In this document: positions 1 to 64,000 of the stretch, one piece after another
Position numbering within the stretch: the first letter of the stretch is position 1
How the letters are laid out: every line of letters begins with the position of its first letter
NCBI RefSeq assembly: GCF_000011905.1
Contig: NC_002936.3
Location: forward strand, 496,001 to 560,000
Origin: Dehalococcoides mccartyi 195
Lineage (GTDB): Bacteria > Chloroflexota > Dehalococcoidia > Dehalococcoidales > Dehalococcoidaceae
Direction of reading: 5' to 3'
DNA: 64,000 nt
Position numbers and translations under genes: made by a program
The notes under the pieces: model-generated
Told to the model about the DNA's origin: nothing
Database searches by the model: none
The model's input: the letters and a program-made list of their open reading frames with translations, nothing else

Positions 1-234
1 CTCCGCCCCGTATTTTTCGGCCTGTATTTGCATCTGCTGGGTCAGGTCAAAGCCGGTGATACCCTCCGGAAAACCGGGATAGTTATCCACTTTTTCCGAA
101 CGGGTTATCTGCCCGCCTATAAAAGCGCGTTCAATAACCAGTGTCTTCAGTTTTGCCCTGCCCGTATACAGGGCGGCAGTCAGCCCGGCCGGGCCTCCGC
201 CTATAATTATTACGTCATACAGGAGTGGTGACAT
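1..234 (-). CDS. trxB: Thioredoxin reductase, N-terminal part (runs off the left edge)
   Basis: Only the first 78 codons are in the window. The translation opens [18 protein letters not shown], the Rossmann GxGxxG signature that binds FAD, followed by the family block [20 protein letters not shown]. This is typical of low-molecular-weight thioredoxin reductases, which use NADPH to reduce thioredoxin in the cytosol. The redox CxxC and the NADPH domain lie beyond the edge, so a ferredoxin-dependent or related reductase is not fully excluded. The ATG at 234 overlaps the end of plsX by 20 bases, with AGGAG-type bases in the plsX coding end, so the two are probably translated from one message. Confidence 0.88.
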
Positions 235-1258
235 GGTTTTGTTCTCCTTCCGTAGCTGTTAGGGTGCGCAAGCGGACATCTTCGGCAATCAGTTTATCCA
301 CCCCTTTTTCGGCAGTGCGTTTAGCCAGCCCGATAGCATTTTTAATAGCTCTGGCATGGCTTCGGCCGTGGGCAACAATAACTGTTCCTTTTACCCCCAG
401 CAGGCAGGCACCGCCGCATTCTTCAAAATCCATGCCTTTTACCATAGAGCCCAAGCCCACGTCAGCCAGCAAAGCTCTGCCCCGCAGGTGGGCGGCACTG
501 TCAATGGCATGGCCTACTTTCCGCAGCTTAAGCAGGGCATCCCCCAGCCCCTCCAGAGTTTTGAGCACAACGTTTCCGGTAAAGCCGTCTGTTACAATCA
601 CATCCGCTTTATTCAGGGAGATATCATGCCCCTCTATATTGCCGATGAAATTCAGCTGGCTTTTCTTGAGTAGCTGGTGGGTTTCCAGTGTGAGCTTGGT
701 ACCCTTGGCCTCTTCTTCGCCGTTATTCAGCAGCCCGATTCGGGGTTTTTCAAGCCCCAGCACCTGTTTGGCATAAATATTGCCCAGGTGGGCGAACTCA
801 TCTAAATGATTGGGGCGGCACTCTGCATTTGCCCCGGCATCTATCAGCAGGGAAGGGATGTGGGGGCGGGTGGTGATGATGGCACCCAGTGCCGGGCGTT
901 CAACCCCGTCTATTTTGCCCAGAATAAAAAAGGCGGCAGCCAGCACCGCACCGGTGTTACCGGCAGAGATGAAGGCATCTGCCTTGCCCTGTTTGACCAG
1001 GGAAGTGCCTATAACAATAGCTGACTTAGGTTTGCCCTTGATTGCCTCCACCGCGTGTTCGTTAAAGGTAATGGTTTGGGGGCAATGGACTATTTCTATA
1101 GGGTATTTCTTCAGGTAGTGCCCCGCATGGACGTGAATAACCTCTTTTTTACCCAGCAGGATAAGACCAATCTTGTACTCCTGGGCAGCCTTAAGCGCAC
1201 CTTTTATGATTTCCTTTGGGGCGTAGTCACCCCCGTCTACATCTACCGCTATTATCAT
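215..1258 (-). CDS. plsX: Phosphate acyltransferase PlsX
   Basis: PlsX makes acyl-phosphate from acyl-ACP, the first step of phospholipid synthesis in bacteria that use PlsX/PlsY. The 347-residue length is normal for the family. Recognisable family blocks are the N-terminal GGDYAP, the SAGNTGA segment near residue 97, the LIDAGAN segment, [11 protein letters not shown] and [12 protein letters not shown]. The usual AVDAMGGD start reads AVDVDGGD here, a small deviation in an otherwise well conserved stretch. The ATG at 1258 has an AGAGGA ribosome site. It lies downstream of an activase gene but a terminator-like hairpin separates them; trxB overlaps its end. The usual fab neighbours are absent. 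Confidence 0.95.
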
Positions 1259-1284
1259 CTATATCCTCTTTGAAAATTCATCTT

Positions 1285-1313
1285 AATAAAACCGGGACTA
1301 TACTTTCTCCCGG
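1285..1313 (-). terminator. Intrinsic terminator after the activase gene
   Basis: Read on the minus strand, CCGGGA and TCCCGG form a 6-bp stem with a 10-base loop that contains the activase stop codon, followed by TTTTATT. It would end or attenuate the transcript before plsX. Confidence 0.6.
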
Positions 1314-2149
1314 AGAAAAGGGGTTTCAAACCCCCGAAAGTTGGTGGGCTTGGCTGGACTATCTGTCTCTCTTTCCTGACAAAGCAGCAAAGCCGCACCC
1401 AAAGCCCCGGTTATTTCCGGCCGGGGCGGAACTATCAGTGAAAAACCCAGTTCTTCTTCAAAGGCTTTTTTCATAGCCGGGTTTCGGGCAACCCCGCCCT
1501 GAAAAACCACCGGCTGGCGGATTTCCTTGTGCAGCCCCAGGTCATTCAGATAGTTTCTGACAAGAGCTTTACATAAACCGTAAACAATATCGGGACGGCT
1601 GCTGCCGGTTTGCTGGAAGTGAATCATATCTGATTCTACAAATACCGTGCAGCGGCCTTTAAGTTCAATAGGGTTTTGGCTGAAATGAGCCAGTTTCCCC
1701 ATTTCCTCCAGTGAAAGGTTAAGCCTGCGGGATTGGTGTTCCAGAAAGCTGCCGGTGCCGGCGGCACAGACAGTGTTCATGGCAAAATCAGATACAAACC
1801 CGTTTTCCAGCAGGATAAGTTTGCTGTCCTGCCCGCCAATCTCTATTACTGTTTTTACTTCGGGTATCAGGTGGGCAGCCGCTTTGGCTTGTGAGCTGAT
1901 TTCATTTTTGACCATATCTGCACCCACTGCATCTGCCACTAGCTCACGGGCGCTGCCGGTTACGGCCACTCCCAGTACGCTGGTATCTTCCGGCAAACGG
2001 TGTTGTAATTGCCTCAGCCCCGTCCGCAGTGTACTTAGCGGGTCTCCGGCCGTAGGCAGATATATCCAGTCTGCCAGTTCGGCAGACGGTGACAGGCATA
2101 TTATTTTGGTAGATACGGAACCGCTGTCAATGCCCAGAAAAATGTTCAT
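1298..2149 (-). CDS. BadF/BadG/HgdC-family ATPase, acyl-CoA dehydratase activase-like
   Basis: This is a 283-residue ASKHA-fold ATPase of the family that activates 2-hydroxyacyl-CoA dehydratases and benzoyl-CoA reductases by ATP-driven electron transfer. Visible motifs are the phosphate-1 loop GIDSGSVSTK at the N terminus, EIGGQDSK near residue 103, and two cysteines, C128 in CAAGTGSF and C167 in GRCTVF, at the spacing used by this family to hold one [4Fe-4S] cluster between the two subunits of a dimer. No dehydratase gene is adjacent; the only HgdB-like protein in the window lies at 45.6-46.6 kb. The electron donor and the partner cannot be told from sequence. It sits between an M20 amidohydrolase and plsX on the same strand. 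Confidence 0.88.
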   Translation of the reverse strand: MNIFLGIDSGSVSTKIICLSPSAELADWIYLPTAGDPLSTLRTGLRQLQHRLPEDTSVLGVAVTGSARELVADAVGADMVKNEISSQAKAAAHLIPEVKTVIEIGGQDSKLILLENGFVSDFAMNTVCAAGTGSFLEHQSRRLNLSLEEMGKLAHFSQNPIELKGRCTVFVESDMIHFQQTGSSRPDIVYGLCKALVRNYLNDLGLHKEIRQPVVFQGGVARNPAMKKAFEEELGFSLIVPPRPEITGALGAALLLCQERETDSPAKPTNFRGFETPFLREKV

Positions 2150-2173
2150 CTAAATAACCTGTGGCCGGAAGGG

Positions 2174-3367
2174 TCAGGCGGATGGCCGGGTAGATTTTTG
2201 AAATTCTGTTTTTACTTTTTCCAGATTGGCTGAGCTGCCGAATAAATCTGCCGCGGTCATAGCCATAGCCTTGGCGGCATCTAAAGCACCCTTAATACCC
2301 TTTGCCGAACAGGCGGCAGAAGCAAATTCCGGAGTATGGCCGGAGACATCTTTGCCGGTAATGGCATAATAACCGTGCAGGCTGGGTACAACCTGGCTGA
2401 CATTGCCCATATCGGTACTCCCAAAATTCATCTCAGGGTCTTCAAGCAAAGTCCGGTGACCCAGCATATCCATATTTTTTACATATAGGTTTGCCAGAGC
2501 CATGTTGTTATTCATGGGGGCATATATGGATTTATCAAAGCGGTACTCCAAACGGGCACCGGTAGCCTGGGCGGCAGATTTAAAGCAGTCCAGTACCCTG
2601 TCCATCAGCTCTCTTAGGTAGGGCAGAGTTTGGGAACGTATCAGGAAAGTGCCGGCGGAATGCCCGGGTACAATGTTGGCGGCTTTGCCCCCGTCGGTAA
2701 TAATGCCGTGAATACGGGCACCCGGCTCTATGTGCTGGCGTAGGGAATTCAGGCTGGTATATGCCAGTACTATGGCGTCAAGTGCGTTTATGCCTTTGTC
2801 CGGGTGGGCGGCGGCATGGGATTCTTTACCGAAATACTCTACGTTTAATGTTACACAGGCCAGTGCCTGGGTGGTAGCAATATCATCATTGCCGGGGTGG
2901 GCTATAAGCGCCGCCTCCAGCTCTTTAAATACACCTTTTTCCACCATCTGTATTTTACCGCCGCTAAGCTCTTCAGCCGGAGTGCCGATAAGACAGACCG
3001 TACCGCCGTAAAGTTTGGCGGCCAGACGGGCGGCTACAGCCGCACCCGCTGCCGCGGTGGCAATAAGGTTATGGCCGCAGGCATGACCCAGCTGGGGCAG
3101 GGCGTCGTATTCAGCCAGAAAACCTATAACCGGTTTACCCTGACCGAAAGTGGCTTTAAAGGCAGTCTTAAGGCCGCCGGTATTTCTTTCAATACTGAAA
3201 TTGTGTCTGGACAGGTATTCGCACAGCCATTCCACTGCTTTGTATTCCTGATAACCCAGCTCAGGGTTGGCATGCAGCTTAAGAGACAGTTCTTCCAAAC
3301 TGCCCTTTTCAGTGTCAATCATTTTAATAACAGCACTTTTGATATTGGCAAGATTGTTATCTGACAT
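2174..3367 (-). CDS. M20-family amidohydrolase / aminoacylase-like metallopeptidase
   Basis: This is a 397-residue zinc amidohydrolase of the AbgB/aminoacylase branch of peptidase family M20, which releases amino acids or aminobenzoate from N-acyl or dipeptide substrates. Metal and catalytic motifs are visible: GHACGHN near residue 100, the GTPAEE block with the catalytic Glu, IAHPG, and the late NFGSTDMGNVS and SLHGYY segments. No signal peptide is seen, so it is likely cytosolic. An in-frame ATG at 3517 would add about 50 residues rich in Lys and Trp with no family similarity. I prefer the ATG at 3367 because MSDNNLANIK leads straight into the domain and a TATAAT lies only 7 bases upstream. 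The substrate is unknown. Confidence 0.85.
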   Translation of the reverse strand: MSDNNLANIKSAVIKMIDTEKGSLEELSLKLHANPELGYQEYKAVEWLCEYLSRHNFSIERNTGGLKTAFKATFGQGKPVIGFLAEYDALPQLGHACGHNLIATAAAGAAVAARLAAKLYGGTVCLIGTPAEELSGGKIQMVEKGVFKELEAALIAHPGNDDIATTQALACVTLNVEYFGKESHAAAHPDKGINALDAIVLAYTSLNSLRQHIEPGARIHGIITDGGKAANIVPGHSAGTFLIRSQTLPYLRELMDRVLDCFKSAAQATGARLEYRFDKSIYAPMNNNMALANLYVKNMDMLGHRTLLEDPEMNFGSTDMGNVSQVVPSLHGYYAITGKDVSGHTPEFASAACSAKGIKGALDAAKAMAMTAADLFGSSANLEKVKTEFQKSTRPSA

Positions 3368-3374
3368 TGACCTG

Positions 3375-3380
3375 ATTATA
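3375..3380 (-). promoter_or_regulatory. -10 element of the M20 gene, possibly leaderless
   Basis: The minus strand carries TATAAT ending 7 bases before the ATG at 3367. Transcription starting 6-7 bases downstream would begin at or next to the start codon. No convincing -35 hexamer is seen at 16-18 bp, so this is tentative. Confidence 0.4.
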
Positions 3381-3501
3381 TCCCAAACCCACCTTAAATA
3401 CCATTTGCCGTTCTGCTGTAATGGCTTAAAGACTATTTTTTTACGCTTGGATAGGCAGGTTTTTGATTTTAAACTGATACACCGCCAATAGGGGTTTGGT
3501 C

Positions 3502-3530
3502 TTGGCTTGTTAAGCATTATGGTGTAAAAT
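3502..3530 (+). promoter_or_regulatory. uvrA promoter
   Basis: TTGGCT at 3502-3507 and TAAAAT at 3525-3530 are separated by 17 bases. The predicted start falls inside the LexA-like box that follows. Confidence 0.6.
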
Positions 3531-3534
3531 ATTA

Positions 3535-3546
3535 GAACACATGTTT
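3535..3546. promoter_or_regulatory. LexA/DinR-like SOS box over the uvrA transcription start
   Basis: GAACACATGTTT matches the Gram-positive SOS operator GAAC-N4-GTTC at all but the last base. It begins 4 bases after the uvrA -10 element, where a repressor would block initiation. uvrA is a classic SOS gene. Whether this organism's LexA uses this operator is inference. Confidence 0.5.
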
Positions 3547-3588
3547 TGATTTGTCCGGACTAATATAAATGAACAGGAGACCAAGCCT

Positions 3589-6429
3589 GTGGCTCAGGAA
3601 TATATAAAGATAAAAGGTGCCCGCGAACACAACCTCAAAAATATAGATGTCCAGATTCCCCGTGACAAGCTGGTGGTTGTGACCGGGCTTTCGGGGTCAG
3701 GCAAGAGTTCACTGGCTTTTGATACCGTTTATGCCGAAGGGCAGCGCCGTTATATGGAGTCTCTTTCATCATACGCCCGCCAGTTTCTGGGCAGGATGGA
3801 AAAACCGGACGTAGACCATATAGAGGGGCTTTCACCGGCTATAGCCATTGACCAGAAGGGCGTCAGCCACAACCCCCGTTCCACCGTGGGGACAGTGACT
3901 GAAATATATGATTATTTGCGTTTGCTGTTTGCCCGCACTGGTCACCCTCACTGCCCTGAGTGCGGCAAGGAGATTTCCGCCCAGAGCGTGGAACAGATAA
4001 CAGATGCCGTTCAAACTCTTGCGGAGGGTACAAAAATACTTATTCTGGGGCCGCTGGTGCGGGGGCGCAAGGGCGAGTATGCCCAGATGTTTAAAGACCT
4101 GCGTAAGTCAGGTTATGCCAGAGTGAGGGTAGACGGGCAGATTAGGGATTTGTCCGAAGAAATAGAGCTGGATAAAAATAAAAAACATGATATAGAAGCC
4201 GTAGTAGACCGGCTGGTGGTCGGTCAGGCAGGTGTGCAGGGGCGGATTGCAGATTCGGTTGAAACTGCCCTGAAACTGGGCGGCGGGTTGGTAATAATAT
4301 CCGTGGTAGACGGGCAGGACATGCTCTTTTCAGAGAAATTTTCCTGTGCGGACTGCGGGGTGAGTCTGGGGGAGATAGAACCCCGGACTTTCAGCTTTAA
4401 TACCCCCCACGGTGCCTGTCCCACCTGTATGGGGCTTGGTGCCAAGATGGAGCTTGACCCTGATTTGATTATACCGGACAAAAGTTTGTCTCTGGCTGAC
4501 GGGGCGATCAGCCCATATCAAACCCAAAACTGGTATTTCGGGCAGCTTGAAGATTTAGCCCGCCGGGCGGGTTTTTCGGTTAATAAACCTGTCTCTACTT
4601 TTACGCCAGCCCAGATGCAGGTGCTGCTTTATGGTGAGGGCGGTGATATCCATAAATACCGCAACCGTTACGGGCGGGTACGGGAATATACCAGCGGCTT
4701 TGAGGGAGTAATCCCCCGCCTGGACAGACTTTACCGTGACAGCGAATCTCAGGGGGTAAGGGAAAGCATTGAAAAATACATGCTGGCCAGCCCGTGTCAG
4801 GCCTGCGGCGGTAAAAGGCTTCGCAAGGAAGCCTTGTCAGTAAAAATAGGCGAGCTTAATATTGCTGATGTTGCGGCCATGTCTGTAGATGAGCAGCTTA
4901 AATGGGCAAATGAACTGGCTGGCAAACATACCATATTTAACAAACGCGAACAGCTTATTGCCGCCCAGATACTCAAGGAGATACGTTCACGTTTGGGCTT
5001 TTTAAACAATGTGGGTTTGGAATACCTGACTATAGACCGTATTGCCGGGACGCTTTCCGGCGGTGAAGCCCAGCGGATACGCCTGGCATCCCAGATAGGC
5101 TCAGGGCTGATGGGGGTGCTTTACGTTTGTGATGAACCTACTATAGGCTTGCACCCCGCAGATGATACCCGTTTGGTGGAAACCCTGCAAAAGCTGCGTG
5201 ATTTGGGCAATACCATACTGGTGGTGGAGCATGATGAATCCGTGATGCGGGCAGCGGACTATATTATAGATATGGGGCCGGGGGCAGGTGAACATGGCGG
5301 TCGGGTAGTGGCTACCGGTAATATCACTGAAATAATGCAAAATCCGGCTTCGCTAACCGGGCAGTATTTATCCGGTGCCAGAGTAATACCCGTACCCGAA
5401 AAGCGGCGTAATGGTAACGGGCAGGAAATAATAATACAGGGTGCCAGACAGAATAACCTTAAAAATATAGACGTACATATTCCGCTGGGCAAGCTGGTCT
5501 GTGTCAGCGGCGTATCCGGCAGCGGCAAATCCACACTGGTTACCGATATACTTTTTAAACATCTGGCCCAGGTGTTTTACGGGGCAAAAGACCGGGCGGG
5601 TGGCTCAGACGCTATAACCGGTACTGAACATATTGATAAAATAATAGAGATAAATCAGTCACCCATCGGGCGGACACCCCGTTCAAATCCGGCCACCTAT
5701 ACCGGGGCATTCACCCATATAAGGGAACTGTTTGCCTCTGTACCTGAAGCCAAAGTAAAAGGCTACGGGCCGGGGCGGTTTTCATTTAATATAAAAGGCG
5801 GCCGCTGTGAGACCTGCGGCGGTGAGGGTTCTATCCAGATAGAAATGCAGTTCCTGCCGGATGTGACCGTACCTTGTGAGGTCTGTCACGGGGCGCGTTA
5901 TAACCGCGAAGTGCTGGAGATAAAATTTAAAGACAAGACCATTGCTGATGTGCTGGATATGACGGTAGACAGGGCACTGGAATTTTTTGAAAATTTCCCC
6001 AAAATCAGCTCCAAGCTCCAAACATTGCAGGACGTGGGTTTGGGATATATCCGCATCGGCCAGCCGGCACCCACCTTATCCGGGGGCGAGGCCCAGCGCA
6101 TCAAACTGGCAACCGAGCTTTCCAAGCGGGCTACCGGGCGGACTTTATACATACTGGACGAACCCACCACCGGGCTTTCTTTTGAAGATGTGGCGGCGCT
6201 CTTACGGGTGCTTCAGCGGCTAGTGGACAGCGGCAATACGGTGGTTGTGATTGAACACCAGCTGGACGTTATTAAAAATGCAGACTGGATTATAGACCTG
6301 GGGCCGGGTGCGGGCGTAAAAGGCGGGCAGATTGTGGCTGAGGGCGTGCCTGAAGATGTAGCCTTAAATAAAGCTTCGCTTACCGGCAAATACTTGCGGC
6401 GGGTTTTGCCGAAACTTAAACCGGCTTAA
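3589..6429 (+). CDS. uvrA: Excinuclease ABC subunit A
   Basis: UvrA is the damage-sensing ATPase of nucleotide excision repair; it loads UvrB at lesions. The 946-residue protein has the standard double ABC layout: Walker [10 protein letters not shown] near residue 34 and GVSGSGKST near 640, ABC signatures [12 protein letters not shown] and [12 protein letters not shown], and two zinc modules (CPEC followed later by CADCG and CPTC; CETCGG followed by CEVC). The start is GTG at 3589 with AGGAGA 8 bases upstream. It is transcribed from its own promoter with a LexA-like box and followed after 65 bases by an HD-domain gene. uvrB and uvrC are not in the window. Confidence 0.98.
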
Positions 6430-6494
6430 TAAATTACGGTCTGCTGTCAGGCGCAGTGGCAAATTTGTGAAGACTAATCAGCGGAGAGATAAAT

Positions 6495-7046
6495 ATGGAC
6501 AGGCAGCTTGCTTTAGCTGAAGTAGAAAAACGGATAGAAAATAAAAATCTGGTCAAACATATGCTGGCGGTTGAGGCCGTCATGAAAAGTTTGGCTGCAT
6601 ATTTCGGTGAAAACGAAGATGAATGGGCTTTGGCCGGGCTTATACATGATATAGACCTGGGTGAAGTAAAAGACGATATGTCGCTTCACAGCAAACGCGG
6701 TGCCGAAATTGCCGCCGGTTTGGGTGCCAGTGAAGATGTCTGCCGGGCAATTCTGGTGCATAATTCGGCTCATGGCATCCTTCCTGAAAGCCGTATGGAA
6801 AAAGCTTTGTTCTGCTCTGACCCTATAACCGGCCTTATTACAGCCGCTGCGTTAGTCAGGCCGGATAAAAAGCTGGCCTGTGTGGAAGCTAAAAGTGTAT
6901 CCAAACGCTTTAAGGAAAAGTCTTTTGCCGCCGGTGCAAACCGGGAACAGATAGCCGCCTGTTCCGATTTGGGTTTGGAACTGGATGAGTTTATCCGTAT
7001 TTCTCTGGGTGCTATGCAAGCTGTTGCCTCTGATTTGGGGCTTTAA
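6495..7046 (+). CDS. HD-domain (HDIG-type) phosphohydrolase-like protein
   Basis: This is a 183-residue single-domain protein. It keeps the HD metal motif: His in LVKHMLAVE near residue 19, the paired His-Asp in GLIHDIDLG near residue 54, a His in AILVHNSAHG, and a downstream Asp. Family members hydrolyse phosphate esters or nucleotides, but the substrate here is unknown; small stand-alone HDIG proteins are common in anaerobes. The ATG at 6495 has GGAGAG upstream. It is 65 bases after uvrA and may be cotranscribed with it. Confidence 0.75.
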   Translation: MDRQLALAEVEKRIENKNLVKHMLAVEAVMKSLAAYFGENEDEWALAGLIHDIDLGEVKDDMSLHSKRGAEIAAGLGASEDVCRAILVHNSAHGILPESRMEKALFCSDPITGLITAAALVRPDKKLACVEAKSVSKRFKEKSFAAGANREQIAACSDLGLELDEFIRISLGAMQAVASDLGL

Positions 7047-7072
7047 ATATTTTCAGCAAACACTTTAACCCT

Positions 7073-7102
7073 TTGCATTTTGTCCCGCATACGTAATATA
7101 AT
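7073..7102 (+). promoter_or_regulatory. Promoter of the small XRE regulator
   Basis: TTGCAT at 7073-7078 and TATAAT at 7097-7102 with an 18-base spacer. The predicted start near 7109 leaves a leader of about 47 bases. Confidence 0.55.
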
Positions 7103-7155
7103 TCTAACATAAATACTTTATGCTAACGGACAGAAAGAGCAAGGGGAAACTTCTG

Positions 7156-7359
7156 ATGATACTGCGTACCCGTATTAAGGAACTGCGGGCAAGATACAAT
7201 CTTACTCAGGCTGAGCTGGCTGAAACGGTGGGTGTCAGTCGCCAGACTATGCTTTACCTTGAAAAGGGCACTTACAATCCTTCGCTTATTCTGGCTCACA
7301 AAGTAGCCAAAGCCCTGCACGCAGATATAGATGACGTTTTTATCCTGCGGGATGTTTAG
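7156..7359 (+). CDS. Small XRE-family transcriptional regulator
   Basis: This is a 67-residue protein made almost entirely of one Cro/CI-type helix-turn-helix: [18 protein letters not shown], then [18 protein letters not shown] as the recognition helix region, ending [14 protein letters not shown]. Proteins of this size (YozG-like) usually bind DNA as dimers, often at their own promoter. An ATG at 7120 would add 12 residues but has no ribosome site; the ATG at 7156 has AGGGG nine bases before it. It converges on sbcC and the two stop codons overlap. The target is unknown, since no membrane partner of the kind often paired with such regulators is adjacent. Confidence 0.85.
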
Positions 7360-9935
7360 TTTAAGCGTATAGCTGAGCCTGACGGGGTTTTATCTATCTC
7401 AATGCGGGTGGGGAAAGAATCTTTCAGGTCATCTATATGGGTTATGACCAGTATTTTATCAAATTCATCCTGAATAGAGTTTATAGCCTCTTTCAGACGT
7501 TCAATACCGGTTGAGTCCTGTGTGCCGAAGCCTTCATCAATAATCAGCGTCCGCAAGGGTGCGCCCAGACGGTTTGCCAGCAGGCGTGACAGGGCAATCC
7601 TGACCGCAAAATCTATCCTGAAAGCCTCACCCCCGCTGAATGTTTCGTAGTTGCGGGTGCCCAGCTCATCCGAGATATTTATATCCAGCGTCTCGGTCTG
7701 GTCTCCCTTTTTGGTGGAACGCTGGGTTTCTATACTCAGATGCATACGCCCGTCAGTCATCCGTGACAGCAGCAGGTCTGCCCCGCTTTCCAGTTCCGGC
7801 AGGGTGTCTTCAATAAGCATGGTCTGGATGCCGTCTTTCTTGCCGAAAGCTCTGGCCAGTTTACCAAAGTAGTATATTTCTTTGGCGGTTTGCTCTTTAT
7901 CCTGCTCCTGTTTTTTCAGCTTCTTTTCAAGTTCGTTCAGCTGTTCTTCTTTCTGGCTGAGCGAACCCAGTTGTTGCCTCAAGGTATCTTGCGTTTGGCT
8001 GAGTGACTTGTATCCGGCTTCGGCGGTTTCCAGCTCCTGCTCCAGTGCGGGCAGTTCAGCCAGTTCTCTTTGCAGGGTTTGCTGCTCACTCAGTTTAGTA
8101 TTATGGCGGGCGGTGAGTTCTGCCAGTGCTGAAGCCGTTTTTTCCAAGCTATCTTTTTCCCGTGGCAGGCGGCTTTGTGCATCGTCCAGTTTGCGTTTTT
8201 GCTCCTCAAAATGGGTCAGGCCGGCCAAAGTTTGCTGGTTTTGGGTGTATTCGGCGTTATCAAAATTAAGTTCCTGTATTTCTTTTTCAATTACTGCCAG
8301 ACTGGCTTGCTCGGAAACGGCATAACTGCGTTGGTTCAGCTGCTTCTCAATATCCGAAATCAGCTCTCTGCCTTTTGCCGCTTTGGTTCCGGCATCTTTG
8401 GCGTCTGCAATCCCTTTTTCCAGTACGCTCAGCTGTCCCTCATACTGCCTGCGCTTTTGGTTTAAGCGTTTGGTTTCAGTTTCAATTTGGGCAGTTAGGG
8501 TCTGTATATCCAGCCTCAGCTGCTCAAGCTTTAGTTTCAGGCTGCTTTGCTGTTTTTCCTTAGCATCTTGTTCTGTCCGGTATTTGCCGAATACCAGTTT
8601 GAGTTTGTCATGCCCCAGCTCGGTTTCGCACAGGGGGCAGTTGCAGCGGCTTTCACCTGCTTCGGTAAGCAGTTTTAGTTTTTCTTCCAGAGAGTTTATT
8701 TCCCTGGCTGTACCGGCATACTCGGTCTCTAGTCCGGCTAAACTCCCCTGCATATCCGCCAGCCTGGTTTGCCGGGCTTTTAAGGCAGTCTCTTCATTTT
8801 CCAGCTCCAGGTGCAGTTGGTCTGACAGGGTTTTTTCTTGTTCCAGTGTGCCCAAAGTCTGGGCGGTTTCCTGCCGCATTTTGAGGTGTTCCTGATATTT
8901 AGTCAGGGTGTTTTTCAGGCTGTTTTCTTCTTTATAAACGGCATCTTCCAGCGGTTTTTTTTCTTTTTCCAGCTGCCTTAGTTTTGCCAGTATTCGGTTG
9001 TGTTTTTCATACAGGCTTTGGCAGTCTGAGTATTCCTTATAGCCTTTGAGAATCGCTTCTTCCTGAGCGATGAGTGTTTCAAAGGTGCTGATACGCTCTT
9101 TTATTTCCTGCTGGTTTTGAAGCCAAAGGGATTGGTCTTTTGATATATCCCGCAGGTCTTTTTCTATCTGGAGGCAGGCACTTTGTTTGGCATCAAAGGC
9201 ATGTTTTTTGTGCCTTAGGATTTCCAGTTTGGCAAGATGGGTTTTCAGTTTCTCCTCACCATCTGTCAGATCCAGGCGGGTATTTTTTAAAGTTTCTTCC
9301 AGTTCCGGTCTGGATTTTAGCCCTTCTTGGCCGTCTGCAATACTCTGCTCTATAAGCAGTTTTTTAGCCTCTGCCTCGCGTACGGCCTGTCTGGCCAGGT
9401 CTTCCAGCTGGTCATATATTTCTAACCCAAGTATATTGGAGAGTACTTCCTTGCGTTTGCCGGGGGGCTGCTGGGTAAACTGGTTGGCATGCCCCTGCCG
9501 CAGAAAAGCACTGTTTATAAAGGTGTCATAGTCCATATGCAATATGGAAATTATCTTCTTCTCTGTTTGGGTCAGAGTATCCCCGGTGATATTCAGGGGT
9601 TTCCCGTCCTTAATGGCAAACAGGCTCAGCAGGCTTTGTCCGTTTGCCCCTGCTTTTTTAGGCCGCTGCCGCTGGCGGATAACCTGATACAGTTCCCCTG
9701 AAATTTCAAAATCAAGGCTTACTTCGGCTTCCTGTTCGTTCAAAGAGACCACGTCATCATCACTTTTAGCCCGGCTTTTTCCCCAGAGTGCCCAGGTAAT
9801 GGCATCTATCAGGGCAGATTTGCCGGCCCCGTTCTGGCCGCAGATGCAGGCGGTATGCACCCCGTTAAAAGAAAAAGGCGGAATTTCGCCGCGGTAGCAC
9901 ATAAAGTTTTTTATTTTGAGTTTGACAGGAATCAT
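7356..9935 (-). CDS. sbcC: SbcC/Rad50-type SMC exonuclease subunit
   Basis: This is an 859-residue SMC-like ATPase. Walker [14 protein letters not shown] lies near residue 33, the long middle is coiled coil rich in Glu, Leu and Lys, and a zinc-hook CPLC sits near residue 432 at the coil apex. The C-terminal part carries the signature FSGGEAFR and Walker [11 protein letters not shown]. It belongs to the SbcC/Rad50 family that, with the nuclease SbcD/Mre11, opens DNA hairpins and processes double-strand ends. SbcD is not next to it, although the two are usually an operon. The ATG at 9935 has GGAG upstream. It converges with the XRE gene with a 3-base overlap. Confidence 0.92.
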
Positions 9936-9960
9936 AATATTCTCCAGTTTTGCTGCCTAT

Positions 9961-9969
9961 ATTTTAGCA
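9961..9969 (-). promoter_or_regulatory. Extended -10 promoter of sbcC
   Basis: On the minus strand TGCTAAAAT gives a TGn-extended -10 about 25 bases before the sbcC start. The -35 region is poor, as is common for extended -10 promoters. Confidence 0.4.
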
Positions 9970-10051
9970 TAAAAAGGGGAATATAAAGCCATCTGCCATG
10001 CGGATGGTCGGTGGAATACCCACTTATTTTGCATAATCCGGTAAACACAGA

Positions 10052-10080
10052 TAAAAAACCCCTGCCGTTTGGGGCAAGGG
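10052..10080 (-). terminator. Terminator after rpoD
   Basis: The minus strand reads CCCTTGCC, a CCAAAC loop, GGCAGGG and then TTTTTT. The stem is 7 bp with one bulged T. It lies 30 bases after the rpoD stop and closes the ppsA-dgt-dnaG-rpoD unit. Confidence 0.75.
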
Positions 10081-10109
10081 CGGCCTTTGGTTATGAATGG
10101 GTCTGGCGG

Positions 10110-11672
10110 TTATTCCAGATAATCTTTTAGTTTGCGGCTGCGGCTGGGGTGGCGGAGTTTACGCAGAGCCTTGGCTTCTATCTGGCGGATACGTTCACGG
10201 GTAACGTTAAACTCTTTGCCTACTTCTTCCAGCGTACGGCTGCGGCCGTCTTCCAGCCCGAAACGCAGCTGAAGTACCCGGCGTTCACGCGGGGTCAGGC
10301 TGCCAAGCACTGTATCTATCTGCTCTTTGAGCAGCTGGCGTGAAGCGGCATCCGGCGGAGCCAGTGCATTCTGGTCTTCAATAAAGTCTCCCAGGTGGCT
10401 GTCTTCTTCTTCGCCGATGGGGGACTCCAGCGAAACCGGCAGCTGGGAAACCTTGGCAATCTCACGCACCTTTTCCGGCGGCAGGTCCATCTCAACCGCT
10501 ATTTCATCAGGAGTAGGCTCACGCCCCAGTTTCTGGGATAACTGGCGGCTTATGGAAAGCAGTTTGTTGATAGTTTCAACCATATGGACAGGTATGCGGA
10601 TAGTTCTGGCCTGGTCTGCAATAGCCCGGGTAATGGCCTGGCGTATCCACCAGGTGGCGTAAGTGGAAAACTTGAAACCGCGGTGGAAGTCAAACTTTTC
10701 CACTGCCCGTATAAGGCCGATATTGCCTTCCTGTATAAGGTCAAGCAGGGGCATGCCTCTGCCGATGTGTTTTTTAGCCACGCTGACTACCAGACGGAGG
10801 TTAGCCTGAATAAGGTGGCGTTCCGCCCGTTTGGCGTCTATCTCAAGGTTGTCCAGATAATACTTAAGGCTGGCTTCATGCCGCTCCAGATGGCTTATAA
10901 AGGCGGGGTCATTGGTATAGGTGGCTATTTCAGGGATAGTCATTTTTTCAGGTATGGCATCCAGTATAACCTTAGGCAGGAGAGAGCTGTTGATAGCCAG
11001 ATTGATAAATGACTGCTCAATTTCCGCCATGCTCTTGCCGGTATTATCCGAAATATTTTTAGTGAGCTGCTGGTCAATCTCATGGTCAATAGCTGTTCTT
11101 AGTTTGGGGTCATGGATAACATTTTTCAAGCTGGCAGAAGTATCCATACCCAGTTCCTGTCCTAACTGGAACAGGACTTCGGTTGCTTGGGAAAGTTCCC
11201 TGAGCATACACAGGAAAGACTCCGCAGCCGAAGGGTAACGCCCGCGTTTTTCCAGGCACTCCTGGCGGATTTCGCGTATGCGTTTGCCTTCTTCCATTTT
11301 CTTGGCCAGGGTTTTTTCGTCTTCAGCGGAAAGCAGGGGTACCCGCCCGATTTCATGCAGATACATGCGCACCGGGTCATCTACTATACCCTGGGTATCT
11401 ATCTGCTCAAGCGGTATTTCAAGGTCAATATTAAGCGGGCCGATTTCTTCGTCCGTGTCCGGCATCATATCCGCTTCGGCTGCCAGCTCTTCTTCGGTTA
11501 GTTCGGCCGGGATGTCGGTATCGGCTATATCTTTGAGGTCAGGCTCCGCCATTTTGTCATTTTCAGCTTCGGCATCCTGTTCCTCATGGATATCTTCCAG
11601 CCCATCCTCTATATCTTTGTCATCATAAGTATCGTCAGGGCTGAACTCTTTCTTATCTTTCTCAGCGGGCAT
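10110..11672 (-). CDS. rpoD: Primary sigma factor RpoD (sigma-70)
   Basis: This is a 520-residue group 1 sigma factor. The first 100 residues are strongly acidic and low in complexity, in the place of region 1.1. Region 1.2 is [11 protein letters not shown]; region 2 includes [13 protein letters not shown], the -10 recognition segment [14 protein letters not shown] and region 3.0; region 4.2 carries the helix-turn-helix [24 protein letters not shown] non-conserved insertion lies between regions 1.2 and 2.1. It follows dnaG with no gap, which matches the macromolecular-synthesis arrangement (primase then sigma). The near-consensus promoters seen through the window agree with a standard sigma-70. 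Confidence 0.97.
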
Positions 11673-13445
11673 TTATTGTCTCCTCTGTTTCTGGTTTCGC
11701 CTGTCTTTAAGGCTGAATACACTCCGCAATTCTTCGTTGACCTTTACACACTGGTCATTAAGCGTCTGGTATTCAGCAGTTTCCGGCTGGCTGATTTCAT
11801 TTAGGGCCTGATTAAGTTTTACCGCCAAGTTCCTGAGGTATCTTTCTCTCAGCCTCAGGCATAGGTCATAAAACTTATCCTCTATATTATCATTTGCCGG
11901 ATTTTTATTCATCAAGTTGTCATAATATTCCCGCAGGTTTTCATCAAGTGCTGCCCGCAGGTTGTCTTTTTCGGCAGACTGGCTATAAACGGCCAGCAAT
12001 TCCCGGTACTGGGGTATTTCAAGATACTCCGGGTGAAGTTTTCCGGCAAAGCGGCTGAGTTCCGGTGATTTGAAAAGCAGGCTAAGAGCATACTCTTCCA
12101 GAGCCGGGTTTTTGGCGGCTGAAACTGTTTTAGAAGGGGCTTCCTTTTCCAAAACTTTGGTAATCCGGGTTTCATTTTTCAGTTTTTTCATCCGCTCCAG
12201 TATACGGTTCTGGCTGGTGCTTACCATTTCAGCCAGCTTGCCCAGGTAATGGGACTGGCGTACCCCGTCTTCCATTTTGGATATTATGGGCAGCAGGCGG
12301 TCGGTCAGTCCGGCTTTGCCTGCTGCGGAACTCAGGTCCAGACCTTTCTGGCTGTGTTCAAATATATAGTCCAGCAGGGGGCGGGCATTATCCAGTATTT
12401 CCTGCCAGGTCTGGGGTGCATGGCGGATAATTTCATCCGGGTCTTTGCCGCCTTCGGGTACGGCTACCCGTATTTCGGACTCTATCTGGTTTTCATAATC
12501 TATAGCCCTCAGGGTGGCTTCCTCACCGGCTGAATCCGCATCCAGCCCCAGTATAAGGTGCTTAGTCTGGCGTTTTACCAAAGCTATCTGGCGGTCAGTC
12601 AGGGCAGTACCCATGCAGGCCACTGTGTTGGTAAAACCGCCCTGGTGGGACATAATGGCATCCATGTAGCCTTCCACTATAATGGCCTGGTTCTTTTCCC
12701 GTATGCTGGCGGAAGCCAGATGCAAACCGTACAGCAGGCTGCTTTTATTAAAAAGGTCTGTCTGGGGGGAATTGCGGTATTTGGGCTGTGAGTTATCCAT
12801 CACCCGTGCCCCGAAACCGGCTATCTGCCCTTTGTAGTTGGCAATGGGGTAAATAATATTATTGCGGAAGCGGTCATGAATCCGCCCCTCGTCAGAGCGG
12901 ACTATTACACCGGCTTTCAGCAGGTCTTCATCTGTATAACTGCGTTCTTTCAGATAGTCATAAAGCCCCTGCCATTCAGGCAGGGCGTATCCCAACTGGA
13001 AATCTGCCAGAGACTGCTCATTTAAGCCGCGTGATTTAAGGTAACTGCGGGCACTTTCCGCCTGGGGGCTGTTTAAAAGCAGGTTATGGTAATACTGGGC
13101 GGCTGCCAAATTTATTTCATACAGACGCTCACGCTGGTCTCTGATTTGCGGGTTTATCTGGCTGGGCAAGCTTACGCCCGCTTTTTCAGCCAGCAGTTCC
13201 AGTGCCCCTTTAAAATCCAGCCCTTCTTTTTTCATTACGAAAGCGAAAATATCCCCGCCGGTATTGCAGGCTCCGAAACAGTGCCAGTTTTGGGCTTCGG
13301 GGTAAACGAAGAAAGAGCCGTGTTTTTCGCTGTGAAAAGGGCAGATTCCGCGCATAGTGCGGCCTGCTTTGGTCAGTTTGGTATACTGGCCGATAAAGCT
13401 CACGATATCCAGTTTTTGCTTTATTTCTTCTACAGCGTCATTCAT
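11673..13445 (-). CDS. dnaG: DNA primase
   Basis: DnaG makes RNA primers for the replisome. The 590-residue protein has the N-terminal CHC2 zinc module (CPFH near residue 37, then CFGAC near 58), the RNA polymerase domain with Toprim motifs EGYMDAI and LGLDADSAG, and a C-terminal helicase-binding region. The second zinc pair is spaced C-x3-C, one residue longer than the E. coli CxxC, a variant I believe occurs in other phyla. The gene lies between dgt and rpoD with essentially no spacing, so the four-gene unit ppsA-dgt-dnaG-rpoD is probably one transcript. Confidence 0.97.
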   Translation of the reverse strand: MNDAVEEIKQKLDIVSFIGQYTKLTKAGRTMRGICPFHSEKHGSFFVYPEAQNWHCFGACNTGGDIFAFVMKKEGLDFKGALELLAEKAGVSLPSQINPQIRDQRERLYEINLAAAQYYHNLLLNSPQAESARSYLKSRGLNEQSLADFQLGYALPEWQGLYDYLKERSYTDEDLLKAGVIVRSDEGRIHDRFRNNIIYPIANYKGQIAGFGARVMDNSQPKYRNSPQTDLFNKSSLLYGLHLASASIREKNQAIIVEGYMDAIMSHQGGFTNTVACMGTALTDRQIALVKRQTKHLILGLDADSAGEEATLRAIDYENQIESEIRVAVPEGGKDPDEIIRHAPQTWQEILDNARPLLDYIFEHSQKGLDLSSAAGKAGLTDRLLPIISKMEDGVRQSHYLGKLAEMVSTSQNRILERMKKLKNETRITKVLEKEAPSKTVSAAKNPALEEYALSLLFKSPELSRFAGKLHPEYLEIPQYRELLAVYSQSAEKDNLRAALDENLREYYDNLMNKNPANDNIEDKFYDLCLRLRERYLRNLAVKLNQALNEISQPETAEYQTLNDQCVKVNEELRSVFSLKDRRNQKQRRQ

Positions 13446-13446
13446 A

Positions 13447-14484
13447 TTATTCAGCCAGATTAAGTTCTTTAGCCAGCCTCAGGGCAAATAGGTCTGTCAT
13501 ACCCGCAATATAATCAACAACCCTCTGTTCAGGTTTATCAGACAGGGCTATATATTCCATGGGCAGCAAATCCTGATGGTCTACCAGATATTTGTATAAC
13601 AAACGGACTATTTCCCTTTCATGTTCGGCCTTACGGTCTTTGCTCTGGTATACCTGTTCAAACAGGAAATCCCGAAGGGTATTGCTGGCACTCAGCACCT
13701 TGTTGCTCATGGTAACTTCCGGCTCCGCACCGGGAATCAGCCCGGTACATGACCACGAACTTTTTATGATATCACACACCATGGTGTTTATCCGCTGGGA
13801 ATGGCTGTTTCCCAGCACCGAAACCGCACCCAGCGGCAGGTCATTTGCTTTGATAATGCCTGCCCGGATAGAGTCTAAAATGTCATGGTTTATATAGGCC
13901 ACCGCATCTGCAATCCGGCAAATCTGCCCTTCAAAAGTTGCGGCCTTGTTATGGGCTTCTCCGAGTATGTTTGAGCGTGACTTGGAGTGGTTGAGTATAC
14001 CGTCACGTACTTCCCAGCTGAGATTAAGGCCCTGCCCGTTTTTCTCCAGACGGTCTACCACCCGCAGGCTTTGTTCGTTATGGTGAAAACCCTTGGGGTA
14101 AAGTTCGTTTAAAACCTCTTCGCCGGCATGTCCAAAGGGGGTATGCCCCAGATCATGCCCCAGGCAAATAGCTTCGGTCAGGTCTTCGTTAAGGTTGAGC
14201 GCCCGGGCAATAGTCCGGGCTATCTGGGTAACCTCCAGCGTATGGGTCAGGCGGGTCACAAAGTGGTCACCCAAAGGGGCAATGAAGACCTGGGTTTTGT
14301 GCTTTAAGCGGCGAAAGGCCTTGGAATGTATAATCCGGTCCCGGTCACGCTGGAAACAGGTGCGAACCGGGTCCGGATCTTCAGCTTTTTGCCTGCCACG
14401 GGAAAGGCGGCTCTTGACTGCGTAAGGGGAGAGGCTCTCCTCTCTTGCTTCAATGCGCTCCCTTATGCGAAGCTCGCTAATCAT
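13447..14484 (-). CDS. dgt: Deoxyguanosinetriphosphate triphosphohydrolase-like dNTPase
   Basis: This 345-residue HD-domain enzyme belongs to the family that removes triphosphate from dNTPs and so tunes nucleotide pools. Visible features are the N-terminal DRDRIIHSKAFRRLKHKTQVF region, the His in LTHTLEVTQIA, the HD pair in CLGHDLGHTPFGHAGE, and a later Asp in ADAVAYINHDILD. Its length and lack of extra domains place it in the dGTPase-like type 2 subfamily. It overlaps ppsA by four bases and sits directly before dnaG, linking nucleotide supply to primer synthesis. The preferred substrate cannot be read from sequence. Confidence 0.93.
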   Translation of the reverse strand: MISELRIRERIEAREESLSPYAVKSRLSRGRQKAEDPDPVRTCFQRDRDRIIHSKAFRRLKHKTQVFIAPLGDHFVTRLTHTLEVTQIARTIARALNLNEDLTEAICLGHDLGHTPFGHAGEEVLNELYPKGFHHNEQSLRVVDRLEKNGQGLNLSWEVRDGILNHSKSRSNILGEAHNKAATFEGQICRIADAVAYINHDILDSIRAGIIKANDLPLGAVSVLGNSHSQRINTMVCDIIKSSWSCTGLIPGAEPEVTMSNKVLSASNTLRDFLFEQVYQSKDRKAEHEREIVRLLYKYLVDHQDLLPMEYIALSDKPEQRVVDYIAGMTDLFALRLAKELNLAE

Positions 14485-16757
14485 TTAATCTTTAATTTGG
14501 CCTCTGCCTTGGCAATAATCTCGCGGGTGGTGCCTATCATATCAGGGCTGACGGAAACTGAGGTTATGCCCCATGAGACCAGCTTTTCAGTCAGTTCCGG
14601 GTAAACCGAAGGTGCCTGTCCGCAGATAGAGGCGGTAATACCCCGGCGGGCAGCGGTGGTAACGGCTTTTTCCAGGGCTACCAGAACCGCTTCGTTGCGT
14701 TCGTCAAAGGTTTCACGCAGCATTTCGCTGTCACGGTCAACGCCGAGTATCAGCTGGGTAAGGTCATTTGAACCTATGGAAATGCCATCTATACCGGCAT
14801 CAATAAACTTATCAATCAGGAAGATATTGGAGGGGACTTCCACCATCATCCAGAGTTTGAAATCAGGCCCTCTCTTTAAGCCCTCATCTTCCAGTATCTG
14901 CTTTACTTTTTTCAGTTCATCTACGGTGCGGACAAAGGGAAGCATAACGTAGACATTGGGGTAGTCCTTGCGTACCCGTTTGATGGCTTCTATTTCCATC
15001 TTGAATACTTCAATATCTTTAATATAGCGGGAAACACCCCGGTAGCCCAGCATGGGGTTTTCTTCCTGGCCTTCGTATTTGTCACCGCCCAGCAGGTCAC
15101 GGTATTCGTTAGTCTTAAAGTCATTGGTACGGTAAACTACCGGTCGGGGATGGAAGGCTTTGGCGAAGGACAAAACACCTTCGTATACCTGCTGGATATA
15201 TTCTTCCTGCTGACCCATTTCTATCATGTAGCGGGGGTGTTTGCCTATCTGGCTGAATATAAATTCGGCTCTCAGCAGACCTACGCCGTCTACATTGCGG
15301 GCGGCTACTTTGTCAGCCAGTTCAGGCTGGGCTAAGTTTACATAAACACGGGTCTTGGTGCGGATAGCTTCCCGTACAATGGAAGCTATGTTGCTGGTTT
15401 TTACATTCCGGGTAACCTTGCCGTTATAAACCTTGCCGTGAGTACCGTCAACGGTAATTATCTGTTCGTTCTTAAGCAGTCTGGTAGCTTCTCCGGTACC
15501 CACCACGCAGGGGATACCCAGTTCACGGCTGACAATGGCGGCGTGGGAAGTGCGTCCGCCGCGGTTGGTTACAATGGCTGCCGCCCTTTTCATGGCCGGT
15601 ACAAAGTCCGGGGTGGTCATTTCGGCTACCAGAATATCACCCTGAAGCACCAGGTCTATTTCAGAGGGGTCTTGGAGTACTTTGACTTCGCCGGTAGCCA
15701 GACCGGGTGAAGCCGCCGCACCCTGCAGCATGATAGGCGCTTCAATTTCGGGCTCCAGTTCACTGGCGTCCTTCAGGGCGGTAACAGGGCGGGACTGAAC
15801 AATATAGATTGTATTTTCTTCTTTAGCCCATTCAATATCCTGAGGGCCGTTATAATGTTTCTCAATAAGCATGGCCAGTTTGGCCAGAGTGATAATATCA
15901 TCTTCAGTTATCTTTTGCTGCTCTTGTTTGGTGGAGGGAACCGGCTGCCAGTAGTTGTTGCCGGATTCATCTTCGGGGCCGGAGGCGGAGTTGCCGTTTT
16001 TGCGTACCAGCCGCCTCTCCTGGTGGCTGATAGTCCGCGAAAGAACCGCCGGGCCTTCTTTATCTATAATATAAAGGTCCGGTGTAATTTCCCCTGACAC
16101 CAGACCTTCTCCCAGACCGTATATAGCTTCAATTACTATTTTAGTGGGGTCTGAAGTAATGGGCTCAATAGTGAAGCATACTCCCGAAGCCTGTGACTGT
16201 ACCATTTTCTGTACCGGTACGGCTATACCTACCTGCAGGTGGTCAAAGTTTTGCTGTACCCGGTAGTAAATAGCTCTGGCCTCAAACAAAGAAGCCCAGC
16301 ATTTTTGCACGGCTTCAACCACCTCGTCACCGCCCTCTATATTAAGGTAGGTGCTCTGCTGTCCGGCAAAAGATGCCTCCGGCAAATCTTCGGCAGTAGC
16401 TGATGACCTTACCGCCACCAGACCCTGGCCCATTTTCTCGTAGGCAGCCTTAATCTGGCTGGCCAGTTCGGTAGGCAGAGGAGTGGCCATAATCATTTCT
16501 TTCACGCTGTTAGCCACAACAGCCAGTTGCTTGGAATCATTGATATCCAGTGACTCAAGAGCCTTGCTGATAGAGGGGCGAAGGTTGGAGCTGTTTATGA
16601 AGTCAAAGTAGGCATTGGCTGTTACGATGTATCCGGGGGGTACAGGGATACCGGCGCCGGTCATTTCGCCTAAATTAGCGCCTTTACCGCCGACCAGAGG
16701 GATATCGTTCTTCGTAACTTCGTTAAACCAGACAATAGCCTCATGACCTTTTTGCAT
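14481..16757 (-). CDS. ppsA: Phosphoenolpyruvate synthase
   Basis: PpsA makes PEP from pyruvate and ATP, the entry to gluconeogenesis in an organism that fixes acetate and CO2 into pyruvate. The 758-residue protein has the ATP-grasp start VGGKGANLGEMTGAG, the swivelling phospho-His in GGRTSHAAIVSRELGIPCVVG near residue 419, and a TIM-barrel PEP domain with SIGSNDLTQLILGVDRDS and the Cys motif ICGQAPS. Length and the C-terminal motifs favour PEP synthase over pyruvate phosphate dikinase. The ATG at 16757 has AAGGAG upstream. It is the first gene of the ppsA-dgt-dnaG-rpoD run. Confidence 0.95.
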   Translation of the reverse strand: MQKGHEAIVWFNEVTKNDIPLVGGKGANLGEMTGAGIPVPPGYIVTANAYFDFINSSNLRPSISKALESLDINDSKQLAVVANSVKEMIMATPLPTELASQIKAAYEKMGQGLVAVRSSATAEDLPEASFAGQQSTYLNIEGGDEVVEAVQKCWASLFEARAIYYRVQQNFDHLQVGIAVPVQKMVQSQASGVCFTIEPITSDPTKIVIEAIYGLGEGLVSGEITPDLYIIDKEGPAVLSRTISHQERRLVRKNGNSASGPEDESGNNYWQPVPSTKQEQQKITEDDIITLAKLAMLIEKHYNGPQDIEWAKEENTIYIVQSRPVTALKDASELEPEIEAPIMLQGAAASPGLATGEVKVLQDPSEIDLVLQGDILVAEMTTPDFVPAMKRAAAIVTNRGGRTSHAAIVSRELGIPCVVGTGEATRLLKNEQIITVDGTHGKVYNGKVTRNVKTSNIASIVREAIRTKTRVYVNLAQPELADKVAARNVDGVGLLRAEFIFSQIGKHPRYMIEMGQQEEYIQQVYEGVLSFAKAFHPRPVVYRTNDFKTNEYRDLLGGDKYEGQEENPMLGYRGVSRYIKDIEVFKMEIEAIKRVRKDYPNVYVMLPFVRTVDELKKVKQILEDEGLKRGPDFKLWMMVEVPSNIFLIDKFIDAGIDGISIGSNDLTQLILGVDRDSEMLRETFDERNEAVLVALEKAVTTAARRGITASICGQAPSVYPELTEKLVSWGITSVSVSPDMIGTTREIIAKAEAKLKIK

Positions 16758-16986
16758 CGGTAGATCTCCTTCATCTATGACGGTTCAGGTAGTTTATGAT
16801 AGCACACCCAGATATTTAAAATCATTATTCTGGAGCTCTGTATTATTTCACAAAGTCCCCCATCTTTGCAAAGTTTTGCTTGAGAAATATTGAGATAGAT
16901 TAGAGGGCTGTAGAGCACTAAGGATTTGGGCTAATATGTCTACAATACTGCCAGAGGTCTTAGATTGTTATAATCAGCTACACAAA

Positions 16987-17015
16987 TTGACACCCTATTT
17001 CTTTGGGGGTAGAAT
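16987..17015 (+). promoter_or_regulatory. Strong sigma-70 promoter of the DUF151 gene
   Basis: TTGACA at 16987-16992, 17-base spacer, TAGAAT at 17010-17015. Its start near 17022 lies downstream of an in-frame start at 16936, so that longer start is ruled out if this promoter is used. The rest of the ppsA-DUF151 gap (16758-16986) is AT-rich with a CTTTGCAAAG palindrome at 16864-16873 and nothing else I can name. Confidence 0.75.
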
Positions 17016-17055
17016 TCATGGTACGCCGTCAGGCAAACTTAGGAGGCATATAATT

Positions 17056-17484
17056 ATGATAGAAATGACGATAGACAGCATAAGGGTTAGCCTGATGAAT
17101 TATCAGAGAGTGGTACTGCTTAAGGAAAAAACAGCCGACCGCTATCTGCCTATTTGGATTGGCACTGCCGAAGCTGAGGCTATCGCCGTCAAACTTCAGG
17201 GTGTGGCAGTCCCCCGTCCCCTTACCCATGACCTCCTCGGTACAGTTATAGATGTATTGGGGGCAAAGGTGCGTTCCATAGTGGTAGATGACCTTAAAAA
17301 TGACACTTTTTACGCTAAGATATTACTAGAGGTAGACAGCGAGCAGATGGAAATAGACTGCCGCCCGTCAGATGCTCTGGCACTGGCGGTAAGGGTGAAT
17401 GTACCTATATATGCGGCTGACAGTGTACTGGAAAAAGCCAGCATCATGCTGGACCGCGAACAGGATAAACGGGCCATGGACTAA
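17056..17484 (+). CDS. Bifunctional nuclease family protein (DUF151)
   Basis: This is a 142-residue protein of the DUF151/bifunctional nuclease family. Motifs are the start MIEMTIDSIRV, RYLPIWIGTAEAEAIAVKLQ near residue 32, RPLTHDLL near residue 55, and CRPSDALALAVRVNVPIYAA near residue 100. Plant members have RNase and DNase activity; the bacterial role is not established. The ATG at 17056 has a full AGGAGG at 17041-17046 and follows a strong promoter. A possible GTG/ATG start upstream at 16936 is not supported. A 46-codon ORF starts at the base after its stop. Confidence 0.88.
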   Translation: MIEMTIDSIRVSLMNYQRVVLLKEKTADRYLPIWIGTAEAEAIAVKLQGVAVPRPLTHDLLGTVIDVLGAKVRSIVVDDLKNDTFYAKILLEVDSEQMEIDCRPSDALALAVRVNVPIYAADSVLEKASIMLDREQDKRAMD

Positions 17485-17625
17485 ATGGATTTGCCCGAAC
17501 CACCCGCCGGCGGCAAGGGTGAAAAAACCCGCAAGGCCAGTGACGAAGAGATTAAGAGGCTGTCCGCCTTCCGTGATTTTGTAGATAACCTTGACCTTGA
17601 AGATTTTGACAAACGCAAATCCTGA
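17485..17625 (+). CDS. Small charged protein, 46 residues, unknown
   Basis: ATG at 17485 directly follows the DUF151 stop (TAAATG). The product starts MDLPEPPAGGKGEK and ends DNLDLEDFDKRKS; it is highly charged with no membrane segment. Codon choice resembles its neighbours and the two genes abut, as in translational coupling. There is no clear ribosome site of its own. I recognise no family. It ends 26 bases before the ATP synthase promoter. Confidence 0.5.
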   Translation: MDLPEPPAGGKGEKTRKASDEEIKRLSAFRDFVDNLDLEDFDKRKS

Positions 17626-17650
17626 AAAGTATTAGTACAACCGGGCATTC

Positions 17651-17679
17651 TTGACCTAAAGAACTAATTCTGGTATGCT
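17651..17679 (+). promoter_or_regulatory. ATP synthase operon promoter
   Basis: TTGACC at 17651-17656, 17-base spacer, TATGCT at 17674-17679 preceded by TGn (extended -10). The predicted start near 17686 excludes the in-frame TTG at 17683 as a translation start and favours ATG 17701. Confidence 0.75.
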
Positions 17680-17700
17680 ACTTTGCGTTTTGAGGCTGTA

Positions 17701-17916
17701 ATGAACAAATGGGGTACAGGTCTTCAGTATCTTGGTTTGGGCTGGTACATTGCCCTTGTCATATTGCTGGGGACGCTGGGCGGCAGGTGGCTGGATCAGG
17801 CACTTGGTCTTTCACCCCTGTTCTTACTGATCGGTCTTTTAAGCGGAGTTTTTCTGGCCTTTTACGGCGTTTATCGGTTGCTGCCGAAGATAACTAACAA
17901 CGGTAAAGGGAATTGA
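17701..17916 (+). CDS. AtpZ/AtpI-family protein, first gene of the ATP synthase operon
   Basis: This 71-residue protein has two membrane helices with a short GGRWLDQALGL loop between them, the pattern of the AtpI/AtpZ (ATPase gene 1) family. Such proteins help assemble the c-ring or take part in Mg2+ handling, and precede atpB in many operons. ATG 17701 has GAGG five bases upstream. The stop is two bases before the atpB start. Confidence 0.85.
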   Translation: MNKWGTGLQYLGLGWYIALVILLGTLGGRWLDQALGLSPLFLLIGLLSGVFLAFYGVYRLLPKITNNGKGN

Positions 17917-17918
17917 CA

Positions 17919-18863
17919 GTGCCAAAGAAAAAGATTTTAGGTATGCCCAAAGCGGTATTCTGGCCAGTAATGATAGTTATACTGGCAATGTTAGTGGTCG
18001 GTTTCCTGTCCGGCCCTATAGGTGTCGCCCTCTTTGGTGATCTTGGATTTCCTGACTGGATGAAAATTACCACTCCCAAACCGGAACTTCCGTCTGCTGA
18101 AATTTTCAGCATAGGCCCGGTGGCAATAACCAACACTATCCTTACTGCCTGGGTTACCATTCTGGTACTGGTGGGGCTGAGTATTGCCGCCACCCGCAAA
18201 ATGAAACTTATCCCCGGCCGTCTTCAGGGTGCTTTGGAGATGGTGCTTAGCTGGATTTACAATATGTGCGTAGATGCTGCCGGTGAAAAATTCGGCCGCA
18301 AGTTTTTCCCCCTGGTAGCCACTATCTTTCTTTTTATTATCGTAAATGCCTGGATGAACCTGCTGCCCGGTTACAATACCATATTTATAGAGCTGGGCAA
18401 CGGCCACGAAGCCCACTTGCTTCGCGGTGCCAATACCGATATCAACCTGCCGCTGGCTTTGGCCGCCATAACCTTTGTTATGGTAGAGTACTGGGGTATT
18501 AAAACTCTGGGCGGTTTCCATTATCTCAGCAAATTTTTCAACTTCAAACCCCTGATAAACGCTTTCCGGCACAAAGAAGGGGTAATTGGTATATTTAACG
18601 GCTTTATTACCATCTTTGTAGGTTTACTGGAATTCTTCCTGGAATTCGTCCGTATTATCAGCCTGACCTTCCGTCTTTTCGGCAACATGATAGGCGGCGA
18701 AATCCTGATACTTATGATTACATTCCTTGCGCCGTTCATCATCGGCATACCTTTCTACGGTCTTGAAATGCTGGTAGGCTTCGTACAGGCGCTGGTGTTC
18801 TGTAATTTGGCTCTGGTCTTCTCCCTGATAGCGGTTACGCCTCACGGGGAAGAAAATCATTAA
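17919..18863 (+). CDS. atpB: F0F1 ATP synthase subunit a
   Basis: Subunit a forms the proton half-channels against the c-ring. At about 314 residues it has several hydrophobic helices and the family motif SLTFRLFGNMIGGE with the essential Arg, followed by a C-terminal helix QALVFCNLALVFSLI. The track-style start at TTG 17913 overlaps the previous stop; GTG 17919 has AAAGGGA seven bases upstream and gives MPKKKILGMPK, so I chose it. The N-terminal 60 residues before the first conserved helices are longer than in E. coli, as in other non-proteobacterial forms. Confidence 0.95.
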   Translation: MPKKKILGMPKAVFWPVMIVILAMLVVGFLSGPIGVALFGDLGFPDWMKITTPKPELPSAEIFSIGPVAITNTILTAWVTILVLVGLSIAATRKMKLIPGRLQGALEMVLSWIYNMCVDAAGEKFGRKFFPLVATIFLFIIVNAWMNLLPGYNTIFIELGNGHEAHLLRGANTDINLPLALAAITFVMVEYWGIKTLGGFHYLSKFFNFKPLINAFRHKEGVIGIFNGFITIFVGLLEFFLEFVRIISLTFRLFGNMIGGEILILMITFLAPFIIGIPFYGLEMLVGFVQALVFCNLALVFSLIAVTPHGEENH

Positions 18864-18903
18864 TCAAGTATTATGCAATTAGAACAAGGGAGGAAAAACA
18901 ATA

Positions 18904-19134
18904 GTGGAAGCTGATGTAATCAAACTCTTAGCGGCTGGCTTGGCAATGGGTCTGGGTGCAATTGGCCCTGGTATCGGTGTAGGTATTCTGGGTTTTGGTG
19001 CTTTGCAGGCTATTGGCCGCAATCCTGAAGCCAAGGGTTCTATCTTTACCAACATGATCCTTTTGGTGGCTTTCGCTGAGTCCATCGCCATCTTTGCACT
19101 GGTTATCTCTATCGTACTTATTTTCGTTGCCTAA
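18904..19134 (+). CDS. atpE: F0F1 ATP synthase subunit c
   Basis: This 76-residue hairpin of two helices forms the rotor ring. Helix 1 has the glycine-rich GLGAIGPGIGVG packing motif; the polar loop is RNPEAKG; helix 2 carries the ion-binding Glu in LVAFAESIAIF. The Gln used as a sodium ligand in Na+-type rings (GPGxGQG) is Val here, which favours proton coupling. The start is GTG at 18904 with GGGAGG upstream. Confidence 0.96.
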   Translation: MEADVIKLLAAGLAMGLGAIGPGIGVGILGFGALQAIGRNPEAKGSIFTNMILLVAFAESIAIFALVISIVLIFVA

Positions 19135-19158
19135 GGGGCATAATACAGGAGGAAACCG

Positions 19159-19668
19159 GTGGAAAAACTGGCAGAACTGGGAATAAATATACCTTCTTTC
19201 ATAGCCCAGGTTGTAAACTTCGGTTTACTCTTAGGTCTGCTGTATCTGTTTGCCTATAAGCCCATTCTGGCTAAACTTGACGAGCGTTCCGCCCGTATCA
19301 AGGAAAGCATGGAACGGACAGACCAGGTAAAAGAGCAGGCCCAGCGGGCGGAAGAAGAGTTTAAAAAGAAGATTGGCGAAGCCAGCCAGCAGGGGCAACT
19401 GGTGATTGAACGGGCTGTAAAGACCGGTGATGAAATCCGCCAGAAAGCCATAGAAGAAGCTAGGGCTGAAGCTGAAGCCATGCTTAGCCGCGCCCGGACT
19501 GAAATACGTCAGGAGCGGGATGAAGTAGTGGACCAGCTGCGCAAGGAATTTGCCGAACTGACCATTTTGGCGGCCGGTAAGGTTATTGACCAATCTTTAG
19601 ATAAAAAGGCGCATCAGGCGCTGATTGACAGTGTGCTTGAAAATAGCACCAACCTGCGGAAAAATTAA
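19159..19668 (+). CDS. atpF: F0F1 ATP synthase subunit b
   Basis: This is the 169-residue peripheral stalk subunit: one N-terminal membrane helix (VVNFGLLLGLLYLFAYKPI) followed by a long charged coiled coil rich in Glu, Ala, Lys and Arg. Only one b gene is present, so the stalk is likely a homodimer. GTG start at 19159 with AGGAGG at 19147-19152. Confidence 0.95.
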   Translation: MEKLAELGINIPSFIAQVVNFGLLLGLLYLFAYKPILAKLDERSARIKESMERTDQVKEQAQRAEEEFKKKIGEASQQGQLVIERAVKTGDEIRQKAIEEARAEAEAMLSRARTEIRQERDEVVDQLRKEFAELTILAAGKVIDQSLDKKAHQALIDSVLENSTNLRKN

Positions 19669-19688
19669 AAGAGAGCAACGGAGAAGCA

Positions 19689-20231
19689 GTGGCCAAAAGA
19701 GTTTATGCTATAGCCATGCGTTATGCGCAGGCATTATACGAACTGGCTAAGGAGCAAAAGTCTCTGGATAAGTGGCAGGAAGATTTACAGGATCTTTCCA
19801 GCCTCACAGAGGATGCTTCGGTTGCAGAGTTTCTCAGCAACCCCAAAATTGCCTCTGCCAGAAAACACAAGGTCCTTGCCAAGCTGAGCAATATAGATCC
19901 GCTGATGCTGAACCTGGTGGATATGCTGGTGGCTACCCGCAGGCTGGGTATCATGAGGGCTGTTTCAGGTGAGTATAACCGTTTGCTGAATGAGGCCAGA
20001 GGGGTGGAGGATGCTATTGTAACCACTGCCAAGCCTTCCAGCGAAGCGGATATTGAAATAATCAGACAGCAGTTAAGCAAGATAACCGGGAAAAAGATAA
20101 ATGTAGTAACTGCAACAGACCCCGGCTTGATAGCTGGTCTGAAAGCCAGAATCGGGGATAAACTGATAGATGGTTCTGTCAGCCGGAGGCTGGTCTTACT
20201 GCAAAACGAAATCAGTCAGGGACGTATTTGA
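19689..20231 (+). CDS. atpH: F0F1 ATP synthase subunit delta
   Basis: This 180-residue protein links the b stalk to the top of F1. It starts YAIAMRYAQALYELAKEQ, keeps the mid-protein FLSNPKI element, and has the C-terminal family ending SRRLVLLQNEISQGRI. GTG start at 19689 behind a GGAGAAG ribosome site. Confidence 0.94.
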   Translation: MAKRVYAIAMRYAQALYELAKEQKSLDKWQEDLQDLSSLTEDASVAEFLSNPKIASARKHKVLAKLSNIDPLMLNLVDMLVATRRLGIMRAVSGEYNRLLNEARGVEDAIVTTAKPSSEADIEIIRQQLSKITGKKINVVTATDPGLIAGLKARIGDKLIDGSVSRRLVLLQNEISQGRI

Positions 20232-20253
20232 TAACCCTCAGGAGGTGGCGTAA

Positions 20254-21765
20254 TTGAGCGCACGTGGTCAAGATATAGTATCTATTATTAAAGAGCAGAT
20301 AAAAGAATTCGGGGCTCCGGTCAGTATGACCAGCGTCGGTTCGGTTATCGAAGTAGGCGATGGTATCGCCCGTATTCATGGTCTTTCCAACGCCAAGTAC
20401 AACGAACTTCTGGAATTTCCCGGCGGTGTTATGGGCATTGCCCTTAACCTTGAAGAAGACAGCGTAGCCGCTGTTATCCTGGGTGATGATGCCAATATTA
20501 AAGAAGGCGATGAAGTAAAGGCTACCGGCCGTATATCTGAAATTACGGTTGGTAAAGGTATGATAGGCCGCGTGGTAGACCCCTTGGGCCGCCCTCTGGA
20601 CGGCAAAGGTCCTATCAAGGCTGAAACAGTCCGTCCTCTTGAACGCATCGCCCCCAACGTAGTTGACCGTAAATCGGTAAATACCCCGGTTCAGACCGGT
20701 ATTAAGGCTATTGATGCCATGATACCCATCGGCCGCGGTCAGCGTGAGCTGATTATTGGTGACCGTTCAACCGGTAAAACCGCCATTGCCCTGGATACCA
20801 TTATTAACCAGAAGGGCGGAGACCTGGTTTGTATTTATGTGGCTATCGGCCAGAAAGCTTCTAAAGTAGCCCGGACAGTAGCTTTGCTTGAGCAGTACGG
20901 CGCTATGGAGCACACTATTGTGGTTGCGGCCAACTCTTCTGATGCGGTTGCTTTGCAGTATCTGGCACCTTATGCCGGCTGCGCTATCGGCGAAGAGTTT
21001 ATGGAACAGGGTCAGGATGCTCTGGTAGTCTATGATGACCTTACCAAGCACGCTTGGGCTTACCGCCAGCTTTCCCTCCTTCTGCGCCGCCCGCCCGGCC
21101 GTGAGGCTTATCCGGGTGACGTGTTTTACCTGCACAGCCGGTTGCTGGAACGGGCTGCCCGCCTTAACGACAAGCTCGGCGGCGGTTCGCTGACTGCTTT
21201 GCCTATTATTGAAACTCAGGCCGGAGACGTTTCGGCTTATGTACCTACCAACGTTATCTCCATTACTGATGGTCAGATTTACCTTGAACCTGATATGTTT
21301 AACTCCGGTATCCGCCCTGCGGTCAACGTAGGTATATCGGTATCCCGAGTAGGTTCAAGCGCCCAGACTAAGGCCATGAAAAAGGTTGCCAGCAAGCTGA
21401 AGATGGATATGGGTCAGTATCGTGAACTGGCCGCTTTTGCCCAGTTTGGTACTTCCGAACTGGATAAAGCTACCCGTATGCAGCTTGAACGCGGTCAAAG
21501 AATCACCGAGGTACTTAAACAGGGACAGTACCAGCCGGTACCTATGGCTAATCAGGTTGCTATCCTGTATGCCGCACTCAACGGGTACCTTGACAGTGTA
21601 GAAGTGGCTAAAGTACGTGATTTTGAAAGCGGGCTTTATCGCTTCCTTGAAGCGAACTTTGCTTCAGTGCTGAACAATATCACCAAGGAAAATGCCATCT
21701 CTGCTGAAACCGAGACAGCCCTTAAGACCGCTTTGGATGATTACAAGAAGGGTTTAGTAGTATAA
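20254..21765 (+). CDS. atpA: F0F1 ATP synthase subunit alpha
   Basis: This is the 503-residue non-catalytic nucleotide-binding subunit. Walker [10 protein letters not shown] lies near residue 169 and the family signature [17 protein letters not shown] near residue 355. It starts with TTG at 20254, preceded by a near-perfect AGGAGGTG, so the weak codon is offset by a strong ribosome site. Second half of the nine-gene operon; spacing to atpG is 24 bases. Confidence 0.97.
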
Positions 21766-21789
21766 ATTTCGAACCTGGCGGGAAGTTAA

Positions 21790-22647
21790 ATGGCTAATAT
21801 AAGAATAATAAAAAGGCGTATCCGCAGTGTCCGTAACATAGCCAAGATTACCAGGGCTATGGAAATGATTGCGGCCTCCAAAATGAAAAAGGCCCAGGAA
21901 CGCGGTCTGGCAGGTAGGCCTTACAGTGAAAAAATCACCGAGGTTATTGCTGCTTTGGCGGCTTTACCCCAGAGCGGTGAAATTTTGCACCCCTTGCTTG
22001 AACGCAGGCCGGTTAAAAAGATAGCCGTACTTCACATAACCCCTGACAGGGGTCAGTGCGGCGGCCTGGTTGCCAATATCAACCGCAAGACCGGTACGTT
22101 TATGCTGGAGCAGAAGATTCCGGTATCTGCCGTAGTTGTAGGGCGTAAGGGTGTGGATTTCATCCGCCGTATCAAACAGCAGATGCGGGCAGAGTTTATA
22201 AATCTGGGGGATAGGCCCGGCTACCTGGATACCCTCCCCATTTCCAGAGTTATTATGGATGACTTTATGAGTGGGGAAATTGACCAGGTTTTTATTGCCT
22301 ATACTCAGTTTGTAACTACCGCCGTACAGAAGCCTGTTCTTGAGCAGCTTTTGCCGGTAGTGCCGCTGGAATTGCCTCCCGGCCAGAATCTGGAATATAT
22401 TTATGAGCCGGAATCAGCTACTGTTTTAAATTCGCTTTTACCCCGTTTTGTTGAGATGAGTGTGTATCATGCCATTCTGGAGTCTATTGCCTCAGAGCAG
22501 TCAGCCCGGATGGTAGCTATGCGCAATGCTACCGATAACGCCAAAGAACTTATCGGAGAGTTGACACTTGTTTACAACAAGGCTCGTCAGGAATCTATCA
22601 CTAATGAGCTTTTGGACATCGTCGGCGGAGCTGCCGCGCTGGCCTAA
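21790..22647 (+). CDS. atpG: F0F1 ATP synthase subunit gamma
   Basis: This is the 285-residue central rotor shaft. The N-terminal RIRSVRNIAKITRAMEMIAASKMKKA and the C-terminal ASEQSARMVAMRNATDNAKEL helices are the family's paired coiled coil. The bacterial mid-domain is intact (DRGQCGGLVANI). No insertion of the chloroplast thiol-regulation type is present. Confidence 0.96.
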   Translation: MANIRIIKRRIRSVRNIAKITRAMEMIAASKMKKAQERGLAGRPYSEKITEVIAALAALPQSGEILHPLLERRPVKKIAVLHITPDRGQCGGLVANINRKTGTFMLEQKIPVSAVVVGRKGVDFIRRIKQQMRAEFINLGDRPGYLDTLPISRVIMDDFMSGEIDQVFIAYTQFVTTAVQKPVLEQLLPVVPLELPPGQNLEYIYEPESATVLNSLLPRFVEMSVYHAILESIASEQSARMVAMRNATDNAKELIGELTLVYNKARQESITNELLDIVGGAAALA

Positions 22648-22653
22648 TTCTAG

Positions 22654-24057
<1,404 letters not shown>

Positions 24058-24081
24058 GTATTATATCTGGCAGGTAAAAAA

Positions 24082-24504
24082 TTGGCTAAATTAAAGCTGG
24101 ACATAGTAACTGCGGAACGTTCGGTCTTTTCCGAAGAGGTGGATTTGGTGGTTGCCCCTGGTATTGAGGGTGAAATGGCCATACTGCCTCATCATGCCCC
24201 GCTGATGACAGCTTTGCAGGCGGGGGAACTTAAGGCCAAGATAGGCTCTGAGGAGTATTCTATGGTGGTTTCCGGCGGTTTCCTTGAGGTGCGGCCTGAC
24301 AGGGTAATTGTACTGGCGGACAGTGCTGAAAGGGCTGAGGAAATTGACATTGCCCGGGCTACCGAGGCTAAGAAGAGGGCTGAAGCCCGCATGGCTGACA
24401 AATACGAGCCCGGTATGCTGGCTGCCGAAACAGAGGCTTCGCTGAGACGGGCTATGATACGCCTTAAGGTGGCTGAGAAGCGGCGGAAACGCCCCTCTGT
24501 TTAG
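24082..24504 (+). CDS. atpC: F0F1 ATP synthase subunit epsilon
   Basis: This 140-residue subunit has an N-terminal beta-sandwich ([19 protein letters not shown]) and a C-terminal two-helix arm rich in Arg and Ala that can inhibit ATP hydrolysis. TTG start at 24082 with CAGG upstream. It is the last gene of the operon and is followed directly by a strong terminator. Confidence 0.94.
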
Positions 24505-24525
24505 TCGGAATTCAGTACTTACAAT

Positions 24526-24553
24526 AAAAGCCCCTCTAACGAGGGGCTTTTTG
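24526..24553. terminator. Bidirectional terminator between atpC and rimM
   Basis: AAAAGCCCCTC and GAGGGGCTTTT form an 11-bp perfect stem around a TAAC loop, with T runs on both strands. It ends the ATP synthase operon from one side and the rpsP-khpA-rimM operon from the other. Confidence 0.92.
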
Positions 24554-24574
24554 TTTAAGCGGCGGAAACTAAAT

Positions 24575-25078
24575 CTAGTCAAGCAGTCCGGGAATAGGGT
24601 CTATTATCACCTGGCCTTTTTGCAGGTTTATTTCCTTGACCACATCTTTGACTGCCGGTATCAAGGCCTCTTTAGCACCGTAACTGCTTACGTATATATC
24701 GTTTGAGGGCATATGGAGTATTTCCTTTATTTGCCCTATTCTATTACCGGACAGGTCTGTCACTTCCAAACCTATCAGCTGAAAGTCATAGTAAACGCCC
24801 TTCGGCAGTTTTTTCAAAGCAGCGGCAGGTATTTCTACCTGAGCACCGCTAAGCTCCTCAGCGGCATCAATACCGGTTATTTCGCTCAGGTGAACAATCA
24901 CCTGGGCTTTTTGCCAGCTGGTCTGGCTTATGGTATATGGCGCGCGTCCTATCAGGAGTTCATTCCCGGCATCAAAGCGTTCGGGGAAATCAGTCAGCAC
25001 CTCAATTTTGAGACCGCCGTTTATACCCCATACTCCCAGCACCTTGCCTATTAAAATATATTCTTCTTCTTGGGTCAT
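24575..25078 (-). CDS. rimM: 16S rRNA processing protein RimM
   Basis: RimM binds ribosomal protein S19 and helps mature the 30S head. The 167-residue protein starts [28 protein letters not shown], the RimM N domain, and carries the C-terminal PRC-barrel with [11 protein letters not shown] and a late [25 protein letters not shown] at 25087 would add three residues; ATG 25078 is preferred as it has GAAAG upstream, but the choice is uncertain. It is the last gene of rpsP-khpA-rimM; trmD and rplS, often next, are absent. Confidence 0.94.
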
Positions 25079-25095
25079 TTCTTTCACATATTAAT

Positions 25096-25142
25096 AAGGT
25101 CAACCCGAACCGCGGCACCGGGCCGGGGGAGGGGTTGACCTT
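25096..25142 (-). other. Long RNA hairpin between khpA and rimM
   Basis: AAGGTCAACCC (25096-25106) and GGGTTGACCTT (25132-25142) are perfect 11-base inverted repeats around a 25-base GC-rich loop that can itself fold. On the transcribed (minus) strand the stem is followed by TATTAATA rather than a T run, so it is more likely an mRNA processing or stability element, or a weak attenuator, than a full terminator. It ends about 18 bases before the rimM start. Confidence 0.65.
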
Positions 25143-25165
25143 AGATAGGCCTTAACTTGATTTAA

Positions 25166-25393
25166 CTAAAGAATTTCAAGACGGGCGCGCTTACCAGCTT
25201 TAGCCGCTTTAACCCGAATGAGGGTGCGCATTGCCTGAGCAATTCTGCCCTGCTTGCCGATAATTCTGCCCTTATCTACATCAGCTACCTTTAGAGTCAG
25301 CTTTATGCCTTCTTCTTCAGGTTCTTCTGTCACTACTACATCATTTGGCTCGTCAGCTAACGATTTGGCGATGTACTCGACAAGTTCTTTCAT
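25166..25393 (-). CDS. khpA: KH-domain RNA-binding protein KhpA
   Basis: This 75-residue protein is a single KH domain with the signature GRIIGKQGRIAQAMRTLI (GxxG loop IGKQG). KhpA binds RNA, often as a heterodimer with KhpB. Position between rpsP and rimM is the usual one in Gram-positive-type operons. ATG 25393 has AAAGGAG upstream. Confidence 0.93.
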   Translation of the reverse strand: MKELVEYIAKSLADEPNDVVVTEEPEEEGIKLTLKVADVDKGRIIGKQGRIAQAMRTLIRVKAAKAGKRARLEIL

Positions 25394-25408
25394 GGGATCT
25401 CCTTTTGT

Positions 25409-25657
25409 TTAGTTAGAATTAACGACGCCGGCCTTTTTCAAAAGACGGGCAACCGTATCCGTAGGTTGAGCACCTTTACCAATCCAGTAGAGGGCTTTTT
25501 CAGCGTTTATTACCACAGTTTCAGGATTAGTCATGGGGTTATAGGTGCCGACAAGGTCCGTATAAGTGGCATCACGCGGCGAACGGGCCTCAGTTACGAT
25601 TATCCGGTAGCAAGGCTTCTTGGGGGCTCCGATACGAGTGAGTCTGATTTTCAACAT
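25409..25657 (-). CDS. rpsP: 30S ribosomal protein S16
   Basis: The 82-residue protein starts [21 protein letters not shown] and continues with ARSPRD and LVGTYNP, the S16 signature. First gene of its operon, with its own consensus promoter about 30 bases upstream. ffh, often upstream in other bacteria, is not here. Confidence 0.97.
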
Positions 25658-25688
25658 GATTGTTTACCGCTTTACCTTTTTTGCTGGT

Positions 25689-25717
25689 ATTATGACTTAT
25701 CGTAGCCAAGCTGTCAA
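25689..25717 (-). promoter_or_regulatory. rpsP operon promoter
   Basis: On the minus strand TTGACA (25712-25717), 17-base spacer, CATAAT (25689-25694). Predicted leader is about 25 bases. Confidence 0.75.
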
Positions 25718-25796
25718 ATAAGCCGTTAGTGTTGCTTAGCCCCAGGAAGGTATAAATATATACAAATTATCTCTGTAGTTATCTAAAAATATTAGA

Positions 25797-25802
25797 TATA
25801 AT
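25797..25802 (+). promoter_or_regulatory. -10 element of the endonuclease V gene (leaderless candidate)
   Basis: TATAAT at 25797-25802 is only 6 bases from the GTG at 25809, so the message would begin at or beside the start codon. The -35 region (TGTAGT) is weak. Confidence 0.45.
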
Positions 25803-25808
25803 GTGAAT

Positions 25809-26474
25809 GTGAAAATTAAAAAGCTTCATGATTGGGATATGACGCCCTCTCAGGCAATAGCTCTCCAGCGTGAGCTGGCCCAGAAAGTGTCTGTTTGCGG
25901 TACTCTTCCGGATATACATCTGGTTGCCGGAGCAGATGTCTGGCACAGCCGCACTTCAGGTATGGGCAGGGCAGCAGTAGTGGTGCTTAGTTATCCCGAC
26001 ATGCAGCTGGTGGAAGTGAGCCGTTCCGAAGGGCATTGCCATTTCCCGTATATACCCGGCTTGCTCTCATTCCGGGAGATGCCCCTTCTGCTTTCTGCCT
26101 TTGAGGGGCTGGAAAATATACCTGATTTAATTCTGATGGACGGGCAGGGTTTAGCTCACCCCAGGCGGCTGGGTATTGCCTCGCATCTGGGGCTTTTTTT
26201 AAATAAACCGGTTATCGGTTGCGCCAAAAGCCGTTTGATAGGTGAATATACCGCTCTGGACGAAAGTGCCGGCAGTTTTTCAGATTTGTATCATAACACA
26301 GAGCTGATAGGGCGGGTTATGCGCACCCGCCAGGGGGTAAACCCTTTGTTTATCTCTGTGGGGCACAAAATTTGCCTTGAGGAAGCCTGCAGTATGGTTG
26401 CAGAATGCTGCCGGGGATACCGTCTGCCCGAACCCACCCGTCAGGCTCACCTGGCGGCTGCCGAGCTGATTTAA
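25809..26474 (+). CDS. nfi: Endonuclease V
   Basis: Endonuclease V cuts one base 3' of deoxyinosine in DNA made by adenine deamination. The 221-residue protein keeps the catalytic Asp in LVAGADVWH near residue 41, the FPYIPGLLSFRE wedge segment, the catalytic Asp in LMDGQGLAHPRRLGIASHLG near residue 110, and the ending RLPEPTRQAHLAA. Two GTG codons (25803 and 25809) are possible; the second fits the promoter spacing and gives MKIKKLHDWDM, which aligns with known family starts. No Shine-Dalgarno is seen. Confidence 0.93.
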   Translation: MKIKKLHDWDMTPSQAIALQRELAQKVSVCGTLPDIHLVAGADVWHSRTSGMGRAAVVVLSYPDMQLVEVSRSEGHCHFPYIPGLLSFREMPLLLSAFEGLENIPDLILMDGQGLAHPRRLGIASHLGLFLNKPVIGCAKSRLIGEYTALDESAGSFSDLYHNTELIGRVMRTRQGVNPLFISVGHKICLEEACSMVAECCRGYRLPEPTRQAHLAAAELI

Positions 26475-26588
26475 CCCTCCTTCCGGTATTATCATATCCG
26501 CCCATAAATGGTATTCTATATAATGCGGGTTCGGGTATGCAGCCCCTAACCCTAGTTTGTTTTCAGCGTTATATTTAAAAGAGGTATT

Positions 26589-27678
26589 ATGCAAGACATA
26601 TTAAGTGAACTTAAGAGCCGCATTCTTTCCGATATGGTGCGACTTTGACATTGCTGCTAAAGAACTGGAAATAACCGAACTGGAAAGTGCCTCTGCCAGC
26701 CCTGATTTCTGGCAGGACCAGCAAAATGCCCAGAAGGCTATGAAAAAGCTGGCCGCCAACAAGCGGGTTTCAGAGGTTTGGCGGGGTTTGGAGCAGCGGG
26801 TAAATGACCTCTTGGAGCTGTTTGCATTAACTCACGAAGACCCTTCTTTAGGGAATGAAATAGAGCGTGAGGTGAATACTCTTACTGCCGAGATTGATAC
26901 TCTGGAAGTAGGCTTAGCTTTTTCCGGCCAGTATGACAGCCGGAATGCCTTGCTTACGGTGCATGCCGGAGCGGGCGGGGTGGAGTCTCAGGACTGGGCT
27001 GGTATGCTTCTGCGGATGTTTATGCGCTGGGCAGAAAAGAAGGGTTTTGGTATGGAAGTACTAGACCAGAGCCCCGGTGAAGAAGCCGGTATAAAGAGTG
27101 CCACTCTGCAGATAGAGGGTGAATATGCTTATGGCTTTCTGAAGAGCGAGCATGGGGTGCATCGCCTTATCAGGCTTTCCCCATTTGACGCTGACCACGC
27201 CCGCCATACTTCGTTTGCTTTGGTAGAGGTAATGCCTGAAGCCGAAGACAGTGTGGATATTGATATAAAACCGGAAGATATTAAAATTGATATGTTCCGT
27301 TCCAGCGGTCCGGGCGGACAGAATGTTCAGAAAGTTTCAACAGCGGTGCGGGTTACCCACATACCTTCGGGGATTGTGGTTGCCAGCCAGACAGAGCGCA
27401 GCCAGCACCAGAACCGTGAAATTGCCATGCGGATACTGGCCTCCAAGCTGCTGGCGGTGGAGATTGCCAAGCGGGCGGAAGAACGTGCCAAGATTAAAGG
27501 TGAGCGTATTTCTGCCGAATGGGGCAATCAGATACGCAGTTACGTGCTCCACCCCTATAAAATGGTCAAAGACCACCGGACAGATTATGAGGTGGGTAAT
27601 GCGGAAGCTGTACTTGAAGGTGAACTGGACGGCTTTATAAATGCCTATCTCAGGCAGAATATAGGAAGGGAAGAATGA
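26589..27678 (+). CDS. prfB: Peptide chain release factor 2, with programmed +1 frameshift
   Basis: RF2 releases peptides at UGA and UAA. The gene starts at ATG 26589 (MQDILSELKSRIL), reads 19 codons to CTT TGA C at 26643-26649, then must shift +1 so GAC is the next codon; the second frame runs to 27678, giving about 362 residues. The GGQ hydrolysis motif (GPGGQNVQKVSTAVR) and the SPF stop-codon selector (RLSPFDADHARHTSF) are intact. The in-frame UGA lets RF2 regulate its own level. A conceptual ORF starting at 26605 is an artefact of the frame. It overlaps the next gene by four bases (ATGA). Confidence 0.97.
26634..26649 (+). promoter_or_regulatory. prfB programmed frameshift site
   Basis: The slippery codon and stop CTT TGA C are canonical. 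The upstream internal Shine-Dalgarno, usually AGGGGG three bases before CTT, reads ATGGTG here, which can pair with anti-SD over only about four bases (GGTG). Confidence 0.9.
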
Positions 27679-28901
27679 AAAGACATCTGTTAGCCCTGGG
27701 GCTTATGCTGGGGATGCTGCTTGGCGGGTTATTTCCTGTATCACTCAGTGCCCAAAGCTCCATTAGTATAGACAGAAATAATACAAGTATTACCTTTCCC
27801 AGCAGTATCGGCTTCAGTATTACGGCCAGCAGTACCAGCAATATTACTGATATTAGGCTGTATTATACGGTTGAGCGTAAAAGTTTTGCACAAATATACA
27901 GTGAATTCGTATTGGAAGTTACCCCGGCTCTTAGCGTAAGTGCATCATACTCATGGGATATGCGCTATACCGGCGGTATGCCGCCCGGAGCCAGAGTTAA
28001 CTACTGGTACCGGATAACAAATGAGGATGGAGATATTCTCATCAGCCCTATTCAGACCCTGGTGTACAATGATACCCGCTTTGACTGGCAAAGTATTTCT
28101 GAGGGCATGCTTGAAATTTACTGGTATGAGGGTGACCAGGCCTTTGCTGAGGAACTAATGGAGTCAGCTCAGGCGGCGCTGGTGCGTCTGGCAGCAGATA
28201 CCGGTGCCGAACTTAAAGACAAGGTTACGCTCTATATTTATGCCAATTCCTCAGACCTGCAGAGTGCTATGGTCTTTCCGGCTGAATGGACTGGCGGAGT
28301 AGCCTATACTGATTTTAATGTGATTGCTATAGGTATAGCATCATACGATATTGACTGGGGTAAAAGGGCTATTACCCATGAGCTGGCCCATAAGGTGACC
28401 GGCCAGATTACCTCTAACCCTTACGGGGATTTGCCGGTGTGGCTGAATGAGGGCATTTCTATGTATGCCGAAGGTAATCTGGAAGCTGTATATGTAAATT
28501 ATCTTATCTGGGCTATAAATCAGGATAAACTTATTTCGGTGCAAAGCCTGTGCAGCCCCTTTTCAGCTAATTCGGCTGATGCATATTTATCTTATGCCGA
28601 AAGCTTCACTCTGGTGAATTATCTTATTACTAATTATGGTTCTGAAAAGTTTTCAGATTTGCTGGAAACCTTCAGCCACGGTGCCGGTTATGACGAAGCC
28701 TTGCTGGCTGTTTACGGTTTTGATATCCAGGGTTTAAACACCAAGTGGCAGGCTGCTTTAAAAGACGGTACTATTGAAATTCAGCCGGTCAGGGCTATCA
28801 TGCTGACACCCGGGTTAGTAGTCCTTTTTACCATAGTAGGCGGGGGCAGTATTATAACCGCTTTCTGGTTATGGAGTAGCAGAGTTGCTTCCCGCACCTA
28901 G
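27675..28901 (+). CDS. Membrane-anchored gluzincin-like metallopeptidase (MA family)
   Basis: This 408-residue protein has an N-terminal signal segment (LLALGLMLGMLLGGLFPVSL), an extracellular beta-rich region, the zinc motif HELAH near residue 235 followed by a downstream Glu in WLNEGISMYAEG, and a C-terminal membrane helix (LVVLFTIVGGGSIITAFWLW). This is the pattern of the peptidase MA-like superfamily; the active site faces outside. Substrate unknown. It overlaps prfB by ATGA and radC starts inside its 3' end, so the three are translationally coupled. Confidence 0.78.
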   Translation: MKRHLLALGLMLGMLLGGLFPVSLSAQSSISIDRNNTSITFPSSIGFSITASSTSNITDIRLYYTVERKSFAQIYSEFVLEVTPALSVSASYSWDMRYTGGMPPGARVNYWYRITNEDGDILISPIQTLVYNDTRFDWQSISEGMLEIYWYEGDQAFAEELMESAQAALVRLAADTGAELKDKVTLYIYANSSDLQSAMVFPAEWTGGVAYTDFNVIAIGIASYDIDWGKRAITHELAHKVTGQITSNPYGDLPVWLNEGISMYAEGNLEAVYVNYLIWAINQDKLISVQSLCSPFSANSADAYLSYAESFTLVNYLITNYGSEKFSDLLETFSHGAGYDEALLAVYGFDIQGLNTKWQAALKDGTIEIQPVRAIMLTPGLVVLFTIVGGGSIITAFWLWSSRVASRT

Positions 28902-29571
28902 AATGCGTGATTTGCCGCTGGCCGAAAGACCCAGAGAAAGGCTTCAGTCTTTGGGGGCAGGGGTGCTTTCCTCAGCCGAACTTCTGGCGGTTATTTTGGG
29001 GCGGGGAGTAGCGGGTGAACCGGTTTTACAGAGCGCTCAGCGCCTGCTTACCCACTTCGGCGGTCCGTCAGGCATAGCCTCGGCCAGCGTGGAGGAACTT
29101 TTAAAACTGAAAGGCATAGGTCTGGCCAAAGCCTGCCAGCTGAAGGCTGCTTTTGAACTGGCTAAACGGGCAGGCGGGATTAAAGCCGAATACCAGCCCT
29201 GCATCAAAACCCCGGAAGACGTTTTTCAAATAATATACCCGCTGGTCTGTGACGAAAAAAAGGAACATTTTTTCTGCCTGATGCTGGATGTCAAAAGTAA
29301 GCTTATCCGGGTAGGGCATATATCTGCCGGCAGCCTGGATGAGAGTGTGGTGCATCCGCGCGAAGTCTTTAAAGAAGCACTTTCCGCCAGTGCCGCAACC
29401 GTAATACTGGCACACAACCATCCCTCCGGGGAAAGTGAACCCTCGCCGGATGATATCGGCCTGTCCGCCCGCCTAAGAGAGGCCGGGGGTATAATGGGGA
29501 TAGAAGTGCTTGACCATGTAATAATAGGCGGACAAACTTTTACCAGTTTAAAAAGACAGGGGCTTTTATAA
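28885..29571 (+). CDS. radC: RadC/JAB-domain protein
   Basis: This 228-residue protein has an N-terminal helix-hairpin-helix (ELLKLKGIGLAKACQLKAAFEL) and a C-terminal JAMM metal site with HNHPSGESEPSPDD near residue 175, the standard RadC layout. The family was named for DNA repair, but its true role is uncertain. Start TTG 28885 has GGAG eight bases upstream and lies inside the previous gene; ATG 28903 is an alternative without a ribosome site. Confidence 0.92.
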   Translation: MLPAPRMRDLPLAERPRERLQSLGAGVLSSAELLAVILGRGVAGEPVLQSAQRLLTHFGGPSGIASASVEELLKLKGIGLAKACQLKAAFELAKRAGGIKAEYQPCIKTPEDVFQIIYPLVCDEKKEHFFCLMLDVKSKLIRVGHISAGSLDESVVHPREVFKEALSASAATVILAHNHPSGESEPSPDDIGLSARLREAGGIMGIEVLDHVIIGGQTFTSLKRQGLL

Positions 29572-29573
29572 TT

Positions 29574-31166
29574 ATGAAAAAAATACTGTTTGCCATTTTT
29601 TCGGTCTGCCTCAGCTTTAGTTTAGTGCTGAGCGGCTGCGGTTATGCACCGGATGATTCCACTATGCCTGCCGGTGACAATGTGCTAACCTTGATTGGGG
29701 AAGAGCCGTATACCCTTGACCCGGCCAAGGTGAGCGATACCACTTCGGTTGCCTATATTTACCAGATATTCAGCGGTCTGATTAAGATGGGAGATGACCT
29801 TACCCCGGTTGCGGATATTGCCGAAAGCTGGGAGGTAAGTCCTGACGGGCTTACCTATACTTTTCATTTAAAACCTAACGTGAAATTCCATAACGGCCGG
29901 GTTGTCACTGCCGCAGATTTTAAATATTCATGGGAGCGGGCGGCCAGCCCGGAAACCGGCTCCAGTACCGCACTGACATTTCTGGGGGATATTGAAGGCG
30001 TAAAAGAAATGACCGAAGGGCAGGCAAGCTCTATCTCCGGCGTTACAGTGGTAGATGAGCTGACTTTAAGGGTAAAGCTGGTATCTGCCTGCAGTTTCTT
30101 TCTCTCCAAGCTTTCATATGTGACCTCTTTTGTGGTAGATAAGAATAATGTATCTTCGGGCAGTGACTGGTGGAAAAAACCGGTGGGCACTGGCCCGTTT
30201 ATGCTTACCGAACTTACTCAGGGAAATTATATTATTCTGGATAGAAACCCTGATTATTATGATACTCCGGCCAAGATTTCAAGCGTTATTTTCCGCTTAC
30301 AGTCCGGTCAGCCCATGGATTTATACGAAGTAGGAGGAGTAGATGTGGCAGGTGTGGGCGCTGATTATCTGGCCAAAGCTACCGACCCTGACGGCATTTT
30401 TGCCTCTGATTTGCAGGTAATACCCCAGCTTGGATTTTATTATTTTGCCTTTGTTACCAGCAAAGCCCCGTTTGATGACCCTAAAATCAGGCAGGCTTTC
30501 AGTATGGCGGTGGATAAATCCCGCATTATAGAGCTGGTTTACAAGGGAAGTGTCAGCGCGGCCGAAGGTATCTTACCGCCGGGTATACCCGGCTACAATC
30601 CGGATATTACCGGGCTTGAGTATGACCCGGCACGTGCCCTTGAGCTGATTGCCGAATCCTCCTATGGCAGCGTGGAAAATCTGCCTGTTATTACCCTGAC
30701 AACTTCAGGCTGGGGCGGGCTGATTACGGCGGAACTGGAAGCGGTGATTGACCAGTGGCGGCAGAATCTGGGGGTAGAAGTGGTAGTCCGCCAGATAGAT
30801 AACGAAATGTTCTTTTATGACCTGCAGGCGGAAAAAGACAATATTTATTACTCCGGCTGGGTAGCTGATTATCCCCACCCGCAGGATTTTCTGGCAGTAC
30901 TTTTCGGTACTGGGTCTGCTTATAACAACGGAGATTATTCCAATCCCGAAGTAGACGCCTTGCTGGCTGAGGCAGCTGCCACTCTGGACACCGAGGAGAG
31001 TATGCGGCTTTATGCCCAGGCGGAGCAAATACTGATAAATGATGCAGCCTGCCTGAGTTTCTGCTTTGGTGAAAGCTATATACTGGTCAAACCCTATGTA
31101 AAAGGCTATAAGCTGAATGCAATGGGGGTGCCTGTTCTTACCGGTGTCACTATTGAAGACCACTAG
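29574..31166 (+). CDS. Peptide ABC-transporter substrate-binding lipoprotein (family 5)
   Basis: This 530-residue protein starts with a lipoprotein signal peptide ending LSGC (Cys22) and then follows the family 5 solute-binding pattern: NVLTLIGEEPYTLDPAKVSD, AESWEVSPDGLTYTFHLKPNVKFHNG, FDDPKIRQAFSMAVDK and late YSNPEVDALLAEA. Such proteins bind oligopeptides or similar solutes outside the membrane and hand them to a DppBC-DF type transporter. No permease or ATPase gene is adjacent, so it is an orphan that may share a transporter. ATG 29574 is two bases after the radC stop, and the gene ends before a bidirectional terminator. Confidence 0.92.
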   Translation: MKKILFAIFSVCLSFSLVLSGCGYAPDDSTMPAGDNVLTLIGEEPYTLDPAKVSDTTSVAYIYQIFSGLIKMGDDLTPVADIAESWEVSPDGLTYTFHLKPNVKFHNGRVVTAADFKYSWERAASPETGSSTALTFLGDIEGVKEMTEGQASSISGVTVVDELTLRVKLVSACSFFLSKLSYVTSFVVDKNNVSSGSDWWKKPVGTGPFMLTELTQGNYIILDRNPDYYDTPAKISSVIFRLQSGQPMDLYEVGGVDVAGVGADYLAKATDPDGIFASDLQVIPQLGFYYFAFVTSKAPFDDPKIRQAFSMAVDKSRIIELVYKGSVSAAEGILPPGIPGYNPDITGLEYDPARALELIAESSYGSVENLPVITLTTSGWGGLITAELEAVIDQWRQNLGVEVVVRQIDNEMFFYDLQAEKDNIYYSGWVADYPHPQDFLAVLFGTGSAYNNGDYSNPEVDALLAEAAATLDTEESMRLYAQAEQILINDAACLSFCFGESYILVKPYVKGYKLNAMGVPVLTGVTIEDH

Positions 31167-31237
31167 ATTAGGCTGAAAAACGCTCTGAAGAGGTCTCAAG
31201 CCAATCCGCTGCTTAGGGGCGGCTGTGCAACACTAAA

Positions 31238-31279
31238 AAACCCTGGCCGGAAATTTATAACTCCGGTCAGGGTTTACTT
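31238..31279. terminator. Bidirectional terminator between the binding-protein gene and tRNA-Ser
   Basis: AAACCCTGGCCGGA (31238-31251) pairs with TCCGGTCAGGGTTT (31262-31275) with one mismatch, followed by T-rich sequence on both strands (TTTACTTTT on plus, TTTTTT on minus). Confidence 0.85.
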
Positions 31280-31289
31280 TTGGCATAAA

Positions 31290-31379
31290 TGGCGGAGGGG
31301 GTGGGATTCGAACCCACGGTTCTCTTTCGGGAACAACGGTTTTCAAGACCGTCACCATAGACCGCTCGGACACCCCTCC
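31290..31379 (-). tRNA. tRNA-Ser(UGA)
   Basis: The minus strand folds as a type II tRNA: acceptor GGAGGGG/CCCCTCC, anticodon stem ACGGT/ACCGT with loop CTTGAAA giving anticodon TGA at 31343-31345, a long variable arm, T arm GTGGG-TTCGAAT-CCCAC, discriminator G and an encoded CCA at 31290-31292. It reads UCA codons (and others by wobble). Confidence 0.97.
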
Positions 31380-31443
31380 CGGTACTGGATAGAGCTAAGG
31401 CTAACTCTTTCAGCTATGCATTATCAGGATAAACTGCGGGCAT

Positions 31444-31472
31444 ATTATACCTGCTGGCAAATCCGGCGTCAA
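31444..31472 (-). promoter_or_regulatory. tRNA-Ser promoter
   Basis: Minus strand TTGACG (31467-31472), 17-base spacer, TATAAT (31444-31449), about 58 bases before the mature tRNA 5' end. Confidence 0.78.
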
Positions 31473-31536
31473 AGCTGATTCAGGTAGCCGTTCAAACATA
31501 TGGTGTCTGTGTGCCGCAGTCCCAAAACACCGGCGT

Positions 31537-31821
31537 TTAGTTGGTATTTAAAAGGCGGGCAGTTTTTCGGGTATTCCGTTCAATATCTATCAGACACTGC
31601 ATAAGCTCGGCTGAGGCAAAAATAAGTACGCCGGTTATCAGCGAGCCTAAAATGCCCATAATACCGGCAAAAACCGAAAAGCTGGATGCTATCTCAAAAA
31701 ACGTGACGCTTTGTCCTGTCATAACGTAAATAGACATAACCAAACCGGCTAGGGCTATCAGCACCGCCAGTATTTTTAAAACTATTATTATGAATTGTAG
31801 TACCGGATATCTGCTTCGCAT
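31537..31821 (-). CDS. Small membrane protein, two helices, unknown
   Basis: This 94-residue protein has two hydrophobic helices (FIIIVLKILAVLIALAGLVMSIYV and VFAGIMGILGSLITGVLIFAS) joined by a polar loop and a basic C-terminal tail (DIERNTRKTARLLNTN). The region between the helices, TGQSVTFFEIAS, faces the other side of the membrane from the tail. I do not recognise a named family. ATG 31821 has AAAGGTG upstream. A 19-codon ORF with a good ribosome site lies ahead of it on the same strand. Confidence 0.65.
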   Translation of the reverse strand: MRSRYPVLQFIIIVLKILAVLIALAGLVMSIYVMTGQSVTFFEIASSFSVFAGIMGILGSLITGVLIFASAELMQCLIDIERNTRKTARLLNTN

Positions 31822-31894
31822 TTTTCAGGTTTCACCTTTCAGATTCGGGTTATATTTCGGCTGTTTTGGCCATTTAACGGCTATAAATTAGTGT

Positions 31895-31954
31895 TTATTT
31901 GAGTGGCTGTTTTTGTGAACGGATATTTTTAGATAAATGTTTGCTGACAGTCAT
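31895..31954 (-). CDS. Possible 19-residue leader peptide
   Basis: The minus strand carries ATG at 31954 with GAGGGG four bases upstream and a TATAAT about 30 bases upstream. The ORF encodes MTVSKHLSKNIRSQKQPLK and stops. It lies ahead of the small membrane protein gene. It could be a leader peptide or a small basic protein; chance occurrence is also possible. Confidence 0.3.
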   Translation of the reverse strand: MTVSKHLSKNIRSQKQPLK

Positions 31955-31983
31955 AAAGCCCCTCTCAAAATAATCTAAGGGAT

Positions 31984-31989
31984 ATTATA
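31984..31989 (-). promoter_or_regulatory. -10 element upstream of the 19-codon ORF and membrane protein
   Basis: TATAAT on the minus strand; the region 17 bases upstream reads TTCTTA, a weak -35. It would drive the small ORF and the two-helix membrane protein. Confidence 0.4.
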
Positions 31990-32043
31990 GTCTAAAAAAC
32001 AGAAAATAAGAACCAATAAATACTAAAAGGCAAATAAGCCTGT

Positions 32044-33165
32044 TTAGAGGGTTGAGTTTGCCGTTATATAGTCCTCAAAGACCTGAAGCACCTCAGGGAA
32101 ATCTGCCCGTCCGAACCCGATACGGAAGTGGTTTTGGCCATAGCCGTACACTTCCGAAGGCAAAAGCATGATACCTGCTTTTGCTAGAACCTGACGGCAA
32201 AAATCCATACAGAGGCTATTCTTATTCAGGCGGGGAAAGCAGACCGAACCGGCTTTGGGCTTTACCCAGATGAAATCCGTCTTGTGCCTGCCCATAAAGT
32301 CTTCAAGCAGCGTTAAGTTTTGGTTTAGCCTGTTCAGTTGGGAAGATATAATTGTTTGCTTGTTTCTAAGGGCTATTACAGACAGTATTTCGTCTGTGGC
32401 ACTGCCGCAGATGGTAGTATAGTCTTTAAATCCGGCCATTTTGGAAAGCATATCTTCATCCCGGCAGGCAAGCCAGCCGCTCCGCAGTCCCGGCAGGCCG
32501 AATGATTTTGAAAGCCCTCCCAGGCTGACCGCCTTTGAGGATTGGTCACAGGCGGCAGGCAGGCGGGTATCAGGGGCATACTCCATCAGGCGGTACATTT
32601 CATCTGAAAAGTGCCAAAGATTATGCTGGTTTATTATTTCCAGTATGCGGGCGTAGTCTTCCCTGTCCGGCATTGCCCCGGTAGGGTTGTGTGGGAAATT
32701 TGTAATTACCAGGCTGGTATTCGGGCGGATGTTTTGAGCCAGAAAATCAGGGTTGAATCTCCATCTGTTTTCTTCTTCCGGAATCCAGTAGCTTACTTCG
32801 CAGCCCAGGGTTTCCGCCAGCTGGTAGAGTGACTGGTAACCGGGAAAGGTGCAGATAACGTGGTCGCCTTTTTTAAGCAAGCAGTTTAAAGCTATAAAAA
32901 TGCCCTCTTCGGGTACGGCGGTTAAGATATCCGCCGGGGCGGTTATTTGATACAGTTTGGCTATTTCATTCCTGAGCAGGGGGTGTCCGTCTGAATAGGT
33001 ATATCCCAACTTCAGGTTTTGCCAGAGACTGCGGCACTCGGTATCCGCCAGTGCCAGCAGAGCAGAGAGTGCCAGCGGTTCGCAGTCTGAGCTTGACATA
33101 AGGTATCTGGCGGAAAACTCATGCCGGGCAAAGTAACGTTCCAGTTCAAAGGGTTTTATCTCCAA
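32044..33165 (-). CDS. Class I/II PLP-dependent aminotransferase
   Basis: This is a fold-type I aminotransferase of about 373 residues. Motifs include NFPHNPTGAMPD, the Asp in FSDEMYRLMEY, and the PLP lysine in LGGLSKSFGLPGLRSGWLA. Specificity is not readable; relatives include aspartate, aromatic and capreomycidine-synthase-like enzymes. An upstream start at 33234 would overlap serS by about 50 bases; TTG 33165 has AAAAGGA eight bases upstream and leaves a 16-base gap, so I prefer it. It is the last gene of a lysS-serS-aminotransferase run. Confidence 0.82.
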   Translation of the reverse strand: MEIKPFELERYFARHEFSARYLMSSSDCEPLALSALLALADTECRSLWQNLKLGYTYSDGHPLLRNEIAKLYQITAPADILTAVPEEGIFIALNCLLKKGDHVICTFPGYQSLYQLAETLGCEVSYWIPEEENRWRFNPDFLAQNIRPNTSLVITNFPHNPTGAMPDREDYARILEIINQHNLWHFSDEMYRLMEYAPDTRLPAACDQSSKAVSLGGLSKSFGLPGLRSGWLACRDEDMLSKMAGFKDYTTICGSATDEILSVIALRNKQTIISSQLNRLNQNLTLLEDFMGRHKTDFIWVKPKAGSVCFPRLNKNSLCMDFCRQVLAKAGIMLLPSEVYGYGQNHFRIGFGRADFPEVLQVFEDYITANSTL

Positions 33166-33181
33166 TAAAACAGTCCTTTTC

Positions 33182-34423
33182 TTAGCAGATAGCATCCACT
33201 CCCATAAAGGGGCGGAGTACTTCGGGAACAACAATGCTTCCGTCCGGCAGCTGGTAGTTTTCTATAACCGATATCATCACCCTGGGCAGGGCCAGCCCGG
33301 AGCCGTTTAAGGTGTGGACAAATTCGGGTTTGGCTTCGGGGGTGCGGCGGAAACGGACATTAGCCCGCCTGCCCTGAAAATCTGTGCAGTTAGAACAGGA
33401 AGAAACTTCCAGCCACTCGTCAACACCCGGCGAATACATTTCAATATCATAAGACTTGGCTGAACCGAAACTGATATCAGCCGTAACCAGCTGTTTTAAG
33501 CGGTAGGGTATCTTTAGGGCGTCTGCTATTTCTTCAGCATCTGCCACCATCTTTTCCAGTTCGTCAAAAGAGTCTTCCGGTTTGCAGTATTTATACAGTT
33601 CAACCTTGTCAAACTGGTGCAGCCGTTTTATACCGCGTACATCTTTGCCGGCAGACATTTTTTCGCGGCGGAAACAGGCGGTGTAGGCTACGTAATGAAT
33701 GGGCAGCTGCTCAACAGAAAGTATTTCGTCACGGTGCAAATTAGTCAGAGGGGCTTCGGCGGTAGGCACCCACCAGTAGTCCTCCTCTGCGTCATGGTAC
33801 AAATTGTCAGCAAATTTGGGCAGGTTACCAGACGCTACCAGACACTCCCTTTTTATCATGTAGGGCGGGTAGATTTCGGTATAGCCGTGTTTGCGGGTGT
33901 GCAGGTCCAGCATAAAGGCAATAAGTGCCCTTTGAAGGCGCGCGCCCTCACCCTTCAAAATATAAAAGCGTGAACCGGAAAGCTTGATACCCCGGTCAAA
34001 ATCTATAATATCCAGCGCTTCTCCCAGTTCCCAGTGGGGTTTGGGGGTAAAGCTGAAATTACGTTTTTCTCCCCGGTAATAAAGGACTACGTTTTCGCTT
34101 TCGTCTTTGCCCACAGGTACAGATGCATCCGGGATATTGGGTACCCTGAGCAAGCGGTCAGTCAGCTTTTCCTCTACTTCTGAAAGCCCGGTCTCAAGTT
34201 CACTTATCCTGCCGCGTAATACCCGCCCTTCTTCAATGGCGGCCTCATCCCGCTGCTTGGCTATTATTTTGCGTTTGGCGCGAAGGGTATCCAGCTCCTG
34301 GCTGAGAGTGCGGCGGCAACTATCCAGCTCCAGTATCTCATCAATGGGGGCATCGGTATTACGGGCGGCTACCGCTTTGCGTACTAGTTCGGTATTTTCT
34401 CTTATAAATTTCAAATCAAGCAT
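33182..34423 (-). CDS. serS: Seryl-tRNA synthetase
   Basis: This 413-residue class II synthetase has the N-terminal coiled coil (MLDLKFIRENTELVRKAVAAR) that grips the long arm of tRNA-Ser, motif 2 (TACFRREKMSAGKDVRGIKRLHQFDKVE, split here by the usual loop) and motif 3 near the C terminus (LNGSGLALPRVMISVIENYQ). ATG 34423 has AGAAGGAG upstream. A tRNA-Ser gene lies about 2 kb away on the same strand but with its own promoter. Confidence 0.96.
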   Translation of the reverse strand: MLDLKFIRENTELVRKAVAARNTDAPIDEILELDSCRRTLSQELDTLRAKRKIIAKQRDEAAIEEGRVLRGRISELETGLSEVEEKLTDRLLRVPNIPDASVPVGKDESENVVLYYRGEKRNFSFTPKPHWELGEALDIIDFDRGIKLSGSRFYILKGEGARLQRALIAFMLDLHTRKHGYTEIYPPYMIKRECLVASGNLPKFADNLYHDAEEDYWWVPTAEAPLTNLHRDEILSVEQLPIHYVAYTACFRREKMSAGKDVRGIKRLHQFDKVELYKYCKPEDSFDELEKMVADAEEIADALKIPYRLKQLVTADISFGSAKSYDIEMYSPGVDEWLEVSSCSNCTDFQGRRANVRFRRTPEAKPEFVHTLNGSGLALPRVMISVIENYQLPDGSIVVPEVLRPFMGVDAIC

Positions 34424-34454
34424 GAAAGGTCTCCTTCTGCCAGAGTAATATCAA

Positions 34455-35951
34455 TTATTCCTGTTCGCCCTTGTCTTCCCGGTCTTTCAGGGCAGGGAAC
34501 AAAATAACCTCACGGATAGAGTCATGGTTGGTAAGCAGCATTACCAGACGGTCAATACCTACACCCAGACCGCCGGTGGGCGGCATACCATATGCCAGAG
34601 CGGCCAAAAAGTCCTCGTCTATACTTTCGGACTCTTCCGTACGCAGTTGATTGCGCTTTTCCAGCTGTTCCTTAAAACGCGCCCTTTGCTCTACCGGGTC
34701 ATTCAGTTCGGAAAAGGCATTGGCTATTTCCATATTGGCACAAATGGCTTCAAACCGCTCTGTCAGGCGGGGGTCTTCCGGCTTCTGTTTGGCAAGCGGG
34801 GACATGGCCACCGGGTGGTCAGTAAGGAAAGTGGGTTGAATCAAACGGGGTTCTACAAATTCACCCACCAGCTCATCAACCAGTTTGCCCCAGTCTTTGG
34901 CGGGGTCTACCTTCAGTTTGCGGCGAATCATCTCTGCGGCTAAAGCCTCTTTGGTGGGGAAATCAAAGAAATCTATACCGGCATATTGCTTTACGGCATC
35001 ACGCATGCTCAGGCGGGGCCAGGGAGGGGTAAAATCCAGTGTAGTATCCCCGAATGGCACGGTGTATCCGCCGCTTATTTCTTTAACCACACTTGAAACC
35101 ATTTCCTCAAGGAAATCCATAACGTCTTTATAGTCAGCATAAGCCTGGTAGCTTTCCATCATGGTAAATTCGGGGTTGTGGCGGGTGGAAACCCCTTCGT
35201 TGCGGAATATCCGCCCTATCTCATATACCCGGTCAAAGCCGCCCACAATCAGCCTTTTCAGGTGCAGTTCCAAAGCTATCCGCATATAAAAATCACAGTC
35301 CAAAGCCTGATGATGGGTAATAAAGGGGCGGGCGAGTGCCCCGCCTGCCTCAGGCTGAAGAACCGGGGTTTCTACCTCCAGAAAACCTTTGCTGCTCATA
35401 AAGCTGCGGATGGCACTGATAACCTGGCTGCGGGTAAGGAAGGTCTGGCGGGCGTCCGCATTGGAAATAAGGTCCAGGTAACGCTGGCGGTAGCGTTTTT
35501 CCACATCCTGCAGGCCGTGCCATTTCTCAGGCAGGGGCAGCAGGGATTTGGAAAGCAGGCTTATTTTGGTGGCTGCCAGACTGGGTTCACCGGTGCGGGT
35601 ACGCATAAGGCTTCCCTCCGCACCTATAAAATCACCCAAATCCAAATCTTTAAGCAGCTCTATACTGGCTTCGTCAAGGTCATTCTGGCGGCAGAAAACC
35701 TGTATTTTGCCGCTGCCGTCACGTATATCCATGAAAGAAATCTTGCCCATGTCGCGCAGGGTCATAATCCGCCCGGCAATCCTCAGAATTTCCTTTGGCG
35801 GGTTCTCCTGTTTTTCCAGTTCGGCCAGCAAGGCAACTGCCTGGACACTGGTATGGCTGGGGTGGAAAGTGGCTGGATAGGGGTTTATACCCCGGCTCTT
35901 TATCCGTTCCAGTTTTTCCATCTTTTGGGCGTTCAGATATTCTTCCGGCAT
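34455..35951 (-). CDS. lysS: Lysyl-tRNA synthetase, class II
   Basis: This 498-residue class II enzyme has an N-terminal OB-fold anticodon domain (IRIAGRIMTLRDMGKISFMDIRDG region), motif 2 near FDRVYEIGRIFRNEGVSTRHNPEFT, and motif 3 near the C terminus (GGLGVGIDRLVMLLTN). First gene of lysS-serS-aminotransferase, behind a clear promoter. Confidence 0.96.
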   Translation of the reverse strand: MPEEYLNAQKMEKLERIKSRGINPYPATFHPSHTSVQAVALLAELEKQENPPKEILRIAGRIMTLRDMGKISFMDIRDGSGKIQVFCRQNDLDEASIELLKDLDLGDFIGAEGSLMRTRTGEPSLAATKISLLSKSLLPLPEKWHGLQDVEKRYRQRYLDLISNADARQTFLTRSQVISAIRSFMSSKGFLEVETPVLQPEAGGALARPFITHHQALDCDFYMRIALELHLKRLIVGGFDRVYEIGRIFRNEGVSTRHNPEFTMMESYQAYADYKDVMDFLEEMVSSVVKEISGGYTVPFGDTTLDFTPPWPRLSMRDAVKQYAGIDFFDFPTKEALAAEMIRRKLKVDPAKDWGKLVDELVGEFVEPRLIQPTFLTDHPVAMSPLAKQKPEDPRLTERFEAICANMEIANAFSELNDPVEQRARFKEQLEKRNQLRTEESESIDEDFLAALAYGMPPTGGLGVGIDRLVMLLTNHDSIREVILFPALKDREDKGEQE

Positions 35952-35985
35952 AGACTACTCTCTTGTAACTGGGATTTTCAAAGCT

Positions 35986-36014
35986 ATTATATGCTATCAC
36001 TGCAGCTATGGCAA
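35986..36014 (-). promoter_or_regulatory. lysS promoter
   Basis: Minus strand TTGCCA (36009-36014), 17-base spacer, TATAAT (35986-35991); the leader is about 28 bases. The 424-base gap between lysS and recO also holds the next promoter and the 56-codon ORF; the remaining bases are AT-rich with nothing I can name. Confidence 0.72.
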
Positions 36015-36100
36015 AGATAATGCCTGCGGTTTGTTTAGTTTGTTAAAATTTATTAAAGGTATAAAAGGGATAAATGGTATAAGAATATTCCAGATAATAT

Positions 36101-36128
36101 TTGAAATATTATATAAAAGTGCTATAAT
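36101..36128 (+). promoter_or_regulatory. Promoter of the 56-codon membrane ORF
   Basis: TTGAAA (36101-36106), 16-base spacer, TATAAT (36123-36128), divergent from the lysS promoter. Confidence 0.6.
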
Positions 36129-36181
36129 TTCTGGCGTTCCAGAGCAAAGTCACAAATAATACAAAATGGATAAAAAAACAC

Positions 36182-36352
36182 ATGGATGTATCAGAGTCTA
36201 TTATTCCTATTATTGTGGGTATAGTTCAGGTAGTTTTTATTGTGGTGCTGTTAGCTTTGGGAATATATAGTTTTAGAAATCATTATTCTAAAAAACACTT
36301 GGATACAAAGGATATTCCGGCAGAGGAATCCCGTGAAGACCTCTTTTTTTAA
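36182..36352 (+). CDS. Small single-helix membrane protein, 56 residues, unknown
   Basis: ATG 36182 opens a 57-codon frame: MDVSESIIPII, one strong membrane helix of Val, Ile, Leu and Phe, then SFRNHYSKKHLDTKDIPAEES and DLFF. Basic residues after the helix suggest the tail stays inside. The frame sits 54 bases after a good promoter on a strand with no other gene nearby, but there is no strong ribosome site. I do not recognise a family. It converges with recO. Confidence 0.55.
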   Translation: MDVSESIIPIIVGIVQVVFIVVLLALGIYSFRNHYSKKHLDTKDIPAEESREDLFF

Positions 36353-36375
36353 CCGCTGTCCGCCTTGTTTTCCGC

Positions 36376-37137
36376 TTATAGATTAGCCCTGCTCAGGCTG
36401 TCCAGCCAGAGCAGGGCTTTGGGTTCTTTTTCCAGCACAAAGCGGATATTGGCACGTATTGCCAGCTCCAGCTCAGACAATATTTCCCGGTTGATTTTCA
36501 GACGGTATATGTTCGGGATATCATTTTCCTGAATATAGCGCAATACTTTCACCGCATTTACCGAAATAGGTATGCCGGTTTGGGTATTCCGGCAATCAGG
36601 GCAGATTATGCCGCCGCTTTCCGGGCTGAAATAATTGGTGGTAGCCAGCAGTTTCTGGTGGCAGTTGGCACACTCACGCAGTTCCGGTTTGTATCCGCTC
36701 ATTTCCAGCAGGTGTATTTCAAAATATTTGGTACATAGTTCTGCCTGAGTTGTATTGTCCAGTTCCTCCAGGGTGGAAAGCAACAGCTGAAAGATAGCCG
36801 GGTTGGCAGATTCTTCAGGTGAAAAGTGAAAAGCCAGCTCACAGACATAAAAGGCCATGGCCGAAAGCTGAAGGCTGCTGCGGATGTTTAGAAAACTCTG
36901 GATAGTCTGGCTGCCGGTTACCGTATCTATAGCTTTACCTCTGGCCAGAGATACTTCCGAATAACAAAAAAGCTCCAGGTGGCCTGAAAGTTTGCTTTTG
37001 GTTTTTCTGACGCTTTTAGCAAAACCCTGTATCAGCCCCAGGTCCGGGGTGAGCAAACTTAAGATACGGTCAGCTTCCCCGCATTTGGTCTTACGAACTA
37101 TAATTGCTCTGGTTTTAAAGTCATGGGGTTTGGTCAT
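36376..37137 (-). CDS. recO: DNA repair protein RecO
   Basis: RecO loads RecA on SSB-coated DNA together with RecR. The 253-residue protein has the N-terminal OB fold (KTRAIIVRKTKCGEADRILSLLTP), a helical middle and a zinc module CANC near residue 154 with CPDC near 176. recR lies 2 kb away on the same strand. It ends just before the small membrane ORF that faces it. Confidence 0.93.
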   Translation of the reverse strand: MTKPHDFKTRAIIVRKTKCGEADRILSLLTPDLGLIQGFAKSVRKTKSKLSGHLELFCYSEVSLARGKAIDTVTGSQTIQSFLNIRSSLQLSAMAFYVCELAFHFSPEESANPAIFQLLLSTLEELDNTTQAELCTKYFEIHLLEMSGYKPELRECANCHQKLLATTNYFSPESGGIICPDCRNTQTGIPISVNAVKVLRYIQENDIPNIYRLKINREILSELELAIRANIRFVLEKEPKALLWLDSLSRANL

Positions 37138-37266
37138 TTATAATCTGTCTTTTCGGTTTTGCTAAGAGTATTGGCCTGATGCTTGGTCTTTACCAAATGA
37201 TATTATACGTTTAAGCTCAAAAGGTAAAGCGCTTCCTCGGGTCTTTTGAACTTATAAGCCGGGTTT

Positions 37267-37989
37267 TTAGCGGTGAGGCTGTTTTCCCTGTTTGATTGCC
37301 AGACGTTTTTGCACCTGGGGGCTTTTTAATTCACGCAAAGCGTCTGTAGCTATAAATCTGGCGCTTCTGGTATTTAAATCCAGTATCTCCTGCCCCAGAG
37401 TTATAGCGGCCTGGTTTAAGCTCAGATTGCGTTTGCCTATCTGGCGGAGTGCCCAGTTAACCGCCTTTTTTACATAATTGCGTTCATCAGATGCTTCTGC
37501 CAGCAGGCGGGGGAAAAAGGAGATAAATTTTTCATCCGCCGCTTTTTTATCATGGACTGCCAAAGCGGTAAGTAATACAAAACCCGCCCGTTTGACGTAT
37601 TCCTCCCGGCGGTAGGTCCAGGCTAAGGCCTGTTCGTAAGCAAATGGGGTTTTTGACCAAAGGTTGTTGCAGCACAGGTCACAGATATCCCATGAATCCA
37701 GGTCTTTGACCCAGCTTTCCATCTCCTCTTGGCTGACCTTTTTGCTTTCAGCAATCAGGCTGGCCATTATACGGGCTTCATGAATACCCGAATCCCAGAG
37801 TAAAAGTGCCAGGGCATGATTATGCCCGGCGGATTTGGCAAGCGGGCGGATATCTTTTACGCTCACTCCCAGGGTATTGGCGCTGGATATACCGAAGCGG
37901 GCCATACCAGCCACATTATCCGCATTGGCCAGTGATTTAAGCCGGTTTATGAGTGTGTTGTATTCTATCCGGATGTTTGTGTCTGACAA
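37267..37989 (-). CDS. AlkD-like DNA alkylation repair protein
   Basis: This 240-residue all-helical HEAT-repeat protein belongs to the DNA alkylation repair family of AlkC/AlkD glycosylases that remove N3- and N7-alkyl purines. Supporting segments are the repeated short helices, WVKDLDSWDICDLCCNNLW in the AlkD substrate cleft region and ERNYVKKAVNWALRQIGKRN near the C terminus. It is separated from the corA stop by only one base, so it is probably translated from the same message. Confidence 0.85.
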   Translation of the reverse strand: MSDTNIRIEYNTLINRLKSLANADNVAGMARFGISSANTLGVSVKDIRPLAKSAGHNHALALLLWDSGIHEARIMASLIAESKKVSQEEMESWVKDLDSWDICDLCCNNLWSKTPFAYEQALAWTYRREEYVKRAGFVLLTALAVHDKKAADEKFISFFPRLLAEASDERNYVKKAVNWALRQIGKRNLSLNQAAITLGQEILDLNTRSARFIATDALRELKSPQVQKRLAIKQGKQPHR

Positions 37990-37990
37990 T

Positions 37991-39055
37991 TTAAAGCCAT
38001 TTCTTCCGCTTGAAAAACAATACTAATATTAAAGCTATGGCTAGCATGAATAAAAGTATACCGGGATACCCCCAACTGAAGCGGAGCTCTGGGATATCAA
38101 AATTCATGCCGTATATGCCTACGATAAAGGTCAGGGGTATAAAAATGGAAGCGAATATAGTTAAAACCTTCATGACCTCACTCATGCGGTTGGATAGGCT
38201 GGAAAGGTAAATATCTATCATGTTGGAAAGCATATCCCGGTAGGTTTCGCCGGTATCTATCTGCTGGATAAGGTGGTCATAAATGTCACGGAAATATATG
38301 TGGCTGCTTTTATCTATCAGGGGCGTTTCACTGCGTTCAATGGCTGCCACGGTCTCCCTGGCCGGCCAGATAGATTTACGGATAAAGAGCATTTCTTTTT
38401 TGGCCTCTGAAATCTGTTTGAGTGTTTGGGAGGATGGGGAGGATAGAAGCTGTTCTTCTATTTCGTCCAGATAATCTCCGAAGCCCTCTATCAAACTGAA
38501 ATAGCCGTCTACTATTATATCCAGTATGGAATAGAGCAGATAGTCTGCCCCTAGTTTCCGAATCCGCCCGTTATCTGACTGTAAACGTTGGTGAATGGGG
38601 TTAAAAATATCACTCTGGTGTTCCTGAAAACTTATCAGGAAGTTTTTACCCAGTATCAGGCTGATATGTTCTGAGCGGGTTTTCTTAAGCTCGGAATCCC
38701 AGTGAAGTGCTTTGATAACGGCAAAGAGGTAATTGCCGTAGTCCTCCAGTTTGGGACGCTGCTCAGTATTGACCACGTCTTCAAGGGTAAGGGGGTGAAG
38801 GTTAAAGCATTTGCCCAGTTCCTCCACCATAGCAGTATCCTGAAGCCCGCTGACCTTTACCCAGACTATGCCGCCGGACTGTTTAACCTGGGTACTGCAG
38901 TCCGCCAGGGTTTTTAAAGGCAGCGGCTGGTAGGCATCCGGGGTATACGAGCTAAGGCTGAGGCTGGCTGGCTCTGTCTTTCCTTCGCCTATAAATACTA
39001 CTGAGCCTGGCAGCATACCTGCCTTCTGGGAGTATTTTTTAGATTGTCTGGTCAT
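37991..39055 (-). CDS. corA: CorA-type magnesium/cobalt transporter
   Basis: This 354-residue protein has the CorA cytosolic funnel and two C-terminal membrane helices with the selectivity motif YGMNFD between them (FIPLTFIVGIYGMNFD, then GILLFMLAIALILVLFF), ending in a basic KRKKWL tail. It forms a pentameric Mg2+ channel. ATG 39055 has AAAGGAGG upstream. Lies between recR and the AlkD-like gene. Confidence 0.93.
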   Translation of the reverse strand: MTRQSKKYSQKAGMLPGSVVFIGEGKTEPASLSLSSYTPDAYQPLPLKTLADCSTQVKQSGGIVWVKVSGLQDTAMVEELGKCFNLHPLTLEDVVNTEQRPKLEDYGNYLFAVIKALHWDSELKKTRSEHISLILGKNFLISFQEHQSDIFNPIHQRLQSDNGRIRKLGADYLLYSILDIIVDGYFSLIEGFGDYLDEIEEQLLSSPSSQTLKQISEAKKEMLFIRKSIWPARETVAAIERSETPLIDKSSHIYFRDIYDHLIQQIDTGETYRDMLSNMIDIYLSSLSNRMSEVMKVLTIFASIFIPLTFIVGIYGMNFDIPELRFSWGYPGILLFMLAIALILVLFFKRKKWL

Positions 39056-39093
39056 AGCCTGCCTCCTTTCGGGCTCAAGTCAGGAAAGGAAAA

Positions 39094-39711
39094 CTAAAAG
39101 TTCTGGCGTCCCTCCATGGCCCGGCTTAAGGTTACATCATCAGCATATTCCAGTTCGGTTCCAAAGGGTAAACCCCGTGCCAGTCTGGTTACTTTTATAC
39201 CCAGCGGGGTTATCAGGCGCGAAAGGTACATAGCGGTAGCCTCACCCTCGGTGGTGGGGTTGGTAGCTAAAATAACCTCATCTACCTGCCCGTCATTCAG
39301 GCGGCTCATAAGTTCGTTGATGCGTATATTTTGGGAAGTGATGCCTTCGGTGGGGGAGATAGCCCCGTGCAGTACATGGTAATAGCCTCGGTAAACGCCC
39401 ACGTGTTCCAGTGCCAAAATATCCTGCGGCTGTTCCACCACGCAAATCTTGTTTGCTTCGCGTTTGGTATTCTGGCAGATTGGGCAAAGCTCACTGTCAG
39501 CCACGTTAAAGCAGATACGGCACTGGCTTATCTGGTTCTTGATACTGCGGATAGTATCTGAAAGAGTCAGAACCTGTTCTTCAGGCGCCCTCATCAGGTA
39601 AAAAGCCAGCCGCTGGGCGCTTTTCGGGCCTATGCCCGGGAGTTTGCCCAGCGAATCTATAAGCTTGTTTACTGCACCGGCTGTAGACGGTAAAGAAGTA
39701 TCCTTCAACAA
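39094..39711 (-). CDS. recR: Recombination protein RecR
   Basis: This 205-residue protein has the helix-hairpin-helix start ([24 protein letters not shown]), a zinc finger (CRICFN near 57 and CPIC near 69), a Toprim domain ([13 protein letters not shown]) and a C-terminal Walker B-like region. Works with RecO to load RecA. Placed as usual after ebfC in dnaX-ebfC-recR. Confidence 0.96.
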
Positions 39712-39728
39712 AGTCTCCTGCCGAAATA

Positions 39729-40034
39729 TTACATCAGACCCGGAATTTTAACATCCCCCATCAGTCCCTGCATCTGCTTTGAGCCTTCTTTTTTAGTCTC
39801 TTCGTAAGCATCATTGAAAGCTTTAGTCAGGGCATTTTCCAGGTCTTTGGGTTTGGACGGGTTGATGATGTCAGGTGAAATACTTAGGGACAGTATTTTT
39901 TGCTGGCCGTTCATCTTTATCTTGATAGCACCCTTGGCGCTTTCAGTCTCCACTATTACTTTTGCCAGTTCTTTCTGGGCTTTGTCCAGCTTAGACTTAA
40001 GCTCCATGGCCTGCTTAATCATGTTCATGTTCAC
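39729..40034 (-). CDS. ebfC: YbaB/EbfC nucleoid-associated protein
   Basis: This 101-residue protein matches the YbaB/EbfC family: [45 protein letters not shown] and a C-terminal [19 protein letters not shown]. It forms dimers that bind DNA. The dnaX-ebfC-recR order is one of the most conserved in bacteria. Confidence 0.93.
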
Positions 40035-40037
40035 GCT

Positions 40038-41726
40038 TTACTTTTCCTCCACTGATATAATCTGGGCTCCCAGTTTTTGGGCTTCTTTGACCAAATGGTT
40101 GGTTTCGGCTTCGGATATGCATACCAAAGTGCATGTCCTGCCTACGAAATTTGAAATAATTTCGGCGGTAACCTTGCGGTTTTCCAGTTCTTCAATCTTG
40201 TCTTTGTGGTATTTGTATTTAAAAGACAGAGTGACCACATTTTTTTCTATAGAGACCGGGCGGACACCGGCGCTGCGTAGTATGGCTACTGCCGCTGAGC
40301 GTTTAAGGTTGTCCGGTGCCTGGTCAAGTATGTTTTTCCAGCTGACCTTTAGCTGTTCAATCACATCCCCGGCCCCTATAAGCACTTTTTCTTCTTCTTT
40401 GGGCGGGGCGGGGGCAGTGTATTTGGGTTTTTCTTCAACAGGTATAGCCGTTCTGGTAAGTTTGGGGGCAGATTCTTTAGCCCCGGTTCTGGAGGCAGCG
40501 GCCGGTTCTGAAGCATTCTTGGTTTTATCCTGGATTTCTGCTTTGGCTTCTTTCTGCGGCGGCTCATTAGATACCGCCGGTTTTTCAGTTTTAGGGGCTG
40601 GTAATTTGGCCTGGGGGGGTATAGTAGCCGGTGCAGTATCCGGATTAAGCGAAGCATCTACCAGTGCCAGCTCAAAACTCAGGCTGGAGGCCGTATCTGA
40701 ACTGAAATCAAGCTGGCTAAAGGCCTTTATAGCTTTAGTAATGCCCTCCAGGTTGGTTATGGCTGATACTTTTTGCAGGGCTTTTTTCTCATCTGCGGTA
40801 AGTTCCAAACTGCCTTCCGCCCCGCTGTTTAGGAGCATAATCTGGCGGAGGTAATCCAGCAGTTCACGGCGGAATTGTTTTAAATCAATCCCGTCCGCCA
40901 CAACGGCATTAAGGGTTTGCAGCCCGTTTTTGATGTCTTTTTTAAGTATATTTTCCGCCAGGGTTTTTATGCGTTCATCCCCGCTGATACCCAAAGCCGC
41001 CTGCACCTGGGGCAGGCTTATTTCGGTACCGTAAGTGGTGGCTATCTGCTGAAGCAGGTTTTCACCGTCACGGAAACTGCCCCCGGCTGAACGGGCTATC
41101 AGTTTTAAAGCCTCGGGTTCTATATTTATGCCCTCTGCCTGGCTTATTTTTTCCAGTTTGCGGCTCATATCTGAAAGGGATACCCGGTGGAAATCAAACC
41201 GCTGGCAGCGGGACATAATGGTGGGCAGTACCTTGTGGATTTCAGTGGTGGCCAGTATAAATATAACCCTGGGCGGGGGTTCTTCAAGCGTTTTCAAAAG
41301 GGCGTTTGAGGCACTGTTTGAAAGCATATGGACTTCATCTATGATATAAACCTTGTAATTCGCCAGTGCCGGGGCGTACTGGACTTTTTCTTTAAGCTCA
41401 CGGATATCGTCCACCCCTGTATTGGAAGCGGCATCTATTTCGATTACGTCCATAGAGCTGCCCTCGGTTATGGATAAACACATGGGGCAGGTATTGCAGG
41501 GTTCACCCTTGCCCTGGTTGGTGGTGCAGTTTACCGCTTTGGCCAAAATGCGTCCGGTACTGGTTTTGCCCGTACCCCTGGGGCCGCAGAAAAGATAGGC
41601 CTGGGCAATACGCCCGCTTGAAAGGGCATTTTTCAGGGTGTGGGCAACGTGTTCCTGGCCGACAAGGTCAGCCAGAGTTTGGGGGCGCCATTTGCGGTAA
41701 AATACCTGACAGGTCATATCTGCCAT
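40038..41726 (-). CDS. dnaX: DNA polymerase III gamma/tau subunit
   Basis: This is the clamp-loader ATPase, about 562 residues. It begins CQVFYRKWRPQTLADLVGQ, with Walker A GPRGTGKTSTGRILAKAVNC, a zinc module CNTCPMC, the DEVHMLSNSA Walker B, and a proline- and lysine-rich linker before the C-terminal tau region. I see no A-rich slippery site of the E. coli type in the linker, so a short gamma form by frameshift is not indicated. ATG 41726 or ATG 41717 are the best starts; both lie within 16 bases of a TATAAT, so the message is nearly leaderless. Confidence 0.95.
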   Translation of the reverse strand: MADMTCQVFYRKWRPQTLADLVGQEHVAHTLKNALSSGRIAQAYLFCGPRGTGKTSTGRILAKAVNCTTNQGKGEPCNTCPMCLSITEGSSMDVIEIDAASNTGVDDIRELKEKVQYAPALANYKVYIIDEVHMLSNSASNALLKTLEEPPPRVIFILATTEIHKVLPTIMSRCQRFDFHRVSLSDMSRKLEKISQAEGINIEPEALKLIARSAGGSFRDGENLLQQIATTYGTEISLPQVQAALGISGDERIKTLAENILKKDIKNGLQTLNAVVADGIDLKQFRRELLDYLRQIMLLNSGAEGSLELTADEKKALQKVSAITNLEGITKAIKAFSQLDFSSDTASSLSFELALVDASLNPDTAPATIPPQAKLPAPKTEKPAVSNEPPQKEAKAEIQDKTKNASEPAAASRTGAKESAPKLTRTAIPVEEKPKYTAPAPPKEEEKVLIGAGDVIEQLKVSWKNILDQAPDNLKRSAAVAILRSAGVRPVSIEKNVVTLSFKYKYHKDKIEELENRKVTAEIISNFVGRTCTLVCISEAETNHLVKEAQKLGAQIISVEEK

Positions 41727-41754
41727 ATTATACCCTAAAAGTGTTATTCTCCAA
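41727..41754 (-). promoter_or_regulatory. dnaX promoter, near-leaderless
   Basis: Minus strand TTGGAG (41749-41754), 16-base spacer, TATAAT (41727-41732) immediately before ATG 41726. If the start of transcription is 6-7 bases downstream, ATG 41717 would be used with almost no leader. Confidence 0.5.
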
Positions 41755-41789
41755 AGCAATTTCGGGCAGATATTTAGCTACAAGGTATG

Positions 41790-41819
41790 AAAAATCCCCG
41801 CTGATTTGCCAGGCGGGGA
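41790..41819 (-). terminator. Terminator of the DUF2089-SHOCT operon
   Basis: TCCCCGC and GCGGGGA form a 7-bp stem with an 11-base loop followed by TTTTT on the minus strand, between the SHOCT-like gene and dnaX. Confidence 0.72.
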
Positions 41820-41844
41820 AGATATTCGGGGTGTAATATACGGG

Positions 41845-41891
41845 CAGGGTGCAGACGGCGGCTGGTTTTCCGGTTGCACCCTGTGTTTTTT
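41845..41891 (+). terminator. Terminator-like hairpin facing the plus strand
   Basis: CAGGGTGCA (41845-41853) and TGCACCCTG (41875-41883) are perfect 9-base inverted repeats followed on the plus strand by TGTTTTTT. No plus-strand gene precedes it, so it may end a small RNA or block antisense transcription into the SHOCT operon. Confidence 0.5.
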
Positions 41892-41962
41892 AGCCGTTTT
41901 TTATTTACCCGGTAAGTTATTTCCGGCATTTGGTTGCCTGGTATACAGGCTGGTTTTCTATT

Positions 41963-42385
41963 TTATTCGGTAAATACCTTTACCTTGCTGCCTTCACTGT
42001 CTACGTCTACCTCCATCTCGGTCATAGCCTCAATCAGGGGTTCAATATCCTCTTCACGCAGGTTCTTGAAATCAAAGTTGACCCCCTTTTCCTTAAGGTT
42101 ATGGTCTATTTCGTTGGTAGCATCTGCCGGCAGTATGGATGCCAGCTTGATTCCGGCTCTCAACAGAGCCATTGGAACGCGCACATTGACCTTGGCATTA
42201 CTGTCTTCGTCAGTGCCGTTTATTATTACCCGCAGGTATTTGGGTACTCCTTTGGCAGTTATAGCGGCAGCCGGGGCGGGTTTTGAGTCTTCATTACCCA
42301 GCGCTTCAAGCAGTTTATTGGCCTGGTCTACGGTTATTTTGCCTTCGGAAAGCATTTGCAGTATTTTTTTAGCATTTTCAGACAT
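41963..42385 (-). CDS. SHOCT-like/YvlB-type protein
   Basis: This 140-residue protein starts MSENAKKILQMLSEGKITVDQANKLLEALG, the short helical SHOCT-like oligomerisation segment found at the N terminus of YvlB/LiaX-type envelope-stress proteins. The rest (VRVPMALLRAGIKLASILPADA, EDIEPLIEAMTEMEVDV) resembles the linker and SHOCT-associated region of that family. No signal peptide. Last gene of a three-gene operon with a membrane protein and a DUF2089 regulator. Confidence 0.75.
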   Translation of the reverse strand: MSENAKKILQMLSEGKITVDQANKLLEALGNEDSKPAPAAAITAKGVPKYLRVIINGTDEDSNAKVNVRVPMALLRAGIKLASILPADATNEIDHNLKEKGVNFDFKNLREEDIEPLIEAMTEMEVDVDSEGSKVKVFTE

Positions 42386-42400
42386 TTTTAATATTCCCCC

Positions 42401-42685
42401 TTATATAAACTGTACTTTTATACGTGTTTTGTTGTCGCGGATATCTGCATTCATACCCCTGAGGGCACACCACAAGCGGTATGAATATGGGCCGATAAGC
42501 AAGAGGAAGCGGCCTCTGCCGCTTGACCAGGTCAGTAATATAGCCAGCAGCATGAAAGGTGCAAATACAATCATTAGTGCCAGTACAATGGGATATATCA
42601 GGAACAGCGGCAGTATCAGCGGAAAGCTTCCGCCGCCCTTGCCGAATGGTATTCCCGCCCAAAGAAGCATAGGTGGCCAGTACAT
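42401..42685 (-). CDS. Small membrane protein of the DUF2089-SHOCT operon
   Basis: This 94-residue protein has one or two hydrophobic helices rich in Leu, Ile and Phe (PLILPLFLIYPIVLALMIVFAPFMLLAILL) and a basic C-terminal part. No catalytic motif is visible and I recognise no named family. Its stop and the SHOCT gene are 15 bases apart, and its ATG shares bases with the DUF2089 stop, which points to a joint function at the membrane. Confidence 0.68.
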   Translation of the reverse strand: MYWPPMLLWAGIPFGKGGGSFPLILPLFLIYPIVLALMIVFAPFMLLAILLTWSSGRGRFLLLIGPYSYRLWCALRGMNADIRDNKTRIKVQFI

Positions 42686-43059
42686 TATCTTTGCAACCTC
42701 CTTAGAGCTTCGTCTACTGAGATTCCGCCTTTTTCCAGTTCTGCCAGTACATTATCATCTTCGTTGGTTGCGGGTGGGGTGGGAAAGTTTTCAACAAAGC
42801 TGAAATTTGCCCCTATCCGCTGCAGGCGGTTTTTCACGGTGGGGTAACTGATACCGAAGAACTTTTCCATGTCCTTTATAGAGCCGTGGCATTTTACAAA
42901 GGCCATTACAAACACCTGGTCTTCAGCAGAGAGTCTGGCCAGAGCAGGCAGCTCAAAGCTTCCCTCAATGGCAATGCCTGAAGATGCCAGTTTGACCCGC
43001 TCAACCGTTATGGTTGCTCCCTGGGTGAGCCTGGTCAGTTCCTGCCAGTCTTTTGCCAT
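42685..43059 (-). CDS. DUF2089-family regulator
   Basis: This 124-residue protein has a helix-turn-helix-like segment (LSAEDQVFVMAFVKCHGSIKDMEKFFGISYPTVKNRLQRIGA) typical of DUF2089, and a C-terminal SHOCT-like helix (DDNVLAELEKGGISVDEALRRLQR). It probably regulates this operon. A GTG at 43068 lies inside the ribosome site; ATG 43059 has GGAGG eight bases upstream and is the better start. Confidence 0.8.
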   Translation of the reverse strand: MAKDWQELTRLTQGATITVERVKLASSGIAIEGSFELPALARLSAEDQVFVMAFVKCHGSIKDMEKFFGISYPTVKNRLQRIGANFSFVENFPTPPATNEDDNVLAELEKGGISVDEALRRLQR

Positions 43060-43097
43060 ATTGTGCACCTCCGGGTAGTTATTTAACTTATATCAGT

Positions 43098-43126
43098 ATT
43101 ATATGGTTAAAAATTAAAAAAGTCAA
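43098..43126 (-). promoter_or_regulatory. Promoter of the DUF2089-membrane-SHOCT operon
   Basis: Minus strand TTGACT (43121-43126), 17-base AT-rich spacer, TATAAT (43098-43103). Upstream is a long A/T-only tract that could act as an UP element. Confidence 0.8.
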
Positions 43127-43209
43127 TATGTAAATTAAAAAAATTAATATAGCAAGGGGGTATGAATTAATAATATTTATCGGCGGGCAGATGGGTAGCT
43201 GCGGGCAAT

Positions 43210-43239
43210 AAAAAACGGCTTCGGAATTTCCGAAGCCGT
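43210..43239 (-). terminator. Terminator of the FtsZ-like gene
   Basis: A 12-base perfect inverted repeat (ACGGCTTCGGAA/TTCCGAAGCCGT, 43215-43239) followed by TTTTTT on the minus strand, 24 bases after the FtsZ-like stop. Confidence 0.9.
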
Positions 43240-43263
43240 CAAAGTGCCGTGGTGTTTTAATGG

Positions 43264-44442
43264 TTATTCAAGCAGGGAAGGAATATCTCTGCTGAGTTCA
43301 TCAATATCTCGCCGCCTGTCCGCCAGGTCAGCCTGACGCTGCTTGATTACGGGCATCATGCTGGTGGAGCGGTTGTAGTAGTAGCGTACCCTCTCAAGGT
43401 CCGACAGCTCTGAGAAGATAACGGTTACAGTCATGGTGTCTTTTTCGCGGGGGTAGTCACCGTTGCGGATAATGGCATTCGGTGCCATCTCACGCAGCCA
43501 GTCACCCTGTTCTTTTATGATATCCATATTTATTTCTTTGGCAGGGGCGGAAATAAGGAACAGCGCCCGTCCGGCATCACGGGGGTCAATCTTGAGCGAA
43601 AGCTCACTTACGGCTTCATCCATAGCCCGGATACCCTTGTAGTTGGAAACGCTCTTCATCCGGAAATGGTCAGTTTTATCAAAGGGCAGGGTCAAGGTGC
43701 GGACGCGGGCCTTGCCGTGACCGATAACCGTCCAGCCGGAAATGGTCTGGATGATATCACCGGCATCCATAGTCTTGGCACCGATGTACTTGGAGTTCTT
43801 TTCTTCACCGGCACACAGCAAATCCCAGAAAGGCTCAACAATCAGGGAGTTTATCTTGGAAAGGTTGTAGCGGAGTGAAAAATCCTTGCGGACATAACGC
43901 TGGTTTTCCACCAGTATAACCGCATCTGCAACCGAACTGATTGATTTTAAGCAGACAGCGGTATTGTAGACGGTGCGCTCTTCGGTTTTCTCCTCATGCT
44001 CAAAGGGCAGGGCTATCAGGGCATAAACCGGTTTGTCCATGTAGCGCTCTTTGATATGCTGGGCGATAATGGAAACCGAACCTGAACCGGTACCGCCGGC
44101 CGCACCGGCAATAACCAGAAAACCGTCTGCATCATAAAAACGCTTGGTGGTGCGCAGGGCATCTATAACCTTGTCGGCATCTGCTCTGGCAATTTCAGCG
44201 CCCAGTTCATTTATTTTACCTACCCCATGGCCGCCGGTTTTACGCCCGCCGATAAGTATGCGGTGCTGGTGGTCAGGTTTGATGGTGACCAGACCTGAAA
44301 GGTCAGCCTGGTCGGTGTTTACGGCGAACACTCCCGGGCAGATACTCACGTTACGCTGGGAGCGGGCTCTTTTATCCATACGGGCAAACTCATCCGCTAT
44401 GCGGCTGCCGCATTGCCCAAGACCGATTACAATTAATTTCAT
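43264..44442 (-). CDS. Divergent FtsZ/tubulin-family GTPase
   Basis: This 392-residue protein starts MKLIVIGLGQCGSRIADEFAR, a Rossmann-type nucleotide fold, and carries the tubulin/FtsZ signature AGAAGGTGSGSV near residue 113. Further along, TMDAGDI near residue 225 keeps the DxxD of the T7 synergy loop that drives GTP hydrolysis between subunits. The rest shares little with ordinary FtsZ, and the C-terminal FtsA/SepF-binding tail is not seen; it ends in a charged helix region (RQADLADRRRDIDELSRDI). So this is an FtsZ-like paralogue of unknown job, not clearly the division FtsZ. It has its own promoter and terminator and sits next to gap. GTP use and polymerisation are inference. Confidence 0.82.
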   Translation of the reverse strand: MKLIVIGLGQCGSRIADEFARMDKRARSQRNVSICPGVFAVNTDQADLSGLVTIKPDHQHRILIGGRKTGGHGVGKINELGAEIARADADKVIDALRTTKRFYDADGFLVIAGAAGGTGSGSVSIIAQHIKERYMDKPVYALIALPFEHEEKTEERTVYNTAVCLKSISSVADAVILVENQRYVRKDFSLRYNLSKINSLIVEPFWDLLCAGEEKNSKYIGAKTMDAGDIIQTISGWTVIGHGKARVRTLTLPFDKTDHFRMKSVSNYKGIRAMDEAVSELSLKIDPRDAGRALFLISAPAKEINMDIIKEQGDWLREMAPNAIIRNGDYPREKDTMTVTVIFSELSDLERVRYYYNRSTSMMPVIKQRQADLADRRRDIDELSRDIPSLLE

Positions 44443-44466
44443 TTTGTCCTCCGTTAATCGGGCTAA

Positions 44467-44495
44467 ATTCTAAACTAATAGCTTTAGCATGTCAA
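44467..44495 (-). promoter_or_regulatory. Promoter of the FtsZ-like gene
   Basis: Minus strand TTGACA (44490-44495), 17-base spacer, TAGAAT (44467-44472), with GGAGGA just before the ATG. A near-consensus promoter for a single-gene unit. Confidence 0.8.
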
Positions 44496-44535
44496 CAACT
44501 TACGTTTAAATCCGCCCCAGTTATTAGTTTAAAAT

Positions 44536-45552
<1,017 letters not shown>

Positions 45553-45561
45553 TCAAGTAAA

Positions 45562-46581
45562 TTATAGGTTTATCTGTTTTTTGGCCTTAAGCATATCCAA
45601 AAAGGCCTCAAGCCGGGTTTTCTGATGCTGGTTTAAATGAAAATCTGCGTTGCCTTCCAGAGTGAGCATGGGAAGCGGCAGCTTTTGCCTCAATATAATA
45701 TCACCGATAGCCCGATGACAGAAAGCCTGAACATAATGGATTATGCCGTCTATGCGGCGCTTAGTGAGCTGGGTCCGGATATCCCTTAAGCGGTATTCCA
45801 TGGGGTAGGGGTAAGTATAAGCGGTGTAAGACCGGGAGATATCAGCACCGCCTTTGGGCAGGCTGAACTGCCGCTGGATTTCATTAAACACCACTCTGGC
45901 TCCGTTTTGCTCAAGGTAAGGGTAAAGCTCCTGCCCGAATACCGAAGGCACACCCAGATAAGCCAGCCGTAGTTCGGTCGGGGGGTAAGGGGTGCGGTTC
46001 TCCGCTGTATTCAGGAGTTTCTGAAGGTCGGCTTGGTACTTTACATAATCACTATTAAAATCTGAACTGGATACCAGCCAGTAGTGGTCTTCAAAACCGG
46101 ATACTTTGTTTTCGGCATAACACAGGTAGTCCAGCCTGTGTGCCAGTTCTCTGGCGGGACTAAGTGTTTTCCGCCATTCTTCAGCCGCCTCAAGAGTAGT
46201 GCCCAGCCTGAGGGCCAGTTTTGACAGAGATGCTTTTACCTCCGCGGGGTTGGGTTCGGTGGGGAAGTCAAAGGGAATAGTGCAGATACCTTTTAGGTTT
46301 AAAACTTCCCTTAGCATCTGGGTGTTTGAGCAGTCACCGCTGGTTACACAGATAACCTCACTGATGCCTTTATCCAGGCAGACACCGTAAATGCCTTTTA
46401 TCCAGGCACAGCAGTTTAAGGGGAAGCCGTCTTTTTCAGCCAAGCGGATAAGCCTGTCAGGATTTGTATCTGAAACGAAAATATTATTCAGGTCCAGCGG
46501 GCTGTAACCGGCTGAAAGCAGTATTTCTATGGGTACAGTGGTGGTAATGCCGATGTATTTGGGGTGCTCGTTATTTTTCAA
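45562..46581 (-). CDS. 2-hydroxyacyl-CoA dehydratase D-component-like (HgdB/DCCP-type) protein
   Basis: This 339-residue protein resembles the D component of 2-hydroxyacyl-CoA dehydratases and the BcrB/BcrC subunits. Conserved-looking cysteines are C57/C58 in LNCCAWIKG, C84 in TSGDCSNTQ and C288 in VQAFCHRAIGD, the three positions where the family binds a [4Fe-4S] cluster. Further cysteines (C68, C78, C100) lie in the same N-terminal part. No A component or dehydratase partner is adjacent. Homodimeric single-gene relatives include the double-cubane cluster proteins that work with an HgdC-type activase; that role is inference. The start is TTG at 46581 with a weak ribosome site. It lies between eno and gap, which share its strand. 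Confidence 0.8.
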   Translation of the reverse strand: MKNNEHPKYIGITTTVPIEILLSAGYSPLDLNNIFVSDTNPDRLIRLAEKDGFPLNCCAWIKGIYGVCLDKGISEVICVTSGDCSNTQMLREVLNLKGICTIPFDFPTEPNPAEVKASLSKLALRLGTTLEAAEEWRKTLSPARELAHRLDYLCYAENKVSGFEDHYWLVSSSDFNSDYVKYQADLQKLLNTAENRTPYPPTELRLAYLGVPSVFGQELYPYLEQNGARVVFNEIQRQFSLPKGGADISRSYTAYTYPYPMEYRLRDIRTQLTKRRIDGIIHYVQAFCHRAIGDIILRQKLPLPMLTLEGNADFHLNQHQKTRLEAFLDMLKAKKQINL

Positions 46582-46645
46582 AACAGCTCACATTTTATGA
46601 AAAATTTTTTATCCCATATGGCATCTGGCATATCTTTAAAGCTTT

Positions 46646-46702
46646 ACCCTGCGGATGCAGTTCGGGCGGGTTTTCACCGGCTGCCGGCTGCATCCAGAGG
46701 GT
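46646..46702 (-). other. Strong hairpin between eno and the HgdB-like gene
   Basis: ACCCT-GC-GGATGCAG (46646-46660) pairs with CTGCATCC-AG-AGGGT (46688-46702): 13 bp with one 2x2 internal loop. On the transcribed strand there is no clear T run after it, so it may stabilise the eno message or partly stop transcription before the low-expressed HgdB-like gene. Confidence 0.55.
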
Positions 46703-46720
46703 TTCTATATCCTTTTATAA

Positions 46721-48025
<1,305 letters not shown>

Positions 48026-48505
48026 TTAGTTTATTAAATCCAGAGCCATTGTAACCGCTTCCAGGGCATTTCCGGCTTTGATTACAGTGCCGTCAGCCTT
48101 GCCGTTCTGGCTCATTGACCAGCTGTTTAAAGTAATTACCGGCAGTCCGCTTTGGAGGGCATAGGCTATTTCAGACAATGTTCCGTAAGCACCGCCCACC
48201 GCAATAACTGCCTGGGCAGATTTGACCACCATGACATTCCGGGCAAAACCTATACTGCTTATTATGGGTATTTGGACATACGGGTTTGCCTCTTCGCGGC
48301 TGTTTCCCGGCAGTATGCCTATGGTCAGCCCCCCGTTTAAAGATGCGCCCCGGCAGGCGGCTTCCATTACCCCGCCCATGCCCCCGCAGACAAGTGTAAC
48401 CTGCCTAAGCGCAAGTTCTTTGCCCACTTCCTCTGCCAAACGGGTTTCTTCCGGCGTGGCTTTGGAGGCACCTATAACCGCAATGAAAATACGTTTATTA
48501 TCCAT
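48026..48505 (-). CDS. TIGR00725/LOG-family protein
   Basis: This 159-residue Rossmann-like protein has GGMGGVMEAACRGA near residue 41 and GGAYGTLSEIAYAL near residue 107, the two motifs of the LOG/lysine decarboxylase-like family. LOG enzymes release cytokinin bases from nucleotides, but the function of this short TIGR00725 branch is not settled. The ATG at 48505 is chosen over the TTG at 48514 since it is closest to the promoter; no Shine-Dalgarno is visible. First gene of the run to eno. Confidence 0.8.
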   Translation of the reverse strand: MDNKRIFIAVIGASKATPEETRLAEEVGKELALRQVTLVCGGMGGVMEAACRGASLNGGLTIGILPGNSREEANPYVQIPIISSIGFARNVMVVKSAQAVIAVGGAYGTLSEIAYALQSGLPVITLNSWSMSQNGKADGTVIKAGNALEAVTMALDLIN

Positions 48506-48518
48506 GAAAAGCAAGGGA

Positions 48519-48548
48519 ATTATAACACCCCTGTGCTATTTGGGGCAA
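48519..48548 (-). promoter_or_regulatory. Promoter of the LOG-like gene and eno
   Basis: Minus strand TTGCCC (48543-48548), 18-base spacer, TATAAT (48519-48524). The predicted leader is only about 6 bases. Confidence 0.6.
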
Positions 48549-48552
48549 AGAT

Positions 48553-49125
48553 TTAAGAGTTGAAACGGTTGGAGGCGGTATCCAGTCCAAAGGTCAGCAG
48601 GCAGGTGAGTGCTTCGGAAGCACGGGTAATAGCCTTGTCCATAATCTCCCGTTCTTCCCCGCCGAAGTTGCCCAGTACATGGTCTACCACCTCAGTTCCG
48701 TTATTCCGGCTATCCGGCTTGCCGATACCTATCTTCAGGCGGATAAATTCCTTGGTGCCGATGTCTGTAATAATAGATGAAATGCCGTTATGCCCGCCGG
48801 CACTCCCCCCCAGCCGCAGTCGGATTTTGCCCGCAGGCAAATCCAAATCATCCTGCACTACAATAATATCAGCGGCTTTAAGGTTGTAGCGGCGAAGCAG
48901 CTGGCTGGCGGCTTTGCCGGAGAGGTTCATATAGGTCTGGGGTTTGGCCAGCACTATTTCTTCGTCATTTATGCGGCCGGAACCGGTGCGGGAAAGGCAG
49001 CATTTTTTGTCAAAGCTGATATGGTTGTCTTTGGCAAAACGGCTCAGGCACTGGAAACCTACGTTATGGCGGTTGCCCGAATATTCTTTGCCGGGGTTTC
49101 CCAGCCCGATAATAAGTTTCATCAA
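48553..49125 (-). CDS. pth: Peptidyl-tRNA hydrolase
   Basis: This 190-residue enzyme frees tRNA from stalled peptidyl-tRNA. It starts MMKLIIGLGNPGKEYSGNRHNVGF with the catalytic His, then has LAKPQTYMNLSG and VVQDDLDLPAGKIRLRLGGSAGGHNG. It overlaps ligA by four bases (ATGA), so it is translated after it. Confidence 0.97.
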   Translation of the reverse strand: MMKLIIGLGNPGKEYSGNRHNVGFQCLSRFAKDNHISFDKKCCLSRTGSGRINDEEIVLAKPQTYMNLSGKAASQLLRRYNLKAADIIVVQDDLDLPAGKIRLRLGGSAGGHNGISSIITDIGTKEFIRLKIGIGKPDSRNNGTEVVDHVLGNFGGEEREIMDKAITRASEALTCLLTFGLDTASNRFNS

Positions 49126-51164
49126 GATTGCTCCAGCATATTTATAAATTCCTGTTCGGACAGCTCTTTTACCCCCATACTGCGGGCTTTGGCCAGCTTG
49201 GAGCCGGCATCAGCACCTACCACCAGATAGCGGGTTGCTTTGGTAACATTGTCCTTGGCCGTGCCGCCAAGTGAGCGGATTTTTTGCTGTGCTTCTTCGC
49301 GGCTTAAACTATCCAGTTTGCCGGTAACTACAAACTCCACTCCGGAAAGCGGCAGAGGTTTGTATGAGGGCTTTTGGTCTGAAGCAAGCTTTACTCCGGC
49401 TGTTTCCAAACGGCGGATGACCGCTATGTTTTTTTCTTCGCTGAAATAGGCTTTTATGCTGCTGGCTATCTTGGCACCTATATCCGGTATAGTTTGCAGT
49501 TCATCAAGCCCTGCCCCCGCCAGTGCCCATATATCACCGTAGCGGCTGGATAGCAAAGCGGCTGTCTCATTTCCCACGTGGCGGATACCCAGCCCGAATA
49601 TTACCCTGTCCAGCGGGCGGCTTTTGCTGTCTGCGATAGCTTTTATTATATTATCCGCACTTTTTTCACCCATGCGCGGCAGTTTCAGTAAATCAGCCGC
49701 AGTCAGGTAGTAAAGGTCAGATACGTTTTTGACTAGTCCCTCTTGTGCCAGTATCACGCTCAGGCTTTCGCCGATGCCGCGGATATCCATAGTCCCTCTG
49801 GAAACAAAGTGTTCCAGCTGGCGTTCAAACTGGGCGGGGCAGGAAACGTTGGCACAGTAGTGCATAGCCTCGCCTGCGGGGCGGTATATTTCCCCTCCGC
49901 ACACCGGGCAGGCCGGGCGGCTAAGTTTGGGGTTAAACAGGGTTTCCTCCATGCTGAAGGGTTTTGATTCGGGGCTGCGTTTAGCCAGCACCGGGGCAAC
50001 TACCTCTGGTATTACTTCCCCCGCCCGCTGGATTACTACCGTATCCCCTTCACGGATATCCTTGCGGAGGATATCATCTTCGTTATGCAAACTGGCCTGT
50101 TTTACCACTACCCCGCCTACATTTACCGGTTCAAGGATAGCATACGGGTTTAAAGTGCCGGTACGGCCTACCGATATGCCTATTTTCCTAAGGAGGGTAG
50201 TGACCTGTTCGGCCGGAAATTTATAGGCGATAGCCCAGCGGGGTTCACGTCCCGCATCCCCCAGTTTTTGCTGCAGGGATACGGAATCTACCTTGAAGAC
50301 TACCCCGTCTGCTTCGTAGGGCAGGGAATCCCGGTTTTCCGCCATCTCACGGTAGTATTCTTTGGCTTCTTCCAGGGTGTTTACCAGACGGTTACGCGGG
50401 TTTATCTTAAAACCCAGGCGGCTGAAATATTCCAGTATCTGCCAGTGGCTGTCAGGCAGCAGGCTGTCTTCCGCATACCCCAGAGCATAAATAAATATAT
50501 CCAGCGGTCTTTCGGCCGTTACTGACGGGTCAAGCTGGCGGAGCGAACCGGCGGCGGCATTGCGGGGGTTGGCAAAAAGGGATAGCCCTTTATCAGCCCT
50601 TTCGCGGTTGAGCTTGGCGAAGCCTTCTTTTGGAAGATACACTTCACCCCTTATTTCAAAAACAGGGGGGGCGTCCTCCTCGGTATTTAAGGGTATAGAA
50701 TGGATAGTTCTCAGGTTTCGGGTGATATTTTCACCCTGAAAGCCGTCACCCCGGGTAGCGCCGGTGGTAAACTTGCCGTTTCGGTAGGTAAGTGCAACTG
50801 CCAGCCCGTCCATTTTGGGTTCGCAGTCTATCTGAAAAGCGGCATTCCCCAGCAGTTTCTTTACCCGCAGGTACCAGGCTTCCAGTTCCGTATCTGAAAA
50901 GGCATTTGCCAGAGAAAGCAGCGGATAAGGGTGATTGACAATGCCGAAGGCCTTTAGCGGCTCAGCCCCCACTCTTTGGGTGGGGGAGTCCGCCGTAACA
51001 AGCTCAGGGTGGGCTTCCTCCAGCTCTTTTAAGCGGCGGAGCAAGGCGTCATACTCGGAATCAGATATTTCAGGGTTGTCCTGAACGTAATACAGCTGGT
51101 TATGGCGGTTTATCTCGCGCCTCAGGTTTTCTATTTCCGTTCGGGGGGAAAACATATCTTCCAT
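49122..51164 (-). CDS. ligA: NAD-dependent DNA ligase LigA
   Basis: This ligase of about 680 residues seals nicks using NAD. It shows the Ia domain (LRREINRHNQLYYVQDNPEISDSEYD), the adenylated Lys in EPKMDGLAVALTYRNG, the OB fold (ITVGRTGTLNPYAILEPV region), a zinc finger (CPVCGGEIY and CANVSCPAQ), helix-hairpin-helix repeats and a C-terminal BRCT domain. A start at 51224 would add 20 residues upstream of the promoter; ATG 51164 (MEDMFSPRTEIENLR) is four bases or so after the predicted transcript start. pth overlaps its end. Confidence 0.96.
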   Translation of the reverse strand: MEDMFSPRTEIENLRREINRHNQLYYVQDNPEISDSEYDALLRRLKELEEAHPELVTADSPTQRVGAEPLKAFGIVNHPYPLLSLANAFSDTELEAWYLRVKKLLGNAAFQIDCEPKMDGLAVALTYRNGKFTTGATRGDGFQGENITRNLRTIHSIPLNTEEDAPPVFEIRGEVYLPKEGFAKLNRERADKGLSLFANPRNAAAGSLRQLDPSVTAERPLDIFIYALGYAEDSLLPDSHWQILEYFSRLGFKINPRNRLVNTLEEAKEYYREMAENRDSLPYEADGVVFKVDSVSLQQKLGDAGREPRWAIAYKFPAEQVTTLLRKIGISVGRTGTLNPYAILEPVNVGGVVVKQASLHNEDDILRKDIREGDTVVIQRAGEVIPEVVAPVLAKRSPESKPFSMEETLFNPKLSRPACPVCGGEIYRPAGEAMHYCANVSCPAQFERQLEHFVSRGTMDIRGIGESLSVILAQEGLVKNVSDLYYLTAADLLKLPRMGEKSADNIIKAIADSKSRPLDRVIFGLGIRHVGNETAALLSSRYGDIWALAGAGLDELQTIPDIGAKIASSIKAYFSEEKNIAVIRRLETAGVKLASDQKPSYKPLPLSGVEFVVTGKLDSLSREEAQQKIRSLGGTAKDNVTKATRYLVVGADAGSKLAKARSMGVKELSEQEFINMLEQS

Positions 51165-51174
51165 ACAGGTTATT

Positions 51175-51202
51175 AGTATATCACAGCCCCTGTTTAGAGC
51201 AA
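51175..51202 (-). promoter_or_regulatory. ligA promoter, near-leaderless
   Basis: Minus strand TTGCTC (51197-51202), 16-base spacer, TATACT (51175-51180); only 10 bases separate the -10 from the ATG. It faces the DUF1015 promoter across a 135-base gap. Confidence 0.55.
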
Positions 51203-51237
51203 GTACAAAAGTACAACCGTTCACGTTTGAAAGGGGC

Positions 51238-51266
51238 TTGCGTCAGACGCCGTTCTAAGTTAAACT
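51238..51266 (+). promoter_or_regulatory. DUF1015 gene promoter
   Basis: TTGCGT (51238-51243), 17-base spacer, TAAACT (51261-51266). The spacer includes the palindrome GCGTCAGACGC, which could be an operator. Confidence 0.5.
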
Positions 51267-51299
51267 AAAACCAGATTTTGGAAAGAGGGAGCTAGAAAA

Positions 51300-52628
51300 A
51301 TGGCTGAAGTTCGGGCTTTTCACGGATTACGTTACAACCCTATGTTTGTAGATGATATGGCAGATGTTATCTGTCCGCCTTATGACATTATCAGCCCTGA
51401 ACAGGAAAAAGCCCTTAAAGAGCGCAGCCCTTACAACTATATACGGCTGGAATACAGCCAGCCCACCCCCCAGGACAATATTGTAGATAACCGCTATACC
51501 CGTGCCGCCGCCATCTTGGAAAAATGGATTGGCGAACGGGTAATGACTGCCGAAAAGAAAGCGGCTATATACATACATGACCATTACTTCAGTGTGTTCG
51601 GCAAACAGTATAAAAGGCGGGGCATTATTGCCAGAGTGCGACTTGAGGAATGGGACAGGATGGTTATCCGCCCCCACGAAGGCACACTTTCCGAACCTAA
51701 AAGGGACAGGATTAACCTCATTTCAGCCGTCCGTGCCAATACCAGCCCGGTGTACGGGCTGTATCAGGATATAGAAAAAAACGTAAGCAGGCTGCTTGAG
51801 CTGCAAACCGAAAGCAAACCGGTTGTCAGCATGAATATTGAAGGCGAACGCCATGAGCTTTGGGTGGTAACTGATGAACCAGCCATATCCAAAATAACGG
51901 CTTTATTTGACAAGAAACCCATCTATATAGCTGACGGCCATCATCGTTATGAAAGCGCCCTGACCTACAGGCGGGAACGTCTGGCCGGAAACCCCCAGCT
52001 CCCCTCTGATGACCCGGTTAATTTTGTAATGATGACCCTGGTAGACTTTGCTGACCCCGGTCTGGTAGTTTTGCCGGCGCACCGCCTGCTGGGCGGGATG
52101 GACGCAAGTACTTTGTCAAATCTACAGACCAAACTGGCATCGTTCTTTGATGTTACTACCATACCGGCCAAACTGCCTGGTGCTTGGGATACTCTGGATA
52201 AAGCCCTGAAAGAAGAGGGTAAAATCCGCCTGGTTATGTATGGTTTGGGCGGCACAGAAAACTTCACGTTGCTGACCCTGCGTGAGATTGAGACTGCCAG
52301 TAACCTTATGCCGTATTTCCATTCTGATATCTATAAGAAGCTGGATGTGAGCGTACTTGACCATATTATCCTTGAGGAGCTGATGGGGCTTAAAACGGTG
52401 GAAGACCCGCGCATAGCCTTTAATTTTGACCGTAATGATGTGGTTTCGCGGGTGAAATCAGGTGAATTCCAGTTGGCCTTTATTCTGAACCCCATGAAGG
52501 CGGAGGTTATCAAGGCTATTTCAGACGTATCTGACCGCATGCCCCGCAAATCCACTTATTTCTTCCCCAAACTGCCTTCGGGTTTGGTAGTTTACCGTTT
52601 TGACTCTGAGGCAAATTCCAAAAAGTAA
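51300..52628 (+). CDS. DUF1015-family protein, serine-metabolism linked candidate
   Basis: This 442-residue protein starts MAEVRAFHGLRYNPMFVDDMADVICPPYDIISPEQ, the DUF1015 opening. Near residue 211 it has ADGHHRYESALTYRRE, which resembles the ParB/serine-kinase DGHHR motif. There is no membrane segment. I would not name a reaction. It converges with pdxT-serA-aminotransferase, and its own promoter faces ligA. ATG 51300 has AGAGGGAG nine bases upstream. Confidence 0.82.
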   Translation: MAEVRAFHGLRYNPMFVDDMADVICPPYDIISPEQEKALKERSPYNYIRLEYSQPTPQDNIVDNRYTRAAAILEKWIGERVMTAEKKAAIYIHDHYFSVFGKQYKRRGIIARVRLEEWDRMVIRPHEGTLSEPKRDRINLISAVRANTSPVYGLYQDIEKNVSRLLELQTESKPVVSMNIEGERHELWVVTDEPAISKITALFDKKPIYIADGHHRYESALTYRRERLAGNPQLPSDDPVNFVMMTLVDFADPGLVVLPAHRLLGGMDASTLSNLQTKLASFFDVTTIPAKLPGAWDTLDKALKEEGKIRLVMYGLGGTENFTLLTLREIETASNLMPYFHSDIYKKLDVSVLDHIILEELMGLKTVEDPRIAFNFDRNDVVSRVKSGEFQLAFILNPMKAEVIKAISDVSDRMPRKSTYFFPKLPSGLVVYRFDSEANSKK

Positions 52629-52652
52629 ATCACATAGGTTTATAAAACAAAG

Positions 52653-52679
52653 AAGGGGAGGTTTTCACCTCCCCTTTAT
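52653..52679. terminator. Bidirectional terminator between DUF1015 and pdxT
   Basis: AAGGGGAGGT (52653-52662) and ACCTCCCCTT (52667-52676) form a 10-bp perfect stem with a TTTC loop; T-rich bases follow on both strands. Confidence 0.88.
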
Positions 52680-52700
52680 GATTTTACCTAAATATTTTAA

Positions 52701-53288
52701 TCAGGGTTTGTAATCTTTGGCCATCTGAACAAAGTACCGGTGAAAGCGGTTATCCGCCGAGAGTTCCGGGTGGAACGATGTTGCCAGCAAATTATTCTCC
52801 CTTACCGCCACCATAGTCCCGTCAGGCAGCTTGGCCAGTACTTCCACCCATTGTCCGGTTTTTTCTACCAAAGGGGCGCGGATAAATACCGCCGGAAAAT
52901 CCCCGCCTTCCAGAGCCTTTACCTTCAGCATTGCCTCAAAGCTGTCTACCTGCCTGCCGAAGGCATTCCGGCGGACGGTGATATCCATAAGTTCAAGCGT
53001 TTTTACCCCGGAAATATCTCCGCTTAGCTCTTTGGCAAGGCAAATCATACCGGCACAGGTACCCCAAACGGGCATTCCGTTACGTGCTAAATCTTTTACA
53101 GGCTTGGCCAGGCCGAATGTATAAAGGAGTTTGGTAATGGTGGTGCTTTCGCCGCCGGGGATTATAAGCCCTGAAAGTTCGGCCAGTTCTTCAGCTTTGC
53201 GCACTTCCACCGCTTCCGCTCCCAGCGTGCGCAGCATATTTATATGTTCCCGGAATGCCCCTTGCAGGGCCAGTACCCCGATTTTCAT
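52701..53288 (-). CDS. pdxT: Pyridoxal 5'-phosphate synthase glutaminase subunit
   Basis: PdxT releases ammonia from glutamine for PdxS, which makes PLP. The 195-residue class I amidotransferase has GVLALQGAFREHI, the loop PGGESTTITKLL, the catalytic Cys in VWGTCAGMICLA near residue 78, and the His-Glu pair in TSFHPELS. pdxS, usually adjacent, is not in the window. GAGGGA precedes the ATG. It is downstream of serA behind a large hairpin. PLP is the cofactor of the neighbouring aminotransferase. Confidence 0.95.
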   Translation of the reverse strand: MKIGVLALQGAFREHINMLRTLGAEAVEVRKAEELAELSGLIIPGGESTTITKLLYTFGLAKPVKDLARNGMPVWGTCAGMICLAKELSGDISGVKTLELMDITVRRNAFGRQVDSFEAMLKVKALEGGDFPAVFIRAPLVEKTGQWVEVLAKLPDGTMVAVRENNLLATSFHPELSADNRFHRYFVQMAKDYKP

Positions 53289-53301
53289 TTATCCCTCAAA
53301 T

Positions 53302-53339
53302 AAGCAAGGCTACCAGCAACTTAAGCGGTAGCCTTGCTT
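53302..53339 (-). terminator. Terminator or attenuator hairpin between serA and pdxT
   Basis: AAGCAAGGCTACC (53302-53314) and GGTAGCCTTGCTT (53327-53339) are a 13-base perfect inverted repeat with a 12-base loop. The minus strand continues TTATTTGAGGG, which doubles as the pdxT ribosome site region. I see no separate pdxT promoter, so partial read-through is likely. Confidence 0.65.
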
Positions 53340-53360
53340 TATTACCCTAAACCTTAAAAG

Positions 53361-54941
53361 CTAGATTTTTACAACTTGGACTGTTTGAACGTCCGGCAGG
53401 GACAGCAGCTGCTGGCGCTGTTTTTCCGGCAGGGGTTCATCCAGAGCCAGTATCATCAGGGCCTGCCCTCTGGCTTTCTGGCGGCTGAGGTGCATGTAGC
53501 TTATGTTGATATCTGCATCACCGGTAATCTTACCGGCCGCACCTATCAGTCCGGGGCGGTCTATATGGTCTGCAAACAGGAAATAACCGCCGGTAGGTAC
53601 AATATCTATCCAGTAATCATTCAGCCTTACAATATGCACGTCACCCCGCACCAGACTGCCGGCAACCGTATTGGATTTGCCGTTATCGGTATCTATGGTG
53701 ACAGTAATCAGGCTGGAAAAATTCTGGCAGGCGGATTCCTTTTGTTCGGTTACACCAAGCCCGCGCTGCGCGGCTACGATATCAGCATTGACCACGTTCA
53801 CCCGTTCTTCGCTGATATGCTCAAGTATACCGCCCAGCACCAGGGCCTTCAGGGCGGTGGTATCATAAGCGGCCAGTTCGCCGCAGTATTTGATGGTCAC
53901 ATTTTTCATGTGCCCGTCAGTCAGCTGGCTTACCAGGCTGCCCACTGTGCGGGCAACTGGCATAAAGGGACCGACTACCGGCAGGCTTTCAGCCGAGATA
54001 TAGGGTGCATTTACGGCATAGCGGGCGGGGCGGCCTTCAAATACATCTATTACCTGTTTGACCACGTCAGAGGTGGCCAGCTCCTGAGCTTCGGCAGTGG
54101 AAGCACCCAGGTGGGGGGTAACAATAATATTGTCACACTCAAAGAGGCAGCTTTCGGTACAGGGTTCTTTGGAGAAAACGTCAATAGCGGCACCGCCGAT
54201 ACGCTTTTCTCTGATGGCTGCTGCCAGAGCTTCTTCGTCTATGATGCCGCCGCGGGAGGTATTGATAAGGCGGACAGTGGGTTTCATCATTTCCAGTTCC
54301 TTGGGGCCGATAAGTCCCTTGGTCTGACCGGTCATGGGAACATGCAGGGTGATAAAGTCAGCCTGTTTCAGCAGGTCTTCAAAGGGTACCAGTTCTACCT
54401 GCAGTTTTTTGGCACGTTCCATAGATATAAAGGGATCATAACCTATAACCCGCATTTCCAAAGCTAAAGCCCTTTTGGCTATCTCAGAGCCGATATTGCC
54501 CAAACCTACAATGCCCAGAGTTTTGCCCTTAAGTTCAGAGCCTACAAATTCATTGCGTTTCCACTGGCCGGATTTCAGGCTGGCGTTGGCTCTGGGAATA
54601 TGGCGGGCCATAGACAGCATAAGGGCCAGGGTATGTTCGGTAGCGGAGATAGTGTTGCCGGTGGGGGCATTTACCACGATAATACCGTTACCGGTGGCAG
54701 CTTTTAAGTCAATATTATCTACGCCCACTCCGGCCCGGCCGATAACCTGCAGTTTTTTACCGGCATTGATAATATCAGCGGTGACCTGGGTCTGGCTGCG
54801 TACCAGCAGGGCGTCATATTCACCGATAATGCTTACCAATTCCTCCGGTTTTAGGCCGGTCTTTACATCTACCTGTGCAATCTCCTTAAGGGGGGATAAC
54901 CCGGTTGCGGAGAGTGCATCGCTTACCAGTACTTTTTTCAT
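53361..54941 (-). CDS. serA: D-3-phosphoglycerate dehydrogenase
   Basis: SerA makes 3-phosphohydroxypyruvate, the first step of serine synthesis. The 526-residue long-form protein has the catalytic and NAD domains (GKTLGIVGLGNIGSEIA near residue 140; the catalytic His in NIIVTPHLGASTAEAQ), an intervening ASB domain, and a C-terminal ACT domain (GLIGAAGKITGDADINISYMHLSRQ) that can sense serine. It follows the class V aminotransferase by one base and precedes the hairpin before pdxT. Confidence 0.97.
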   Translation of the reverse strand: MKKVLVSDALSATGLSPLKEIAQVDVKTGLKPEELVSIIGEYDALLVRSQTQVTADIINAGKKLQVIGRAGVGVDNIDLKAATGNGIIVVNAPTGNTISATEHTLALMLSMARHIPRANASLKSGQWKRNEFVGSELKGKTLGIVGLGNIGSEIAKRALALEMRVIGYDPFISMERAKKLQVELVPFEDLLKQADFITLHVPMTGQTKGLIGPKELEMMKPTVRLINTSRGGIIDEEALAAAIREKRIGGAAIDVFSKEPCTESCLFECDNIIVTPHLGASTAEAQELATSDVVKQVIDVFEGRPARYAVNAPYISAESLPVVGPFMPVARTVGSLVSQLTDGHMKNVTIKYCGELAAYDTTALKALVLGGILEHISEERVNVVNADIVAAQRGLGVTEQKESACQNFSSLITVTIDTDNGKSNTVAGSLVRGDVHIVRLNDYWIDIVPTGGYFLFADHIDRPGLIGAAGKITGDADINISYMHLSRQKARGQALMILALDEPLPEKQRQQLLSLPDVQTVQVVKI

Positions 54942-54942
54942 T

Positions 54943-56031
54943 TTAACTCCTGAAACCTGCCTTGGGCAGGGCTAATTTAAGATTGTCCAGGGTGACTTTA
55001 ATGTCATTTTCGGTTACCCAACCCAGATGGCCTATACGGAAAATCTTGCCTTCCAGAGGGCCTTGTCCGCCGGCCAGCACGGTGTTGTATTCTTCGCGCA
55101 TTACCTTTAAGAGCTTCTTGGGGTCAAGCCCCTCGGTAGCCAAAACAGCAGTAACGGTGTTGGATGCATATTTTTCTTCGGCAAGCAGGGTCAAACCCAG
55201 CTCTTTGACACCCTTGCGGGTAAAGTCAGCAATTTTCTGGTGGCGCTTGAAAATATTCTGCATACCTTCTTTTTCCATCATTGCTAAAGCTTTGTGTAAA
55301 GCTACAATAACTGAAACACAGGGCGTCCAGGGGGTCTGCCCTTTCTCAATGCTGGCTTTGTGTTTAGCCAAGTCCCAGTAGAAACGGGGCATCTTGGATT
55401 CGGCATTGGCTTTCCAGGCATCAGGGCTGACGGAAATAAAAGCCAGACCGGGGGGAACCATCCAGCCTTTTTGTGAGCCGGATACAACTACGTCACAACC
55501 CCATTCGTCAACCGGCAGGTCAATGGAACTGAGGCTGGAAATGGCATCTACCATCAGCAGCTTGCCGGCACCCTTTACTACGGATGCCAGAGATTTAAGG
55601 TCATTGGTGATGCCGGTGGAGGTTTCGTTGTGGGTAATCAGCACCGCTTTTATTTCGGGGTGTTCCGCCAGAGCCTTTTTGACCAGAGCGGGGTCAGCCG
55701 CTTTGCCGTGCTCAAAATTAAGGGCAATTATCTTAGCCCCGAAAATGGAGGCAATCTTGGCAAAGCGTTCGCCGAATACACCTATGGAAACGCTTAGTAC
55801 GGTTTCACCGGGAGATAAAAAGTTGACAGCCGCGGCCTCAAGGCCGCCAGTACCTGAGCCAGTGAGCACCAAGACATCATTTTTAGTCTGGAAGAAATAC
55901 TTCAGTTTTTCAGCTACCTCTTTCATGATAGCTGCCATTTCGGGTCCGCGGTGGTTTATCATCTGCTGGCCCATGGCGGTTAAGACTTCTTCAGGACAGG
56001 GGGTAGGTCCGGGGATTCTCAGGTTTTGCAT
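54943..56031 (-). CDS. Class V aminotransferase, serine-glyoxylate/alanine-glyoxylate type
   Basis: This 362-residue PLP enzyme starts RIPGPTPCPEEVLTAMGQQMINHRGPEM, the serine-pyruvate/alanine-glyoxylate aminotransferase opening, and has the PLP Lys in VVSGSQKGWMVPPGLAF near residue 190. Next to serA it may serve as the phosphoserine aminotransferase in place of SerC; that function is inference from neighbours. It has its own promoter and an AAGGAG ribosome site. Relatives are often misnamed as soluble hydrogenase subunits. Confidence 0.88.
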   Translation of the reverse strand: MQNLRIPGPTPCPEEVLTAMGQQMINHRGPEMAAIMKEVAEKLKYFFQTKNDVLVLTGSGTGGLEAAAVNFLSPGETVLSVSIGVFGERFAKIASIFGAKIIALNFEHGKAADPALVKKALAEHPEIKAVLITHNETSTGITNDLKSLASVVKGAGKLLMVDAISSLSSIDLPVDEWGCDVVVSGSQKGWMVPPGLAFISVSPDAWKANAESKMPRFYWDLAKHKASIEKGQTPWTPCVSVIVALHKALAMMEKEGMQNIFKRHQKIADFTRKGVKELGLTLLAEEKYASNTVTAVLATEGLDPKKLLKVMREEYNTVLAGGQGPLEGKIFRIGHLGWVTENDIKVTLDNLKLALPKAGFRS

Positions 56032-56058
56032 ACTGGCTCCTTTTCAAATATTACCTTT

Positions 56059-56086
56059 AGTATATAAAAAATATTGCTTTTAGCAA
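56059..56086 (-). promoter_or_regulatory. Promoter of the aminotransferase-serA unit
   Basis: Minus strand TTGCTA (56081-56086), 16-base spacer, TATACT (56059-56064), directly after the tyrS stop. Confidence 0.6.
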
Positions 56087-56090
56087 AATT

Positions 56091-57281
56091 CTAAACAGCT
56101 TTGGAGTAGCGTCTCTTGCCGGCTTTTATTATATCACCGCATTTCACAGTTGTACCGGGGTCGGATATTTTAGCGGAATTTATTTCCACTCCGCCCTGTT
56201 CCAGCAGGCGGCGGGCTTCGCTTTTGCTCTTAGCAAGGTCTGCCTTGATAATAAAATCTATCACGCAGATGCTCTCACCGTTTTCCAAACGGCATTCCGG
56301 CATATCCTCCGGTATTTCACCCCGCTGCACCACCCGGGTAAACTGGGCATCCGCCTCTTCGGCGGCAGCGGCGCTGTAAAGCTGGGTTATCAGCTCGCGG
56401 GCCAGGCGTTTTTTAAGTACCATGGGGTTTACCAGACCGTTTGCCATCTGGTTTTTAAAATCAGCTATTTCGGTTGCGGGTATATCAGTCACCAGTTCAA
56501 AATACTGGAGTATCAGCTCATCCGGGATAGACATGCACTTGCCGAATATTTCGGTGGGCTCTTCGGCTACGCCAATATAGTTGCCCAGGCTTTTGCTCAT
56601 TTTGTGGACGCCGTCAGTGCCTACCAGTATGGGTACCATTAGCACCTGCTGGGGTTTCTGCCCCAGCATTTCCTGCAGTTCACGCCCTACCAGCAAATTA
56701 AACTTCTGGTCTGTCCCCCCGAACTCCACGTCAGATTTCACCATGACAGAGTCATAGGCCTGAAGCATGGGGTAGAGCAGTTCGGTTACGCTGATGGGTT
56801 TGCCGGCGGCATATCTTTTGGCAAAATCGTCTCTGGCCAGCATCTGGGCTACGGTAAATTTGGATGAAAGGCGGACTACGTCTTCCAGTTTAAAGTTAGC
56901 ATACCATTCGCTTTGCCAGCGGACTTCGGTTTTGTCTTTATCTACAATCTTGAAAAACTGTTCCAGATAGGTTTTGGCATTTGCCTTTACCTGCTCGGCC
57001 GAAAGCATGGGGCGGGTGACAGAAGCGCCGGAAGGGTCACCAATCTGGGCGGTCCAGTCTCCCACTATCAAAACTACCTGATGCCCCAGGTCTTGAAGCT
57101 GGCGGAGTTTCCTAAGGGCTACCATGTGTCCCAGATGGATATCCGGCGAACTGGGGTCAAAGCCTTCTTTCAGGCGGAGTTTTTTGCCCGAAAGAAGCAG
57201 TTTTTTAAAGTCTTCTTCTACAATTACTTCGGCTACGCCCCGTTTCAAAATCTGGTCTATCCGGTTTTCCGCTTGGTTCAT
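56091..57281 (-). CDS. tyrS: Tyrosyl-tRNA synthetase
   Basis: This 396-residue class I synthetase has LKEGFDPSSPDIHLGHMVALRKL with an HxGH motif and KMSKSLGNY as the KMSKS loop, and an S4-like RNA-binding C terminus (SKSEARRLLEQGGVEINSAKISD). The HLGH form and length mark it as the TyrRS-Z type rather than the Bacillus type. ribF precedes it on the same strand with a six-base gap. Confidence 0.96.
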   Translation of the reverse strand: MNQAENRIDQILKRGVAEVIVEEDFKKLLLSGKKLRLKEGFDPSSPDIHLGHMVALRKLRQLQDLGHQVVLIVGDWTAQIGDPSGASVTRPMLSAEQVKANAKTYLEQFFKIVDKDKTEVRWQSEWYANFKLEDVVRLSSKFTVAQMLARDDFAKRYAAGKPISVTELLYPMLQAYDSVMVKSDVEFGGTDQKFNLLVGRELQEMLGQKPQQVLMVPILVGTDGVHKMSKSLGNYIGVAEEPTEIFGKCMSIPDELILQYFELVTDIPATEIADFKNQMANGLVNPMVLKKRLARELITQLYSAAAAEEADAQFTRVVQRGEIPEDMPECRLENGESICVIDFIIKADLAKSKSEARRLLEQGGVEINSAKISDPGTTVKCGDIIKAGKRRYSKAV

Positions 57282-57287
57282 CTGGTA

Positions 57288-58205
57288 TTACCTCAGTATA
57301 TCTCTGGCTTTTGATATATCAGCTGAAATCTGGGTTTTCAGGGCTTCGGCATCTGCGAAGCAGATTTCAGGCCGTAAAAATTCTACAAATTCCACCTTAA
57401 GCACTTGCCCTCTTATATCACCTGCAAAATCCAGCAGGTGGACTTCAAGGCGGTGTTCCTCCTGCCCGAAGGTGGGGCATGAGCCTATATTTGCTACCGC
57501 GTTATACTCTTTTTCGCCTAAAAATGCTTTGGCGGCATAAACACCGTCTGCCGGCAAGGCCAGATAACCGGGCAGGGTAAGGTTGGCGGTGGGGAAGCCC
57601 AGCTTCGTACCCCGGTTTGCCCCGTTTTGAACAGTCCCGCGGATGTGATAGTTTCTTCCCAGCATCAGGCGGGCTTTGCTGACATTGCCGGAAAGCAGTG
57701 CCCGGCGGATAGCGGTAGAGCTGACTATCTGGTTTTCTATAACTACCGGCGATACTACCGAAACGCTGAAGTCCATAATATGGCTAAGCCGCCTAAGGGC
57801 GGTGGCATCTCCGGCCCGGTTTCTGCCCAAAGCAAAATCCGAACCCACCACAATGCCTTTCATGTGCAGGTGGTCCAGCAGATAGCCTACAAAGTCGGTG
57901 GCGGAGACAGTGGAGATTTCAGGGGTGAAAGAGAGCATTATTATCTGGTCAAGCCCCATTTGCGAAAGCGCCAGATTGCGTTCTTCCAAACTTAGTATCA
58001 GTTTAATATCATCCTGCCCAAGCACTTTGCTGGGATGGTCTTTAAAGGTGATAAGGCAGCTTTGCAGGTTACGTTCTTTGGCCTGTTTTTTAAGCTCGTT
58101 TATAAGGTGCTGATGCCCCAGATGAACACCGTCAAAAACTCCTATGGTAATCAGGGTATTTTGGTCTGAGGAATGGCGGATAATTTCTTCTTCAAGGAGT
58201 GTCAT
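57288..58205 (-). CDS. ribF: Bifunctional riboflavin kinase/FAD synthetase
   Basis: This protein of about 305 residues makes FMN then FAD from riboflavin. It has the N-terminal nucleotidyltransferase motif (TIGVFDGVHLGHQHLI), the SSTAIRRALLSGNVSKA segment, and the C-terminal kinase domain (GTKLGFPTANLTLPGYLALPADGVYA). ATG 58205 is better than an in-frame ATG at 58295, which would lie inside a predicted leader hairpin. AGAGG lies upstream. Cotranscribed with tyrS. Confidence 0.94.
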   Translation of the reverse strand: MTLLEEEIIRHSSDQNTLITIGVFDGVHLGHQHLINELKKQAKERNLQSCLITFKDHPSKVLGQDDIKLILSLEERNLALSQMGLDQIIMLSFTPEISTVSATDFVGYLLDHLHMKGIVVGSDFALGRNRAGDATALRRLSHIMDFSVSVVSPVVIENQIVSSTAIRRALLSGNVSKARLMLGRNYHIRGTVQNGANRGTKLGFPTANLTLPGYLALPADGVYAAKAFLGEKEYNAVANIGSCPTFGQEEHRLEVHLLDFAGDIRGQVLKVEFVEFLRPEICFADAEALKTQISADISKARDILR

Positions 58206-58250
58206 AAAAGTTGCCAACCTCTTGCTAAATATTTCGTTTAAATATCTGAC

Positions 58251-58285
58251 AAAGAAAAAGGGGCTTTCTGAAATATAAAACCCCT
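58251..58285 (-). terminator. Terminator-like hairpin in the ribF leader
   Basis: Minus strand AGGGGTTTT (58277-58285) pairs with AAAGCCCCT (58259-58267) over 9 bp including one G-U, followed by TTTTTCTTT. It stands between the ribF promoter and the start codon, so it could attenuate ribF. There is too little sequence before it for an FMN aptamer. Confidence 0.55.
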
Positions 58286-58313
58286 GCCGGAACATTACTT
58301 TTAAATCTGTTTT

Positions 58314-58342
58314 ATACTAACACAAGGCTATAGGTACGTCAA
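58314..58342 (-). promoter_or_regulatory. ribF-tyrS promoter
   Basis: Minus strand TTGACG (58337-58342), 17-base spacer, TAGTAT (58314-58319), giving a leader of about 100 bases that holds the hairpin. Confidence 0.6.
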
Positions 58343-58436
58343 TTTCATTATATATAAGGAAAAGGGGGGCAGATAAAATATTTTCGGGAAAGAGTACTTT
58401 TTCCTTTAAAACAGGCTATTTATATTACATAAAACC

Positions 58437-58445
58437 TGCTATAAT
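58437..58445 (+). promoter_or_regulatory. rpoB promoter P1 (extended -10)
   Basis: TGCTATAAT is a TGn-extended consensus -10. The region 58206-58607 (402 bases) between ribF and rpoB holds this, a second promoter, the ribF promoter and leader, and a small hairpin; an imperfect palindrome GGAAAGAGTACTTTTTCC at 58388-58405 is the only other structure seen. Confidence 0.55.
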
Positions 58446-58447
58446 AC

Positions 58448-58476
58448 TTGACAAACTGTGTTTACAGGAGTACCAT
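58448..58476 (+). promoter_or_regulatory. rpoB promoter P2
   Basis: A perfect TTGACA (58448-58453), 17-base spacer, and TACCAT (58471-58476), three bases downstream of P1. The leader would be about 125 bases. Confidence 0.5.
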
Positions 58477-58551
58477 TATTATTTGCAAATTATGCCTCCA
58501 GAAAAAATGTCAAACCAAAAACAGCAACTTTTTCTTCTAGCCGCATTATTG

Positions 58552-58573
58552 TGCGCTTTTGTTTTTTAGCGCA
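58552..58573 (+). other. Small hairpin in the rpoB leader
   Basis: TGCGCT and AGCGCA flank a 10-base T-rich loop, 34 bases before the rpoB ATG. No T run follows, so it is not a terminator; it could be a translation control element. Confidence 0.35.
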
Positions 58574-58607
58574 ACGACGTCCCTTGAGATTATAATAAGG
58601 AGCAGAC

Positions 58608-64000
<5,393 letters not shown>

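Follow-up and report, generated by a model that had tools for sequence, protein, structure and literature searches.

The cetZ-A gene lies in the window, the whole 64,000-nucleotide stretch analysed here, which spans bases 496001-560000 of a closed chromosome of 1,469,720 bases. Its product almost certainly belongs to the CetZ family, taken in the broad sense, and not to FtsZ, and its predicted structure has the tubulin/CetZ fold. The reading towards which we lean is that of a filament dependent on GTP and associated with the membrane, to which its C-terminal tail would tether it, and which would shape wall-less cells.

Family assignment and gene organisation

The product of cetZ-A, a gene that probably corresponds to DET0589 as mapped by gene order, matches the Pfam domains Tubulin (E = 1.3e-33; 117 bits against a cut-off of 33 bits) and CetZ_C (E = 8.3e-17; 61.6 bits against a cut-off of 21.6 bits), with no Pfam match to FtsZ_C, and its score of 65.3 bits on the ftsZ equivalog model does not reach the cut-off of 295.2. 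The nearest sequences in the PDB are CetZ1 and CetZ2 of H. volcanii (PDB codes 4b46 and 4b45; 5e-42 and 2e-28, respectively). Structural comparison of the AlphaFold2 (AF2) model (pLDDT 85.4, pTM 0.85) using Foldseek and VIA placed the three solved CetZ structures in the top three positions, headed by CetZ1 (4b46; VIA Z of 45.2, 1.6 Å over 326 residues) and followed by Z values of 44.0 and 37.7, while the best FtsZ structure gave a VIA Z of 34.8. The tubulin/FtsZ superfamily membership proposed in the earlier note is thus borne out by both the Tubulin match and the model, and its suggestion that the product is an additional cytoskeletal filament distinct from FtsZ, or a protein of cell shape, pointed to the right neighbourhood, which is more exactly the CetZ family.

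In a tree of 79 proteins, constructed with TubZ and tubulins left out, cetZ-A groups with archaeal CetZ, and FtsZ is split off by a 100/100 branch. Archaeal CetZ and the archaeal-type CetZ of bacteria nest together in a 99/97 clade that excludes cetZ-A. The divergent bacterial kind that includes cetZ-A displays weak unity of its own (56/74), and the root of the tree is uncertain owing to the long FtsZ branches. A search for a separate canonical ftsZ revealed two ftsAZ loci in the same genome, each ftsZ being located beside an ftsA. The protein also branches apart from FtsZ, so that the refuting outcome named in the earlier note, a position within the FtsZ clade in a genome lacking any other ftsZ, does not apply.

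The GGTGSG signature and the T7-loop DxxD, which reads DAGD, were both found as previously described, at the exact places given in Table 1, and the strength of the Pfam Tubulin match indicates that these motifs are not due to chance. The nucleotide loop and the T7 acids are both intact. Asp-229 aligns with Glu-218 of H. volcanii CetZ1, which we take to be the position of the published GTPase mutant. Across 92 bacterial relatives, conservation in the nucleotide loop is 92/92 for G116, 82/92 for T118 and 89/92 for G119, and for the T7 acids 80/92 (D226) and 90/92 (D229). The catalytic motifs are retained in 78 of the 92; 13 of the 14 proteins in which a motif is missing are also tailless.

Table 1. 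Features of cetZ-A and its flanking signals (positions within the window)
Feature	Position	Strand	Description or basis
cetZ-A	43264..44442	-	CetZ-family tubulin/FtsZ-superfamily GTPase by sequence, 392 aa, intact ORF
Putative sigma-70-like promoter	44467..44495	-	TTGACA-17-TAGAAT, 11/12 by consensus scan
Intrinsic terminator 3' of cetZ-A	43214..43240	-	12-bp stem plus T-run
GGTGSG codons, residues 116-121, nucleotide phosphate loop	44080..44097	-	sequence
DAGD codons, residues 226-229, T7-loop acids	43756..43767	-	sequence and alignment to CetZ1
DIPSLLE codons, residues 386-392, FtsZ-CTP-like C-terminal peptide	43267..43287	-	

The reading frame starts with ATG, has a GGAGG Shine-Dalgarno sequence immediately 5' and, together with its promoter-like site and terminator, is present as first described. 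The idea that cetZ-A forms its own transcription unit holds in part: the promoter-like site and the terminator support it, but gap is located on the same strand 93 bp upstream and no terminator-like site was reported between the two genes, so that read-through or co-transcription from gap is possible. Downstream of cetZ-A, also on the reverse strand, are a gene for a DUF2089 helix-turn-helix protein (42685-43068) and a small ORF with no Pfam match (42401-42685), which have a promoter-like site of their own at 43126-43098.

The gene order eno-hgd-gap-cetZ-dnaX-ybaB-recR is conserved across many families, and the adjacency of gap and cetZ is kept in about ten, which points to an old synteny. A functional link of cetZ-A to gap, eno or dnaX was considered and rejected, the arrangement being read as order-wide housekeeping synteny. 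The gene between gap and eno (45562-46581, reverse strand in the window) occupies this position in six families, and its product is presumably of the 2-hydroxyacyl-CoA dehydratase (HgdB-like) type.

The C-terminal tail and its candidate receptor

The protein terminates in ...RDIPSLLE, preceded by a variable linker of ~30 residues, so that, contrary to the earlier statement, an ending that resembles the FtsZ C-terminal peptide is present. On a matrix built from 33 FtsZ tails (DVPSFLR) of the same class, the DIPSLLE tail scores 11.8, compared with 6.35 for the best of 937 unrelated C-termini and a median of 22.8 for true FtsZ. It differs from the FtsZ peptide [DE][VI]P[SA]F[LM]R in having L in place of F and E in place of R, and is devoid of the arginine that ends the FtsZ motif; the two FtsZ copies of this genome display DVPSFLR or EVPSFMR. 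The motif [ILV]P[STVNK][LV], located within the last ten residues, is found in 73 of 92 divergent CetZ versus 2 of 937 background C-termini, and in none of 35 archaeal CetZ or 10 bacterial CetZ of the archaeal type. Pro-388 is invariant (81/81), while the linker preceding the tail is variable (mean entropy of 2.6 bits). The consensus of the bacterial tails is [DE][ILV]P[ST]LL; on the FtsZ matrix 55% of them exceed the 99th percentile of the background and 39% its maximum, a value surpassed by 0.6% of shuffled tails. The tail of the paralogue CetZ-B, SIPSLL, scores just 3.65. Judged from its conservation, the cetZ-A tail is probably a docking site for a membrane tether.

Of 44 genomes searched, 40 have FtsA above the cut-off, whereas SepF had no match in any of them and was rejected as a tether. 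In one genome (family f13, L107) ftsA, ftsZ and cetZ are consecutive. The absence of SepF, the nearly constant presence of FtsA and this gene order make FtsA the leading and likeliest candidate for the receptor of the CetZ tail. The genomes in which FtsA is missing or below threshold include three whose CetZ is of the archaeal type (G063, G094 and G218), and a fourth, G262, has a tailed CetZ in an assembly from which both ftsA and ftsZ are missing.

Paralogues, coiled-coil genes and distribution

A second gene on the same chromosome (G000:C1:954162-955310) encodes CetZ-B, which is 57% identical to the cetZ-A product. In families f3, f4, f6 and f9 two cetZ genes and two coiled-coil genes, in the order cetZ, cetZ, coilA, coilB, constitute one cluster adjoining gap, and family f55 retains cetZ-coilB-coilA. 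The coilA products are long (425-900 aa across the set) and those of coilB short (~130-250 aa). In Dehalococcoides, coilA is convergent to cetZ-B (G000:C1:952732-954069), although coilB was not found in that genome. The coilA proteins display a C-terminal motif, R[LM]xxLxxM[YFL], in which R, L and M are invariant in 14 sequences. Profiles detected coilA in 22 of the 52 genomes searched, all 22 CetZ-positive, and coilB in 20 of 294, including five in which no CetZ was detected; such profiles may match unrelated coils, so that more weight is given to gene adjacency and to the C-terminal motif than to the scores. The coiled-coil partners could not be assigned to known proteins, as the only Pfam match at E < 0.01, to SKA1, was sub-threshold.

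A different coiled-coil protein (617-913 aa), with an N-terminal KPLPQILDEMD and a hydrophobic, anchor-like C-terminal segment, adjoins the second ftsA-ftsZ in several Dehalococcoidales (L234:3741-5933, L235:3980-6721, L236:3645-6131, L237:3644-6079, L238:3854-5707, L239:3372-5396 and L240:3636-5576) and is possibly an EzrA/ZipA-like partner of FtsZ.

Several of the degenerate CetZ are the second paralogue in families f25, f67 and f75, an arrangement suggestive of pairs with one active and one inactive member. Candidates for such pairing are the loci (L090, L092, L093, L103-L106, L123, L125 and L127) that comprise a second, tailless CetZ with a broken GGTGSG and often a broken T7 loop, in genomes that also have an intact CetZ. 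In Dehalogenimonas-like genomes the CetZ (L047, L048 and L049) is degenerate, with a GTAGGTAA loop and no tail, and CetZ_C had no match in the Dehalogenimonas-like genome G189; the system looks dispensable there.

CetZ_C was detected in 67 of 294 Dehalococcoidia genomes, and in a sample of 350 genomes of the phylum all 22 matches belong to this class. Two kinds of CetZ occur in Dehalococcoidia: the divergent kind, represented by cetZ-A and often present in two or three copies per genome, and the archaeal type, present in other families. Such a pattern would be explained if CetZ had entered the class at least twice. The loci L172-L179 and L005-L016 carry archaeal-type CetZ with no FtsZ-like tail, suggestive of transfer from archaea.

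MreB is present in 133 of the 294 genomes, none of them among the 67 with CetZ (Fisher p = 2e-21), and a PBP transpeptidase in 135 of 294, with one doubtful overlap with CetZ (p = 4e-20), but these p-values overstate independence because peptidoglycan loss in the class is described as one event (PMC10284905, PMC10608941) and transitions are few. The lone PBP match (G220:C2:1538-2551) is located near a contig start, in a genome with no MreB whose sister genome has no such match, and it probably reflects a contaminating contig. CetZ is not obligatory in wall-less genomes, being absent from 92 of 158. The confinement of both CetZ kinds to the wall-less side is stronger evidence than the p-values.

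Proposed role and comparison with known systems

Based on its sequence and model, the cetZ-A product very probably forms filaments. The fold and the intact nucleotide and T7 loops suggest that CetZ-A would bind GTP and polymerise head to tail, with hydrolysis occurring once the T7 acids of a subunit come into contact with the GTP bound by the following one. Tail conservation suggests that the C-terminal peptide would dock as that of FtsZ does, with FtsA at the membrane as the likeliest receptor; tail-FtsA binding is a simple biochemical prediction of this reading. Gene order suggests that CetZ-A and CetZ-B may act together, possibly co-assembling, and that the long coiled-coil proteins may be bundling or linking partners of the pair. 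The distribution is consistent with a filament that would provide shape or envelope organisation to cells that have lost MreB along with peptidoglycan, a role comparable to that of CetZ in archaea without a wall. Whether shape rather than division is the main role of CetZ-A we consider evenly balanced. A broader scheme is tentative and, taken as a whole, rather doubtful: wall-less Dehalococcoidia would have swapped MreB for a CetZ pair with an FtsZ-mimicking tail on FtsA and dedicated coiled-coil bundlers, some families having an active/inactive tubulin-like heteromer in which one partner has neither GTPase motifs nor tail. If bacterial CetZ tracks the loss of peptidoglycan and MreB, and bears an FtsZ-type ending in place of the archaeal one, it would offer an independent test of the purpose of CetZ, the shaping of wall-less cells, and CetZ might explain in cytoskeletal terms why Dehalococcoides cells are disc-shaped.

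For the tail itself, an unlikely alternative is that it was inherited from a CetZ of the archaeal type, or that it acts as a protease tag or as a hook for the coiled-coil partner, CetZ forming cytoplasmic or bundled filaments independently of FtsA. In archaea, too, CetZ has a short hydrophobic ending ([LIV]xPLF in 27 of 35, compared with 0 of 92 divergent bacterial relatives), of which the bacterial tail may be a drifted form. The tail of FtsZ serves several partners, and FtsA is present in some genomes whose CetZ is of the archaeal type and untailed. The bacterial motif nevertheless corresponds to that of FtsZ at each position (D-I-P-S-[FL]-L), while on the FtsZ matrix none of the archaeal CetZ tails rises above the threshold set by the background. 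An accessory role in division, with the tail competing with FtsZ on FtsA or joining it there and the ring being co-constructed in wall-less cells, instead of a role in setting cell shape, is a proposal that we consider about as unlikely. It accommodates an FtsZ-CTP-like tail in genomes with FtsA and no SepF, the lineage in which cetZ directly follows ftsA-ftsZ, and the transcript network in which DET0589 appears with DET0636, both called FtsZ (PMC5102406). However, cetZ is located outside the ftsAZ cluster in nearly all genomes, the genus already has two complete ftsAZ sets, FtsZ is kept where CetZ_C is unmatched (G189) or CetZ is degenerate, and in archaea those CetZ whose phenotypes are known function in motility and cell shape (PMC9856176).

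Hydrogenase and formate-dehydrogenase-like genes are linked with DET0589 in the same network (PMC5102406), and some archaeal cetZ adjoin envelope and pilus genes (PMC9856176), as might be expected of a scaffold for envelope or respiratory complexes, such as the S-layer or reductive dehalogenase assembly. That role is improbable, since conserved neighbours of this kind are missing around cetZ and its spread over many families of Dehalococcoidia extends beyond the organohalide respirers. The earlier note also raised the idea of a plasmid-partition relic; TubZ, which would be the model for it, shares the fold, but the idea is scarcely credible: cetZ-A is chromosomal, in housekeeping synteny over about ten families, a plasmid search with CetZ matched haloarchaeal CetZ only and no bacterial plasmid, and TubZ is a weaker structural match to the model than CetZ. 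A viral origin was likewise rejected, a scan of viral contigs with the protein, which detects close relatives only, revealing no relative.

The occurrence of CetZ-like proteins in Dehalococcoidia, the same class and kind of protein, is already published: the main text of Santana-Molina et al. 2023 (PMC9871819) devotes one sentence to it, reporting a CetZ_C match and sparse paraphyletic groups, and one sentence to a C-terminal model, and that main text does not describe the tail motif, the pairing, the coiled-coil partners or a link to the loss of wall and MreB. No account of the tail, of the coiled-coil partners or of a link to wall loss was found in the open-access main texts consulted, and Brown and Duggin 2023 term CetZ archaea-specific (PMC9856176). 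What appears to be new is the FtsZ-CTP-like tail, the distribution among genomes devoid of MreB and, with one doubtful exception, of PBP, the coiled-coil linkage and a bacterial clade outside archaeal CetZ.

TubZ, BtubA/B and other tubulins share the superfamily fold with cetZ-A, and BtubA/B likewise form a pair of paralogues in bacteria and have a protein partner, but these proteins give lower structural and sequence scores and cetZ-A has no plasmid or Prosthecobacter-type context. Both FtsZ copies of the genome have the same superfamily fold, GTP loop and DxxD and also end in a C-terminal peptide, in their case DVPSFLR or EVPSFMR, whereas cetZ-A is ~25% identical to FtsZ at best, contains CetZ_C instead of FtsZ_C and is located off the ftsA cluster. 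CetZ1 and CetZ2 of H. volcanii and the CetZ of Methanosaeta thermophila (3zid) resemble cetZ-A in the combination of Tubulin and CetZ_C, in fold, in GTP loop and in T7 acids, and archaeal CetZ likewise occur as more than one paralogue per cell, under an envelope without peptidoglycan. In contrast to them, cetZ-A is bacterial, ~30% identical and outside the archaeal clade, ends in DIPSLLE rather than [LIV]xPLF, and is linked to coiled-coil genes.
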